Positions 1 to 64,000 of a stretch of 64,000 nt of DNA are shown in pieces. The translations under genes and the position numbers were made by a program. Under the pieces are notes generated by a model. That model searched no databases. It had not been told where the DNA came from and saw nothing but the letters and a program-made list of their open reading frames with translations. Location: contig JBBPFI010000001.1 in NCBI GenBank assembly GCA_037974965.1, positions 2,232,001 through 2,296,000 of the forward strand, given 5' to 3'. Positions within the stretch are counted from its first letter, which is position 1. Each line of letters opens with the position of its first letter. Origin of the DNA: Dacryopinax spathularia (Eukaryota > Basidiomycota > Dacrymycetes > Dacrymycetales > Dacrymycetaceae).

Positions 1-723
1 GTCGTAGTCCGGTGCATGAGAAGTACGAACCGGACGAGGGGCCGGCGGCTTGGGCGGCCCGGTGGGGCGAACAGGCAAGGTAGGACGAACAGGAAGGGTG
101 GGCGCGGGTCGCACAGGCACTTTGGGTGAGTCCGGTGCAGGGCTGAGAGAGCTGCTGTGTTGACTAGGTGGTAATGCGAGAGAACGGGAGCGACTAGGGT
201 ATGGGGTTGAGGCAGCAGGCAAGTGGCGTGTAGGCCGGTCGGGCGTATGGCTGTTCTCAACTGTCGGAGTGGACGATCCAGACGAAGCAGTCCCATGGGA
301 GACATCCGGCGTGGATGTCTGAGCACGATCCGGCCGGCCGGCCGGAGGGCCGTTTGGGGATGGGTTGGCACTGCGAGAAGATGACTCGTACTCCTCGTAT
401 TCATGCTGACCATGCGGGCTCGAGTGGATGGACGTATGCTGAGAGCCGTGGGACTGGTCATCGCCGTCAACAGAAGGGGGACGGTGCGCATGTTCAGACT
501 GAGTAGGGGCGGATGTATGCGTAGCGGATGTATGCGTAGTAACAATGGGGAACAGCGGGATATCATCGTCCAGCGTGGACGGATCAGCCGCCGGAGCAAC
601 CATACGAGACGAAGCGGACGTTCTACCAGCCGTCCGTGTAAGCAGGTCGTCTTCGCCTTCCTCGTTATTCGTAGGCAGCGGGTTGCGTTTGGTTTGGCGA
701 GCACGAGAGCGGGTGTTAGGCAT
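1..723 (-). CDS. Partial Ser/Pro/Thr-rich protein, N-terminal 241 residues
   Basis: An open frame runs leftward without a stop from an ATG at 721-723 to the window edge, so the 3' part of the gene is missing. The predicted N terminus is basic (MPNTRSRARQTKRN), followed by an acidic patch (NNEEGEDD) and then a long stretch dominated by Ser, Pro, Thr, His and Arg, including a THTSA repeat and a PVRPTLPVRPT repeat close to the edge. This composition suggests a disordered N-terminal region of a larger protein, possibly nuclear because of the basic start, but no domain is visible. No intron was needed. I do not recognise the family. Confidence rests on the length of the uninterrupted frame and its biased but non-random composition. 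Confidence 0.5.
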   Translation of the reverse strand, partial: MPNTRSRARQTKRNPLPTNNEEGEDDLLTRTAGRTSASSRMVAPAADPSTLDDDIPLFPIVTTHTSATHTSAPTQSEHAHRPPSVDGDDQSHGSQHTSIHSSPHGQHEYEEYESSSRSANPSPNGPPAGRPDRAQTSTPDVSHGTASSGSSTPTVENSHTPDRPTRHLPAASTPYPSRSRSLALPPSQHSSSLSPAPDSPKVPVRPAPTLPVRPTLPVRPTGPPKPPAPRPVRTSHAPDYD

Positions 724-2890
724 GTTGTTTTCGATCGTTGGAATGACTGAGTGTGGGATTAACGGACGAACGTACGAACGTAAGTGCCAGCGGTAAAGAG
801 TCAAGCTATAGGACCGACGGATGAATGGACGAGGTCGTCGTCGAGCCGAATGATTGCAGGAGAAGAGGGGGAGAGAAAGAGGAGAGTAGAGGTAGTCCAT
901 TGTCGTAAAGGCGATGACTCAAAGTCCGCGGCTGACCAGACGCGCATGGGTTGGGCTGCACGTGATTCAGGGTCCATGAGGAGGTGCGCGTCACGAGCCA
1001 CTGGCACGGACTCGTCAGAGTCAACAAACGACCACAGATGGCATCGGAAGAAGACACCTCAACGAGGCAGACAGGCGAGCACGGTACGTCCATCCGTCCA
1101 TCCGTCAGGTCCATCGGTCTGTCTGTCCATCGCTGACGTTCGCGCATCAGGCATTGGTGAGCCGAGCAAAAGCGTTACGGGAGCGGATGGAGCGGAGGTA
1201 CAGAACGGGAGCGAGATCAAACAAGCTGTGACGGCTGTGACGGAGCTAATGGCGGTCTGTGTGGCGGTCTGAGAGCGATTGAGGAACTGACAGATGGCAG
1301 CTCGCTATGATGGAGGACCAAGAGGAGGCACGGCAACGAAGTGCGGAGCGAGAGGGCGAGCGACGGCCGCGTCGCGTAGACGCTGTGCTGCAGGGCTTGT
1401 TTGAACTGGTCGATGCGGTGAGTGTGACGGCCTGAGAAGACGAGACGGTCTAACGGTGCCCAGATGGTGCGAGAAAAGCGACAGGAGGGTGAGGAACTAG
1501 ACGAAAAGCCGGACAAAGGAAAGGGCCCCAAAACGTTGAGTCCTCGAAGCAAGGGTGGACAGGCGACGGTCAAGCAGCGCGAGCGATAGGCATGCACGGG
1601 GGGAAGCAGGGGGCGGAAGAGGACGGACGAGACGGACGAGCGAGCCATATGTAGCAATAGTAATAGTCACACTTATGCAGCCATGAACGCGGGCTAAGCG
1701 GGCGGCTGACCGAACGACCGGACGTACGGTCAGAGCACAAGGAAGGGGCGGAGGGAAGAGGAAAGAGAGGTGCGGCCTCGTAAGTCGCTGCCTTATGAGA
1801 GTGACGCATTCGTTCGCAACAAGTGTGTTTGTTTTCTATGTACATGGTAAATACGATGGAGCCTGAGTGGTACCGTACGACCAGATCTGGTTGTTCGGAG
1901 ACATGTTCAGCCAGATGTGGTCCGTCCGTTTGGACGGCTGGCAAAGAAGGGTGTGTGCGACCAGATATGGCTTATGAGGACCCCTAACAGGGCCATGCCG
2001 GTGCTGTCGCATAAACCCCCTGAAAGGGCGGTACGGCAGGGTGCCTAGGGTGCGGAACATCCGTCGGGCCAAGCCCTTTTCCCCTCTTCTCACCCTGGAC
2101 AATTCAATTTTCTTCACGTGGGAGGGAAATAAAAAGTGGGCTGATGCTTGTTCGGGGCGACCCTGATCGGGAATTACGGGCTTGCGGCGATTTCTTTTGA
2201 TCGCCGGTTTTGTCGAGAGCGAGGTTGTCGGCTTTTACTTCCCTGGTGCAGGGCAGGAGCTGCGCTTCGCAGCCCTGGACGTCAACGCTACTTGTTGGCA
2301 GACAGGTTGACTCGGAGGCGAGCTCGCTGTTTCCTGCAGTTGCCCGATATGGGAAGTGGATTGACGGTTATGGGGTGGGCCAGGGTTATGGACGCGACGG
2401 AATGCGGTGATGTCTGATAAGTCCTTTCATCGGCGATGATCAGGTCATCACCTCGCTCGCCCTTTTCGCCGGTCGTTCGCGACTGCAGCAAAGATCGCAT
2501 CGCCCTGTCGGATATTAATGGCTCAACGATCAATAACTTAACAAACGTCTTCGAGCCTCACCAACAAGTAGAGCAGAGGCCTACCGGTTATAAAGCCCAC
2601 ACACTTGACGCGTCGAAGATTCTTGGCAATTGAAGGCCCGATTGTGATCGCCCGATCGTCGGCCCGCGCCCTGGTTTGGAAAGCACGCGACGGAACGCAT
2701 ACATCGTACGATCGAGCGCATACATCCTCCTCCTCCTCGTTGCCGTCGTCGTCCCTCTCACTCTCCTCATCGTCCTCAACGTCTCATCGTCCGCGACGCT
2801 GCCCATCACATTCCACGCTCCGGCCTATTCTTGCACCATTACCGCTCAGCCAGACCGAGAGGCAGTATACCAAGTCCCGTCCATCTCGAC
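724..2890. other. Intergenic stretch, no gene recognised
   Basis: About 2.2 kb between two divergent genes. Several overlapping frames are open on both strands but they are low-complexity and lack plausible splice structure. Short tandem words occur (gaacgta around 770, and tccatccg/tctgtctg around 1086-1130). It probably contains the promoters of the flanking genes. Confidence 0.4.
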
Positions 2891-4799
2891 ATGCCACCCG
2901 AGCCCGCCCGCCAGAAAGTGGCCATAATCGGCTCGGGCCTCGCAGGCCTCACCACCGCCCATCTCCTCCATTCCCACCCAAGCAAAGCCTACGAAGTCCA
3001 CATCTTCGAGCAGGTGCGACCCCGCCACCTCCTCCAACCCCACCCCCATTGCCTCTCCTTCCTTACGTTCCCTTTTCCCTCTCGCTGGAACGGGAGCTGA
3101 CCAAAGAGCAGGCAGAAGAAATAGGGATGGACTCCGCTTCTGTCCTCCTTCCTATCCTCGTCACCGGCCCAGAGGAAGGCAGGAAGCCCAGGAGTGAGAT
3201 GATGCATATCGACGTCCCTATGCGTTCTTTTCAGGGAGGGTACTATGCGCGCTTGATGAGGCTGTATGAGAGTTTGGGACTCAAGCCAGAGGCGAGGGAT
3301 TTCAGTTATTCCTTTTCCTACTTGCCTCTCTCTGTTCTCCGGTCGAAGGAGGCCGAGCTGGGGAAAGGAGAGAAGAGCGAGAACGCACTGAAGGCAAAGC
3401 CGCAGACAAGATTGCTGCATAACGGCTCCAACGGCCGGCGAGGTCTCTCCCTCCCTTCCTACCTCGCCCTCCCCCGCCCGAAATCCTGGACATCCCCAGA
3501 CGAGCTACCCAAATGCCTTCGCCTAGCAACGTTCAACCTCTCCACCCACCTCACGACCTGTCTCTGGCTCTTGCTGCTGAACGTCTACGTCCTCCTTCTC
3601 TCTTTTCCCCTGTTCCGCCCGGCTCCGCAGACGACCTTGGCGGAATGGTCCGCCCAGTCTAGGCCGAGTGGTTGGCTGGCACGGTGTTTGGGGGCGGACG
3701 AGCGGTGGGATAGGATGATGCATGAAGTGCTTGTTCCGCTTTTTTCGGCTGTGTGCACTTGTTCGGTGGGGGAGGTGTGGGCCTACCCGGCGGAGGAGAT
3801 CCTCGGTGCGCCTCTCTCTTTCTTCCATTCCATTCCGCTGATGGCTGATACATTTTCTTTTCTCCGGCAGAGTATATCTACCTTACAATCGGGACGCACC
3901 ACTACACCCTCCCCGGCGGCTCAGCCTCCGTAATCAGCGCAATAACCCACTCAATCCCAAAACGCCAGATCCACCTCTCCTGGCCCGTTAGTCGGCTAGA
4001 GCGGGACACTGAGACGGGGCTCGTGAGCGTGTGCAGCGGCGAGGGGAAAAGGGAAGAAGGGTTTGGGCATGTGGTTCTGGCTACTCAGGCGGGGTGTACG
4101 GCCGATTTGCTCGATACGCTTCTTTCCTCCTCCTCGAAGGCAGCACAAACGCCAAGCCAAGCAGGAGAAGAGGGAGAACAAGATGGCACGGAGGCGCTGA
4201 GAGCGCTACGCGACTGCGCCCGGCTCATCCCCCACTCCGAAGCAGAAGTGGTCACCCATTCCTTCGCCCCCATCCTCCCCCCCAACCCAGGCGATAGGAG
4301 AGACCTCGACCTCGTCTCATTCTCTTATTCACCCCCTTCCTCCTCCTCTTCCTCCAACTCTCCCCAGGGCCGGGAAGCGGCGGAGTACCCGATTCAGGCG
4401 ACCCACCTGATCCCCCTCCCCGCCCATACCCACCCGAGCCAGAAAGCGATCTTCCAGACGACGAACCCTCTCCCTCTTCCTGGCCTTTCGATACCCCAGA
4501 ACGAAATTATCAGCAGAACGCGCTTCCAGCGCGCCTTGGTCAGCGTGCGAGGAAAGAAGAGGGTAGAACGCGATCTGCTGCGGGTCGAGCGGAGTAGGGG
4601 CGGGAAGAGGGTTGTAGGACTGGGGTGGGCGCAGGGTGCGAGAGTTGGGGGGAAAAGGGAGAGGGAGGGGGAGGGGCAGGGGGAGGGAGCGGGGGTATGG
4701 GTCGTGGGGAGTTGGGCGGGGGGTGGGATCCCCTTGCTTGAAGGGTGTGTGAGGAGCGCGGAGGGCGTTGTGGGAGGTATACTAGAACAAGTACAATAA
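2891..4799 (+). CDS. FAD-dependent amine-oxidase-like oxidoreductase
   Basis: Three exons (2891-3013, 3112-3805, 3871-4799) give 581 residues. The N terminus carries a Rossmann dinucleotide-binding motif, VAIIGSGLAGLTTAHLL (G14-x-G16-x-x-G19), followed by an acidic beta-strand end (EVHIFEQ) that would hold the FAD ribose. The conserved GMDSAS and IDVPMRSFQGGYY stretches after the first intron are what I associate with the fungal branch of the COG2907-type NAD/FAD-binding proteins. A hydrophobic segment near residue 185 (LWLLLLNVYVLLLSF) may be membrane-associated. The C terminus has a glycine-rich GSWAGGGIPLLEGCVRSAE, typical of the second FAD contact. The frame is open upstream to about 2605 but the ATG at 2891 directly precedes the Rossmann fold. 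The substrate is unknown. A SAM methyltransferase follows on the same strand; in bacteria and fungi such oxidoreductases often sit next to fatty-acid-modifying methyltransferases, so a lipid role is an inference. Confidence 0.8.
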
Positions 4800-5260
4800 A
4801 AATGTAACTTGTAATTATCGTACCGTGCTAGCCAGCTGCTAAGTAGTAAGTACCGCAGTAGTCAGTAAACTGGAGAAGTAGGGGTCGATTAGACCACTTT
4901 ACTAGGGAAGCATGCGATGATCGCCGATCCCTCGCTCGTCGCTGATCCGGGCCGAGCCCGACGCCTCGGACACGACGCCCGTCCACCTCATCTCACGCGG
5001 AGGGCGCATGATCGCCCACCTCCTCCTCCTTACTACTGGCACCGTCGTCCTCGATTGCTCTAGGTTGACGGCGGTGTCGACGGCCTTCGTACTTGGTTGC
5101 CAGTTGATTGCGCAGCTATACTGTTCTGCCTATTGATTTAGGCCGGGTTATCTGATAAACCCCCTCACGATCTCGGCCTCCCTACTCGACCCGCCTAATC
5201 CCATCCCAAGTCGACCACACCCACACGCCCCGCAAGAGCGCACCAAGCAGGAGGAGGACG
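4800..5260. other. Intergenic, terminator/promoter between co-directional genes
   Basis: 461 bp between the amine-oxidase-like gene and the methyltransferase. It starts with an A/T-rich stretch (caataaaaatg at 4794-4804) that could serve as a poly(A) signal. No ORF or repeat of note was seen. Confidence 0.35.
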
Positions 5261-6843
5261 ATGCCGGCCCACTACATCCTAGGCATCCACACCACCCTCC
5301 TCCGCCTCGCCCTCCTCCGCCTCCTAACAGCCTACGGACTCCTAGCCGTCCTCACTTCCTCCCCCAAACCAGACCCGCTCACACTCCGCTATCTCACCCT
5401 CCTCGCCCTCCTCTCCTCACCCACGCTCTCCCTACTCCATCCGCTTACACTCCCAGCTCTGCTCCCTCCGCACTTTATGCCCAAACCGCTTAGGCTGCTA
5501 TCCTGCTTGGTAGCTTGCCTTTTGGCTTGGAGGCCTTACTTGCCGGAACCGTATGGGCTGTTTCATTTACCGCTGAATGAAGGAGAGGCCGAGTGGGGGA
5601 ATATGGGTCTTTGGGAGCCTGGGTCTGTGGAGGTTGACGACGACGACAGAGGAGGAGGAGGAGGGAGGGGAGGGGGGTTCGAGCGAGCAGGGGAGAGGTT
5701 GGCACTGAGGGTTATCGAGGCTGGGAGATGTAAGAAAGGCGGCAGAGTGCTCGGTGCGTCTCCCCCCCCCCCCCCCTCCCTCTCTCTATTACCTACCCCT
5801 TCCCTGCCCCCGGTCAGGTGGGGTAGGACAAGGAACAAGACAAGAATGTAGGTGTGCTGATGCGCGTAATAGATGTAGGACACGGGACGGGCGACTCCCT
5901 CCTCCTCCACCTTACCCACCCTTCCGTCCCGCGCCCCTCATTACTAGCAGGGCTGACGTCTCTCCCGTCACATCATTCTCACACGAAAGAACGTTGTTTA
6001 AGGACCTACGAACGTCCCTCCGGCGCGCGCCCTACTCTACGCCTCTTCCTGGGTGACGCGATCTCCCGCCCGCCCGCTTTCTCCTCTCCGTCACAGTGGG
6101 GCCAGACGAGGACATACACCGCCGACGGGAAGGACAAGGAGCCCGACCGAGGGCAGAGCATGAGGATGTACGAGCGGGTAAGGCGCTGGATATGGAGTTG
6201 TGGAGGCACCTCGCGAAAACACACCCATCCGCTCTACTGGGACTCCAGTTTCCCCCCATTCAGCACGATCCTCTCAACCGACTCGGCGTACCACTACTTC
6301 CCCCGCTCCCTCTTCTTCCAACAAGCCTTTCGCCGACTCCAGCCTGGTGGAACTTTAGCGCTGGGGGACGTGATTTTCAGACCTGTGGGGGAAGTGGGGC
6401 TTTGGAGGGCGGTGGTGAGGGAGGGGTTGGCGCTGGGGATGGGGGTGCCGCTGGGGAATTTGGTGGGGGTGGGGGAGTATAGGCGGGAACTGGGGAGGGT
6501 GGGGTTTGAGGATGTCCGGGTTGAGGACATAACACAGCAAGTGTTTCCCCCCTTTATCCGGTATCTCGAGAGCCTCGGCGAGCGAGCGCGAGGCTCCGGA
6601 GCTGCGAAGGGGAAGGCGGCGGAGCGAGGTGATGCGGGGAAATGGAAGGTGTTTGCGAGGGTTGTGAGGCTTTGGTGGGAAGCAGGGGCGAGGTTCGTGA
6701 TCGTCTCTGCGCGCAAGCCGGGGTGTGTTGCGCAGGGACAGGGACAGGGAGCGGGGGAAGGGGGGGAGGGGAGGGCGAGGGGTTGGAGGGCTGAGGTTGG
6801 GAGAGGGGAGACGGATACTGATGGGGAGGGGGAGGGAGATTGA
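5261..6843 (+). CDS. Membrane-anchored SAM-dependent methyltransferase
   Basis: Two exons (5261-5753, 5873-6843) give 487 residues. The first 95 residues are strongly hydrophobic, with two or three probable membrane segments. The methyltransferase motif I is rebuilt exactly at the splice junction: GGRVL|DVGHGTGDS. Later motifs include FLGDA and ILSTDSAYHYFPRSLFFQQAFRRLQPGG, the motif IV to V region of class I methyltransferases. The second half ends in a Gly/Glu-rich tail. The 119-nt intron holds a run of C residues (5762-5776) and a consensus branch site (gctgat) just before the acceptor at 5872. The pairing with the preceding flavoprotein, 461 bp upstream and co-directional, suggests a shared pathway. 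The acceptor (lipid, quinone or small molecule) cannot be told from the sequence. Confidence 0.75.
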
Positions 6844-7309
6844 TGCCCTATGGGAAGATGGCCTGTGAATTTGTGTGAGGGCGTGCGAGACTGGGATGTC
6901 ATCTCGCGCTGGGTCACCGGCATACCGTGTCGATCATTGAAGCTGCGGGAAGGAGGGCCGTTTCGAGCCTGCTTAGTGGTTCTGAAAGACTTGGACGGTC
7001 GCGCGCGGTTCGTATATGCGCCCTTTTTTTCTTGGGCCGTGCGAGTGTGAGGCGAGAGGTTGGGATGATGGGTTGCGAGGAGTGTTATTTATGGTAATAT
7101 AACTGGTATTAACCGATCCTTCCCTGAATACACTCCTCACAAGGGGATCGGAAGAGCAAGGTATGATGACAATCCAAACGTATCACGTCACAGCTCGTAA
7201 ACGTTCGTAAGAGCATTATCAACATTATCAGAAGCAGAGGAAGACGGAAAAGAGCATCGCTGTCCAGTCGACCGTCATAGGTCGGACTGGCGGTGGTTAG
7301 GGGAGCAGA
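6844..7309. other. Intergenic between convergent genes
   Basis: 466 bp separating the 3' ends of two convergent genes. No gene seen. It includes an A/T-rich stretch around 7081-7110 that could hold polyadenylation signals. Confidence 0.35.
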
Positions 7310-8138
7310 CTAGTACTGGCCGGGTGCGCTGCCGGTCTGAGTGCCGTAGCCCGGTGCTCCAGCGCCCGCAGCGCCGACAGGTGCCCCGCCGGCGCCGTGA
7401 GCACCAGCACCAGCACCACCAGTGCCGGGTGCTCCGACCCCAGCTCCGGTACCGGCGCCTGTACCGGCGCCAGTAGCGCTCGCTGCGGCAGCCTGGAGTT
7501 CTTCTCTCTTCTGTCCACGGATTTGCTATTCTCACGTCAGCACCATCCTCACCCACACATCCACCGCTCCGACGCAAAAACAGAAGAAAGAGATACATAC
7601 GTCATTCTGCGCCTTCCTCTGCTCCAACTCCTCCAGCTGCCTCTTCCTAGCCGCAACCTCCTGCTCGACCTGCGCATGCTGCTGCGCCTTCATGTCGACC
7701 TGCTTGGCCGTCGTTTGGAGCGTGGAGGCCGCTTGGTCGTGTGCGTGCTGGGCGGATTCGAGCTTTGAGGCGGTTTTGTGCTCTGTTTTGACGGCTTTTT
7801 CTTGTGCGTGGTGGGCTTTGTCCACTGCCTGCGGGGTCGATGCGTCAGCTCACGGCCTATCATTCTCCCTCCCTCCCGTGACGGTCGATTTCTCCTCCAG
7901 TCGAGGATGTCACACAGAGAGCGGAGGTGGGCAGCCTGGGGAGAGAGGAGCGGGTGTGTGCGCGCACCTTTGCCGCATGACTCTCCGACTTCTCAGCATG
8001 CTTGATATCCTTCAACGCATGATCGATCGCCTTAGCCTCAGCCTTCTCTTCGTGCTGCATGATCTTCTCCAGCTTCTTAGCTTCCGGGGGGAGGTTCGAG
8101 GCGGGGTCGTTGGAGTTCGAAGAACTGAAGAGTCCCAT
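7310..8138 (-). CDS. Small coiled-coil protein with Gly/Ala-rich tail
   Basis: Three exons on the minus strand (8138-7968, 7828-7601, 7525-7310) give 204 residues. Residues 15-135 are highly charged and rich in Lys, Glu, Ala, Gln and His with heptad character (for example KKLEKIMQHEEKAEAKAID and VEQEVAARKRQLEELEQRK), predicting one long coiled coil. The last 65 residues are a low-complexity Gly/Ala/Pro tail (GTGAGTGAGVGAPG). Similar MGLFSS...coiled-coil proteins are, to my knowledge, widely conserved but uncharacterised in filamentous fungi and basidiomycetes. Exon junctions are phase 0 and the donors are GTGCGC and GTATGT. No catalytic motif is present. A structural or histone-H1-like role would be a guess. 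Confidence 0.72.
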
Positions 8139-8707
8139 GATTGCTCTTAGAGTATCTGGTTTGGTTGGTTGGTTGCTTGGTTCTTGGGTGCTTGATAGGG
8201 TGAGTGGTAGGCTGTGGGAGAGTGTGGTATTCAGTTGGTCGCGTTGGTTAGAGGGGGTTCTTTGATGCAACCCCCGGCAACAGAGGGCCCGCTCAAAGCA
8301 GTTATATACCGCTCCCTCCTGTGCACCGAACGAACATCATCCGCATTCCAATCCGCACCTCATCACTCCGTCTCAGCCAATACGGTTACATGCTGCCTTT
8401 CCTCTAAGAAGCCATGAGCGGGAGATTAGGGATCGGGTTGTGATGAGCGCTTGTGGTGCGGATAGGGGTTTGGGAGAGTGATGACGTCGGGTTACGTACG
8501 TGGCTGAAAAGGACCCTGCGGGGTCGGATTTGATGGGTGATGGAGGTCACGTGCCCAAAGATTTCACTTGTATCACGCCTCTCGACAGAAATAGCAGTGC
8601 ACTCGAGCAGTGTGGAAATAACGGGTAGATTCGGAATACACACGCTACAACGATGGAGAAACTAGAGAGTGTGAAATCCTGCTGGGTGTCGTTCCAAGCG
8701 CGTTCCC
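8139..8707. promoter_or_regulatory. Upstream region of the coiled-coil gene
   Basis: 569 bp between the start of the coiled-coil gene and the 3' end of the peroxidase gene. On the minus strand it should carry the promoter of the coiled-coil gene. No clear TATA box or repeat was found. Confidence 0.35.
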
Positions 8708-10225
8708 CTAGGACGTCTCCGTTATAGCCAACAACGGACATCCAAAGTTGCCAAAGATCGGGTTGAGGTTCGTGAGTATCCAATTGACCAACTCAATCGG
8801 CAACGACGCTTGATCTGTACCCAGCAGTCAGCTCATCTTCCAAGAATCAATCCCAAAGAAACGCAAAAGAGTACATGGCAGAAAAGGAGAGAGGAGAGAC
8901 GGGGACGGACGCACCAGGGATATTCTCCGTCGCGGCCTGATACAACAAACACAACACGTCCTCCGTCGTCTCCGGCTCCCAGACCCCTCCAGAAATATGC
9001 GGGTCCAAATCCAGCGGAACGAAATTCCCCACCCCCACATTCCCGCCAAACAGCTTCGGGTAAGCGAGGTACATGCTCAGGATCTGTTCGGCGATATCAC
9101 CTAGCGTATAAGCTGGTACCCGATTATACCAGTTCTCGGGGAACCGTTCGGGTTGGTGGGAGTAGGTGCCGTCGCCGTTGTCTACCGCGCCGAAGAAGGT
9201 GCTGATCGTTGATTTGTCGGGGATGGAGCCGGTAGCGCTGTTGGGGAATATCTCGTATAGGAAGCTAGCTGCGCCATAGAGATGCAGCTCCTTAGGCGGG
9301 AAATAGAGGTTGGGGTTCTCGGCTACGGACTGGTCGTACCGCTGCGAACGGTAGAGCGAGAGACCGGCGAAGTCGTATAATGGTGCGGAGGCGGATGAGG
9401 TCGACGAGACGGTGGAGGTCATCATACTGAAGAGGGTGCCGTTGAACGTGTGGGAGTCGTAGTTTGAGGTCGGGAGGTAGAAGTCACTTCGCGTGAGGGA
9501 GGTGTCGGATTCGAAGCTGCGACCGAGCGTCAGAGTGTCTCAACAAGCTGAAGAACTCCTGCAAGTGTGGCGAGAAAAGGGACGAGGAGAAGGAGAACGA
9601 GGGGAGGGGAGGGGACGTACGTGCCATGCGTGTTTAACCCCCCCTCAGCGCCCAACAAGCCGCCATCAATAGAGGTCAAATTCGTCGCGTCCCCTCCGAT
9701 GGACAGCTTGCCCGTCACAAGATCGCCATCGAGCGCAACGCCTATAGTGGCGAGGAACACTGCCAGGTCCCAGCCCATCTACGCTCCTATCAGCGGCCAT
9801 CCTCCTCACGGGAATAGAGGGAAAGAGAGAAAGGAAAAGCGAACATTATAAGCATTCTGCACCCCAGCCACAATCTCCTCCCACGTCGTCACCCCGTCCC
9901 TGCTCAAAAACCCATGGTTCGCCAATGCGTTCAACCCAGGACAAGGACCTCTATACGCTCCCGCGGGAGGATCCTGGTACTCGTGTGCCGTGTCCCCGGG
10001 GGCGGGTACTTGGACGCCGCCGACGCCGAGGCCGGAGAGTCCGTTTAGCTGGGCGCCAGTGTACGGGTATAGAGGGGAGTAGGGGGCGGCGGCGCGCGTG
10101 GATTCACGGTACGAGGAGCGGGCTTCTTCGGAAGGGAGGATGACTAGGCCGGAGGGGGACTTGCGGCCTAGATGGGGGTAGGCGAGTGCGCATGGGAGGA
10201 CGAGAAGGAGGGAGAGGGCGAGCAT
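8708..10225 (-). CDS. Secreted heme-thiolate peroxidase (chloroperoxidase/UPO family)
   Basis: Four exons (10225-9845, 9778-9621, 9516-8915, 8814-8708) give 415 residues. A signal peptide (MLALSLLLVLPCALA) precedes the peroxidase. The proximal heme-thiolate motif PCPGLNALANHGFL places the axial ligand at Cys95. The distal acid-base motif seen as EHD or EGD in the family appears here as E182-S-D184, followed by the S-x-x-R-x-D-x-Y block. Length and motif order fit the long secreted unspecific peroxygenases and chloroperoxidases that use H2O2 to halogenate or hydroxylate organic substrates outside the cell. Intron 1 has the donor GTTCGC. No halide-specific residue can be called from sequence. 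It is separated from the flavin halogenase-like gene at 17.8 kb by five unrelated genes, so a joint pathway is unlikely. Confidence 0.88.
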
Positions 10226-11384
10226 GTTGTGTTGCGGGATGGACGGGGCAGAGGCGGCAGGGCCGTAGGTCTGTCCCTGTGACCTACGGCTCTGGATTTA
10301 TACCCACAGGGGAGAAAAGTTGTTACACCGGCAACAACCGCATCCATACGCGCCGCAACAAATCGCGTCTCAAAAGAGGTTCGCGAACCCAAAGTAGCGG
10401 TGGAGCGCCGTCATTTACACATGCAAGGACAACTTTCAGAAGGCAAGGGTAAAAGAGTCTAGAGGCGGGACCGCAGAAGCTGGGCCCTTTTAGGGGTAGG
10501 TAGGCGGGGTCGAGGGCGATTGGGTCGTCGACGGCGGCCGTGTGGTAGTGGACGAGAAATACTGGAGGGTGTCGGACCACCGGTAGGCGTCGGTTGGAAA
10601 AACCAGAAGAGAGGACGCGGCGGTGTAGATCCCCATTATAGGCAATCCAGAAAGTAGGCGAGCGGCGTGGGCTAGCCAGAAGAAGAGAAGAAGCGAGCCA
10701 TTGTTGACGAGTCCGGCAAAGACGCCCAGAAGTTCTGCTTCTAGCCGTTCAAAGACGAGCTATTATCAGATTGCCAGCGTTCAGAGGTGTTGCCAGCGAG
10801 CGCTGTGGGACAGATCGTGGATGATTATGACGCAGCAGAAGCGCTACTGCGAGTGCCTCAGCGTCATCTAAGCATGCGCTTTTAGCCAGATGGTTGACGA
10901 TGTTAACCGGAGAGTACGAGATCCAGCAGGAGCAGGAGCATAACCGGAGAACATCGTTCAGAGATTGACAACAGCCTTCAGTGCGTCATCTCTGGCCAGG
11001 AAGAACGCCAGGTTGCCCATGCAGACAAGGATAAACGATACAGAAAGACCAGAAGACGCACTTACAATGCAGCGCACATGAACGTCGAGAAGAGAAAGAC
11101 GAACCCCGCGGGAGACGCTGACAGAGACGCGACGCGTCGCCATTCATTCCTTCTGTCCTTCTGCATCGCCACGATCATTCCTGGTGCAAAAGGCGCGTCT
11201 TTGTGCTCTGTTCACCGAGTTGTTGAAGACGGACAATGCGCGACCGAGGGCATTAGATGACAGTTGCTGATAGTGCCGTACGTCTCTTTGTTCTTTGAAG
11301 TGGAAGGTCTGAGATGTTAACGCGCGCCGGCGGATGCAGGAAGTGCCAGACTGCTGCCTTGATATACCCATCCCGATACCCACC
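10226..11384. promoter_or_regulatory. Divergent intergenic region, peroxidase and sugar kinase promoters
   Basis: 1159 bp between two divergently transcribed genes. Short imperfect direct repeats built on cgttcagag and ttgccagcg lie around 10770-10970. No coding signal was found on either strand. Confidence 0.4.
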
Positions 11385-12829
11385 ATGGCCTGGCTCAACA
11401 ACAGCAGCAACAAGAAAGACCTCCCGCCACTCCCGCAATCGCCGCATGACAATCCTAACAACCTGCGCGTCCTGGCCGTAGGGACACTCTACGAGATCCA
11501 GACGTTCTACCTCGATGCCTTCCCCGACGAAGGGCAGAAGTTGCGCGCGCAGAGCGTGACGCGCGAGAGGGGCGGGTCGGCCGCGAACATCCTCTCCCTG
11601 CTGGCGCAGTTCGACGGCGTTTCTGGCTATCTTTGTGCCCCCGTGGGGAGCAGGAGGGAGAGTACCAGGGTCGAGAGCGAGCTGGATGATCTGGGGATCG
11701 GGACGGATTTCCTGGTCAGGAGGGAGGGCGAGCAGGTCCCGACGAGCTACGTAATGCAGTCGCGTTCGTGAGCGCTCTTTGTCTCCCCCTCGCCTCTGCT
11801 TGCTCACTCCGCCTGTTTCTATGCGGCATACAGTGAGCACAGGAAGCAGAACGGTGATACATCATAACCCTCTGCCCGATATCGCCCACTCCGAGTTTGT
11901 CAGGATGTTTAAACATCACTTCATTGTCGATTCCGCTCCCTCAATCTCCTCTACCCGGTCCTTGGACCGACAACCCCCGTCACCAGGGTTCGCAAGGCGA
12001 ATACCGCCCTTTGATTGGGTGCACTTCGAGGGTCGACCCACGCCGAGTATGCTGAGTAATTTGAGATGGGTGTGCGACGTGAGCCGGGAACAGGGGTATA
12101 GGGATAAAGTTGTCGTTAGCCTTGGGTTGGAGAGGGCGCTGCAGGATATGGACGAGCTGATCCGTTATGCCGACGTTGTGTTCTTCTCGTACGCTCCGCC
12201 TTTCCTCACTTGCGTCTGGCTTAACTGAAGTTGGGGCAGGAAAGCACTAGCGATGCAAGCGACCCACACATCGCCAAAGGCGTTCCTCCTCTCCCACGCG
12301 CTGAGCTGCTCATCCCACTCCATCCTCCTCGCCACCCCCTCATCCCACACATCAGGCGCAGCGCTCCTCTCCGTCCCAAACAAAGAATACTACCAGTCCT
12401 CCGAGCTAGTCAAAGACACTTCCGCCCACTCGCTGCACACGAACGGGAAACGCGTGTCTGCCTTTGGGAGTGGGGAGGGAGAGGAGGGGGAGTTCGAGAT
12501 CCTCGATCTGTCCGGGACGGGGGAGGCGTTCATAGCGGGCATGATCTATGCGCTTACGAGACGCTTGCTTCCCGGGCTGCCGTATACGCCAGCATATGAC
12601 TACGAGGAGTATACGCCTTCGCCGGAAGATGATAAGGGCCGGTGGAGGCTGGAGGAATGCCTCAGGTATGCTCTACTTCACCCTTACCCTTTCACAATAC
12701 TAGTTTCTGACGGTTGTGTGCAGGTTTGCGACGGAACTAGCTGGAAGGAAAAACCGACGACCGACATGGGACGGTCTGGCAGAGGCGATGGCCGAAGTCG
12801 GATGGTTCTCCGCTCGTGGGGTCGTGTAA
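11385..12829 (+). CDS. PfkB-family (ribokinase/ketohexokinase-like) carbohydrate kinase
   Basis: Four exons (11385-11763, 11834-12188, 12240-12665, 12724-12829) give 421 residues. The start was placed at an ATG in a CCACCATGG context. The N-terminal block LAVGTLYEIQ and the GGSAAN substrate-binding motif (about residues 63-68) mark the pfkB fold, and GSRTVIHHN after the first intron corresponds to the ketohexokinase-type strand. The C-terminal ATP/anion-hole signature normally reads D-T-x-G-A-G-D; here it is D-L-S-G-T-G-E-A-F-I-A-G (about residues 334-345), so the catalytic-base Asp is replaced by Glu. The protein is longer than a typical ketohexokinase because of inserts near residues 160 and 320. 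The substrate is probably a sugar or nucleoside; activity is uncertain because of the substitution. Confidence 0.8.
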
Positions 12830-13148
12830 TATGGGTTTTCAATTTCTTGATGCTTCGCTCCAAGGACGTTAATCGGAGGTATCGACTGCTGGACTATATA
12901 GTGAGGGAGACGCCACTATGTTTTCCTTTTCTTTCTTTTCAACTGGTAAATAGGATGGGTCCTGCATTTCTTGTAATTCGTCGCACGGGGATACCTGTTA
13001 CATACGAATAATCACATCGGAGATAATGCTCCCCGCAAGCCAGCTATCGCCGACAGGCTTCTGACTTCGCGTAAACGCGCGCCACTGCCGCCGGACTCAT
13101 CCTCCTCACCAGCACGACCATTCCTGTGTGAGTTGAGTTGCCGCAGCA
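12830..13148. other. Intergenic, 3' and 5' flanks
   Basis: 319 bp between the sugar kinase stop and the MFAP1 start. Nothing beyond likely terminator and promoter sequence was seen. Confidence 0.3.
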
Positions 13149-14994
13149 ATGGCAACCGTAAAACGACCCGCTGCACCGCGGATCGCCCGTCCTGCACATA
13201 GGTACTATAAAGGCAAAGCCCCGAAGGGAGTGGACGCAGCCGCGCTCTCTGACGAATCAGACGATGACGAGACCCAAGAACAACAGCAGCAGCAACAAGA
13301 TGAAGCTCCGGAAGACGAGGAAATAGGAAGGGATGAGCTGACCGTTGACCGGCATGCTGCTGAGAGGAGGGAGAAGGATGCGAGGGGGAAGACGATGGGT
13401 GTCAGGCTGGGGAGGACGGAGATTGTTGCTGGGAGGGTTATTGTTGATGGACGGGAGGAGGTGGGAAGGACGGAGGTTGAGGTCGTGCAGGAGAGTAGTG
13501 AGGAGGAGGAGGAGGAGGAGGAGGAGGAGGAAGAGGAGGAAGAGGTGCGAAACACCTTTCTATATTATCTTCAGTGGTGGACTGACCGGACTGCTAGTCG
13601 AGCGAAGAAGAGAGCGAGGAAGAGGAGGAAGAGGAACAGCCCAAGATCATGTTCCGACCCGTCTTCGTTCCCAAGTCCGTACCTCCAACTACCTTACTCT
13701 GTACGACTTGACTAACCGGGATACAGACGAGGCCGAGAAACAGTACTCGAGAAAGAAAAAGAGTCTGCCAATTCTGAGGAGGCGATGCTCAAGCGCGAGC
13801 AGGAGGAAGAGGAACGGAGACGGCAGAGTAAAGCGCTCGTTGCGGAGAGCATTAAGCGCGAGCTGGCGGAGAGTGCGTCCCCTCTCACATCATCTTTATT
13901 CCTCAGAACTGACCATATCGTGCAGAGGACGCAGTTGAGCTGGTCCCAGATGTGGACGACACAGACGGCCTTGACCCCGAAGGGGAATTCGAAGCTTGGC
14001 GCCTACGCGAACTCGCCCGCATAAAGCGAGACAAAGAAGAACAACTGGAACGCGAGCGGGAAAGGGAAGAGATCGAGCGCCGGCGCGCTATGCCAGAAGA
14101 ACAGCGGCTGAAGGAGGACCTTGAGCGGGCCGAGAAGCTGAGGAAGGAGAAGCCGAAGGGACAGCAGAAGTTCTTGCAGAAGTATTGGCATAAAGGCGCT
14201 TTCCATCAGGTGCGTCTCTCCCACCTTGCCCGCTCTTGTGTTATTCGCTTACAGTGGGCTGGCTGTAGGACGCCGAGATCCTAAAGAAACGCGACTACAC
14301 AGAGGCTACCGAATCGACTATCGACGTGTCCGTTCTACCCAAGGTGATGCAAGTGAAGAACTTCGGCAAACGCTCCCAGACCAAGTACACCCATCTACTG
14401 GATCAAGACACAACAGTCGGGAACGGTGGGTTCGGAGGCGCCCAGTTCCTCAAAAGTGGGAAAGTCGGCCCCGGGCCCGTTGGACCGGCCGGGTCGGGGT
14501 GCTTCGTCTGCGGTGGACCGCATCTCAAGAAGGGTATGTGCTAATTTTCGGCTTGTTCGGGGAAGGGGTACTGATGAAGGTTATCAGATTGTCCGCAATT
14601 GGCAAGAGGTGGGCCGGAGGCTGCTTCGGGCTCCAATACACGCGAACTGGGTCAATCAAAGTGGGGCGCATCACGAGACCGCGGAGACCGTGACCGGGAG
14701 GGAGATCGTAGGCCATATGACGATCGGCCGCGTGGTGAAGACCGGGATAGGCGGAGAGATGACGATCGGGGTCGGGATCGGGACCGTGAGCGTGGATATG
14801 GACGACGCTCAGATGATAGGGGCTTCAGGCGGTCAAGGTCGAGGTCGGGCTCATTCTCTCCTCCGAGAAGGCGAGACGACTACCGCGGGCGGGACGACAG
14901 GGATGGGAGAGACGGATACCGACGGAGATCAAGAAGCCGAGACGGCGACTACGACCGCGACAGGGAGCGCGATAAGCGACGACGTGTATATTGA
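13149..14994 (+). CDS. MFAP1: MFAP1-like spliceosomal protein with zinc knuckle and RD/RS tail
   Basis: Six exons (13149-13544, 13598-13674, 13727-13872, 13926-14209, 14269-14533, 14588-14994) give 524 residues. The conserved MFAP1 core is clear: FVPK before the third exon, [28 protein letters not shown] and [28 protein letters not shown]. In other eukaryotes this protein is a component of the pre-activation spliceosome (B complex). The N terminus is acidic, with a run of at least a dozen Glu. After the core this copy has an extension: a compact zinc knuckle C379-x2-C382-x3-H386-x4-C391, then an Arg/Asp/Ser-rich tail with [10 protein letters not shown] and RRRSRSRDG. Human MFAP1 ends without these parts. 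Intron 2 (13675-13726) uses an uncommon GTCCGT donor, chosen because it restores the conserved frame. Confidence 0.9.
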
Positions 14995-15396
14995 GGCTCA
15001 GGCGGGATTGGAGGGCTTGGGAATCTCAGGCGAGCCGGGCATCATCTTCCTTGTCAGGACGGTGACATCCGATCGTCTGCGTCTGCGTCATGCCGTCTGG
15101 AGGATAATCAGCGGCCTTATGTACTCTTCTGGCCTTTTGCACTAACTCTTATCAATGAGGACATCATGGTCCTGCCGAGAGGAAAGAAGCACCCCTGATC
15201 GGTTGTTTGGCTCGATTAGGGATGTGTTAGCCCGCTTCTTCTGATGAAGAAGGCCCACAATGAACTGGGTTGCGTCACGGGGCCGGGGCGTCCTCCGGGC
15301 TGTGAGGGGCATAAATACGGGGCTGTATTGCCTGTCAAGCTCAGAGCAAGTTGCCTTGAATTCGTTTACCCACTACTGTCCTTGTGAACTATCACC
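14995..15396 (+). promoter_or_regulatory. Promoter of metallothionein gene 1
   Basis: 402 bp before the first metallothionein. A TATA-like cataaata lies at 15310-15317, about 80 bp before the ATG. Two GGGCTGT words (about 15297 and 15319) flank it, and a related GGGCTGT lies near the TATA box of metallothionein gene 2. These may be metal-response sites; that reading is an inference. Confidence 0.4.
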
Positions 15397-15599
15397 ATGG
15401 TTAGCATCTTCTCTCCGTCTTCGACCAGTTGACCGGCCGTGCTCTATAGATCCAGAACATCGAGCTCGTCAACGCTCACTGCGGCGAGGCTGACTGCAAG
15501 TGCAGTGACACCTGCGGCTGCGATGTGCGTATCACGTTCCCCGCCTTGCATACAGGTTACTGACGAGCCTATTAGCCTGGCAGCTGCAACTGCAAATAA
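15397..15599 (+). CDS. Metallothionein 1, 33 residues, 7 Cys
   Basis: Three tiny exons: the ATG alone (15397-15399), 15450-15524 and 15576-15599. The product is 33 residues with seven cysteines at 12, 17, 19, 23, 25, 30 and 32, in C-x4-C-x-C-x3-C-x-C-x4-C-x-C order, with no aromatic residues apart from His11. Such short Cys-x-Cys proteins bind Cu(I) or other soft metals in the cytosol. The gene is too small to stand out as an ORF and was found by matching it to the second copy at 22.7 kb, which has the same Cys spacing, the same 75-nt middle exon and the same intron positions. The first intron follows the start codon directly (donor GTTAGC), which is the least certain junction. Confidence 0.82.
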
Positions 15600-15818
15600 G
15601 CCGATCGCTACAAGTCATCATGTTGCCTTCGCGTTGTGAAAGTATCGCTGTGGGCTGAGGGGAACATGCCTTAAGAAAGAATGTTGTACTCCGTTGAATT
15701 CGGTTAAGATGTTTTGTCTGCTCGAAAAGGAAAGAGACGCATTTCAATTTCATTTCTGTTTCTTGTTGTTTACAGCATCTTCAACCCGTCTTGGCCCGGC
15801 CTTCTGCACAGACTCCCC

Positions 15819-17255
15819 TCACCAAGCCCTCCACGGCACCCATACATCCACAACAGTCTTCCCGTCCCCTTCACTCGAGTCCACCACATAGTACCACGGG
15901 AAACACGCGCTCGTGAGGCACGAATGCTGCCCCACGACCTGGAGCATCGTCCCCACTTCCAGCTCCTTGCCCGTCTTCCCTTCCACACGGGTGAGGACAC
16001 CGTGTTCCTGGCTCACCCTTCCCAGTCGCCAGTTCTGCCACCCGGGAGTGACGACGTCCCCGAATCCGGGGATAGGACCGCGGTCCTTGGACATTGCCAA
16101 CGCGCCGGCGTCGCACATCCCCTCGCCGCCGTCTCGGTCCGGGTAGGAGGAAATGACGGTCGTCAGGACCGTAGCGGCGATCCGCTCGTCCCCTACCAGA
16201 GTAGTGGCGAGTTGCTGGAGGTCGAGGAAGGGATAGTTGCCGGCGTGGATCTCGAGCTTGCCTTTCAGGTCTAGGGACTGGGGGTTGAGGCTGGCCGCAT
16301 GGGCTGTCGGGGTCGAGCCGACAGAGATGGTGTATGGGACAGCGGGAGGAGAGGGCGAGAGGGAGAGCGCGATATCGCATGCAGCGTTGGCTGCGTTGAT
16401 CTCTTCCTTCAGCCGGGCGGAGGCCATGTCGAGCGAGGTGGACGCATAGGCGTGGCCGGAATGGCAGTAGAAGCCGAATATGTCCACAGCGGGGGAGGCG
16501 ATGATAGCCTTAATCAGAGCAGGAAGTGCAGGAGCGTTGGGCTCAAGACCAGCTCGCCTGCAGAACCAGTCAGACGAGCCACAACGTTATATGTAACATG
16601 CACCGACGCACTTGTTGCCAGAGTCCACCTTGACGAACCCGGTCCAGCCCTTGACACCCGTCAACTTCTGGTACTCCTCCAATCCCTTGATCTGCGCCTC
16701 GTGGTCGAGCATGAGTCGCAAGACTGCTCCATGCTTCTCCAGCTCGGCCTTGACCGCGGCCAGGTCATCCAGCTTTCGCAGAGCAACCGGGAGACCATAC
16801 AGCACCTATGATCATGTTGAGGGCAGGAATACGGTGTCCGAGGGAATGCACATACATCCTTCACTGTACCGTCTGCTACCAGTCCGCCGTTGATGATACC
16901 CCATGCCTCGGCGATGGTCGAGACGATCACCCTGTGAGTGGTGCCTCCAGCGCTCTTGAGCATGAGCGTGGTACCCTCCACGGTCTGCCAGAACATCTCA
17001 GCACATCTCTTAGAACGAGCAAGAACTACTACGCACCTTATGGGTCTTCACATGTGCCCTGAAGTCCGCCTTCCAACCCTCAAGTACGCCCTTGTGCATT
17101 AGCTCGCAGTTACGCGCAAAGATGGACCGGTCGATGATGAAAGCCGGCGTTCTGAGGTTCTCGATCGGCTTGTTCACGTAGGCATCGCATAGCTGCTGCT
17201 TGGACGGATACGCGTAGAACGGCGCGAACACCGGCGCTTGGGGCGGCAAGGTCAT
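15819..17255 (-). CDS. D-serine dehydratase-like PLP enzyme (alanine racemase fold)
   Basis: Four exons (17255-17037, 16984-16856, 16805-16612, 16557-15819) give 426 residues. Residues 68-73 are HVKTHK, the pyridoxal-phosphate lysine motif of the D-threonine aldolase/D-serine dehydratase group, with TPAFIID ahead of it. GFYCHSGHAY and IPGFGDVVTP follow, and near the C terminus QHSCLTSACF supplies the His and Cys that bind zinc in eukaryotic D-serine dehydratase. Reaction by family: D-serine to pyruvate plus ammonia, or a related D-amino-acid cleavage; the exact substrate is not clear. The GTG at 17303 was rejected as start because an ATG at 17255 fits the family N terminus. Confidence 0.85.
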
Positions 17256-17843
17256 CGTTGGTAGCAGTACTGTAGTGGTTGCAAGATGCAGAGCAGCAAA
17301 CACTCAGAGACTCTACATTAGGATACTTGAACGAGTTGGCTGGCGCCGGTCGGAGGAGGTCCGAATGACCGAGCGTTGGGTTCGGTTCGCGTTGTCATTG
17401 GTGGAGGCATTATCTGTTCCATATGCCGAGTCCGTTGTTTCCTCATGGCGGCCTATCAGTCTTCGGCTCGTAACATACTTGAGCCTTTTCAATGGCCGGT
17501 CTGCAACGTAAATGAACGCAGACTGAATGAGAAGAGAACTGATAGGGATAGGGATTTGTCGGATTAGATTCGTGTCTTCCCGACTCGTCCGATGGTTTCA
17601 GCCACGAGAAGCTTGATGCGGTTGCGATTGGTTGAAATCAAGCCTAACGCCTGTCTGCGCCGCTTGTATGACTGCAAGAGAGCTCTACTTTCGGTATGGT
17701 ACAACGACTACTCTCGTACTGAGGTGATACGGCCTCAACGGTGCAAGCAACCCGATCACTAATGAATTGCCAATGATCAGCGACGTCCTCTCCATTCTAC
17801 GTTCCGTGATATGCGCATTCATGAGCCCCTCCTCTTGCTCGCT
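17256..17843. promoter_or_regulatory. Upstream region of the D-serine dehydratase-like gene
   Basis: 588 bp between two minus-strand genes. It should contain the terminator of the halogenase-like gene at its right side and the promoter of the dehydratase-like gene at its left. No ORF stands out. Confidence 0.3.
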
Positions 17844-20603
<2,760 letters not shown>

Positions 20604-22531
20604 ATGTCTTCTTTATTACCCACCCATGGACGCGTCCTGCTCGATACTACAGTCGGAGATATTGAGGTAAGTCACGCTTTGACCGTGAGGAACAAGGTGC
20701 TGACGTTCGTGTACGTAGATCGAGCTCTGGTCAAAGGCGCGTAGCAATTCAACGACTCTATACATCACAGCTGATGTCGGCCACAGGAATGTCCGAAGGC
20801 ATGCCGCAACCTGATCGCACTCGCACTCGAAGGCTACTACGATGGCGTAATATTCCATCGGTGAGCCACATGGTTGGACATGTTGGACGGTCCTGACAGC
20901 CGTCATAGAGTTGTGCCCGGATTCCTCGTTCAGACAGGTGATCGAACTGGTACAGGTAATGGAGGGGAGTCCTTCTATGGAGGTACGTCCACATACAGTA
21001 TCTCCATCGTGTGTCGTGCTAACCTACGCATAGAACCATTCGAGAGCGAGCCACATCCTCGACTAAGATGGACGCATCGCGGTCTTGTGGGTTGTGCGGG
21101 AGGAGAAGGGAAGGATCAGAATGACTCGCAGTTCTTCATCACACTCGGTAGGTGCATGCATGCACCACATGAGCTGCAATGTGAACTCGTATACAGATCG
21201 TGCCGATGAGCTACAAAACAAGAACACGCTGTTCGGACGAGTAGTAGGCGACACCATCTACAGTACGCCGCACCTCCCAATATTCGCAGCTTCACGCCTG
21301 ATTGGTATCCATAGATGTCCTCAAAATCGGCCAAGTCGAGATCGACTCCAACGGCCGACCCACATACCCACCCCGGATAAACACCATCAAAGTGCTCGAC
21401 AATCCATTCGACGATATCGTACCGCGTATAACAGCCGCAGAACGGCAGGCACAAGCGCGGGCCAAGGCAGAGGCGGCGAAGGCGAAAGAGGAGCAAGAGA
21501 GAAGGAAGGGTGCCAAGAAGTGCGTCTTCATTGCTCTACGTGGCTGCGAGCTTGTGCTGATGGTGTGGGGAGGGATGTCAAGCTGCTGTCGTTTGGCGCT
21601 GAGGCGGAAGTGGAAGAGGCGCCATCGTTTAAGAAGAAAGCTATCGTGCGGCCTGATCGTACGTATGCCCTGCTATCATTGAGTATTCTATCCTAACCAC
21701 ATCTACAGTCGTCGACGACCCAACAGTCGTGAAACAGCTATCCATCATCGCACCGTCATCAGTGGTAGCTCCTGCGAAATCAAAGGCAGCACCGTCGCAA
21801 CAGGCTGAGGAAGCTGAGAAGTCAAATCGACCAAAGAAGGCAAGACCAGACAAGAAAGAGGAGGAGGATGTGGATGTGCTGAATATTCGGGCGAAGCACG
21901 CGAAGGAGCAAGCTGCTGAGAGGTGCGCCATTTGAAACCTATCCTTCTGAACACATACTGAACGGATCGTAGGGAGGCACGAGAGGCCGAACTCCGCAAA
22001 CTCGAATCATCCGTCAAGTCTCTCACACGAAAACGGTCCCGCTCGCCCACCCCAACGGGAGACCGAAAGAAGCCGAAAGGCCCATCAGCGCTCGAGCAGG
22101 AACTGGCGAAGTACGAGGCGCACAGAGGGAAGGGTGGGCTGACGGTCAAAGCGAAGGGGAAGGGCCGGAGAGAGGAGGACAGTATTCTGAGCAAGCTTGC
22201 GAGCTTCCAGAATCGGTTACATCGGTTCATGCCTACGTCACCTTCGCCACCTCCGTCTAGAGAGGGCCGTGAGCGGTCTGTCAACGGGGATGAGGCCACG
22301 AAGCACCCGCCAGAAGGCGGCGCACAACCAGGAGAGGAGGAAGCTGGGGAAGAGGTGGATACAGACAAGACGTGGCTGGGCCATGCTCTACACTTCGAGA
22401 AGGGAAACGAGGACGAGACGAGGCGAGCAGAAGCAGAATACGAGGTTATCGACCCCAGAGCACGAGCACGCTGGGCGAAAGAGGAGAAGAGGGAGAGACG
22501 AGGAGGTGGTGAGCGCCGTAGCAGGAGGTAG
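20604..22531 (+). CDS. CWC27: CWC27-type spliceosomal cyclophilin
   Basis: Ten exons (20604-20666, 20719-20736, 20787-20860, 20909-20982, 21034-21147, 21197-21262, 21315-21519, 21573-21658, 21709-21922, 21973-22531) give 490 residues. Residues 8-170 form a cyclophilin fold with GRVLLDTTVGDIEIELWSK, GVIFHRVVPGFLVQTGD, GTGNGGESFYG and NKNTLFGRVVGD. The cyclophilin-typical FHRV is kept but the LVAMAN loop is LVGCAG and the catalytic Gln region reads NDSQFF, close to CWC27, whose isomerase activity is weak or absent. The C-terminal two thirds is charged and coiled-coil rich with nuclear signals (TRKRSRSPTP). Intron 2 (20737-20786) only fits with a GC donor: AAG|GCGCGT...CACAG, a GC-AG intron. In other eukaryotes CWC27 joins the activated spliceosome. 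Confidence 0.9.
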
Positions 22532-22693
22532 TGGGCAGATGCGCGCGATTGTTGTAAACATAACGATTGCATTCTTTCATTCACTTTGGTACATGAAACC
22601 CATCAACCACGATTTGTTTATTGCAGGCATTTCCCTTCAACCCTCTTTGTCCCCTTCAACCACTCGTTGTACACATCTTCGGGCTTGAGCAGC

Positions 22694-22912
22694 TTATTTC
22701 TTGCCGCACTGGCAGTTGCCGGCCTATCAGTCACTAGTCAGTCGAAAGCAGGGTGCGTGAAGGTGTGAAACGCTTACAGCGCAGCCGCAGCTGTCGCCGC
22801 ACTTGCAGTCAGAGTTGCCGCAGTGGGCGTCGACGAGGATGAAGTTAGCAGCCTATCCCGTACGTCAGCATACAGTCCGGGACATGCGGGACGAAGCACA
22901 ACTCACAGCCAT
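22694..22912 (-). CDS. Metallothionein 2, 36 residues, 7 Cys
   Basis: Three small exons (22912-22907, 22852-22778, 22723-22694) give 36 residues with cysteines at 13, 18, 20, 24, 26, 31 and 33, exactly the spacing of metallothionein 1. AHCGxxDCKC and the following CGC are shared. It ends CGKK. The middle exon is 75 nt in both genes and the third intron position is the same, so the two are duplicates now on opposite strands on either side of CWC27. Expected role: cytosolic binding of copper or other soft metals. Confidence 0.85.
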
Positions 22913-23582
22913 TGATGTTATACTTGCAGATGTGGTAGGTGATGGTAGTCAGGTATGGAGCGGTGACAGCCCTGTTAAGGACACCCGCGGGCCATATATA
23001 TCTCAAGGGGCCTGGCGGGGTGGAGTGGCGAGCCGGCGTCGGCCATCTTCTCGGCGGGGGGCGTCATTTGGCCCCGATCGCCGTGGTCACGGGGTCTCCA
23101 AAGCGCCCGTATATAGGTTGCATTCATTCAGTCGCTCTACAACGGGTGGTCTGACAACTCGGCAAAGGTTGCGGAGAGTCAGTTGCTGTGCGCTTGCTCT
23201 GGGCTCTGGACCGACATGACCCTTCTGGCTGAACGGGCGGTTGCGTTACCACATTCAGTCGTCCCACTGTAGCCTGGCATCGTCCAACACGGCTCGCCTG
23301 TCGTCGTGTAGAAAGAAATCGATTGTAACACGTGCGCATCTTAATTTTAATGCGACTGGTGGAGGAGACTCGAGAGGACAAGATTCGCACAACACATATT
23401 CGCGGCCAGCTCCCACAGCTTCACGCAACAACGCCGCAACGACACCTAAATCGCGCAAGTTCCTCTGGACGCGATAGGCTCCGACGATTGATAAGGAATG
23501 GTCGAGTGTGAGTGGTTGTGGACGGAATTCGGGAGAAGGAGAGTGAATCGATCGGAGCCTTGGTGGGCCGTCTGCCCGAGGT
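22913..23582 (-). promoter_or_regulatory. Promoter of metallothionein 2
   Basis: 670 bp between the metallothionein 2 start and the 3' end of the cyclase gene. A TATA box (atatatatgg on the minus strand, plus-strand 22992-23002) lies about 80 bp upstream of the ATG, the same distance as in metallothionein 1. A GGGCTGT word lies just downstream of it. The rest holds no gene. Confidence 0.45.
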
Positions 23583-25286
23583 TTAGCAGCCGCACTCGCC
23601 GACACCGACGCCATCGGCGAGGATGCCATTCTTGCCCTTGGTGTGGAGGGAGGAGAGCTCTGTTGGGGCCTTCGCGATCAGAAGGCTGGGATCCATGCCG
23701 AGGTCTTGCGAGTCGACGAAAGCGTCTTTACCGACTCCGCCGGTCGCCGCAAGGTCAGGGAAGGACGCTGCGACGATCTGTTTGTGTGCGACTAGGGCCG
23801 AGGCGAGCTCGAGGGTAGTTGCATCGTTGATGAAGACACAAGAGCCCATGGGGTGGGGAAGCGCGAACCGTTGCTTCCCATCGCGAGTTTTGCTGCACCT
23901 GTGTCAGCAATCGAATGTCTCCACTGGTGGTACCGGGCTCACAGGATGGCAGCAGTGGCGACTTGAAGAAGCTCCTGGTCGAACGCTTCGTGGTCCAAGG
24001 ACAAGCCCACGTCGTGAGCGAGCTTATGGAACTCGTCGCGTTCCTGGCGGCTGATGTACCCGCGTTGCCAAGCGAGTGTGACCGAGAAGGCCATATCGAT
24101 GATAATCGCTGACAGCACCTCTTCAATAATGAACCACTACCAGAGAAAGGAAAGAAGCTCAACCGTGTCCGTGCCTGAGCGGGATCGCAGGCGTCAGCTC
24201 GAGCGTAGGGCTCCAGGTATGCCCGAACGCGATCACTCGGTCGAGCATGATCTCGTGCAGGTTGGGCGTCTCAAGCTCGAGCATGACCTTGATAGCCCGA
24301 TAGCAGATCGAGTCCGCGATCTTGGCGAGCTCAGGAAGCGGTGTTTGGGCCTTCGAACCATTTGCTTGGGCTTTTGTGCCGTTCTCAGACTTGTTCGTCA
24401 AGCCGGTTACCGAAGCAGGACGACGACCAAAGGCGGTCGCTACAAGCTCAGGACCGTATTTGACCAAGTCGGCCCACAACTGCTTGTCTGCCACCGACGA
24501 GATCTTGATCAGCTCCGCGAAGCCGTTGCGGACCTGACCCTCGGGTAGAGTAGTCAGGAAATCGAAGTCGAGAACTGTCAACATCGGTGCATGATATGCC
24601 CCGAGGCGGTTCTTGAGCTTGCCATGGTTGAGTCCGACCTTGATCGAGACAGCGGCATCGATGAGGCCAATCAAAGTGGTCGGCACCCGGATGAAGTTCG
24701 AGGAACGGCGATAGCTTGCACAGGCGTATCCAGTCCTAACAATAGACTCAGTGTCGGAATAGAGGAGCACATAGGCGACGCACACGTCCGTGACGAGACC
24801 TCCACCAACGACAAGGACAGGTTCTAGCGAAGCCCTGTCAGCTATGAACTCCGGTACAATCGCAGATCCACTGACCCTTGCGAATCAAGCCGAACTTGTC
24901 AAATGCATCCACAAGGGATAGCATGGTCGCCATCGTCTTGTGAAGTTCCCCGCCAGGCATGATATGCACGGTGCAGGGGATAGCATGATGCGCGAAGTCT
25001 ACGCATGGATCTTAGCGCGGAAGGGTACAAATGCCATATACATACAGTCCTTGATTTTGGCGCCGTAGATTCCATGAACGGTGCTGTCCATCACAACCAG
25101 AACGCGACCCCACTTCTCGTAGCAATCGCGGAGCACGGTCTGCGAGATATCGAAGACGCCGGAAACGAACTTGAAGGCATAATGGAGTGCCTCAAATCCA
25201 TCGACCTCGAATCCGTCCTTGATGACCTGGACCGTCGCGCTCAGGTCGGAGGACGGGGCTGGACCGGCGGAAAATGCAGGCGACAT
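23583..25286 (-). CDS. Sugar-phosphate cyclase, demethyl-4-deoxygadusol synthase type (mycosporine step 1)
   Basis: Six exons (25286-25046, 24998-24876, 24823-24784, 24735-24164, 24108-23943, 23892-23583) give 483 residues. It belongs to the dehydroquinate-synthase-like superfamily: NAD-binding [14 protein letters not shown] at about 122-134, [30 protein letters not shown], and the metal-binding histidines in [10 protein letters not shown] and HGHA. The order and wording of these blocks match demethyl-4-deoxygadusol synthase (DDGS), which makes the mycosporine core from sedoheptulose 7-phosphate, rather than AroB. An insert of about 25 residues ([11 protein letters not shown]) sits between helices around residue 285. 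It is divergent from the ATP-grasp gene across a shared 1.2-kb promoter. A 2-epi-5-epi-valiolone synthase is the main alternative, made less likely by the neighbours. Confidence 0.92.
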
Positions 25287-26519
25287 GATGGAAGAAGGGC
25301 TGAGGACCAAGGAACGAGGAATGAAGGGATCGTAGACAGTGGAAAACGTTGACTGTGCGAGGCGTGGTTTTGGGGCCAGTTTGGGGCCGGTGAGGCGTGT
25401 TCAGGCCGCTCTTTTAAGGCCTGTCGTTGCTCCGAACACGATGTTTCCATGCGTAGTACGCACGATCTCTTGTTCCTCCCTCTCTGGGCCATTCGATTGC
25501 CAGATTTTGGGTAGGCAGCTCCAAATAGCAGAAACGTGCGCTGGTGATTCCCTCGATCTGTGTCGTTGCTTACGCCATTTGCCTCGTGCGAGACGATGAC
25601 TCCACGTTGTGGAAAAGGCGGCACCGAGTTACAGCTGAGCCCGGGGATGGTCTTTTCGATTCTCAGCACAATCACGATGTGAGCGCCAAAGTAGTGCGTC
25701 CACAAGAGTCGCAGTGATTCATCAGTCTAGCCGAGTGTTCAAGCACAGAACACAGATCTGCGGTATGCATGATCCCACGTGCCTCGAGATACATGATATC
25801 TAGATGGCCATCTGGAAGCATATCACCGAGGACAACGCTGTCAGATCTTGGCGATGTGGAAGATCTCGACCAGCGCAAGGGAGCCGAGCCTTCACGTACA
25901 AGGGCGTGTACCACATTCCAGCGAGTAAAGTTGAGCCAAGGCTACGGAGTAACAATAGAGAAGTCGGGCGATCAACGCGAGACAATCCCTCGATGTGGCG
26001 GATCGGAGCGCATATAGCCAGGATAAGCATGCTTTGGGGAGATCGCGAACGCGTCATACGTGGTTTGTTGATCGGAAGGCATCGACAGTTCGCAATGTTT
26101 GAAGCCCGCTCTCAGCTGCATATAGCCATATTCTCAGATAATACCCAGAGTATGACTTCGATGTAATTGTGCGTTTAACGGCCTGTGTAGGTACCGCCAG
26201 CGATGGTCGTCGTTGACAGAGGAAAGACGCAGAACTTAGAAGACGCGTCCTGGACCCCGAATTAGCTACATCGAGACCCCATACGCACATGACTTCTTTA
26301 TTACGACCATCTCGATCCCCACTCCAGCTTCGATGCGCTCCCCAGAGGCGTGCCTAATTGGGAAATCTGCTGTCTGAATGCAGGCAATGATCTTCATTAT
26401 GCTCGAGCAACGCACGGACCGCACGAGGCGCATTCATTGCGCCAGCGCGAGCGGTCGGACAATGCATTGCTGTTCTGCACTTCTATCTCGTCTTTGCACT
26501 GGTACTTGACAACATTACG
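25287..26519. promoter_or_regulatory. Divergent promoter of the mycosporine gene pair
   Basis: 1233 bp between the divergently transcribed cyclase and ATP-grasp genes, so a shared control region is likely. Several minus-strand frames (25.67-26.29 kb) are open but could not be joined into a convincing protein. Confidence 0.45.
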
Positions 26520-28136
26520 ATGGAACGACGCCCCACCTACTCGCAGCATGTTTTGTCTACTCTGCTGCTAATCGGGTTATCGATGATTATCGCGCCCATC
26601 TCGTTCTCCATATGTGTTTTCTATGCTCTGTTGATGTCTCGGCAGGAAGCCAGCGGCTTCCGAGGAATGCGGCGACCCATTGTCATGATCAATGGCTCTC
26701 ATTTGTCAAAATGCCTCGCCCTTGTTCGGGCATTCGGGAAGGCAGGCTGCAAGGTCATTGTAGTTGAAGAAGGACTGTAAGTAGCGCATATATGCTTCTC
26801 GTTGGGGATTGACTCGTAGATCAGGGATGGTCACCTGACAGCGACTCGCTTCTCACGATACGTCTCCGCCTTTCGAACAGTACCTCGCCTAGTAGAAGAT
26901 CATGCCGCATATATCTCAGCATCAGCCCAAGGAAGAGCGTCGGCATACATACAGGGGCTTGTCGCTATCGCACGCCATCAGAGCGTGGATCTCTTCGTGC
27001 CGTGTTCTCAAGCCGAGTCAGCGATCGCCGACGCCAAGGCAGCCAAGCTCATGGCTCAGCACAGCGGCGGGCAAACACGGGCTATCATCCCTAGTCCTGA
27101 ACTGACAGAAGAGCTGCACGATAAGGCAAGATACTATCTCGATTCCGTTTTCGGATATCTGATTAGACACGACTAGGGCGCGTTCATGACTCTGCTCGCT
27201 TCGCTGGGCGTCTCCTGTCCTGTGTCGTACACAGTCACTTCTGTTGATCAGGCGATCGAGGTCATCTCTTCTCACCCTCCTTCGCGGCCGCTCATCCTCA
27301 AGGCTACCGCGGCACTGGACGACATCGGCCGCACCGACTTCACGTTGTACCCCATTCCGGGTGATGATCCTGCCTGCTCACTCGCTCGGAAGAAGCTCAA
27401 CGCCCTGCCAATCCCAATCAGCGGAGACGAGCCGTTCATCCTCCAAGAATTCATCCGCGGTGACGAGTACTGCACGCACGCTCTAGTAATCTCGAACCAA
27501 CTTCAAGCGTTCGTTTGCTGCCCATCAAGCAGCATGCTCATGCGCTACGAACCTGCCAATCCAGAGATCAGCCAGAAGGCAGAAAGATGGACGAAGGATT
27601 TCCTCGCTGCGTACGCTGCTGAACGGCCTGAAGAACTGTTCACGGGCCACTTTTCGCTCGACTTTATCTATAGGAAGGAGGACGACACGCTCTACCCGAT
27701 CGAGTGTAACCCTCGTGCGCATACGGCCGTTACGCTGCTGGCGGAGAACCCGGCTCTGGCGGGAGCGTACCTCTCTGCTCTTCCTGATCGTGATCCGGAG
27801 AAGTACTGGGAGCGATGGTCCACCGTGTACCCTCCGCCTCAGCGGCCAGCTCGTTCCTGGCACGGTCACATGCTAGTCGCCGTGGTCCTGCCGTATCTCT
27901 TCCCGTTCCTGACGGAAGTTCATATCCACCCGTCCTACAACTACGGCATCACCGACGAGTATATCAAGAGCCAGGTGCCGTACAAGGACGCGACGTGGGA
28001 TCCAGAGGACCCATGGCCGTTCTTTGTGCTGTATCATGTTCAGTGGCCCTGGGCGCTGTTGAAGTTCCTGTTTACCAGAAGACAGAAGAGGTGGAGCAGG
28101 CTGAACGTCAGTACAGGGACAATGTTCGAGTGCTGA
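26520..28136 (+). CDS. ATP-grasp ligase, mycosporine-glycine synthase type (mycosporine step 3)
   Basis: Three exons (26520-26776, 26825-27125, 27177-28136) give 505 residues. A single hydrophobic segment at about 12-38 suggests a membrane anchor. The rest follows the MysC pattern: HLSKCLALVRAFGKAG, LTATRFSRYVSAF, the ATP-grasp lysine region RPLILKATAALDDIGR, FILQEFIRGDEYCTHALV and the metal-binding FSLDFIYR...YPIECNPRAHTAVTLL. MysC couples 4-deoxygadusol to an amino acid with ATP. Intron 2 (27126-27176) has no usable GT; the frame is restored only by a GC donor (AAG|GCAAGA...CTAG), a GC-AG intron of 51 nt. It is divergent from the cyclase and convergent, 102 bp apart, with the O-methyltransferase. 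Confidence 0.9.
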
Positions 28137-28238
28137 CAGCCGACTCCCGCGCCCTACTTAGAACTTTATGCTCAAATTCTATAGATTGCAATACGAGATC
28201 GGTTGCATATGCGTACAGTACCTCGACGGAGACCTAGC

Positions 28239-29347
28239 CTAAGCACAACTATGTACCTCCAATCCAGGCAGGTCGTCTTCCACCTCCACGCAAGTACTGA
28301 TCTCGACCGCGTCGTCCTCCCCCGTATAGGGATCCCAGCTCATGACCATCCTACTCTCGTATCTGATCCCCCTCACACCCGTGATAACTGTCCCAGTCTC
28401 CTCATCAACTTCCTCCACCTCGTCCTCTTCCTCTTCTCCCACGCCCCTCGCCTCCTCTTTGGTAGTGGAGGACGAGCCAGAGCGGGGAGGCTTACCCCGC
28501 ACATAAGCGAGATACCGCGGATTCCCAGGCTTAACAACATTATCCGCCACGCACACCGTCCCCTTCCCGATCCATCCCCCCTCTTCCAGGGCTTTCAGAT
28601 CCATCGTATAATGCGGCTTATGATGATCCAGAAAAACCAGATCAAACTGCGTGCCCGGCTTCAACGCGGGAAGGAGGGTGTGCAGGTGGAGGATGGAGAG
28701 CGTTGAGGGGCCGGTGAGGATGTGCGCGACTTTGTCGAGCCCGGCGAGGGAGAGGAGGGAGCGGGCGACTGTGCTATAGGAAGGCGATTTTTCGAGGCAG
28801 ATGTAGCCGACTAGTTTGGGTTGTGTTGGTGTGACTGCCTCGGAGGAGGAGGAAGCGGGACTAGGAGGCGAAGTGGGCCAGGATGAGGGGTAGACGCCGT
28901 CTGGATGCATGGCCAGTAGATGACGGGCGAACTTGATCGCCGAGTATCCCACATACGTCCCGAGCTCGAGTATGAGCTGCTCTCCCATCAGTCCACATCC
29001 CAACCCATACATTCAGAGAGAGGAGATGAGCGCACCTTCGCCCCCGACTGCCGAATAACATCCTCCACCACCTCCCCCTTGTCCTTCCCAACATTCATGA
29101 GGTACTCCCCGCCCTCCGCATACCCGTCGATGGCATCTAGGACCGCTTGGGGGTTGCCTTGCAGCTCCTCACGCCTCGCGAGGAGGGACGCGAGCAGACG
29201 TTCTTCGCGTCCGTCGCCGGAGAAGGTGGAGTAGGCTGCGCCGCTCACTGGTGCGAGGCGGGTTGGGGGCTCTCCCTCGCCCATGCTGCTAGCCGCCTGC
29301 TGGGTAGTAGTTGTCGTAGTCGTCGTCGTAGTGGTGATGGTCGCCAT
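28239..29347 (-). CDS. O-methyltransferase, mycosporine step 2 (COMT-like)
   Basis: Two exons (29347-29036, 28979-28239) give 350 residues. The SAM motif I is ILELGTYVGYSAIKFAR at about 107-121, and the metal/substrate strand is DLVFLDHHKPHY at about 213-224, as in catechol-O-methyltransferase-like enzymes. A Thr run near the N terminus is low complexity. A long acidic insert (EEEEDEVEEVDEE) sits before the last two strands. In mycosporine clusters an O-methyltransferase converts demethyl-4-deoxygadusol to 4-deoxygadusol; cyanobacterial MysB belongs to another methyltransferase subfamily, while fungal clusters are known to use a COMT-like enzyme. Placement beside the cyclase and ATP-grasp gene supports this role. 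Confidence 0.87.
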
Positions 29348-30497
29348 TGCTCGTGCTCGCAGCGTTCTTCGCTTCACGGCGTATCTCTGAAGACGCCCAA
29401 AGATAAGTGCCTCGCATCTCTCTCACTTGCCGCATATATGCGCCTCACCCCCTCCGCATGCCTTCCTTCACATCCCCTGCAATTTTCCGCAAAGGAAATC
29501 CCCAGCCCAGCGTCACCCCTCCCTCCAAATCGGTCCCACATCGGAGAGGCGACAGTCAGATCGACGTAAACGCGATCTGTAGCATACCGGTCGATGACTG
29601 GAATGTTGGGACTGTCTGCCACACCGTGGGGCGGCGCGTGTCGACCAGCTTGGCAGGTCGATCGATGCTGGGAGACGCAAGATCAATTATGGGCAAGTCC
29701 AGGATCGACCAGGAACGCATTATGTGAAGGCCGATCGAGGTGGTGTCATTGTCCTTCCGCAATTTGGGCTTCGTCGTTGTCACCCCAACGTTTGAGGGTC
29801 GAGGAGGAGAAAAGCGCAACCCTGGATGAGGAACCGAGTCAGCCAAGAACTGGTGCTTGCGCAGCTTTCCAGCAACCTCTTCTCAACATCGACCGGTGCC
29901 TTCTCGCTTATGCAAAAACTAAACTATGGACTAGCAAGGTCTGCGCGCAGCTTAACTGGTATTGCGCCTGCTGCGCTGGTCGACGATCTGCCTTGAGGCT
30001 TCGAGGCCGGCTATGGAGGCTGGGGGATTGCCCTATTCGGGAAACGCAGTCACCTCGCTCCCCTCCTTTGGCAGCGGCACCACGCCCACTCCCGCGGCTT
30101 TCATCGCCTATCCCGATGGTTGAGAACACCATACACAACAGCCCAGTGACTACCCGACATCCTCGCCGAGGAGTGCGCCCAGAGTGGACGATGACTGTCC
30201 CGGAAAGTGCTAGTCAACTCCTCGCGGACGTTGAGCATGAAGGAGTCACCGACCACCACCCCTATCCTGTCCCGTCGTGTCATCGACCTCCTCGACTCGA
30301 GAGGGTTGACTCGACAATCCCATTGTCCGTTGACTCAAGCTCTTGCTCGGCGGGGGATATAACAAGCCTGCGGTTTCTTTGATGTTGCGCAGCAACAACT
30401 GTCGAGTCTCGACAGGAGGTTCTCATGCGTTTTTGTCCCACCCGGCGACAATAGACTAAGGGTGTGCTTGCGAGAGTTTGATTGAAGGTTGTCCACT
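29348..30497. other. Intergenic stretch
   Basis: 1150 bp between divergent genes. It should hold the O-methyltransferase promoter on its left. Frames open in 29.6-30.4 kb have no recognisable domain and no splice support. Confidence 0.35.
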
Positions 30498-31155
30498 ATG
30501 ATGGTACGTCTTTTCCCTCTCTTCCCATCCTAAGAGGGTGGAAGGACCCGCCCAGGAGAGGCTCAGCTGACCTACCCATCGTTCGTAGATCAGTACATCC
30601 CCCTCCTTGGCTCAGCCCACCCGCACAGAACGAGTCGAACCATTCCGCCGGCCTCCTAACTCTTTCGTATCACCCTGCCCCCGCACCCCTCCGCCCAAGA
30701 CGGTGAAGGCCAAGCCACAAGGTCCCGCAAAGAAGTCGAAGCCTCGCGGCCTCGCATTGTCCGCACCGGCACGCCAGCAGGCTCCAAACGGGAGGATCAA
30801 TAGGGGACAAACAGTACCGCACCAGTCGGCCTCGTCCTCCCTCTCCCATATTGAGAATCCAGCCCCTGTGTACACGTACGATCCCCTTCCCGTTCCCCCG
30901 CCTCTCCCCCCTCTGGGGGCTCCCAGCCTATCACCAGAAGGAGCCTCGACCGTCCCTTCCTCCGCTTACCCACCCCCTGCCGAGACGTACCCAACCCCTG
31001 TTCAGCCCAGCTATCCGATGAACTCGGTTCCACTTCCCCAGCCTTGGGAAGGAGAAGAAAGACACAGGAAAGGGGATATGTTTTCTGTTAGGGGTTGTGA
31101 TTGGCGTTTGCCTTGGCCGCCACAAACGACATGGGATCCGCACGTTTGTTCCTGA
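30498..31155 (+). CDS. Small Pro-rich protein of unknown function
   Basis: Two exons (30498-30503, 30589-31155) give 190 residues. The first exon holds only two Met codons before a GTACGT donor, the pattern also seen in several small genes of this window. Residues 15-65 are basic (KTVKAKPQGPAKKSKPRG), the middle is Pro-rich (PLPVPPPLPPLG) and Tyr-containing (PVYTYDPLP). No domain is recognised. RRPPNSF near residue 22 resembles the start of an HMG box but the rest of the box is missing. It is probably disordered. Confidence 0.45.
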
Positions 31156-31749
31156 ACTGCGGAAGTGCGCGCTGTCTACCTGCGATTTGGTGGGAAGATG
31201 TGGGAGGAAGGACTCTTTGGCCCGTCTCTGGTAGACGAAGGCAAGTAATGCAAGGTACTCATGATCTTAACTTCTGTATCGTTACGTATCTACTGCTTCA
31301 AGACCGCTCTGTGATTCTTCTAATGTAAAGCAGCCGAGCTGCTCGCGTTTGCATCGCATGGCTCGCATCTCAATCAATCACCGCTGCTCTTCTCTTCTCC
31401 CCTATCATGTGCCCTTTAGTCGTGTCACCTTTGATCGTCTCACCTTTGATCGTGTCACCATTGATCGTCTCACCTGCAAGCACCAGTACAACGGTACAAG
31501 CTCCGGGGCCCTTTGATAATGACCCCTTTATGTGTTGGCGTGGGCTGACGCGGCCGTTTGCTTCACGGAGCGCTTCTGACTTCTCCTTTGGATATTCGTC
31601 TGATAGGAGAGGGCCAAGAGTGCATATAAGCCTCAGTGTCCTTGGCGCTGACTTGCCACCAAGCTTTCAATACCGTTCAACACCTCTCCACTGTCCAGTC
31701 CTCGCAGCTCCACAGCACCTCACCTCTCAGAAACGTAGACAATAGCAGG
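31156..31749 (+). promoter_or_regulatory. Promoter of metallothionein 3
   Basis: 594 bp before the third metallothionein. A TATA-like catataag lies at 31623-31630. Four tandem 15-bp units are at 31419-31478 (listed separately). Confidence 0.45.
31419..31478 (+). repeat. Four tandem 15-bp repeats upstream of metallothionein 3
   Basis: Four head-to-tail copies of a 15-bp unit close to ATCGTSTCACCTTTG (starts 31419, 31434, 31449, 31464), with one to three mismatches, about 270-330 bp before the ATG. The regular array in front of a stress gene suggests transcription factor sites. Confidence 0.7.
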
Positions 31750-32126
31750 ATGACGGTGAGCCTCTCTCCTTCCTCTCCTCAGTCGAGGAACGCGCCTGCT
31801 TATGCGCTTCCTCCCACCTACAGACCCAAGCGAGCACCAGCCACGCCTGCCCCTGCGCCGTACGTCCTCCTCCTCCTCCTCCTCCTCCCTCCCGGTCTTT
31901 CAGTACTTGAAAACTGACGTACCGGGATACAGGCGGGGAACTGTAAATCCGGCGCTTGTGACAGCAACACCAAGTGCTGCACTGAAGCTGCCCAGGCTGA
32001 GAGGTGCCCTTGTGCTGTACGTCCCCCTTCCCGCTTTCCCTCTGTTCGAATCGTATAGGCGCTGAAGTGAAGTAGACGGGCGAATGCCCTTGCACGTGCT
32101 GCAAAGTTAAGCAGCCCTCCGCCTAG
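31750..32126 (+). CDS. Metallothionein 3, 58 residues, 12 Cys
   Basis: Four exons (31750-31755, 31824-31859, 31933-32016, 32076-32126), all joined in phase 0, give 58 residues with 12 cysteines. The Cys pattern comes in repeats: HACPCA, NCKSGACD, KCC, RCPCA and ECPCTCCK; the CPCA(A/T)G(N/E)C unit occurs twice. Long fungal metallothioneins built from repeated CPC-type units are known from Cryptococcus, where they detoxify copper. No aromatic residues except His9. Missed by ORF scans because no exon exceeds 84 nt. It is unlike the two 7-Cys genes at 15.4 and 22.8 kb. Confidence 0.85.
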
Positions 32127-32670
32127 ATGCTCGCCAGCGAGCAAAGGAATTTTCCGGTCGATTTATACTGCCTTGGATGATGGTTGATGGGACTCTGCCA
32201 GCCTGTGTTTGTCGATGTACACTATGTATGAATGTGTACATCAGCTTTGTATGCCGAATATATGTAGAAGAAAAGCCAGCCTGGAGCAAAGCAGAAATCA
32301 ACCTCCACCAGCTAGCTCCGGATCACGACAAAGACTGTGCAGGATAGTGTATCATTGATGAGCGATTGAATGGATTAGCGCCGGCCCCCAACCCGGTCCA
32401 GCCCGAACCCGAACCCTTTCGTATCCCGCCGGCGTGAACCCTACTATTATCGGTCTTCGGCTCCGGTTGTTATTCCGTGTGCTTGGCCCGGCCGAGCGCG
32501 TCATTTCCTTCAGGTGCTGTCGGTGGATGGGCGGATATCCCTCGCACGACTCTTTCCTTCAGCTTTTCTCTTTGGTTGTTGTAGTTGTACCCCGCAGTCC
32601 CTTGCTGCCCTCCCTTTCCCCACGTCTTGCTCCCTGCTATCGCCAGCAAGGAGCTGCCAAGGCGACAAAG
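32127..32670. other. Intergenic
   Basis: 544 bp between two co-directional genes. There is an A/T-rich 3' flank (about 32160-32280) and a pyrimidine-rich leader before 32671. No gene was seen. Confidence 0.3.
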
Positions 32671-33818
32671 ATGAACGCCTCCTCCCAAGAACCAGCACCA
32701 GCACCCTCATCCTCCACATCAACAGCGATCTCCACTTCCGAGCTCCCTCAACCAGCCTCAACACGTACAAAGCTCCCACTACGACAGCGGATATATGAGC
32801 ACCTGCATGCAGATGTCGATGCGGACCTGGCGACTGTTCCGCTGAGCGTGTTTTGTTTTATGACTGGTTATGTGAGTCCCTCGGTAGGATGATTTGTTGT
32901 GTGGAGTGGGGTGCTGATGCGTGGGGCGGTAGATCGATAGCTTGACGTTCAGTGCATGTTATATCTGGTGTGCTTTCCAGACCGGTTCGTTTCCATCTGT
33001 CTGAGTGTGGGACTGTAGACTGACAAGCGCATGTAGGGAACACCGTCCAACTCTCCCTCGCCATCTCCCGGCTCTTCACCGGCCCCTACCCGCGTCAACT
33101 CGGCTTCCAAGTCCCAGACCAACAAGCCCTCTGCTCCCTCCTCTCCTTCCTGCTCGGCGCCTTCATCGGCCGGATCGGCGACCGCATTGGCTCTCGTAGG
33201 CGCGTGTGGCTAATAGCAGGGACGTTCATCCAGGCTGCTATGACCCTCGCGGCGTGCTTGTGTGCGCTGTATGGGCGGCAAGACAGTTTTGCGGGTGTGA
33301 GGGGGGAACCGACTTGGACGGATCCGCTGGGATTTGCGGCGCTCGGGTTTGCTAGTGCGAGCATGGGGTTGCAGGCGCATTTGGGAACTCGGTGCGTCCT
33401 CCATCCTTTCCTATCTCTCTCCCCCGTCTCCCCGTGTTCCTTACCGTCTCTTCCTTCCCCCTCTCTTTGGAATGCCCGCTTCTGTCTGTTCCCTCTCGAT
33501 GAGAAGCGTCATGCTGACCTCCTTCGCAGCCTCGGCTCCCAATTCGCAACCACAGTAGTCCTCACCACAATCTGGGTCCAACTGATGGGCGACCCAAAAC
33601 TCTTCACCCCCAAGCCCCGTATAAAATCCCGGGACCACAAAGCGCTCGCGATCCTCATGCTGTTCATCGGCGGCCTCGTGGGGAGGGCATTGGACGGGAC
33701 GATCGGGGCGGCGAATACGTTTGCGGTAGGGGCGGCGATGAGGCTGCTGGTTGCGGTGAGCTGGTGGTGGGTGCCGGAGAAGGGGAGGAAGGAGCAGAGT
33801 GGGGTTAAGCAGGGTTGA
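32671..33818 (+). CDS. DUF1275 (YoaK-like) membrane protein
   Basis: Four exons (32671-32871, 32933-32984, 33037-33391, 33530-33818) give 298 residues. After a disordered Ser/Thr/Pro N terminus (about 45 residues) come five or six hydrophobic segments. The family signature FMTGYIDSLTF...FQTGNTVQLSLAI spans the first two splice junctions, which confirms the exon model. LLSFLLGAFIGRIGDRIGSRRR and LGSQFATTVVLTTIW are further DUF1275 blocks. Function is unknown; members are predicted transporters. Confidence 0.85.
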
Positions 33819-34117
33819 GCGGGAAAGCTGTAGTATGACTGCGTAGATTGTGGGTGGGATCTAGATCGGTTGGGTGGGACGGAAAGGCCGCATGTATACC
33901 ATTGGTTTTCGTTTGTTTTGGCATTACCTCACTTATAGACTGGTTTCGTTGCACAATCTCACAACCACATTATCTGGAAGCACAACATATGCGCCCAAAA
34001 CTGTCCGATTGTAGATTCGTCATCAACTAGGTATCAACCGCCAACCCATATCGACGGGCACTGCATACATGCAATCTACACCGCATACATGTCACCCTCA
34101 ATCCCAATAGTATACAC

Positions 34118-35348
34118 TCAGTTCCACTCCAACCCCTCCAACCCATTTCCCCCTCCCGCACCCAACCGCCTCTTCTCCCCCTCCTCCCCCAACAAACTAT
34201 TCAGCACCCCGGCCAGCCTCACACCAGCCATAGCCAACACCCTCTCAACCACATGCTGATCCCTTATCGGCCCGAGGTACTGCGGCGTATCGAGCTCGGG
34301 AGGCTTGCCGTGGGTGGTGTAGTGCGGGGGCCAGACGTATTGACAGTTTAGGGGGTGGAGGGAGGTGGCCCAGAAGAGGGGGCAGATGGGGAGGTCGGCA
34401 GGATCCGCTGGAGACTTCGGGCCCTGGGCTGCTCCTTGCAGCACCGCTTGGCCCTCTGAAGGGCGAATAGGGAAATCCAGACTATCTTCATCCAAGTTCC
34501 TCGGAACAAGCAGCTCCGGATCCAAGTCCCCCCCTTCCGGGCACTGAGGCCAGGAGAGCCATTCATCGGCCCACCAACCCCTGATACCTTCCCACACTAT
34601 CCAGCGGACATACGGGTCGTAGATCGACCCCCTTAGGGCGGACTCTATGCGCTTTGAGGGGAGGGGACGGGTGTAGTTTGAGAGAGTGCGGATTGATTGG
34701 GTTATTAGGAGTGTGTCCCAGACTGTGTGTAGATCTTTTTGGAAGGGTCAGTTATCAACAGGGGGAGGAGGAGCGACATAAAGAAGAACGTACTCGTTGA
34801 GCGGCCCTCAAACCTGACGTGATCTAGCGCATATACTCAGCATGGACAGGCAATTAGGGGATAAGGAGCGCACCGTCGTTCCCGCCCCTATCCCTCCCAG
34901 AGAGATGCATCGGCATATGCAAGTCTCCGAGGTAGTGCGTCAAGAACCTCAACGCAATATCCTGTCTCTCGCCCCCATACTCCCCCACCTCATGCGTAAC
35001 ATTAACCAACGCCGTCAACAAATTCCTTTCGCTCGTCCATCCCTCTTCTCCAAAGACGCATTTCTCAGCCGGATAGTCCCCAACGCCGTTAACGTAGTGC
35101 AACGAGCTGGTCCAGCGCCATTCGGGTCGACGCTTGATACTGTCTGCCCAGGCTGCGTATGGGGCGAGATGGCAGCGCGCGTTGGGGGGGAGGATGTCGC
35201 ACAGCTGAGTGCGGACGGAGGGGAGGAGATGGATCTGGGCGATGGTGGCTAGGATTTGGTGGCCTGCGACGCCCCAGGCGAGAACTTGGGCTGATTGGAA
35301 TAAGACGACCAGAGCGGAGAAGAGGAGGGAGGGGGTGGGGAGACGCAT
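34118..35348 (-). CDS. Secreted S1/P1 nuclease
   Basis: Three exons (35348-34874, 34823-34794, 34734-34118) give 373 residues. A signal peptide ends before Trp25, the N-terminal zinc ligand of the mature enzyme (WGVAGHQ). Other zinc ligands lie in HYVNG, THYLGDLHMPMHL and RDRGGND, and NLHTVWD follows across the tiny 30-nt second exon. These are all hallmark motifs of zinc-dependent nucleases that cut single-stranded DNA and RNA outside the cell or in the vacuole. A Pro/Glu/Asp-rich insert (about 230-285) is longer than in P1. The GTG at 35378 was rejected in favour of the ATG at 35348. Confidence 0.9.
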
Positions 35349-35790
35349 CTTGGTCGTCGGTAAGAGCCAAGGACGCACGGCCCAACGTATATGTAGGACA
35401 AAGAGGGGCGGAGAGGGGGTTCAACAATAATCACCGCAAGGGATATACGGAAGCCTAACAACGCCGAACCGAAGGCGCCCCTTATCACCGGTTCCGATGA
35501 TGACATCAAATCAGTGGCTATGCATCCCCACGTTCCAGTCTTGACTTTCCGCCACCTGTCCCCGGAGGCACGTTCACATTCCAGTCTTGCCGAACTCGGC
35601 ATCTTGCACCCTAGTCTGCACCGTTAAGGACTGCACATCCATTGTTGCAGGTCATATATCATAACATTGACCATTGTTATGATTATGCTTTCTCACCCCG
35701 AATGGATACTGTTTCGCCTTGCCCTGCTTCGTGCTTGCCCAGACTGCGCTCTCCGCTTCTTCTCGTTTGCTTCGACAGGCTGCGCCCAGC
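35349..35790. other. Intergenic, left flank of the MULE gene
   Basis: 442 bp between the nuclease promoter side and the first MULE exon found. A small inverted repeat (aacattgaccattgttatg, about 35662-35681) is present. No terminal inverted repeat matching the right side of the palindrome-rich block was found by eye. Confidence 0.3.
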
Positions 35791-36432
35791 ATGATCTCTC
35801 GTGGCGACTTTACACAAGATTTGCAAAGTGGTTCCTATACCCATATATGGGACAGCATGGAAGACTTTAACATATGGAAGGAAGAAGAACAACGAACCGA
35901 GCTGATTCAATTTGGAAAGCGTAACGTCAAGTGTGGCCCAAAGGAGAGCAAAAGTGGGCAGTCTGGGTACCTGGAGAGACGCACTTGGGTCTGCACGCGA
36001 GAGGGGACTGGGGGGGTTAAGGCATATACAAAGAAGCATCCAGAGTAGAACCGAAAGGTTACAAGCAAGAGGGTGCGCAGCCTGGTTCTTCTTAATCCCA
36101 CCCAGCTGATTCTGTTGTCTAGACAGGCTGCAAATGTGTCCTCATCACGAAAACGTATCCCGGCACGCCTAAAGTCCTTGGGCGCTACCATGCCGTCCAT
36201 TCCCACTTAATCGGAGATCCCAATGCCCCCTACGTTAGGCTGTCCCAGCAGACCAGAACGTACATTGAAGAGTTGCTCCGTTTGAAGGTGGAGCCTCGGG
36301 AAATCTTGCGCAAGATCCATGGTGACGCCTATGACCTTCATCAGACTGTTATGGTTGAGCGAAACCACTTTGTCACCATGCATGATATTAAGAGAATGCA
36401 GGTGCGTGCACTGCACTGTACAGACTGCGCAG

Positions 36433-36437
36433 CCTGC
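36433..36437 (+). repeat. Target site duplication CCTGC (left copy)
   Basis: CCTGC directly precedes the 5' LTR and is repeated at 43708-43712 after the 3' LTR, as expected for a Ty3/Gypsy integrase. Confidence 0.9.
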
Positions 36438-37151
36438 TGTCAGGGGACGTACCTTTTTCGGCCTTGGAGCCTAGCCCCTTCCTTGCTTCCATGCCTTCCC
36501 GAACACCTGGTCATCGGATTCCCTGGTTATCTCCACCGATCTATCGGGATTAGCACTATCCCCGGTGCCGCTCAGGAACCAAGAAGCATGGTCGGCACAA
36601 TGACGCGCCGCACATACTGTTTCAACCCCTGACGCCGCCCATGCCCTTGTGGCCGCTCCTGCCATTGTGGCCACCGATCACTAGCTTCTCTGCCTTACCG
36701 CCGTCGTAGCATGGGGTACCCCGCCATCACCGCCGATGCCAAGGTCCTGGGCCACCGGCAACTGGCAACCACCGGTGCATTCCATGGGCCGCCGGTACCT
36801 TCCGGAATACTGGAGCGCAGCCTCGTAGTAAGTGACGCTTACTCATCGAGCGCAGCCTCGGTCCTAGTATATGCCGGCACCTTCCGCCATAGGGCGTAGC
36901 CACACCTCTGGATTATGCCGGTAGGTTCTCTAGGCAGGCGCTGCCACAGTTACTGTAGGGTATAAATAGACGGCCTGTAAGGCCTAAGGCTCCTCAGATC
37001 CGGTCTCTGAGGATTTCCACCACTGTAACTCCTAGGCACTCGATCTCACTATCCACTCTACTCTTATCCTCTACACCCTCTACTCTACTCCAATCGCTAT
37101 CCTGTCTCTCTGTCACCCGCAGTAGCCTTGTTATTGTGGTGTGCCCTCACA
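36438..37151 (+). repeat. 5' LTR, 714 bp
   Basis: Starts TGTCAGGGGACG, ends CCCTCACA. A TATA box (gtataaatag) is at about 36959-36968, followed by the probable transcript start region. Two half copies of the palindrome (GCGCAGCCT) are present near 36822 and 36850. Confidence 0.95.
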
Positions 37152-37153
37152 GA

Positions 37154-37164
37154 AGACCGGATCT
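37154..37164 (+). promoter_or_regulatory. Putative primer-binding site for self-priming
   Basis: AGACCGGATCT, starting 2 nt after the LTR, is the exact reverse complement of AGATCCGGTCT at 36996-37006 in the LTR, about 30 nt downstream of the TATA box. This is the arrangement used by Tf1/sushi-type elements, in which the 5' end of the mRNA primes reverse transcription in place of a tRNA. No tRNA-like primer site was seen. Confidence 0.65.
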
Positions 37165-37218
37165 CTCAACAACAACCCTACTGCACCACTCGACTCAACT
37201 CAACAACCACCAACACAC

Positions 37219-38343
37219 ATGACGACTCCTACACCCACTGCTGCTGCTGATCCTGCGGTGACCCAGGGCACTGTCCCAGTCGCTCCAGCATTCGCAGCAA
37301 GCGCTACCATTCCACCTAACCCGGCACAACAACTGTCAACCCTTACGGAAACGCTGGAAGCACTACAGGCACGCATTGCCCAGCTGGAAGGCAACCCAAC
37401 GACCACTCGGGAACCTCGCGTGGCAACCCCAGACGTCTTCGATGGCAATCGTGCCAAGGCAGCCACCTTCCTACGCCAGCTGCACCTGTACTTCCATGCA
37501 CGCCCATCGGAATTTCCAACCCCACGGGAGCGCATCATCTTTGCACTCTCCTACATGAGGGGAGGCACGGCAGGCACTTGGGCAGATCGGGTAGCCATGT
37601 ACAACTTGGACCCCAACCCTGATCACCCGGAGGCGCTTGTCTACACCACCTGGGAGGCCTTCAAGGACGCCTTCGACAAAGCCTTTGTCGACCCCAACCC
37701 AGAAGGCTCTGCACGTTTTCGCATGGAGCACCTCAGCCAAGGGACCAAGACCGCTGATGAGTACATCGCTGCCTTTCAAGAACTGGTCCCATGCACCGGC
37801 TACAACGATGTTGCCCATATCGAAAGGTTCGAGCGTGGCCTCAACCGCACCTTGGCCAGCAAGATATACGCACTGCCCGAAATGCCTACAACTCTGGATG
37901 GGTGGTACAAGTATGCACTTCGTTTCGACCACCAGCAGCGCAAGCTGGATGCTCGTAAACCAGTTACTGGCCAACCCGTGCGGTTCACTCGTACCTTCAA
38001 CCGCCCTTTCAACCTGAACTCCCCTGCACCTCGACCTGCGCCACCGCCACGTCCAGCCAGCCCTCCTCTGCACCCTGGAGAGCCCATGGACATCGACTCC
38101 AATCGTCGCGCTGGTCGCAGGATCACCTGCTACAATTGTGGCCAACCAGGACACATCAGCCGTAACTGCCCCAAGCCTCGTCAGGCTCGTATTCGTGCAG
38201 CCGACAATACCATGGAGCCTGGACCACTTGATGCAGAGGCTGTCAAGGCCATCCTGCGAGAAGAGATTGGCAAGATCCTCTTGCAGAACAAGGCCCTTCC
38301 TGGGCCACCCAAGGAGGATGAATCGACCAAGGAGGATTTTTGA
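37219..38343 (+). CDS. gag: Retrotransposon Gag with CCHC zinc knuckle
   Basis: 374 residues from the first ATG after the LTR. A Thr/Ala/Pro-rich N terminus and a coiled coil (LTETLEALQARIAQLE) precede the Ty3-type capsid domain (FDGNRAKAATFLRQLHLYF, TWADRVAMY). A Pro-rich linker leads to a zinc knuckle CYNCGQPGHISRNC starting near residue 304. The gene ends GAT TTT TGA, where a -1 slip on TTT would enter the pol frame. Confidence 0.92.
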   Translation: MTTPTPTAAADPAVTQGTVPVAPAFAASATIPPNPAQQLSTLTETLEALQARIAQLEGNPTTTREPRVATPDVFDGNRAKAATFLRQLHLYFHARPSEFPTPRERIIFALSYMRGGTAGTWADRVAMYNLDPNPDHPEALVYTTWEAFKDAFDKAFVDPNPEGSARFRMEHLSQGTKTADEYIAAFQELVPCTGYNDVAHIERFERGLNRTLASKIYALPEMPTTLDGWYKYALRFDHQQRKLDARKPVTGQPVRFTRTFNRPFNLNSPAPRPAPPPRPASPPLHPGEPMDIDSNRRAGRRITCYNCGQPGHISRNCPKPRQARIRAADNTMEPGPLDAEAVKAILREEIGKILLQNKALPGPPKEDESTKEDF

Positions 38344-41300
38344 AACGGTCGACCAAGAAGGACACATTGCGTTCGACCAATCGTTATGCAGTACTGGCTC
38401 AACCCACAATAGGCACTTCATTCGATACACCTGATAATGATGATGCCATTATGCCCATGAGCCAGGCTGCTACTGTGTCCAAACCCTCCTCGGCAGAAGA
38501 TTCACCTCTACCCCGCAAGATCTACATCCGATCTGCCTCTCTCCCTCGATCCACAGAACTCCACCTCGGTTTACGCGCATTGGACTCAGGTGAATACTTC
38601 ACCACCTCCGCACTCCTTGATTCAGGAGCAACGGGAATGTTTATCGACTCGGAATATGTCAAGCTACGCAACCTCACCACATGACGCCTACCCAGGGCAG
38701 TACCCGTCTACAATATCGATGGCACCCTAAACGAGAGTGGCTCCATTCGAGAAGAGGTAGACCTCATCATGAAGTTCCAAGAACACACAGAGCGTACCAC
38801 CTTCCAGGTCACCAATCTGGGCCACCATACGGTTATTGTGGGGCATACCTGGCTGCGGCACCACAACCCTGAAATCAACTGGGCTACCGGACAAGTTAGC
38901 ATGTCTCGTTGCCCACCCCAATGCAAGGCCGGAGCCAGCACCACCCTTCAGCAGCGTCCGTTGACTCCCTCTACACAGGCGGTCTTCGCGCTGGACACCA
39001 CTGAAGCAGAAGAGGCCCCAGAGCCCTCGCTCCCAAACCTGGCCAAGGGTGATCGCCTCCTCGTGGCCTGGCTGCCACCTCTACCCCAAGCTATTCGAGC
39101 CACTGAAACTGCCTCTACCCGACTGGCTGCAGAAGAGGCCAAGCACCACCAGCAAGAAGAAAGTTTTGAAGCCCTGGTCCCACGCGAATATCAAGACTAC
39201 CGCGATGTCTTCTCCAAGGAATCCTTTGATGAACTGCCCCAGCACCGCCCATGGGACCATGCCATCGAGCTGAAGCCTGGCTCAGAACCCAAGGGCTCCC
39301 GAGTCTACCCATTATCCCTGGATGAGCAAAAGGAACTGGACGAGTTCCTGCGAGAGAACCTGGCCACTGGCCGCATCCGACCCTCGAAATCACCCATGGC
39401 GGCCCCTGTCTTTTTTGTCAAGAAGAAGGATGGCCGACTACGCCTTGTACAAGACTACCGGAAACTCAATGAGATGACCATCAAGAACCGGTACCCAATA
39501 CCGCTGATCTCCGACCTGGTCAACCAGCTGCGCCATGCCCGATTCTTCACCAAGCTGGACATACGCTGGGGATACAACAACATCCGCATCAAGGAGGGCG
39601 ATGAGTGGAAGGCAGCCTTTCGAACCAACCGTGGCCTGTTTGAGCCGTTAGTGATGTTCTTTGGACTCACTAACAGCCCAAGCACCTTCCAGACCATGAT
39701 GAATGACATCTTCCGGGATCTGATTGATGCAGGACGCATTGTCGTCTACCTAGATGACATCCTCATCTTTTCAGAAACCCTAGAAGAACATCGCCAGACG
39801 GTTCGTGACGTGCTGGAAGTCTTGCGACAGCACAAGCTCTACCTTCAACCCTCCAAGTGCGAATTCCACAAGGAGACCATTGAATACCTGGGTCTGATCA
39901 TTGGAAGAGGCACCGTCGCCATGGATCCCGTCAAGGTGGAAGGCATCTCTAAGTGGCCAACCCCTACAAATGTCACAGAAGTCCAATCATTCATTGGATT
40001 CTGTAACTTCTATCGTCGTTTCATCCGGGACTTCTCCACCATTGCACGACCACTGCATGACCTCACCAAGAAGGAGACCACCTTTGTCTGGGGACCGAAA
40101 CAGCAAGAGGCCTTTGACCACCTCAAGCGCGCGATTACCTCTCACCCCGTCTTGGCCTTCCCAAATGAAGACAGGCCTTTTCGGGTTGAAGCAGACAGCT
40201 CAGACTATGCCACAGGGGCTGAGCTCTCGCAGCTGGGGGATGATGGCAAATGGCATCCCATTGCGTTCATGTCCAAGAGCCTCTCACCGACGGAGCGCAA
40301 TTATGACATCCACGACAAGGAGCTCCTCGCCATCATTCGTGCTTTAGAGGAGTGGAGACACTTCCTGGAGGGGGCCAAGCATCAATTCGAGATCTACACC
40401 GACCATCAGAACCTCAAGTACTTCACCACGGCTCAGAAACTCACCAGGCGACAAGCACGATGGTCGTTATTCCTCTCGCGATTCGACTTTGTCTTGATCC
40501 ATCGGGCAGGAAAGCAGAGCGGCAAGCCAGATGCCCTCTCGAGACGAGCGGACCATAAGAAGGGGGAGAGCGACAACCAAGACCAAATTTTGCTTCGTCC
40601 TCAATGGTTCAAGATTGCCGCTGCCCAACGTGGTCACACGCTCATCAACGGATCTGAACGTGACCTGCTTCGTGAAATTCGAAACTGCAAGGACCAAGAT
40701 GAAGCAGTCGTCAAAGCGATTGCAGAGCTGAAGCAAGGAGCCACCAACCGCCTCATTGGCTCGGAATGGGCAGAAGAATCAGGACTTATCCTCTTCAGAG
40801 GAAAGGTCTATGTGCCCAAGAACGACCATCTGCGAACCAAGATCGTACGACTCCACCATGATACACCAATTGCAGGCCACCCTGGACGATGGAAAACCCT
40901 CGAATTGGTCTCTCGGAATTACTGGTGGCCCAACATCAGTCGCTTCGTAGGCCGCTATGTCGCCACCTGCCATGCCTGCAACCGAACCAAAGTCTACCCC
41001 CAAGCACCAGCTGGCAGTCTCATGCCCAACCGAATCCCTACCAGGCGATGGCAATGCGTCACCACTGATCTGATCACTTCCCTGCCTCCATCCCAGGGCT
41101 ACGACGCTATCTTTGTAGTCGTTGATCGACTCACAAAGCAGGCCCACTTTGCACCAACTCAGAACGAAGTCTCTTCAATGGGTATTGCTCGGCTCTTTCG
41201 GGACCATGTCTGGCGATATCATGGCCTCCCAGAGGAAGTTATCAGTGATCGGGGCACCCAATACGTCTCAGCCTTCATGCGAGAGCTCAATACCCTGCTT

Positions 41301-42233
41301 GGCATCAAGACCTCTGCCTCAAGCGCCTATCACCCACAGACAGATGGTCAGACAGAGAGGGTCAATCAGGAGATAGAGCAGTACCTCCGCCTCTTTGTCA
41401 ACTATCGTCAGGATGACTGGGTGGAGTGGCTGCCGCTTGCAGAATTTGCCTACAACAACCGCATCCAGGCCTCGACACGCATGTCACCCTTCATGGCCAA
41501 CTATGGACAGAACCCTCGCATGGGCACAGAGCCCCCACGTGACTCGCCTATTGAAGGGGTCAATGACTTCCTGGAGCGCATGAGCAAGCTGCAAGATGAG
41601 TGTGCAGCCGCCCTGAAGCAAGCAGCTGAGGATATGGCACGGTTCTATGACAGTCACCATGGGCCTACTCCCTCTTACAAACCAGGCGATAAGGTCTGGC
41701 TGGACTCGCACAACATCAAGACAACTCGCCCAGCCAAGAAACTGGATGACAAGTGGTTTGGTCCCTTTGAAGTCCAGGAGAGGGTCAATCCCAATGCCTA
41801 TCGACTCAAGCTCCCGACCAGCTTCCTGATACACCCGGTCTTTCATGTCAGCAAGCTCCGTCCATATCAGGAAAGCGACCTGCCAGGACGACATCAAGAG
41901 AAGCGACCACCACCAGCAGTCATTGAAGATGGAGTTCCCCAATGGGAGCTAGAGCGGATTGATGACAGTCGCCTATGGCGTGGAAAACTGGAGTACCTGG
42001 TCAAGTGGAAGGGATACCCCAACTCGGAGCGCACTTGGGAACCGGAAGCTCAGCTTCGTGAAGACGCACCCAAGGCTGTCAGGGAGTTCCATGCCAGGCA
42101 CCCCTCTGCTCCATCCCGCATTTCAGCCCTATCCTTCGACCGACTCCCTTTTCGGCAACTGGAGAACTTCACAGAATCGCCCAAGAAGGTCTTGTTCGAC
42201 TGGACTCAAGGCCGCCTATCGCCACAGCTCTGA
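38340..42233 (+). pseudogene. pol: Retrotransposon Pol: PR, RT, RNase H, integrase, chromodomain; one in-frame stop
   Basis: The frame lies -1 relative to gag. Domains in order: aspartic protease (LLDSGATGMFID), reverse transcriptase (TKLDIRWGYNN, VYLDDILIF), RNase H (IHDKELLAI), integrase with an HHCC finger (HHDTPIAGHPGR...CHACNRTK) and DDE residues (TTDLI, ISDRGTQY, TDGQTERVNQE), and a C-terminal chromodomain (YLVKWKGYPNSERTWEPE). A TGA at 38682-38684 interrupts the frame between protease and reverse transcriptase; the codon looks like a single-base change from an Arg codon. The rest is open for 1184 codons. This places the element among chromodomain Ty3/Gypsy elements, which use histone marks for targeting. 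Confidence 0.92.
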
Positions 42234-42993
42234 TTCCTGCCTCAACTACAGCACCAGTAGTTATCAAGCAGGCAGAACAGACAGCAGGAAAAGCCCTCCA
42301 CCCGCACGCACTGGCGACACTGCAGCTTACAGCTCAGACATCGCTCCCATGCCCATCCCAACCGACCTTCCTCCAGAAACCAACCCACAGCCCATTGCAC
42401 CCCCGGACGCAGGCGACCAACATCGATATCCCCCAAGTGCTTCCATCGCTTGGGCACCTGTCGCTTCAGTCTTGGCCGCACCCCTCCAAGACTGGCCAAG
42501 ACCCTAGTCAAGGGTGAGATCCAGCTCAACGGACGCTGGAGATCCAGCACGTACTCGGGACGACATGGGCCACATTCACTCCACGGGTCCCTCAGGCAAC
42601 AGAAGAGGCAACTTGGCCACTCAGGAAGCCGCACACACTCCTTCCATCCTACCACGCAGTGGCGACATCAACTCAACCCCTCCTGCGTCTCTCCCCTTGC
42701 CAAAAACCGCCCTATTACCAGCTGCAACCAGGCCGTGTTTGGCAGCCGTGCCAACACCACCTGAGATCGTTCCTTCCAATGCAGGGGCGCCAGCGAGCAG
42801 CAAGAGGAGGAGGGGACTAGACGGCCAGTCAGAAGCTGAGCAAGACAGACGAGGGGTACGCACCCATGTCCATGGTGGTCAAGAGGACAAGAGGTGTCAA
42901 GACCCAACTGGCCGAGACACAGTCACCGACTGCTTATCAACACTGCCACCACCGCCACGTGCTCTGGGACATAGCACCTTGAGGGGGGGGTGA
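42234..42993 (+). other. Retrotransposon 3' spacer and polypurine tract
   Basis: 760 bp between the pol stop and the 3' LTR. Two Pro/Ser-rich open frames exist but neither resembles a known third ORF. It ends in the polypurine tract. Confidence 0.5.
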
Positions 42994-43707
42994 TGTCAGG
43001 GGACGTACCTTTTTCGGCCTTGGAGCCTAGCCCCTTCCTTGCTTCCATGCCTTCCCGAACACCTGGTCATCGGATTCCCTGGTTATCTCCACCGATCTAT
43101 CGGGATTAGCACTATCCCCGGTGCCGCTCAGGAACCAAGAAGCATGGTCGGCACAATGACGCGCCGCACATACTGTTTCAACCCCTGACGCCGCCCATGC
43201 CCTTGTGGCCGCTCCTGCCATTGTGGCCACCGATCACTAGCTTCTCTGCCTTACCGCCGTCGTAGCATGGGGTACCCCGCCATCACCGCCGATGCCAAGG
43301 TCCTGGGCCACCGGCAACTGGCAACCACCGGTGCATTCCATGGGCCGCCGGTACCTTCCGGAATACTGGAGCGCAGCCTCGTAGTAAGTGACGCTTACTC
43401 ATCGAGCGCAGCCTCGGTCCTAGTATATGCCGGCACCTTCCGCCATAGGGCGTAGCCACACCTCTGGATTATGCCGGTAGGTTCTCTAGGCAGGCGCTGC
43501 CACAGTTACTGTAGGGTATAAATAGACGGCCTGTAAGGCCTAAGGCTCCTCAGATCCGGTCTCTGAGGATTTCCACCACTGTAACTCCTAGGCACTCGAT
43601 CTCACTATCCACTCTACTCTTATCCTCTACACCCTCTACTCTACTCCAATCGCTATCCTGTCTCTCTGTCACCCGCAGTAGCCTTGTTATTGTGGTGTGC
43701 CCTCACA
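42994..43707 (+). repeat. 3' LTR, 714 bp
   Basis: Same length as the 5' LTR and no difference was noticed on reading. Followed by the second target-site copy CCTGC at 43708-43712. Confidence 0.95.
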
Positions 43708-45439
43708 CCTGCTGATTTGCAGCCTTGGGATTCAGCTGGCCATCCGTGCCGAAGAAGTTCGACTTGGTCCAACGGATGATACCTCCACTCAAAAATGGGT
43801 GGAAATGCTTCGCCGCCGGAACTCTCTTTTGGGCGTCAAGCTTGTCAATGAGGCTGCGCCTCCCCAATCGTATCTGGAACAAGGCTCGATGTTTATTGCT
43901 ATTCAAACCCCATGGCAGCGGCAAATCTTCTCTGAAATAGGCGGGAACGTTATGTGTATTGATGACACCCACAATGTGACCCAGTATTACAAGGTCACCC
44001 TCTTCACATTACTGTGTCGAGATCATTGGGGCCACGGTACGTAGCACATGCAATTGGCTAGGCTGCACATCCTCACCAATGTGCAGGTATCCCGGTCGCC
44101 TGGCTTTTGACCTCCAATGGAGAAGCACTCACCCTGCGATACTGGCTCCAGCTGTTCCGACAATCAAACAGCACCATCCCTCGCTATGTTATGACAGACA
44201 AGAATCAAGCCCAAATCTCAGCAATTCACGCAGCCTATCCATCTGCCACAGTTCTTCTTTGCTGGTGGCATGTGCTCCATGCATGGCAACAGCACCTTCG
44301 AATCGTCGATCATCCCGATCTCTGGCAGCTATTGAAGCAATGGATCCGTGTCCATGATCCGGTGGAGTTTCAGGCGCACTGGCAAAGGATTGCTGCCTTG
44401 GCCCCTCCCAAATTTCGTGAATACCTCATTCACAGTTGGTCTGGGGATCAGGCAATGTGGTCCGCTATGAATCGCCAAAACCGCCATGTCTTTGAAGAAG
44501 TGCACACCAATATGCTCATTGAAGCGTAAGTCCACTCTGGTCCAGGCTGCGCTTCGCCTGCTGAGCCTGTCTGCATGCAGTTGGCACCATGTCCTGAAGA
44601 CCACGTTTCTGCGGGGAGCAAGGAATCGACGGATGGATGACCTTCTCCACACCCTGACGACGGACGTGGCTGCGCATTATGCTCTGCAGCACCGAAGACA
44701 AGAAGGGGGTTTTGAAGGGCTCAACATTGAAGCCCAAGCCCGCCTCAATGCTGAAACCGCCGGGGCCAAGATCCCACGGGCACATCTCACCTGCCAAAGT
44801 GCTGATGCATATACCGTCCAATCGCAGACCGATTCCACCCATACATACATCGTTGACATGCTTCTTGGCACATGCGAGTGCGCAGCCTGGCCGCGGCTCA
44901 AGTTCTGCAAACATATGGCTGCAGTGGACCATCACTTCCTGGAGTGCTGCCAGGCTGCGACTCTTTGGGCGCAGCCTCCCCCAACCTCTCGGCTCAAAGA
45001 GAAGCCAGTCGAGCTGGTGGCGGAACAAAGCGAGGACCTTCAGGCACCCTCTGCTACGATGGTCCAAGTCCCCCTGGCCAATCGAGTCCTGGTCCGTGCG
45101 CAGGAGCTGTGCAAACGGCTGCAACAAGCAGGCTGCGCTCCTGCTCAATTTGCCAGTGACCTCACCAAACTCCTTGGGTCGATGGATGCACTGCTGGCAC
45201 AAGCCATTGAGGCTGCGCCCATCCCTCCTTTGTTGCCGGAGAAGGTTAAGCTCCCACCTAATATATCAAGCGCTGCGGAAACAGCCAAAACCTTGCCTCA
45301 TCGCAAGAAGAGGTTGCGGCAGGCTGCGCAGCCTTATGCAGGGCGCACGACGTGTAGCAAGGTTGTAGTCGCGGCAGTCAAATGATCAATACTATTCCAT
45401 TGAAACTGTACAAGTACAAACGAGGCTCATGAGGCTGCG

Positions 45440-48147
45440 CTACACATTGCCAATCTTGAAGAATTCAGTCACAATCCAGGAAGGCCGGCCACGCCAGTAG
45501 CCATCGGCACGGGTGGATCCCTGCACTGTCATGGTGTACTTGTGACGCATGACACGCTCGAGGTTGTGTGTGTGGATGGGGCGGTAACCTTCATTGTTCT
45601 CGAAGAGGTCGAGCATCGTTGTGGCAGAGAGGCCCAAAATCGACTCAGCTGCAGTATTGAAACTCGTGGCACGTTCCCGCTCGCCCTCTTCATCGACCAA
45701 CCAGAAATGAAGGCAGTACCTAGGTTGTGCAGCCTCAGTCACAGACAGGTTGCGCAGCCTGAGAAGACACTTACTTTGGAACTGGCACCATGAAGCTTTG
45801 TCGGCAGATGGGGCAGTGGTACAAGTTATCCACACCTCGATCAGCCAAAGTCATCTTGCGGTTGCATGTGCGAGTGGCGCAGCCTTGATAAGCGACACTC
45901 TTCTCGACATTGATCTCGATGGTCCCAGATATACGGAAAGTGCGTGGAACAGGCTGCGCGTCCAGCTTTTCCTCATGCACTTGAGTGATCGTCCGAATGG
46001 GCGGCAGTGTGGTGAGCTGGCGCTGGGCAATGGCCTTTGCGCCATCCGCACTGCAGGCTGCGCTGAGCAAGTGCCACTGAGCCGGATCATCCTTCGCAGC
46101 CTCCCACCTGCAATGAAGGTCAGCGCAGCCTACAAGAAACAACAATGGGAGCCCACGCACCACTGAGACAACGTGTCATACCCGGGGATGTCGTCCCCCC
46201 AGAAAATCTCAGTATGTCGGGCATCAGTCTTGACTGAGAGACCACGAGAGGTGTCCACCAGCACGTTGTGGAAGAGGGCAATAGTGCCATCTGTGCCCTC
46301 AAGTTCGGGCCAGAACTCATCAAAGGCGACGAGTCGCACTACACTGCCCGTCTCGTCAACGAGCCACATATCCACTCGAGTACTTGGTGCACCATGCGCA
46401 AAGTTCTACAAGACACTGTGAGGCTGCGCAGCCTTTGCCTTATATGAACTCCACTTACAAAGCGGCCTGTGCTCTTCCCCTTCCCAAACATGACCTCACT
46501 GGTATTGGCGATCACACAAGCAATATCTGAAGCAACCGTCAACTTGGGCAGGTTGCGCAGCCTTAAATGGGCACATACCAACAGGCTTGCGGTCTGGCAC
46601 ACTGGGCAGCTGCACAATCTTGCGCAAGTTGAAGTGTCGCATTGGGATGGATCGATCCCCAGGAACCTAACCAGCTGTGTCATGAGCAAACGTTCACTGG
46701 GTGTGCAGGCTGTGCTTACATTGACAAACTCGGCAGTGGCTTCCACAAAGTCCAGCTGTGCCGGATGGAAGGACCGGCAGTAGATCTGCACAGCGCCAAT
46801 GGCATTCACATTGTGGATCTCATATACCTATTCCACAATCAGGATGCGCAGCCTCCATGACATTGAGTCAGACTCACCTCGCCTTCTTCAAGTTGCGCAG
46901 CCTTACCCATGAGCTTCTTGCGAACGACAAGATCGATTTGGGCGGTGTTGTCATGCAACACAACATCAACAGTCCAGCGTTTGCGTTCGATGCGAGTGAC
47001 ACGGCCCCGGATGTGCAGGCTGCGCAGCCTTTTGAGCTTACAACCTAAGCAAATGGAAGAGAATGCACATACCCACGAGAATTGGCGACAATATCACGGA
47101 TCGGAGTGAAGGAGGGGATTCGGCCCCAGCCTGGAGGGTGGAAAGGCAAGGCTGGAGGCTGCGCTTCCACACCAGGGACTCGGTCTGGATGGGTGGCATA
47201 ATGCTGGACTGCCCATGATTGGAGGGGTGCATCGGCCGGGAACTCCAGATCGACCTCGGGTTCAACTGGGGGAGGTGGACGGGCAGTGAGCGGGGGGGAG
47301 CGCGCAATCAGTGCAGGAGGCACGGCTCCCAAACCGGGCAGGACAACGGTGGTGGGTTGTCCCTGTCCACCCGTCCCAAGACGTTGCGCAGGCTTGGGCG
47401 ATTGGGACTCAACCTTGACAGAGAAGACACCCTGGGGAGCCCAATCAGATGGGCGACTAGTGGTCGCTGGGGAGGGAGAGGGAGTCTGCGCAGCCTTGGG
47501 CTTGATAGGGGACGGAGAGGGAGCCTGCGCAGCCTTGGGCTTGATGATGATGGTTTGGTGGATGACCTTGGGGGGGGTCGTTGGTGAGGAAGGCTGCGCA
47601 GCCTCATCATTGTCAAGGGAGTGGAGATAGCCTTCGAATGGAGAGTTGACGTTCGACCAGTTGGCATAAAGGAGGGGATGGCCGATCTTGGCTGTGCGAC
47701 CTTGGATGCGCTCCAGGTCCCAAGCAATGAGGGATATACTATGGGCCAGTCAGTGATGTTCAGGCTGCGCTACACTTGCAGACGCACCCAGCACCATATC
47801 CCGACACCCATCGCTCCATGTCCCTCAGCTGCACAATGTCGTACACCTCGAACTCATCCTGGCGCAACCTCTGTGCCAAAGCAGGGCCAGACACAACTTG
47901 GTTCACGTAGGTAACACTATCACTGAGAGTCAGGCTGTGCAGCCTGTCAGAGAATGCGCATGCTTGAGGGGCAGACGACTTACTGGAAATAAGGAGGGTC
48001 AAATGGCTCGCCGTCAGGGTCAAGTTCCTCATAAAAGTCGATGAGCTGAACACGCCCATTGCCATTGCCAGACACATGAGCGCGTATGAGGCCGTCCAGA
48101 ACACCAATGTCTAAGTTAAGCGGCGGATTGACTAAGGGGTTAGCCAT
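45440..48147 (-). CDS. RPA1-like large subunit of replication protein A
   Basis: Ten exons (48147-47984, 47934-47788, 47738-47073, 47019-46878, 46827-46720, 46666-46579, 46526-46459, 46405-46161, 46107-45775, 45719-45440) give 746 residues. The N-terminal OB fold carries LTLSDSVTYVNQVVSGPALAQ. A long Pro/Ala linker, partly encoded by palindrome copies (KAAQ, EAAQP), leads to DBD-A/B (RGRVTRIERKRWTVDVVLHD, VDMWLVDETGSVVRLVAFDE) and to DBD-C with the zinc site C-ATRT-C...C-PI-C near residues 618-643 and a C-terminal fold ending at IVTEFFKIGNV. RPA binds single-stranded DNA in replication and repair. The frame is intact. It is longer than human RPA1 (616). It could be the host gene or a copy carried by the neighbouring MULE; every intron holds the palindrome, and the acceptors of introns 1 and 3 lie within it (GGCTGCGCAG|CCT). 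Confidence 0.85.
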
Positions 48148-48262
48148 GGATGGCGGCTGATAGAGTGGGGATGACGATGAGACAAGGGGAGAGATCGGCG
48201 ATCAATGACAGCAAGGCTAAAGGGGGTGGCGCAGCCTCGGACACTATTTGGAGGCAGAGGGC
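48148..48262. promoter_or_regulatory. Short divergent promoter, RPA1-like and methyltransferase genes
   Basis: Only 115 bp between the two start codons. It contains the last half copy of the palindrome (GCGCAGCCT at about 48228). Confidence 0.5.
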
Positions 48263-49545
48263 ATGCCTGACGGAGGCATCTCAGGCATGGGTGGCGGAAA
48301 GTACGCAAGTCCCACGTTCCATGAATTCCGATACCGACCGGCAACGTCCCTTCCACCATCCCTTGTTGTCCTCCTCCAAGAGGGTTGGCCGGCCATAATG
48401 GCGGCTCTCGCGCCGTCCATTGTCAACCTCCCGCCTGGGTCGGAGAGGGTGACGGATGCGGATGAGGAGGTGTTCTTGCTTTATTCTTTGCTTGCCTCGG
48501 CATCTCCGACTGGCGACGAGAAGGAGTCTGGACTGGGGTTCGTGGATTCAAAGAAGCGGGAGATTACGGTGGCTTTCGATATTGTCCCTCCTCAAGATGC
48601 AATGCCAACCGCTGTATCTGAGGGCAGCTTGGCGAAGGGAAGAAGCAAGGATAAACGAAACCGAAGGCGGTCGAGCGGGAAGATGGATCTGCTTGAGGGG
48701 AAGCATGTAGAAGTGACTCTCGCTCAAGATCTGAGCGGGCTTAAGAACCGGAAGGGCGACACAGGTCAGCGCTGTTCTTGTTTGTGTTCTCTCATATGGC
48801 TAATGTAGTCAATACAGGGAGCGTCCTATGGAGAGCGAGGTAGACCTGCTCCTCTCCTCCCCAAGTCCCCAAATAACATCTCGTCAGCATACACCTCGCC
48901 CACCTCCTCCTCCAGCAACATTACTACCCACCTCCATCCCCGCTCAATCCACTACTGGACTCCACCCTCCTCCCAAAAGCCCACATCCTCGAACTAGGCA
49001 GCGGCACAGGCCTGCTCTCCCTCCTCCTCTCCCCACTCGTGCGCAAATACACAGCAACCGACGTACCCGCCTTGCTGCCCTTACTACGGAAAAACACCGC
49101 CTCCAACGGCCTGGCCGAGAAAGTGCAAGTTGAGGAGCTCGATTGGGTCGTCCTTGAAGGGCTCAGTGAGGAGAGGAGAAAACGATATTTCCCGCTTGAA
49201 GACCCTCCGGATCTCGTGTTGGCCGTCGATTGTCTGTACAACCCCTCGCTACTCCGCCCATTTCTGGCTACGTTGTGTTACCTCTCTCGTGCTTCTCTCT
49301 GCCGAGCCTCGGACGCATCCTCATCTGGTACGGGAAACGAACCGGAGGTAAGCCACGGGCCGGCGGTACTGGTCATGTCGGAGCTTCGCGATCCCGAAGT
49401 AATGCGCGAGTTCCTGGCTCTGTGGCTCCAGCTGGATCGGGAGGAAGGTGAGGAGAGTGGGTGGGAGATATGGAGGGCTGGAGAGGGGCTGGTGGAGGGG
49501 ACGAGATGCGTGATCTGGGTCGGATGGAGTAAGAGGCGGGGTTGA
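48263..49545 (+). CDS. Family-16 (METTL21/Efm-like) protein lysine methyltransferase
   Basis: Three exons (48263-48764, 48818-48839, 48888-49545) give 393 residues. The middle exon is only 22 nt; it encodes GSVLWRAS, the conserved W-x-(A/S) block of this family, and is needed to keep the frame. Exon 3 gives LELGSGTGLLSLLL (SAM motif I), TATDVPALLPLLRKN and VDCLYNPSL, the D-x-x-Y post-motif typical of METTL21-type protein methyltransferases that modify elongation factors and chaperones. The N-terminal 150 residues are not conserved as far as I can tell. The substrate is unknown. Confidence 0.83.
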
Positions 49546-50511
49546 AGAGACTGAAAGGATCTCGACGAGAGGGCCTCGATGTGCGGCTGTTACGTGGCGG
49601 ACGAAAAGCCGCTCGTCCTTCTTCCAAGGTCTTACTACCTCAGGCTGGCCGTACACTGATGCGTTGGCACTCTGCCACGATTCGGGACAACATTGCTCGA
49701 TCTCGGGACTCGGCACGGTACTCCATCCTGGAGACCTCTATCTCTTCGTCCCCACGCACCGGCGGTACGGTACTTCCGGCTTCCCTTCCCTTCCCGACGA
49801 ACCGGAGGTCTGATCGTCGTCGAACACTTGTACAACGCCTCGTGTGCTCATCTACTGTATGCTTCGGGGAGCTGCCCTGTTTTCCTCCCAAACCCTCAAG
49901 CGGCGGGATGAAACATGCAAGGCAACTCCGGCGATGAAAGCGGTACTCCGCAGTCTGGATCCCGCGGGAGGAGCAAGTGAGTGCGAAAGGCCCGCGATGC
50001 CCGAGTTCGGCTTGTCGCTATGCCTGGATATGGACACCGAGGAGGAAGGCAGAGATATATCGGCTAGCCCGGGGCTGTGGAGAGGGGCAATGTATGCCTT
50101 GTTGGGCCGTACGGAAAGTCGGCGCAGAATGGGATACTGGAGCCGGACACGGAGCGTTCGAAGGCGGCGGAGAGAAATACTCTCCTTTGGAAGTGGGAAG
50201 CTCTCCTTTGGAAGGGGGAAGCTCACGCGGCATCTCAGAGGGGGATGAACAGAGACATGAAAGCGTTTTCCTCATACGCGTATAAGAGGGGTGTAAATAT
50301 CTCGGTGCCACTGTAGCAGTCAAATAAACAAGTCACCAAGTGACTGTTTGGAGGAAGTGCGCGACTTTCATGTAACGTGCGGAGCTAGTTCCAGAAATGG
50401 CAATATTCAATGGACGTTTGGTTCCTTCAGGGTCGACAACGTCCAACGCGTCCTCAGCACCCTATCCGCGACCACCGCCTTCGACTCCCTCGCACTCATC
50501 GACGGTACGCC
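49546..50511. other. Intergenic, possible unresolved small gene
   Basis: 966 bp. A frame at 49579 (MCGCYVADEKPL) followed by a GTACAC donor, and pieces around 49730-49800, look mildly coding but could not be joined. A direct repeat of ctctcctttggaag at 50180 and 50201 is present. Confidence 0.3.
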
Positions 50512-51598
50512 ATGCACAATATAATTATCCTACCCAATGGACATACTGTGTCCGAGGACGATTTGGACAGCGCCTCAACCATGCGCGCTAACTTCCATAA
50601 CGGCTTGGCATTGCTGGTACGTCGCTGAGCTCAGCTTTGTGAACGCAGCTGAACACGACCACAGATCGAGCCGCTGAGTCGAAGCTGCGCAGCATGTCGG
50701 AAGAAGAGGGTACGCTGTATCCATGAAGAAGGATTTGCGTGTCGCACATGCAGAGGGAGTCAGAAGTGCATATATGCTAACCAAGTGGTTGAGACGCGGT
50801 CGAGCAGTACGCAAACCTCGCACAACCATTGGCACACTGTAGCTCACGCGACATATAGATGGAGGTAAACGGCGAAAAGAGGAACCGGCTAGACCCCGAA
50901 TACGCTATGAGGACTATCCTCGTCTGCTGCCGAAGCTCTATCGTGCAGAACCCATTGAAGATGATGTGGCCGATATGCCAACGAAGAAGAGGAGACCGAC
51001 TCAACAAGCGCGTCCTGCAACCGTCGCGACGCCACAGAGCATGACACACAAGTCTGCTGGAACACCCGCACCGCGAGTGAGATCAAGCCCGTCTCCTGAT
51101 CCGCTTGATTTTGCATCACCGTCTGCGCGACGCACGCCTCGAGCCGAAGATCGGACGCCATTGTCACCGAGAGCACGCCTTGGGCCGTCCTTCCATATTC
51201 AAGAAGTGGATGAAGGGGATTACTCGGAAGGAGGCGATTCTGACGACGTTTCAATCAAGACATCGTCGTCGACGCGGCATATTTCTCTAGCAGCCGAAAC
51301 CAACAAAACGCGCGACGAAGGTCCCTCGCTGCCCGCCCTGTCCGCCCAACTCAGCTCGTTAATGGCGTACATTAGCCGCGTGGAACCGCTGTGCGAAGCC
51401 GGGCATGCTCAGGCGTGGTCCGTCGGAGAACTGACTCACTGGGCTAACACGGCAAGCAGTCTCCCAATGGATATCAACGAAACGGCCAGTATCGCGTTGG
51501 AGAATCTTCGGGCTGGACAGGCGCAGCTGGCCCAGTCGTTGGAGCGCGCGAAGAAGGAGGCCAAGGTGCTGATGGATGCCATAGCAAGACGTCTCTGA
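50512..51598 (+). CDS. Small Zn(2)Cys(6) fungal-type DNA-binding protein
   Basis: Three exons (50512-50616, 50665-50806, 50859-51598) give 328 residues. Exon 2 holds the binuclear zinc cluster C-AA-C-RKKRVR-C-IHEEGFA-C-RT-C-RGSQK-C with its basic stretch, which fits C-x2-C-x6-C-x7-C-x2-C-x5-C. The C-terminal part is disordered and Ser/Pro-rich (DPLDFASPSARRTPR) and ends in a short helical region (AGQAQLAQSLERAKKEAKVLM). No fungal middle-homology domain is present, so this is a short regulator or a DNA-binding protein without the usual effector domain. The frame is open back to 50410, so a longer N terminus is possible. Confidence 0.75.
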
Positions 51599-51777
51599 CT
51601 GTATAACAAGTCTTACCGGATACTGTATTTCTCTCGCTTGAGTGGGTTGCTTCTATTAATTTATCGGTGTACATGATACGTGGTAGTCTACATGTGCGAA
51701 TTGTGAAGTAGAGTATATGAAAACTGTGATGAGTAGGAGTAAAGCCGAGCGTTGGATGCGTGATGGCTACAGCGCTG

Positions 51778-52134
51778 TCATGGCTCTCCGGGGAATACCT
51801 GGCGCGCCGGCCAGCCGGCGTGCGATCCCGGGAATGTTTGTCCGGGTACGACGATCATTTGTCCGGGGAAATCTTGTACGGACTGGTATCTGGCTTTCTT
51901 CTGGCCAGACATTGCCCAATGCTTGAGTTTGCTCAGAAAGGTACGAGATGACTCGGTATAGCGAGGTGGAGGGTCCACCAGGGTGTAAGGCGGCGGCGGC
52001 GGCGGCGGCGTCACTTTCGTGTCGACAAGGGTCGACTCAGGGATAGAGTGACTTGAATGAAAGTATGCGACCGACTAGAGGATAGCAATTCAGTTTCTAT
52101 ATGGAAGGAGGTCTCGACTAGTTACACATACCAT
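51778..52134 (-). CDS. Small PPxY / KHWA protein A
   Basis: Two exons, the ATG alone (52134-52132) and 52074-51778, give 99 residues. A run of Pro (PPPPPPPYTLVDPPPRY) holds two PPxY-type motifs, ligands of WW domains such as those in Nedd4/Rsp5 ubiquitin ligases. It is followed by FLSKLKHWAMSG and, near the end, FPG repeats (DFPGQ, TFPGS, VFPGE). The FxKxKHWAxSG and FPG parts recur in the small gene at 54238. The start-codon intron is shared with the neighbour at 52628. Function unknown. Confidence 0.6.
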
Positions 52135-52627
52135 GATTAGATTCGCCTGGAAGGTCGAAGACCGTATGCCGAGCTGCCACCTGTGAGTTTCACGATGACC
52201 CGCAAATTCAGCTTGTATGGGGGGGTTGTTGTCACTGCCATTCTGCTCAACACGATTGCCTTTATAGTATTATCAGCAGTCATAAGCGCGAAAAGAAGAA
52301 AAGTGGACGCGATGGAGGTTGGCGACGCGTCTGACCGAGGATCAGACGGGCGCTCCGCTATCCTCCGAGCGGCTGCACTGCCACATCGCTACGTTCTTCT
52401 TTGCCAAGGCCGATGCCCGATGCGAGCCGCGGGATTTAAGACACCAATCTCGATAACAGTGACGAAGGGGCGAAAATAGCATTAATCTAATAGATACAGG
52501 TGGATGGTAGACACCGAGGAGATAGAAGGTAAGAAACAGAAAAGTAGATACATGATGGTATAGGAATGCGCGGAAATACAAGTACATTGCTTGGGGTGTG
52601 ACTCGCACAAGGTGTTCGGCCGACCGC
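52135..52627. other. Intergenic with a possible small membrane ORF
   Basis: 493 bp. On the plus strand 52195-52479 is open and begins with a hydrophobic helix (VVVTAILLNTIAFIVLSAV), but it overlaps the upstream region of protein A and the downstream part looks random. Not called as a gene. Confidence 0.25.
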
Positions 52628-52966
52628 CTACTGATCGGGGTTGCGGACGACCCAGCGTTGCGGGTTGCTTTGCGAGCTTGTTGCACTGGTTGGACTTGTC
52701 GCCTGTGAGCTTGCTGTTGTGGTGGCGGACGAGCCCGAGGAGCGGGAAGCGCCCGTGAACCGGCGCAGTTTCTCGCGGAGACGAGGACGCTCAGGTTTAG
52801 GCACGACCTCGCTGTATGGCGGCGGGGCGACGTCCGGGAAATAGGAAGAGCGTTCCTCCCTCGAGTATGGGCAGAGGTAGGGGGTGAGATAAGGAGGTGG
52901 CGGAGTGTTGGACTAGCCGGATATCAGCCAGAGGTACGGAGGATATCGGATAATCGAACATACCAT
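52628..52966 (-). CDS. Small PPxY protein B
   Basis: Two exons, the ATG alone (52966-52964) and 52912-52628, give 95 residues. The N terminus is TPPPPYLTPY and a second motif PPPYSEVV lies near residue 38, both PPxY. A basic stretch (RPRLREKLRRF) is followed by a Ser/Thr/Gln-rich tail. It shares the PPxY motifs and the ATG|GTATGT gene structure with protein A, same strand and 0.8 kb away, but lacks KHWA. Confidence 0.5.
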
Positions 52967-54237
52967 GCTGCCCAATAAGTTGAACCAATAGCTAGTTCGT
53001 TGAGGTTGCTGAAAGACGAGTAGTCTTTTCGCAGGAAAGGATCAGTCCTGGGAGTACCGCGGGCTCATCTGACAATCCTCTGCGGCCAGTTGCAAGAATT
53101 TATGGCTTTCGCACTGCCTGTCCTCGGACGACCTGGGGGAAAGCTCGAGGAGAAGGAATCCGTCCCATACAGTTAATGTCGCCGGATTTAGGGACAGGGG
53201 ACCGTTACCTCCCGGTCTGGGCCAAACCGTTCGCACGACCATTTCCGAGTCAGCGGCCGACCAGCATGCAGACGGTCCACCAATGGTAATGCAGGAAGTT
53301 CCCAGTTTTCCCCGAGAGTGTTGGGCAAAAATGAGCGCCTAACAGTGTCATGGGACTGGTACCACGCGACCCCAGAGATCCGGCGAAGTCTGCCGACACA
53401 ATCACAAGCTCGTCCGTGCCCAAACGCTTGTGGTCCTTTTTGGTACTGAATTGTAAGGGTAGCTGTAGGGGTAGGTTTAAGGGTAGGTCGTCGACGTCAT
53501 TGATGCCCATCGCTGGGGCGGAGACGATATCCGCATAGAACGGTGGTATGGCAGACAGGATTCCCAGGGTCGAAGATGATATCAGCGGGCCCTACAATGG
53601 GCGAGGTGAAGTCTAGCCCATTTGTATCACCGCACAGCCAGCAAAGACAAAGCAGAAGTCGCCCGCGTTGAGTTTTCCTCTGATAAGGTGGGGGAGTCAG
53701 GAGGACCAAACCCGGCCTTGAACGGGGCATTCCGGGATCCAGCCTTCCACCTCGGGTGCAATTGGACCAGATTTTGACTGCTGACTCAGCATGCACGTGT
53801 TTTTCTTTGGTCCGTCCACCTCGCTCGCCCGACATCTTCCGTGCGTTTGTTTGAGGTGTGGCGCTCGTTTTGAGCTTCAAGTTGACTGGTCAATGCGCCA
53901 ATGACGTCCGCGGACTTGATTCCTGCTCGCCTTCGCGTGTGTTACGTCGGCTGGAGCTGTACTTGCCAGCCTCAGTCGAGACCATGACTAGGCGTCGTGC
54001 TTCGAAGAACCTCGGGCCAGAGCGGAGCAGGGCACGAGTGAAGAGATAGTGGAGCAAAGCTGCCGCGTTTTGAGATGTGACGTGAAGGTTGCAGGTCGTA
54101 TATAAGTGAGAGAGCGACGGTGTTGAATAGAGTAAGCACACTCACGCCCGCGATCGCTGCTCACTAATCGCAGCTTATATCCACTAGTATCCGGGAACCT
54201 ACCTCCTCCCCCATCTCCCAAGACTCCCATTATTGAT
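52967..54237. other. Intergenic, no gene recognised
   Basis: 1271 bp between divergent small genes. Some minus-strand frames are open (53.25-53.88 kb) but show no domain. A short run of ggtaggtttaaggg-like repeats lies at about 53455-53487. A TATA-like gtatataag lies at about 54098, 140 bp before the next gene. Confidence 0.35.
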
Positions 54238-54540
54238 ATGGTACGCAGCTCGCGGTCAGCGTCCCGCGACCGTTCAGCTCACACCCAACCACAGTCCTCC
54301 ACCGAAGCTACCCCCGCGCAACTCTCTCCCGCGTCCTCCTCCCGGGTAGACGTTCCGCAATACCAAACTACCAACACCACTACCGCTCATAAGAAGAGCC
54401 TCTTCCAGAAGTTCAAGCACTGGGCGACTTCCGGTCCATACTACCAGCGCAAACGCTATACCCAGGAGTTCCCAGGCTCGGAAGACTATGATTCGGCCGG
54501 GCAGGTCTTCCCCGGTGGAACGGGCGAAAGGACCGACTAA
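54238..54540 (+). CDS. Small KHWA/FPG protein C
   Basis: An uninterrupted 100-residue frame. The C-terminal half reads LFQKFKHWATSG, then RYTQEFPG and QVFPGG, parallel to protein A (FLSKLKHWAMSG, QDFPG, QVFPG), so the two are paralogues in opposite orientation 2.1 kb apart. The N-terminal half is Ser/Gln/Thr-rich and basic, without PPxY. A start-codon intron as in A and B (ATG|GTACGC) would be only about 40 nt, so the unspliced form is preferred. Confidence 0.55.
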   Translation: MVRSSRSASRDRSAHTQPQSSTEATPAQLSPASSSRVDVPQYQTTNTTTAHKKSLFQKFKHWATSGPYYQRKRYTQEFPGSEDYDSAGQVFPGGTGERTD

Positions 54541-55013
54541 ACGCAAGGCGCGTCACCGAATGACGAAGGAGCGCGGCCTGGTCGGTTTGCTCGTTGTAGC
54601 CTTCCTTATCCGATGGATGACGGCGGGCTTCGTTCGCAAGCGATGACGATGACGACGGAAACCAAGAGTTGTACCTCCTTTCATGTCTCTTTTTTCGTAT
54701 GTCGCATTTTCTAGATGGGTCTCATGATGTATCACTAGTTAGTGGAAAGCCGTAACATTAATGACATTCCCACACTATCACCTATCAGGCACCCAAACTG
54801 TTGCGAGCTGCGGCTGGGCCAAATGACAATGAATTGTGGAAGCTCCGGAAGAAGCCCAGAGAAGGATGAGGAAACGCTCCTCTTCCATGGCACCCACGTC
54901 ATGACTCTTACGTAAGCTCAAGTTAAGCGCCGTTTTTGGCGCCCGCTGGTTTTGCGAGGTTCTGTTGGTGGTCACTGCAAGGGTTCAGCTCGTCCTCGTC
55001 GCTGACCCTGCCC
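54541..55013. other. Intergenic before the helicase gene
   Basis: 473 bp. No gene seen; the helicase frame is open back to 54936 but the first ATG in frame is at 55014. Confidence 0.3.
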
Positions 55014-57483
55014 ATGTCACACTCACCACCGGCCGACGGCAAGAAGGCCAAGTTCAGGAATGGGCCAACTCCCTCAACACAAAGACCGGCGACCAAAACC
55101 GACCTGCTGATATTGGGCAACAAACCGGGTCCTAAGCATGCGAGGACGGTCTATATGCAGTCCGACGACGAAGATGGTGGGTCAGAGGCAGAGGAGTCAC
55201 CGAAAAAGAAACGAAAACTGGCCGGCTCTCGGGTGTCGACTGACGCTGTGAAGAAGTTGCCTGTGAACGGGAAAGACCAGCTTCAGGCGCAGAGAAAGCA
55301 GCTGCCTATATTTGCGTCGAGGGAGAAGTTGATCGAGGCGATACGGGCGAATGATACTACCGTCATTCTGGGCGAGACGGGTAGCGGGAAAACCACTCGT
55401 ACGTCTGTTATACCATATTTAGTTGAGTCCCCACTGACTATCGTACTCAGAATTGCCTCAGTATCTACATGAAGCTGGCATCACGAATGATGGAATGATC
55501 GCCATCACTCAGCCTCGGCGAGTTGCAGCTATGACCCTGGCAGCCCGTGTGGCCAAGGAGAAGGGTACCGAAGTTGGAGACCTGGTTGGCTACAGTGTCC
55601 GGTTCGACGAGAAGATATCGCCGAATACGAAGATCAAGTTTGCGACGGACGGCATGCTTGTGCGAGAGCTCCTGCTTGATCCGCTCCTCAGCAAGTACAG
55701 CGTCGTCATCGTTGACGAAGCACACGAGCGAACACTGCGGACGGATATGATATTAGGAAGCTTGAAACGGATATTGAGGGAGAGGAGGGACGGGAAGAAG
55801 GGAAAGGACGGAAAGAAGATGAAGCCGCTCAAGGTGGTGATCATGAGCGCTACGCTGGAGGCGCAAAGGTTCAGCGACTTCTTCGACAAGGCGCCCATTC
55901 TGCATATCAAGGGTCGTCAATACCCGTGCTCCACGTTCTTCCTCCCGCAACCGGTCGATGACTTTATCGTTGGTTGCCGGAAGTGTATACAGAGTATCCA
56001 TACATCGCAACCAGACGGAGACATTTTGGTGTTCCTGCCTGGTACGCCGTTATCCCTTTCGTTTACATATGCGTTGCTAACATCCCACCCAGGTCAGGAG
56101 GATATCGAAGCATTAGCGAACGAGCTGAAGGATATGATGTCGGAAGCTCCCGCCGGATCAAAGCCAATGCTCGTCTTACCACTGTATGCTGCTCTCCCAC
56201 AAGACAAGCAACAACGAGTATTCGAACCACCACCAGAAGGTACGCGAAAAGTCGTCCTCGCAACCAATATCGCCGAAACGTCTATCACCATCCCCGGCAT
56301 TCGGTATGTTGTCGACACGGGCCTCTGCAAAGAACGGTCCTACCATACACGACATGGCGGTAGCGGACTGGAAGAACTACTCGTCAAACCTATCTCGAAG
56401 TCCAGCTCGCTACAGCGAGAGGGTCGTGCTGCACGCGAAGGGCCAGGGTTCTGCTATAAGCTGTATACGAAGAAGACCTTCGACGCATTGCCCGAAGCTC
56501 CGACACCGGAGATCCAGCGGTGTGACCTGAACTCTGCGATTTTGGACCTGAAGGTGCTGGGTGAGGATCCGCTCACGTTCGACTATATCGACAGGCCTCT
56601 GGACGACGCAATACGTGCAAGTTTGATGACTCTCTACTCCCTTCAGGCACTCGATTCACGAGGGAATGTCACCCCTCTCGGACGGAAGATGTCGGCCTTC
56701 CCCCTTGAACCCTCTCTTGCCTTAGTGGTCATTTCGTCAAAAGAACGCGGGTGCACATCCGAGATACTGGATATCGTATCCCTTCTTACTTGCACCGCCA
56801 AGCTGTTTATCGATAATGCCGACACGCGGGAAGCGGCCGCCGAGGCGCGCAAGAAGTTCCAACACCGGGATGGCGACCACCTTACTCTGCTCAACGTCTT
56901 CCGCTCCTACGAGGATGTCCTGAACGGCAATGCGAACACCAAGGAGGCCAAGAAAAACAAAGGCAACCGCCGTGCCGCTCGACACTGGTGTCAAGCTCAC
57001 TACCTAAACCACCGCGCTCTAGACGAAGCACTTACCATCCGCGCCCAGCTGAGGGGGAACTGCGAGCGTGAAGGGATTGACTGGCGCGTTTCGGCCGGAG
57101 ATGATGCTGAGCCGGTGTTGAAATGCTTGCTCGATGGGTTCTTTAGGAAAGCGGCGATCAGAGCACCTGATGGGACGTATCGACAGATAGGGATGCAGCA
57201 GGCCGTGAAGATTCATCCTAGCTCGAGCTTGGTGGATCGGAAACCTAGCACGATTATATTTGATGAACTGGTGAGTGATTTCGTTTCATACTCGTATGGA
57301 TGATGTTGATTTCTTTTTTAGTTGATTACAACAGCTGTCTATGCCCGCGGTGTCTCTGCGATCCACTCGTCCTGGCTGGTCGATACCCCTCTCCTGAATA
57401 CCAGTGGAAGGAAATACGACCCCCAACCGCAGAAGAACGGCCATCCCCACGCTCGCAAGCTCAACAGCATTTCCCATACATAG
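55014..57483 (+). CDS. DEAH-box RNA helicase, DHX33/Dhr2-like
   Basis: Four exons (55014-55398, 55451-56041, 56093-57270, 57322-57483) give 771 residues. A basic N terminus with a nuclear signal (SPKKKRKL) precedes Walker A GETGSGKTT (about 120-128, split by intron 1), DEAH at 217-220, SAT in motif III, NIAETSITIPG and QREGRAAR (motif VI has Glu-Gly-Arg-Ala-Ala-Arg), then the winged-helix, ratchet and OB regions. Intron 2 is 51 nt with no stop, so an ORF reads through it; splicing it restores the usual LPGQEDIE. The order and compact N terminus resemble the nucleolar helicases DHX33 and yeast Dhr2, involved in rRNA processing, more than Prp43, but the subfamily is not certain. Confidence 0.88.
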
Positions 57484-57568
57484 ATCTCTTCATCTGCAAC
57501 TCGACTTGTGCCTCATACACCTTCATAGATCCGATACCCTCCCGCATGTATACACCCGTAGTTATATC

Positions 57569-58566
57569 TTATTGCAGTTTGGCGACGTCTGGGTTGACGA
57601 AGTTCTCGATCTTGAACCCACCCTCGGGGCTCTGGATGAAGCCAGTTTGTTCCAGCACCCTGCATGCTGTCAGCCTTGTGCTTTGAGTGAAAAGGACATA
57701 CGACGTACTCGAGCGTCTTCGCCAACACCTCCCCCTTGATCTCCGCGCAATCACTGACATACTTGACCGTCTCCAACCACGCCCTAATATCCTCCTCCGG
57801 ATATCCATGACTCCCCTTAATATACTCCACATCCTTCTGCTTCCTCGCCTCAGGACTATCAAACTCTCTCACATACCCACTCAACCCCTCCAGGAACTTC
57901 TCCACCTCCTCGGGCGGAGCGCGCTTCTCGTCCGTAGAAGAAGCGATCATCCAGCTTGGCCAAGGCGTCGGCACACTGCCGATAAACCTGACCTCGCCAG
58001 AATCGCGGTACGGTTTAGTGGTGAACCACTCCCACATGAACGCGCTCGTCGTCCCCTTGTTCACGCTATCCCTCAACCCCTTGAAATCGTCATTGACCAC
58101 AAACTTGATGGGCTCGATCTTCCCGTCCGGGCCGAGCCAGCCCTGTTGGAGCGCCATGACGCACGCCATTGTCTGGCTGCCGCTTCCCAGCCGGGAGATG
58201 CCGATGGGTGTGCCGCGCAGAGAGGGGATGTCGTTGTAGGGCGAGTTGGCGCCGGTTATGACGGCCCAGTTGAGCGAGGAGGAGACGTAGGAGCCGCACA
58301 GCTTATAGTGGCTTTCTCCTCTTGCCAAGCCAGCGAGGAGCGGGTCGGTCAGCGCGCTGTCCAAACTGAATCAGCCACCATCTGCCAAGTTACAAGAGGT
58401 TGACGCACATGGCTATGTCGATCTGGTCCTCCTTGAGTGCCTTTATGAGCTGGCCTGTGCCGGAGGGGCAGCACACGAGTGTGAATGTTGAGTCCTTGTC
58501 GTCGTCATGGAATTGCATAAGCGGGGTGAGGAAATGCTCGGGAACGTAGCCGATTCTGAGAGGCAT
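57569..58566 (-). CDS. Periplasmic-binding-protein-like II domain protein
   Basis: Three exons (58566-58409, 58365-57709, 57659-57569) give 301 residues. The start MPLRIGYVPEH and the blocks IDIAI, GTPIGISRLGSGSQTMA, FKGLRDSVNKGTTSAFMWEWFTTKP and FIGSVPTPWPSWM match the fungal soluble PBP2-like proteins related to SsuA/NMT1/THI5. It lacks a signal peptide, so it is probably cytosolic. Ligand unknown; a link to thiamine or pyrimidine precursor metabolism is a family-level guess. The first intron is short (43 nt). It is convergent with the helicase, 85 bp apart. Confidence 0.8.
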
Positions 58567-58994
58567 CTTGTTCTTCCTTTGCTGGCCGTCTATAAGGCGA
58601 GTGGACGGGGATGTTCAGTTGAGAACAAAAGTGAGCAGAGTGTTATATACAAGCAGACTTGCCCTATATACAACGCTGGCTGGAGGTGGACTCTGCACGA
58701 CCTCGTCCAGCAAACACGGCGGCTCTCCAACGGCCCGCCCCTGTCGACCGAAGTCTGCCGAACTTCCAAGGGTCCAGGAGATAGGAAGCCGCCTGAACCC
58801 TTCAGAATCATTTCCCACGTGAGAGTTCGGCATCCCGGCGCTTCCAAGGCTGGGAGGACGTGTCAGGGTCCCTCTTACGCTGCGGCTGCCCCGTTGACTG
58901 ACTTGTACGTGACGGAGATCGTGTGTTGATCGGCGCTTGTTGCGAACTGGACTGAACTGGACAACTCCCTGGTAGGAGAAGGAGTCGGGCAGTC
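58567..58994. promoter_or_regulatory. Divergent promoter, PBP-like and MON2 genes
   Basis: 428 bp between divergent starts. A TATA-like gttatatac lies at about 58641. No ORF of note. Confidence 0.35.
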
Positions 58995-61900
58995 ATGAGC
59001 GCCTTGGGGATGCTGTCGACTGACCTGCAGGTGCGCATATATCTGTCTTGCTTCGCTGAACGTCTGTTGATGATGCCGTAGTCGATCTCCACCGAATCAA
59101 GGAGAAAGCATCCCGAAGTGCGAGATGTATGTCCATCGCTTGGTGTCAGATTTGTGACTGCGGTGATTGATGACGCCCAAAGGCAGCCGAACAGTCTCTC
59201 GTGCTCCTACGCTCGTCGCCGGACGAAGCAGCTGCCTCCCTACTCAAGGGTGACAAGAAATCTGAAACTATCCTCGCACCCCTGTTCCTCTCATGCCAAA
59301 CGAGGAACTCGAAGCTTGCATCTATTGCGCTGGGCACACTTCAGCGCCTAGTGGCCTCCCGTCTTCTTTCACCGGGATTCGCACCGCGTATCATCTCGAC
59401 TCTGTCAACGGACTGCCTGACGGGAGGAGTGGACATCCAGCTCAAGGTGCTGCAGACGCTGCTTAGCCTCTTGACGGCGTTCTCCGATGTCAGCGGGGAC
59501 TTGCTTGCCGAGGCTCTACTGGCGTGCTTCAAGCTCCATGAGAGCAAAGCTGGCGTCGTGAGCAGTACAGCCGCCGCGACACTCCGGCAGCTCGTGATCC
59601 TCGTATTCGACAAAGTCGTCGAGGAGGACAAAGCCTTCGCCGGCGGTGAAGCCGAAAGTGCGTCCCTTCTTCCCCTGGCATCCTACATACGCTCATGTAG
59701 GAGAACAGTGAAAGACGTCCAATTACCGGACGGGACTACCCTCCCCCTCCCGCCCTTCGCCCGAGACGCGTATTTGACATTCTCCGACCTCCTCCTCCTC
59801 GTCAACTCCCAAAAAGCGCGTTTCCTCCGCCTCTCCCACCTAAGCAAGACATTCACGCTCGAGCTGATTGAGTCCGTCTTGACAAACCACCACGCGCTCT
59901 TCCGCACGCACCGCGAGCTCTCCGCCCTCCTGCAACAACAGCTCTGCCCCACCCTCCTGAAGGCTCTCTCCGACAGACCCCAGTTCCCGCTTACGCTCCG
60001 AGCAGTCAGGGTGGTATTCCTCTTCCTCCGTCAGTTCACGCGCGAGCTCTCCGCAGAAGCCGAAGTGTTCCTCACCGTCCTCACGAAACTCATCGCTGGC
60101 GAAAACCTTGACGGGGAAAAAGACCGACCAGGATGGATGCGCGTCATAGCGGCTGAAGTCCTCCGCGCTCTCTGTGCACATCCGGATCTCACCGCCTCTT
60201 TATACGAGTTGTATGACCTGCGTACCTCCGAAGGCCGTAGTCCGGTATTCGGGAACCTTATTACCGCTCTTGCCCGACTTGCCTCCTCCAAACCGCATTT
60301 GCTCGGTACCTATGCGGCGCTCTCCGGCGCTGGAGGGGCACCGTGGCACACTTCCAGCTCTACGCCCGGCCTCGGCCTCCCCATAGTGCACGAAAACTCC
60401 TCCGCCTACGACGTCGCGGGCAGCGTAGCGGGCATGATGGCCTCCGCCGCCGTCGCGGGCGTCTCCGGCGTAGTAGGCGGTATGATCTCCGCCGACGGAG
60501 GCGGCCTGAGCGCCCAAACGAGCGCTATGAAAGTACCCTGTATCGACCAGCTGGACAAGAGTGACGCGCCTGCCATCCCGGAGGGATACGTCTTCCTCCT
60601 CGCCTTGCAAACACTTTGCTCTGTCGTCGAGGGGCTGTATTCGCAAACACTGCCGATCTATAATGCGATCATGCAGCGCGAAGGCCAGAATACGCTCCTG
60701 GCACAAGGGATTGCCCCGCAAGTACTCGATCTCGAAGCCCTGGAGCAAGATAATGTGGAGACGAAACGACTTCGGTTGTGTTACAAGATGACCGAATCGG
60801 GCTGGCCGGCCCTGCTCGCAAGTCTGAGCTTCTTCACCACCACGAACCTATCGGACGACCTCTTCGTGGACGTGCTCTCCGCTTTCCGGTCCTTGATCCA
60901 GATATGCGGGGTCCTGGGGCTTACAACGCCAAGAGATGCCTTCCTCACTTCCCTCTCCAAATTTGCTGTCCCGCCCCGTACGGTGAGCGCCTACGACGCA
61001 TGGACCGAAGCACCGCACGCTACCCCCCGCACCCCAATGCTCAGCATGGACAACCTCGTCTCCTCCACCTCTGCCTCCTCCTCAGGTCACACATTCACCC
61101 CACCCGGCCTAGGGGAACGAAACATTGCCTGCCTGAAAGTCTACCTCAACTGCGCGCATTACCTTGCCGCTGTCTTGGGCGCGAGCTGGTACGACGTGTT
61201 CGAGACGTTACAGAACGCGGAGCATGTGTTGGGGTTTAAGGTCCAGTCTGCTAAAGCAGCACAAAAGACAGGAGGGGCGGATCCGTTTAGTCCTAAGCCG
61301 CCTCAGACGCCTGCGGTCAAACAGCAGCAGCAACAACAACAGGGCGAACTGAGGCCGAGGCATGTTCTGCTCAGTGAGCTGGACAGGGATGCGGTCCAGC
61401 AAGTCATTCGAAGGCTGTTCGAAGCTACCAAGCAGCTCGACAACGGAGCCTTTTCTGCGTTCGTAGCGGCTCTGTGCAAGCTGAGCGCGGATATGGTCGA
61501 GATGCAAACTGGCGGAATGGACGGTACAATCATGGAAGAACCCTTGAGCGAGAGCCAGGAAGACCTCACCACTCCCGGAACTGCTACTTTGTCCCCTACA
61601 CCGCTCAGCCCGAGGAGCGAGAAGATCATGCGTCGCGCTAGTGGAATGGCTATGCCCAAGACTGTTCGGAATGGGGATTTTGGCATTAACAAGCTCGGTG
61701 TTGTGGTGACGCTCAACTTACATCGGCTTGTTACGCCTGAGGCGCATCCGACTTTGGCGGCGATTATCAAGCATTTGCTTATGGTGCTGAGCGGATCGAC
61801 GACGCCAGCAATTCTGCGCTTGCAGGCGACAGAGACGCTCGACGAATCGTTGATGCTTCTTTCGCGCATCCTCGGACCGGAGACAGACTCGTCCGGACAG

Positions 61901-64000
61901 GTGCAAAGGCAGATCCTGGATGCACTGGCAGCGCAGCTGTCTGTACACAACCTACATGGAAGTACGTCAACGCTGGAAATCCGGAAGACAGGTCTCGAAA
62001 CACTGTACATGATCCTGCAGCAAGCAGGACATACGCTCGTCCTCGGCTGGGAGTCGATCTTCCAGATGCTTTCCGGTGTCATCCGACTCGATGCGTACCC
62101 AAGGGAGGAGTCATCGCAAGAAGTTCAGCTCGGTTCGCCGAAGAAGCGGCCTGCACCTATCGTCACTGCTCCTGTCAAGAATGATGCGGCTCTTATCCGT
62201 GTGGCCTTCTCCTCGCTCAAACTTATATGCAGCGACTATCTGCCCTCACTCAGCGTCGAGCAACTGCGACTGTGCATCACGACGCTGGTCACGTTCGGCC
62301 AGCAGAAGGAAGATCTTAATATCGCATTGACGGCCGGTAGTGGGCTCTTGTCGAATTTATCCGATTACATTCAAACCAAGCGAGTGGGCTCGAAACCGGA
62401 ATATGACGCCATTTGGATGTTCCTTCTAAATCAGCTGCTGGTGCTGTGCAACGATAGCCGAGCAGAAGCCAGGAATGGATCGATTCAGACGCTATCGAGG
62501 ACCCTCCAATTGTACGGCACTACGATGACCAACGAGATGTGGGATGAATGCTTGTGGAAGGTACTATTACGACTTCTCGAGACCTTGCAAAAGTGTTCGA
62601 ATTCCACTTTGGCCACTGGCATCTCCCCTGTGTCCCCGCCTTCCGCGGCCACGGCTGCACCTGTCAAATCATCCGACAGTGGCTGGGACGATACGAAGAT
62701 TCTCGCATGGCAGTCCACGAGTGCGGTCATCAGCGAATATCTGTCCCGACCATTGTGCAAGCTTCCGAGCTTCTACATGGCCTGGGCTAAACTTCTCAGC
62801 CACATCGAGTCCTCATTCCTCAACGAGCCGAATACTGTTGGAGCTGCAGCGATGCGTGCACTTGAGAGGATCATGAAAGCTTCAAATGCCTTGCAGGATC
62901 TCGATAGTAGCAATCAGTCCACGTTCTGGGAAAGCGCTTGGAATACATGGTCGAAGGTAGGATCCCTCGCGATCGCCAATGACGGGACAAGGCGGGGCTA
63001 TACGCAAGACATCCTCTTATCCCTTATGGAGACGGGCAGCGTCATCTATGGGCTTTCCAGGAGTCAATGGAACATCGAACGGTGCCAAACATTGCTCTCC
63101 ATCTCGAGAGGGGTCATGGAATACCCTTCATCACCGGACTACAGGTTGGATGTCGACTCTCTCTCTCCTTGTCAAGCTGCAATTCTTCGGGTGGTTGAAG
63201 TCCTGGATGAGAACGTATCCGGAACCACCAGCCTTGTCCTCAAGGAAATGGCTCACTACACTCGTCTTGCCTTCCTGCCTTTCGCAGATGGGTTGAAAAC
63301 ACCCGTCACCGCAGTTTCGCCACAGTTTGCTGCTAGTAAAACAACACCTGCTCGGCAGGCAACGTACATCGCCGTGTCGAAAGCCATGATGCCCTCAATG
63401 GTTGATCGCTTCTCCTTAAACTGGACAAGAGCGGAGTTATACAATGATGGCGCAGTAGAGGCGCTCGTTTCGGTAAGAGTTAACACATCATTCTCGAAAC
63501 ATCAGGCTAAAGCTGCGAACAGGCATATGGCCTTCCCATGGCTCTGAAATACGCTTGCCCACAAGCCTCGCGCATTGGTGCAGATCCTCCGTTGTGGAAG
63601 ACCGCGACACGTAGCTTCATCTCTGTTCTTGGGAAAATAACAGCCGGGTTGGAGCAGCTCTCTGACGGTATGTCGCTCGCCCATGTGCTATGATAAAGCT
63701 AAAGTCATGTTCCTAGCGGTGCAAGAAGCAGCCATTGTGCGCATCTGGACGGAGATCATTCAGTGTCTGGAAGGAGCTCTACTTGCCGACTGGTGAGTGA
63801 GACCAACAATGCGATACCTTCGGGTCTAACTCCACCGCCCAGCTCTCCAGCACTGGCCATGTCATTAACGCAGCAGGACGAAGAAGAAGAATTTGATCGC
63901 TCTCTCCTATCCGCCACTGAACAGCACATCATCCCCCACCTCGGTCAATCCAAGCTCCCGGTCGATCTCGTCCAACGATTACCTCGTCTACTAGAGCAAA
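58995..64000 (+). CDS. MON2: MON2-like Golgi trafficking protein (partial, runs off the edge)
   Basis: Six exons so far (58995-59030, 59082-59126, 59183-63472, 63523-63667, 63717-63792, 63843-64000 onward) encode about 1583 residues without a stop. The N terminus LSTDLQSISTESRRKHPEVRDAAEQSLVLL and LAPLFLSCQTRNSKLASIALGTLQRLV are typical of MON2 and the related BIG/Sec7 N-terminal (DCB/HUS) region, but no Sec7 domain appears. The protein is helical throughout (HEAT-like) with low-complexity loops (KQQQQQQQG, PKPPQTP). Later blocks PMALKYACPQASRIGADPPLWKTA and FISVLGKI fit the MON2 C-terminal part. MON2 works with Dop1 and flippases in endosome-to-Golgi traffic. Confidence 0.88.

Follow-up and report, generated by a model that had tools for sequence, protein, structure and literature searches.

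Palindrome arrays in a Mutator-like element and in Helitrons of Dacryopinax spathularia: possible sites for an element-encoded RPA1-like protein

The stretch of Dacryopinax spathularia DNA analyzed here (64,000 nucleotides, hereafter the window) contains a Mutator-like element (MULE) with genes for a transposase and an RPA1-like protein; an LTR retrotransposon interrupts it (Table 1). A prior sequence-only reading had described two adjacent genes; both turned out to belong to this one transposon, as indicated by short terminal inverted repeats, 9-bp target-site duplications, and the presence of three copies in the genome, namely on C1 (the window copy) and on C2 at 94006 to ~99486 and ~1456048 to ~1461530. 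Target duplications of ~9 bp are typical of Mutator-like elements; 9-bp duplications flank all three copies, with TCCTTCCTT and TCTCCGATT at the sister copies, and the terminal repeats are short and imperfect. In the sister copy whose gene is open, the MULE transposase domain (PF10551) was detected with E=6e-14; it was also over the cut-off in the window copy, where a TAG at 36046-36048 and the insertion of the retrotransposon into intron 2 both break the gene, and at no fewer than 12 other MULE loci. The closest transposase is from Calocera cornea. The retrotransposon is Ty3-like, judged from its frames by eye, and its LTRs are identical across 714 bp. The RPA1-like gene is open in 3/3 copies.

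Table 1. Features of the MULE and of its palindrome array in the window (palindrome, AGGCTGCGCAGCCT with up to three mismatches)
Feature	Position	Strand	Remark
Left 9-bp target-site duplication CCCACGTTC	35527..35535		repeated at 48311-48319
Left terminal inverted repeat CAGTCTTGACTTTCCGCCACC	35536..35556	+	inner 13 bp match right end
Whole MULE copy	35536..48310		5,505 bp own sequence + 7,270-bp retrotransposon
MULE transposase gene	35791..45385	+	5 exons, 4 introns by homology to open sister copy
Palindrome, 1 mismatch	36070..36083		donor of MULE intron 1
Palindrome, 1 mismatch	36422..36435		MULE intron 2
LTR retrotransposon	36438..43707	+	in MULE intron 2 beside a palindrome; target duplication CCTGC; not part of array
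Palindrome, 3 mismatches	43851..43864		MULE exon
Palindrome, 2 mismatches	44060..44073		MULE intron 3
Palindrome, 3 mismatches	44875..44888		MULE exon
Palindrome, perfect	45321..45334		MULE exon
RPA1-like gene	45440..48147	-	781-784 aa by gene model; 7 clear + 2 doubtful introns
Palindrome, 2 mismatches	45722..45735		RPA1-like intron
Palindrome, 1 mismatch	45747..45760		RPA1-like intron
Palindrome, 3 mismatches	45951..45964		RPA1-like exon
Palindrome, 3 mismatches	46089..46102		RPA1-like exon
Palindrome, 3 mismatches	46118..46131		RPA1-like intron
Palindrome, perfect	46421..46434		RPA1-like intron
Palindrome, 1 mismatch	46550..46563		doubtful RPA1-like intron
Palindrome, 1 mismatch	46841..46854		RPA1-like intron
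Palindrome, 2 mismatches	46890..46903		RPA1-like exon
Palindrome, perfect	47017..47030		spans acceptor of RPA1-like intron (47072-47020)
Palindrome, 3 mismatches	47156..47169		RPA1-like exon
Palindrome, 3 mismatches	47381..47394		RPA1-like exon
Palindrome, 1 mismatch	47483..47496		RPA1-like exon, inside 39-bp two-copy tandem repeat
Palindrome, 1 mismatch	47522..47535		RPA1-like exon, inside 39-bp tandem repeat shared with 47483..47496
Palindrome, perfect	47591..47604		RPA1-like exon
Palindrome, 1 mismatch	47932..47945		acceptor of first RPA1-like intron
Palindrome, 3 mismatches	48224..48237		between RPA1-like start and right element end
Right terminal inverted repeat	48290..48310	-	
Right 9-bp target-site duplication CCCACGTTC	48311..48319		same as left

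The palindrome AGGCTGCGCAGCCT, allowing up to three mismatches, occurs at 29 places in the window versus 4.35 expected from dinucleotide shuffles (n=100; sd 2.2; maximum 10), so the reported enrichment is real, and the perfect copies begin at 45321, 46421, 47017, and 47591, exactly as claimed. With the retrotransposon (36438-43707) set aside, 23 of the 29 places fall inside the MULE; the other six are at 3914, 29233, 31985, 38661 (within the retrotransposon), 50682, and 59456. Half-sites (the 8-mers AGGCTGCG/CGCAGCCT) number 34 in 5,490 bp of element versus 8 in the remaining 58,530 bp, and a weight matrix recovered 32 sites in the uninterrupted sister copy C2a. The earlier figure of more than 30 copies therefore holds for half-sites or weight-matrix sites but not for full 14-mers (23). 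The scanned part of the MULE has one tandem repeat that contains sites (39 bp, two copies).

A match at up to four mismatches was found in 13/13 introns, each taken with 6 bp on either side (12 read in the window, and the one that the retrotransposon divides read in sister copies), versus 4.1% of 5,000 random 62-bp host stretches, in agreement with what had been noticed from the sequence. Of the nine RPA1-like introns proposed at that time, however, only seven are clear, since those at 46672-46716 and 46543-46578 are open and multiples of three in length. Similarly, an acceptor inside the palindrome had been claimed for two introns; it is clear at 47020, but for the other intron (47935/47944) a different acceptor is available. 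Two runs of the RPA1-like gene model disagree at one acceptor, and the first run's model for sister copy C2b has one intron more. Half-site density in C2b, counting the two doubtful introns as exon, was 26.4/kb in introns versus 4.9/kb in exons; a high density in introns would be expected from weaker coding constraint.

The MULE is not alone in this respect. The genome also contains three families of Helitrons that have RPA1-like genes and are densely filled with related palindromes. The core TGCGCA is shared throughout, and the arms beside it differ (AGGY in the MULE, AGCY in Helitron A, KTCY in Helitron B, and ACNN in Helitron C). Sites occur in introns, exons, and intergenic DNA, with a mean of one per 115-170 bp. 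The Helitron loci C2:2.2M, C4, C12, and C1:1.69M were reached via RPA1-like paralogs alone, the motif being unused, and C1:0.46M and C8 were flagged by protein and motif together. Rep (PF14214) and PIF1-type helicase domains are both present in Helitron A, and PF14214 lies 7-8 kb from the RPA1-like matches of Helitrons B and C; no helicase was seen for Helitron C. A PIF1-like frame was noted by eye at Helitron locus L060. Sites of Helitron A extend over 454704-465690, nearly filling the span of similarity of its two copies (454545-465786), and the part scanned contains a few short tandem repeats holding sites; a Pfam scan of its small second gene gave no family over the cut-off. In the Helitron B gene models the N-terminal exons are in some cases unreliable, and one such model was trimmed before protein scans. 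The comparison comprises four families from one genome, with copies within a family not independent, and covers ~7 of 45 Helitron Rep loci. The RPA1-like locus C5:448051, which has a Helitron Rep ~10 kb away, is an exception to the pairing: no such palindrome was present in the 4 kb read.

Across eight element copies or parts (two MULE, two Helitron A, three Helitron B, and one Helitron C), TGCGCA occurs at 4.0-7.2/kb versus a background of 0.34/kb (37 in 110,262 bp of other sequence from the same genome). The arms are family-specific: beside TGCGCA we counted AGGY at 51/90 in the MULE (two copies pooled), AGCY at 136/316 in Helitron A, and KTCY at 104/240 in Helitron B; for Helitron C the count was 35/46 for ACNN, which is a loose class with a chance expectation of 1/16. 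In the background each class stood at 2/74. Genome-wide, exact MULE-type palindromes fall within the three MULE copies at 16/17 places and exact Helitron-A-type palindromes within elements at 24/27 places; for the Helitron C type, 5/14 are within the known element and 9/14 outside. Allowing one mismatch in the 12-bp centre gave 224 genome places versus 139 for the reversed control (totals for elements and remainder together). Motif enrichment was absent from the host sequence read, host RPA1 locus included, and around a lone perfect site (C4:2003831) the motif words were absent from the top over-represented 8-mers in the surrounding 16 kb. The control from another MULE consisted of one 3.3-kb locus. 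A host-wide motif was rejected, since exact sites are concentrated in elements and TGCGCA is rare in other sequence read.

Comparison of diverged copies revealed that sites are conserved where their flanks are not. The core was intact at 67/80 aligned sites in Helitron A (controls, 35-45%), at 26/36 and 27/36 in Helitron B (controls, 9-13%), and at 4/5 in the diverged MULE half (controls, 10-19%), after dropping sites in alignment gaps of >=30 (36/39 kept for Helitron B C2; 80/80 for Helitron A). Likewise, 11/15 MULE half-sites were kept versus 11%, counting a perfect palindrome as two. This conservation extends to four-fold synonymous positions, which were identical at 86/87 in sites versus 660/818 outside, and to the codon GCG (21/22 in sites versus 11/22 outside). 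Moreover, the uninterrupted Rep/helicase frames of Helitron A contain 37 sites in 2,036 codons, read in a PAQA-type frame (23), an SLRR-type frame (9), or an ACAG-type frame (5). There is thus good support for a function of the palindromes as DNA. In six Helitron copies the sites are also spaced more evenly than chance (CV 0.51-0.64 versus 0.85-0.88 expected; p<=0.002), in the MULE copies they are not (p 0.27-0.39), and a 10-bp helical phase is at most marginal.

Judged by reading frames, the RPA1-like protein is the sole gene product that was recognized in MULE and Helitrons alike. RPA is known to bind single-stranded DNA. The MULE protein matched PF08646 (DBD-C, Rep_fac-A_C) with E=9e-15 and aligned with RPA70 chains (best PDB, 4gnx); PF08646 was over the cut-off in 3/3 RPA1-like proteins scanned, and Rep-A_N and OB-fold models were below theirs. 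The same Pfam scans recognized no sequence-specific duplex-binding domain in the RPA1-like proteins, and the VANC domains DUF1985 and DUF287 were absent from scans of MULE and RPA1-like proteins. The proteins of the MULE and of Helitron A form one group in the RPA tree (95/95), and the palindromes of these two families are the most alike. Protein-database searches, in each of which the ~8,000 candidates with the most shared words were scored, returned no RPA1-like relative at the cut-off, and scans of viral contigs found no relatives.

We propose, with a probability of roughly 45% and by analogy, that the palindromes are element-wide sites for the element's own RPA1-like protein and work in the manner of VANC anti-silencing. 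A two-fold symmetric (dimeric) protein would read the palindromes in duplex DNA, and these, spaced so that about one falls in each stretch the size of a nucleosome, would mark the transposon as 'self'. The reader would be the RPA1-like protein encoded by the same element, each family pairing this gene with its own palindrome, and by coating the element the protein could counter host silencing family by family. The element-encoded RPA1-like protein is probably the binder of the palindromes; the assignment of anti-silencing as the function of the arrays, drawn from VANC, is more tentative. It is conceivable, albeit somewhat doubtful in its entirety, that an RPA1 paralog was turned into a sequence-specific duplex 'self' marker and a module portable between MULE and Helitrons, the DNA it entered (coding sequence included) being populated by spaced cognate palindromes whose near lack of overlap among families amounts to a private family code.

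Alternatively, the elements may have recruited a host-encoded transcription or chromatin regulator for their expression, with the RPA1-like gene as an unrelated passenger. Conservation, duplex reading, and spacing would fit any symmetric DNA-binding protein, and the TGCGCA core is common to all four families; yet four arm classes beside diverged RPA1-like proteins are hard to attribute to one host factor, and host sequence, even at the host RPA1 locus, displayed no enrichment. We regard this explanation as unlikely. A role in transposition, with the palindromes as transposase sites or as internal enhancers for finding or synapsing the element, is less likely again. Although the sites are concentrated in transposons and cover nearly the whole shared span of Helitron A, the system is common to a DDE MULE and Rep/PIF1 Helitrons, in the MULE copies >500 bp separate the left end from the first full site (66-69 bp at the right end), and the MULE terminal repeats differ from the palindrome. 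One suggestion made from the window had been that a transposase or silencing factor binds the palindromes: the binding-site part is supported, given the signs of duplex recognition and the conservation, but a transposase is an unlikely binder because the system is common to elements whose transposases are unrelated and because the nearest full site is so far from one MULE end. Terminal transposase sites in particular were rejected, the motifs not being concentrated at both ends.

The palindromes might also form hairpins (a stem with a GCGC loop) in single-stranded transposition intermediates that the RPA1-like protein loads onto or protects. RPA does bind single strands, Helitrons move via single strands, and every site can be drawn as such a stem and loop; in addition, covariation reached p<0.01 in 2/20 tests (MULE pair -3/+3, p=0.001, 23 sites; Helitron B pair -2/+2, p=0.004, 120 sites). 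However, the largest set, 160 sites of Helitron A, exhibited no arm covariation, complementary pairs lying below shuffle means at 5/5 positions, so duplex recognition fits better, and single-strand movement is not expected of a MULE. Hairpins are accordingly an improbable account. Still more improbable is that the palindromes are targets of a host silencing factor retained for the host's benefit. CpG depletion of the MULE copies (0.70-0.72, versus 0.94-1.00 in host DNA) resembles that of the retrotransposon (0.68), which would fit such targets and implies that the copies are no more than partly protected from methylation, if at all; nevertheless, elements should lose such sites, and instead they conserve them, even at synonymous positions and in a palindrome version of their own per family, which makes this factor unlikely.

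A self-spreading short palindrome, as had first been suggested, would explain one motif in many copies, but it is very improbable: unlike GC clusters or double-hairpin elements, the sites are not present or absent as clean insertions (an isolated site on a 10-40 nt insertion accounts for 2/252 instances), most keep their positions between diverged copies, and exact copies are not scattered through the genome. Lastly, composition, coding repeats, or splice-signal bias, the last in line with a motif found in many introns and sometimes at the acceptor, is scarcely credible beside a count above both dinucleotide and first-order Markov shuffles, the synonymous-position conservation, and the sites within uninterrupted Helitron frames, which also speak against the splicing-linked motif suggested earlier.

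Titles and abstract starts listed in searches of the open-licence literature yielded no report of such palindrome arrays. If RPA1-like self-marking by cognate palindromes holds true, self-recognition would cross the boundary between cut-and-paste and rolling-circle elements, selection at the DNA level would be powerful enough to leave its mark on the sequences that code for transposition proteins, and one genome would offer four natural protein-motif pairs for finding out how duplex DNA might be read by an RPA-type protein.

Several known systems invite comparison. TnpA of En/Spm is transposon-encoded, binds many repeated 12-bp subterminal motifs, and affects methylation; its motifs cluster near the ends, whereas the sites described here cover the whole element. 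Some plant Helitrons carry an RPA1-like gene (PHRPA; PMC4683698), as do the Helitrons here, where it occurs in a MULE as well; the word "palindrome" is absent from the main text of that paper. In the passages covered of reports on Pleurotus and Fusarium Helitrons, RPA was not found, in the former case in RepHel frames (PMC4289320; PMC5148889). A TET/JBP gene has spread over unrelated fungal transposon superfamilies, including Helitrons, and is thought to counter silencing (PMC12730594); there, too, one accessory gene is shared across superfamilies, although it encodes a dioxygenase, and RPA is unmentioned in that study's main text, with no motif array in the passages covered.

The closest parallel is offered by VANC/VANDAL of Arabidopsis, described as sequence-specific anti-silencing by an accessory protein and a family-dense motif (PMC5735166; PMC10398659). 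VANC motifs are non-palindromic, often tandem, and mainly non-coding (PMC5735166; PMC10398659), whereas those described here are palindromic, dispersed, present in exons too, and evenly spaced in Helitrons. Furthermore, the accessory protein here is RPA1-like rather than VANC, and the system is common to MULE and Helitrons. Both cases nonetheless share a MULE-type transposon with an accessory protein, a short motif that is dense in its own family, rare elsewhere (more weakly so for Helitron C), and different between related families, and a high density of motifs in introns and intergenic DNA (PMC5735166; PMC10398659). Should the proposed reading be true, VANDAL-like self-recognition (PMC5735166) would have arisen separately in another kingdom by way of an RPA1 paralog.

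In the window (C1:2232001-2296000), the palindrome AGGCTGCGCAGCCT occurred far above chance (29 places with up to three mismatches versus 4.35 expected), as the sequence-only reading had anticipated. In the whole genome of D. spathularia (29.2 Mb, 24 contigs), 16 of its 17 exact occurrences lay inside three copies of one MULE transposon. With one mismatch allowed in its 12-bp centre, 224 places were found versus 139 for the reversed control, a genome-wide count pooling elements and the rest. The core, TGCGCA, reached 4.0 and 4.2/kb in the two MULE copies that lack the retrotransposon, versus 0.34/kb elsewhere (37 places across 110,262 bp read from other parts of the genome). A different MULE (C2:1441k, stretch L033) had none in 3.3 kb, and the core was sparse at the host RPA1 locus (L061, identified from its reading frames), with 5 in 8 kb.

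The "two adjacent genes" first thought to carry the array proved to be a single transposon, recognised by comparing the window with the other exact-match loci: C2:94.0-99.5 kb was 97-98% identical and C2:1456.0-1461.5 kb 74-88%. Each copy is flanked by short inverted repeats and by its own, differing 9-bp direct duplication, and genome searches with either end returned the same three places and no others. The left gene encodes the transposase (PF10551), and C2:1456k is the one copy in which its frame is open; the convergent right gene is RPA1-like (PF08646) and, by gene model, open in all three. The transposase had 62 protein matches, the named ones basidiomycete, with Mycena frequent and Calocera cornea closest (51% over 59% of the query). 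The retrotransposon interrupting the window copy is a young insertion, as its two LTRs show no difference over 714 bp; its target-site duplication overlaps the end of one palindrome copy. The copy at C2:1456048-1461534 (L007/L008) looks mosaic, its RPA1-like half being ~96-98% identical to the other copies and its transposase half ~72-74%, which suggests recent exchange or conversion.

Positions of the retrotransposon, Helitron families and small extra gene (contig:position)
Feature	Position	Stretch	Remarks
LTR retrotransposon	window 36433-43712		TSD CCTGC; in MULE intron 2; Ty3-like by eye
Helitron A	C1, C8		arms AGCY
Helitron B	C2, C4, C12		arms KTCY
Helitron C	C1:1.69 Mb		arms ACNN
Small extra gene	C1:461022-461837	L055
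Small extra gene	C8:1156288-1157051	L056
Small extra gene	C2:2203930-2204460	L058

Using the RPA1-like protein as query, we found paralogs at nine further places, of which eight (all but C9:169k) were examined. A TGCGCA-centred palindrome saturates six of them: C1:462k and C8:1154k, which the motif search had also flagged, and C2:2207k, C4:650k, C12:302k and C1:1690k, found by protein alone. All six lie with Helitron Rep genes or within 7-8 kb of them. The C2:1635k stretch, host RPA1, was unsaturated, and saturation was likewise absent at C5:448k. There (C5:446001-450000, L063) a Helitron Rep lies ~10 kb away from the RPA1-like gene; the stretch has no TGCGCA palindrome and shows a few overlapping words, e.g., CCAGTTC and CAGTTCT. 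The proposed link between RPA1-like gene and palindrome is based on six Helitron loci plus the MULE, set against one transposon-like exception, at C5, and a very small number of control transposons lacking RPA. Arm classes hardly overlapped across families, except that 47 of the 316 Helitron A arms were of MULE type. In a tree of the shared RPA region, with four of six inner branches open and long rows for the host, C5 and MULE, the MULE and Helitron A proteins grouped together (95/95); in this one comparison, the closest proteins go with the closest palindromes. Among ~8,000 scored protein-database candidates sharing most words, no RPA1-like relative reached the cut-off. Helitron C is the weakest case: exact GACNNTGCGCANNGTC occurs at 14 places, five of them in known Helitron C. 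Palindromes of its type at C1:2133891, near another Helitron Rep (C1:2129452), and paired at C10:594604-594923 are possibly further copies. The genome is Helitron-rich for its 29 Mb, with the Rep domain at 45 places, many in open frames of ~2,000 codons. By eye, Helitrons A and B have in common a small extra gene between helicase and RPA1-like gene; its Helitron A version had no Pfam match above cut-off, and none was seen in the MULE.

Comparisons between copies indicate selection on the sites at the DNA level. Helitron A copies (82% identity overall) kept the core intact at 67/80 sites (controls, 35-45%), and Helitron B copies (62-66%) at 26/36 and 27/36 alignable sites (controls, 9-13%). In the diverged MULE half, the core was intact at 4/5 sites (controls, 10-19%); MULE half-sites were kept at 11/15 (versus 11%). 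In the right half of the MULE the copies are 96% identical, so similar that the 15/18 intact cores (versus 80-83%) carry no signal of their own. Four-fold synonymous positions in the Rep/helicase frames of Helitron A were identical at 86/87 in sites versus 660/818 outside (p=2e-4 core, p=2e-3 arms), and GCG codons at 21/22 versus 11/22. Frame use over 37 coding sites was uneven (PAQA-type 23, SLRR-type 9, ACAG-type 5), as if the DNA motif were imposed and the protein picked a tolerable frame.

At 160 Helitron A sites the arms varied independently, and at each of the five positions complementary pairs were fewer than the mean of the shuffles; across all families, two of 20 covariation tests gave p<0.01 (pair -3/+3 in 23 MULE sites and pair -2/+2 in 120 sites of Helitron B). 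On balance, these results fit a dimer on duplex DNA better than a hairpin. Weight-matrix sites had a mean spacing of 116-168 bp, from which we infer one site per nucleosome-sized stretch. Each of the six Helitron copies had spacing more regular than expected by chance, amounting to about three independent tests because family copies share positions; the two MULE copies did not.

The RPA1-like protein, the sole gene product recognised in the MULE and all three Helitron families, is probably the binder of the palindromes. The system is common to DDE and rolling-circle transposons, element-wide, and missing from the MULE terminal repeats, which argues against a part in the transposition reaction. 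This points towards sites that would serve a need general to transposons, for example being expressed or avoiding silencing. The MULE copies show CpG depletion resembling that of the retrotransposon, which speaks against strong protection.

By analogy, the best-studied parallel is VANC of Arabidopsis VANDALs, described as element-encoded, binding VANDAL motifs and causing methylation loss; those motifs are short, dense in their own family and different in related families (PMC5735166). The present motifs are likewise short, dense and family-specific; unlike the VANDAL motifs described there, they are palindromic, dispersed with few tandem arrays, and include exons, and the candidate binder is RPA1-like, unrelated to VANC. 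In fungi, TET/JBP genes, thought to counter silencing, are reported as common to transposons of many superfamilies (PMC12730594), a sharing which shows that accessory genes there cross superfamilies.
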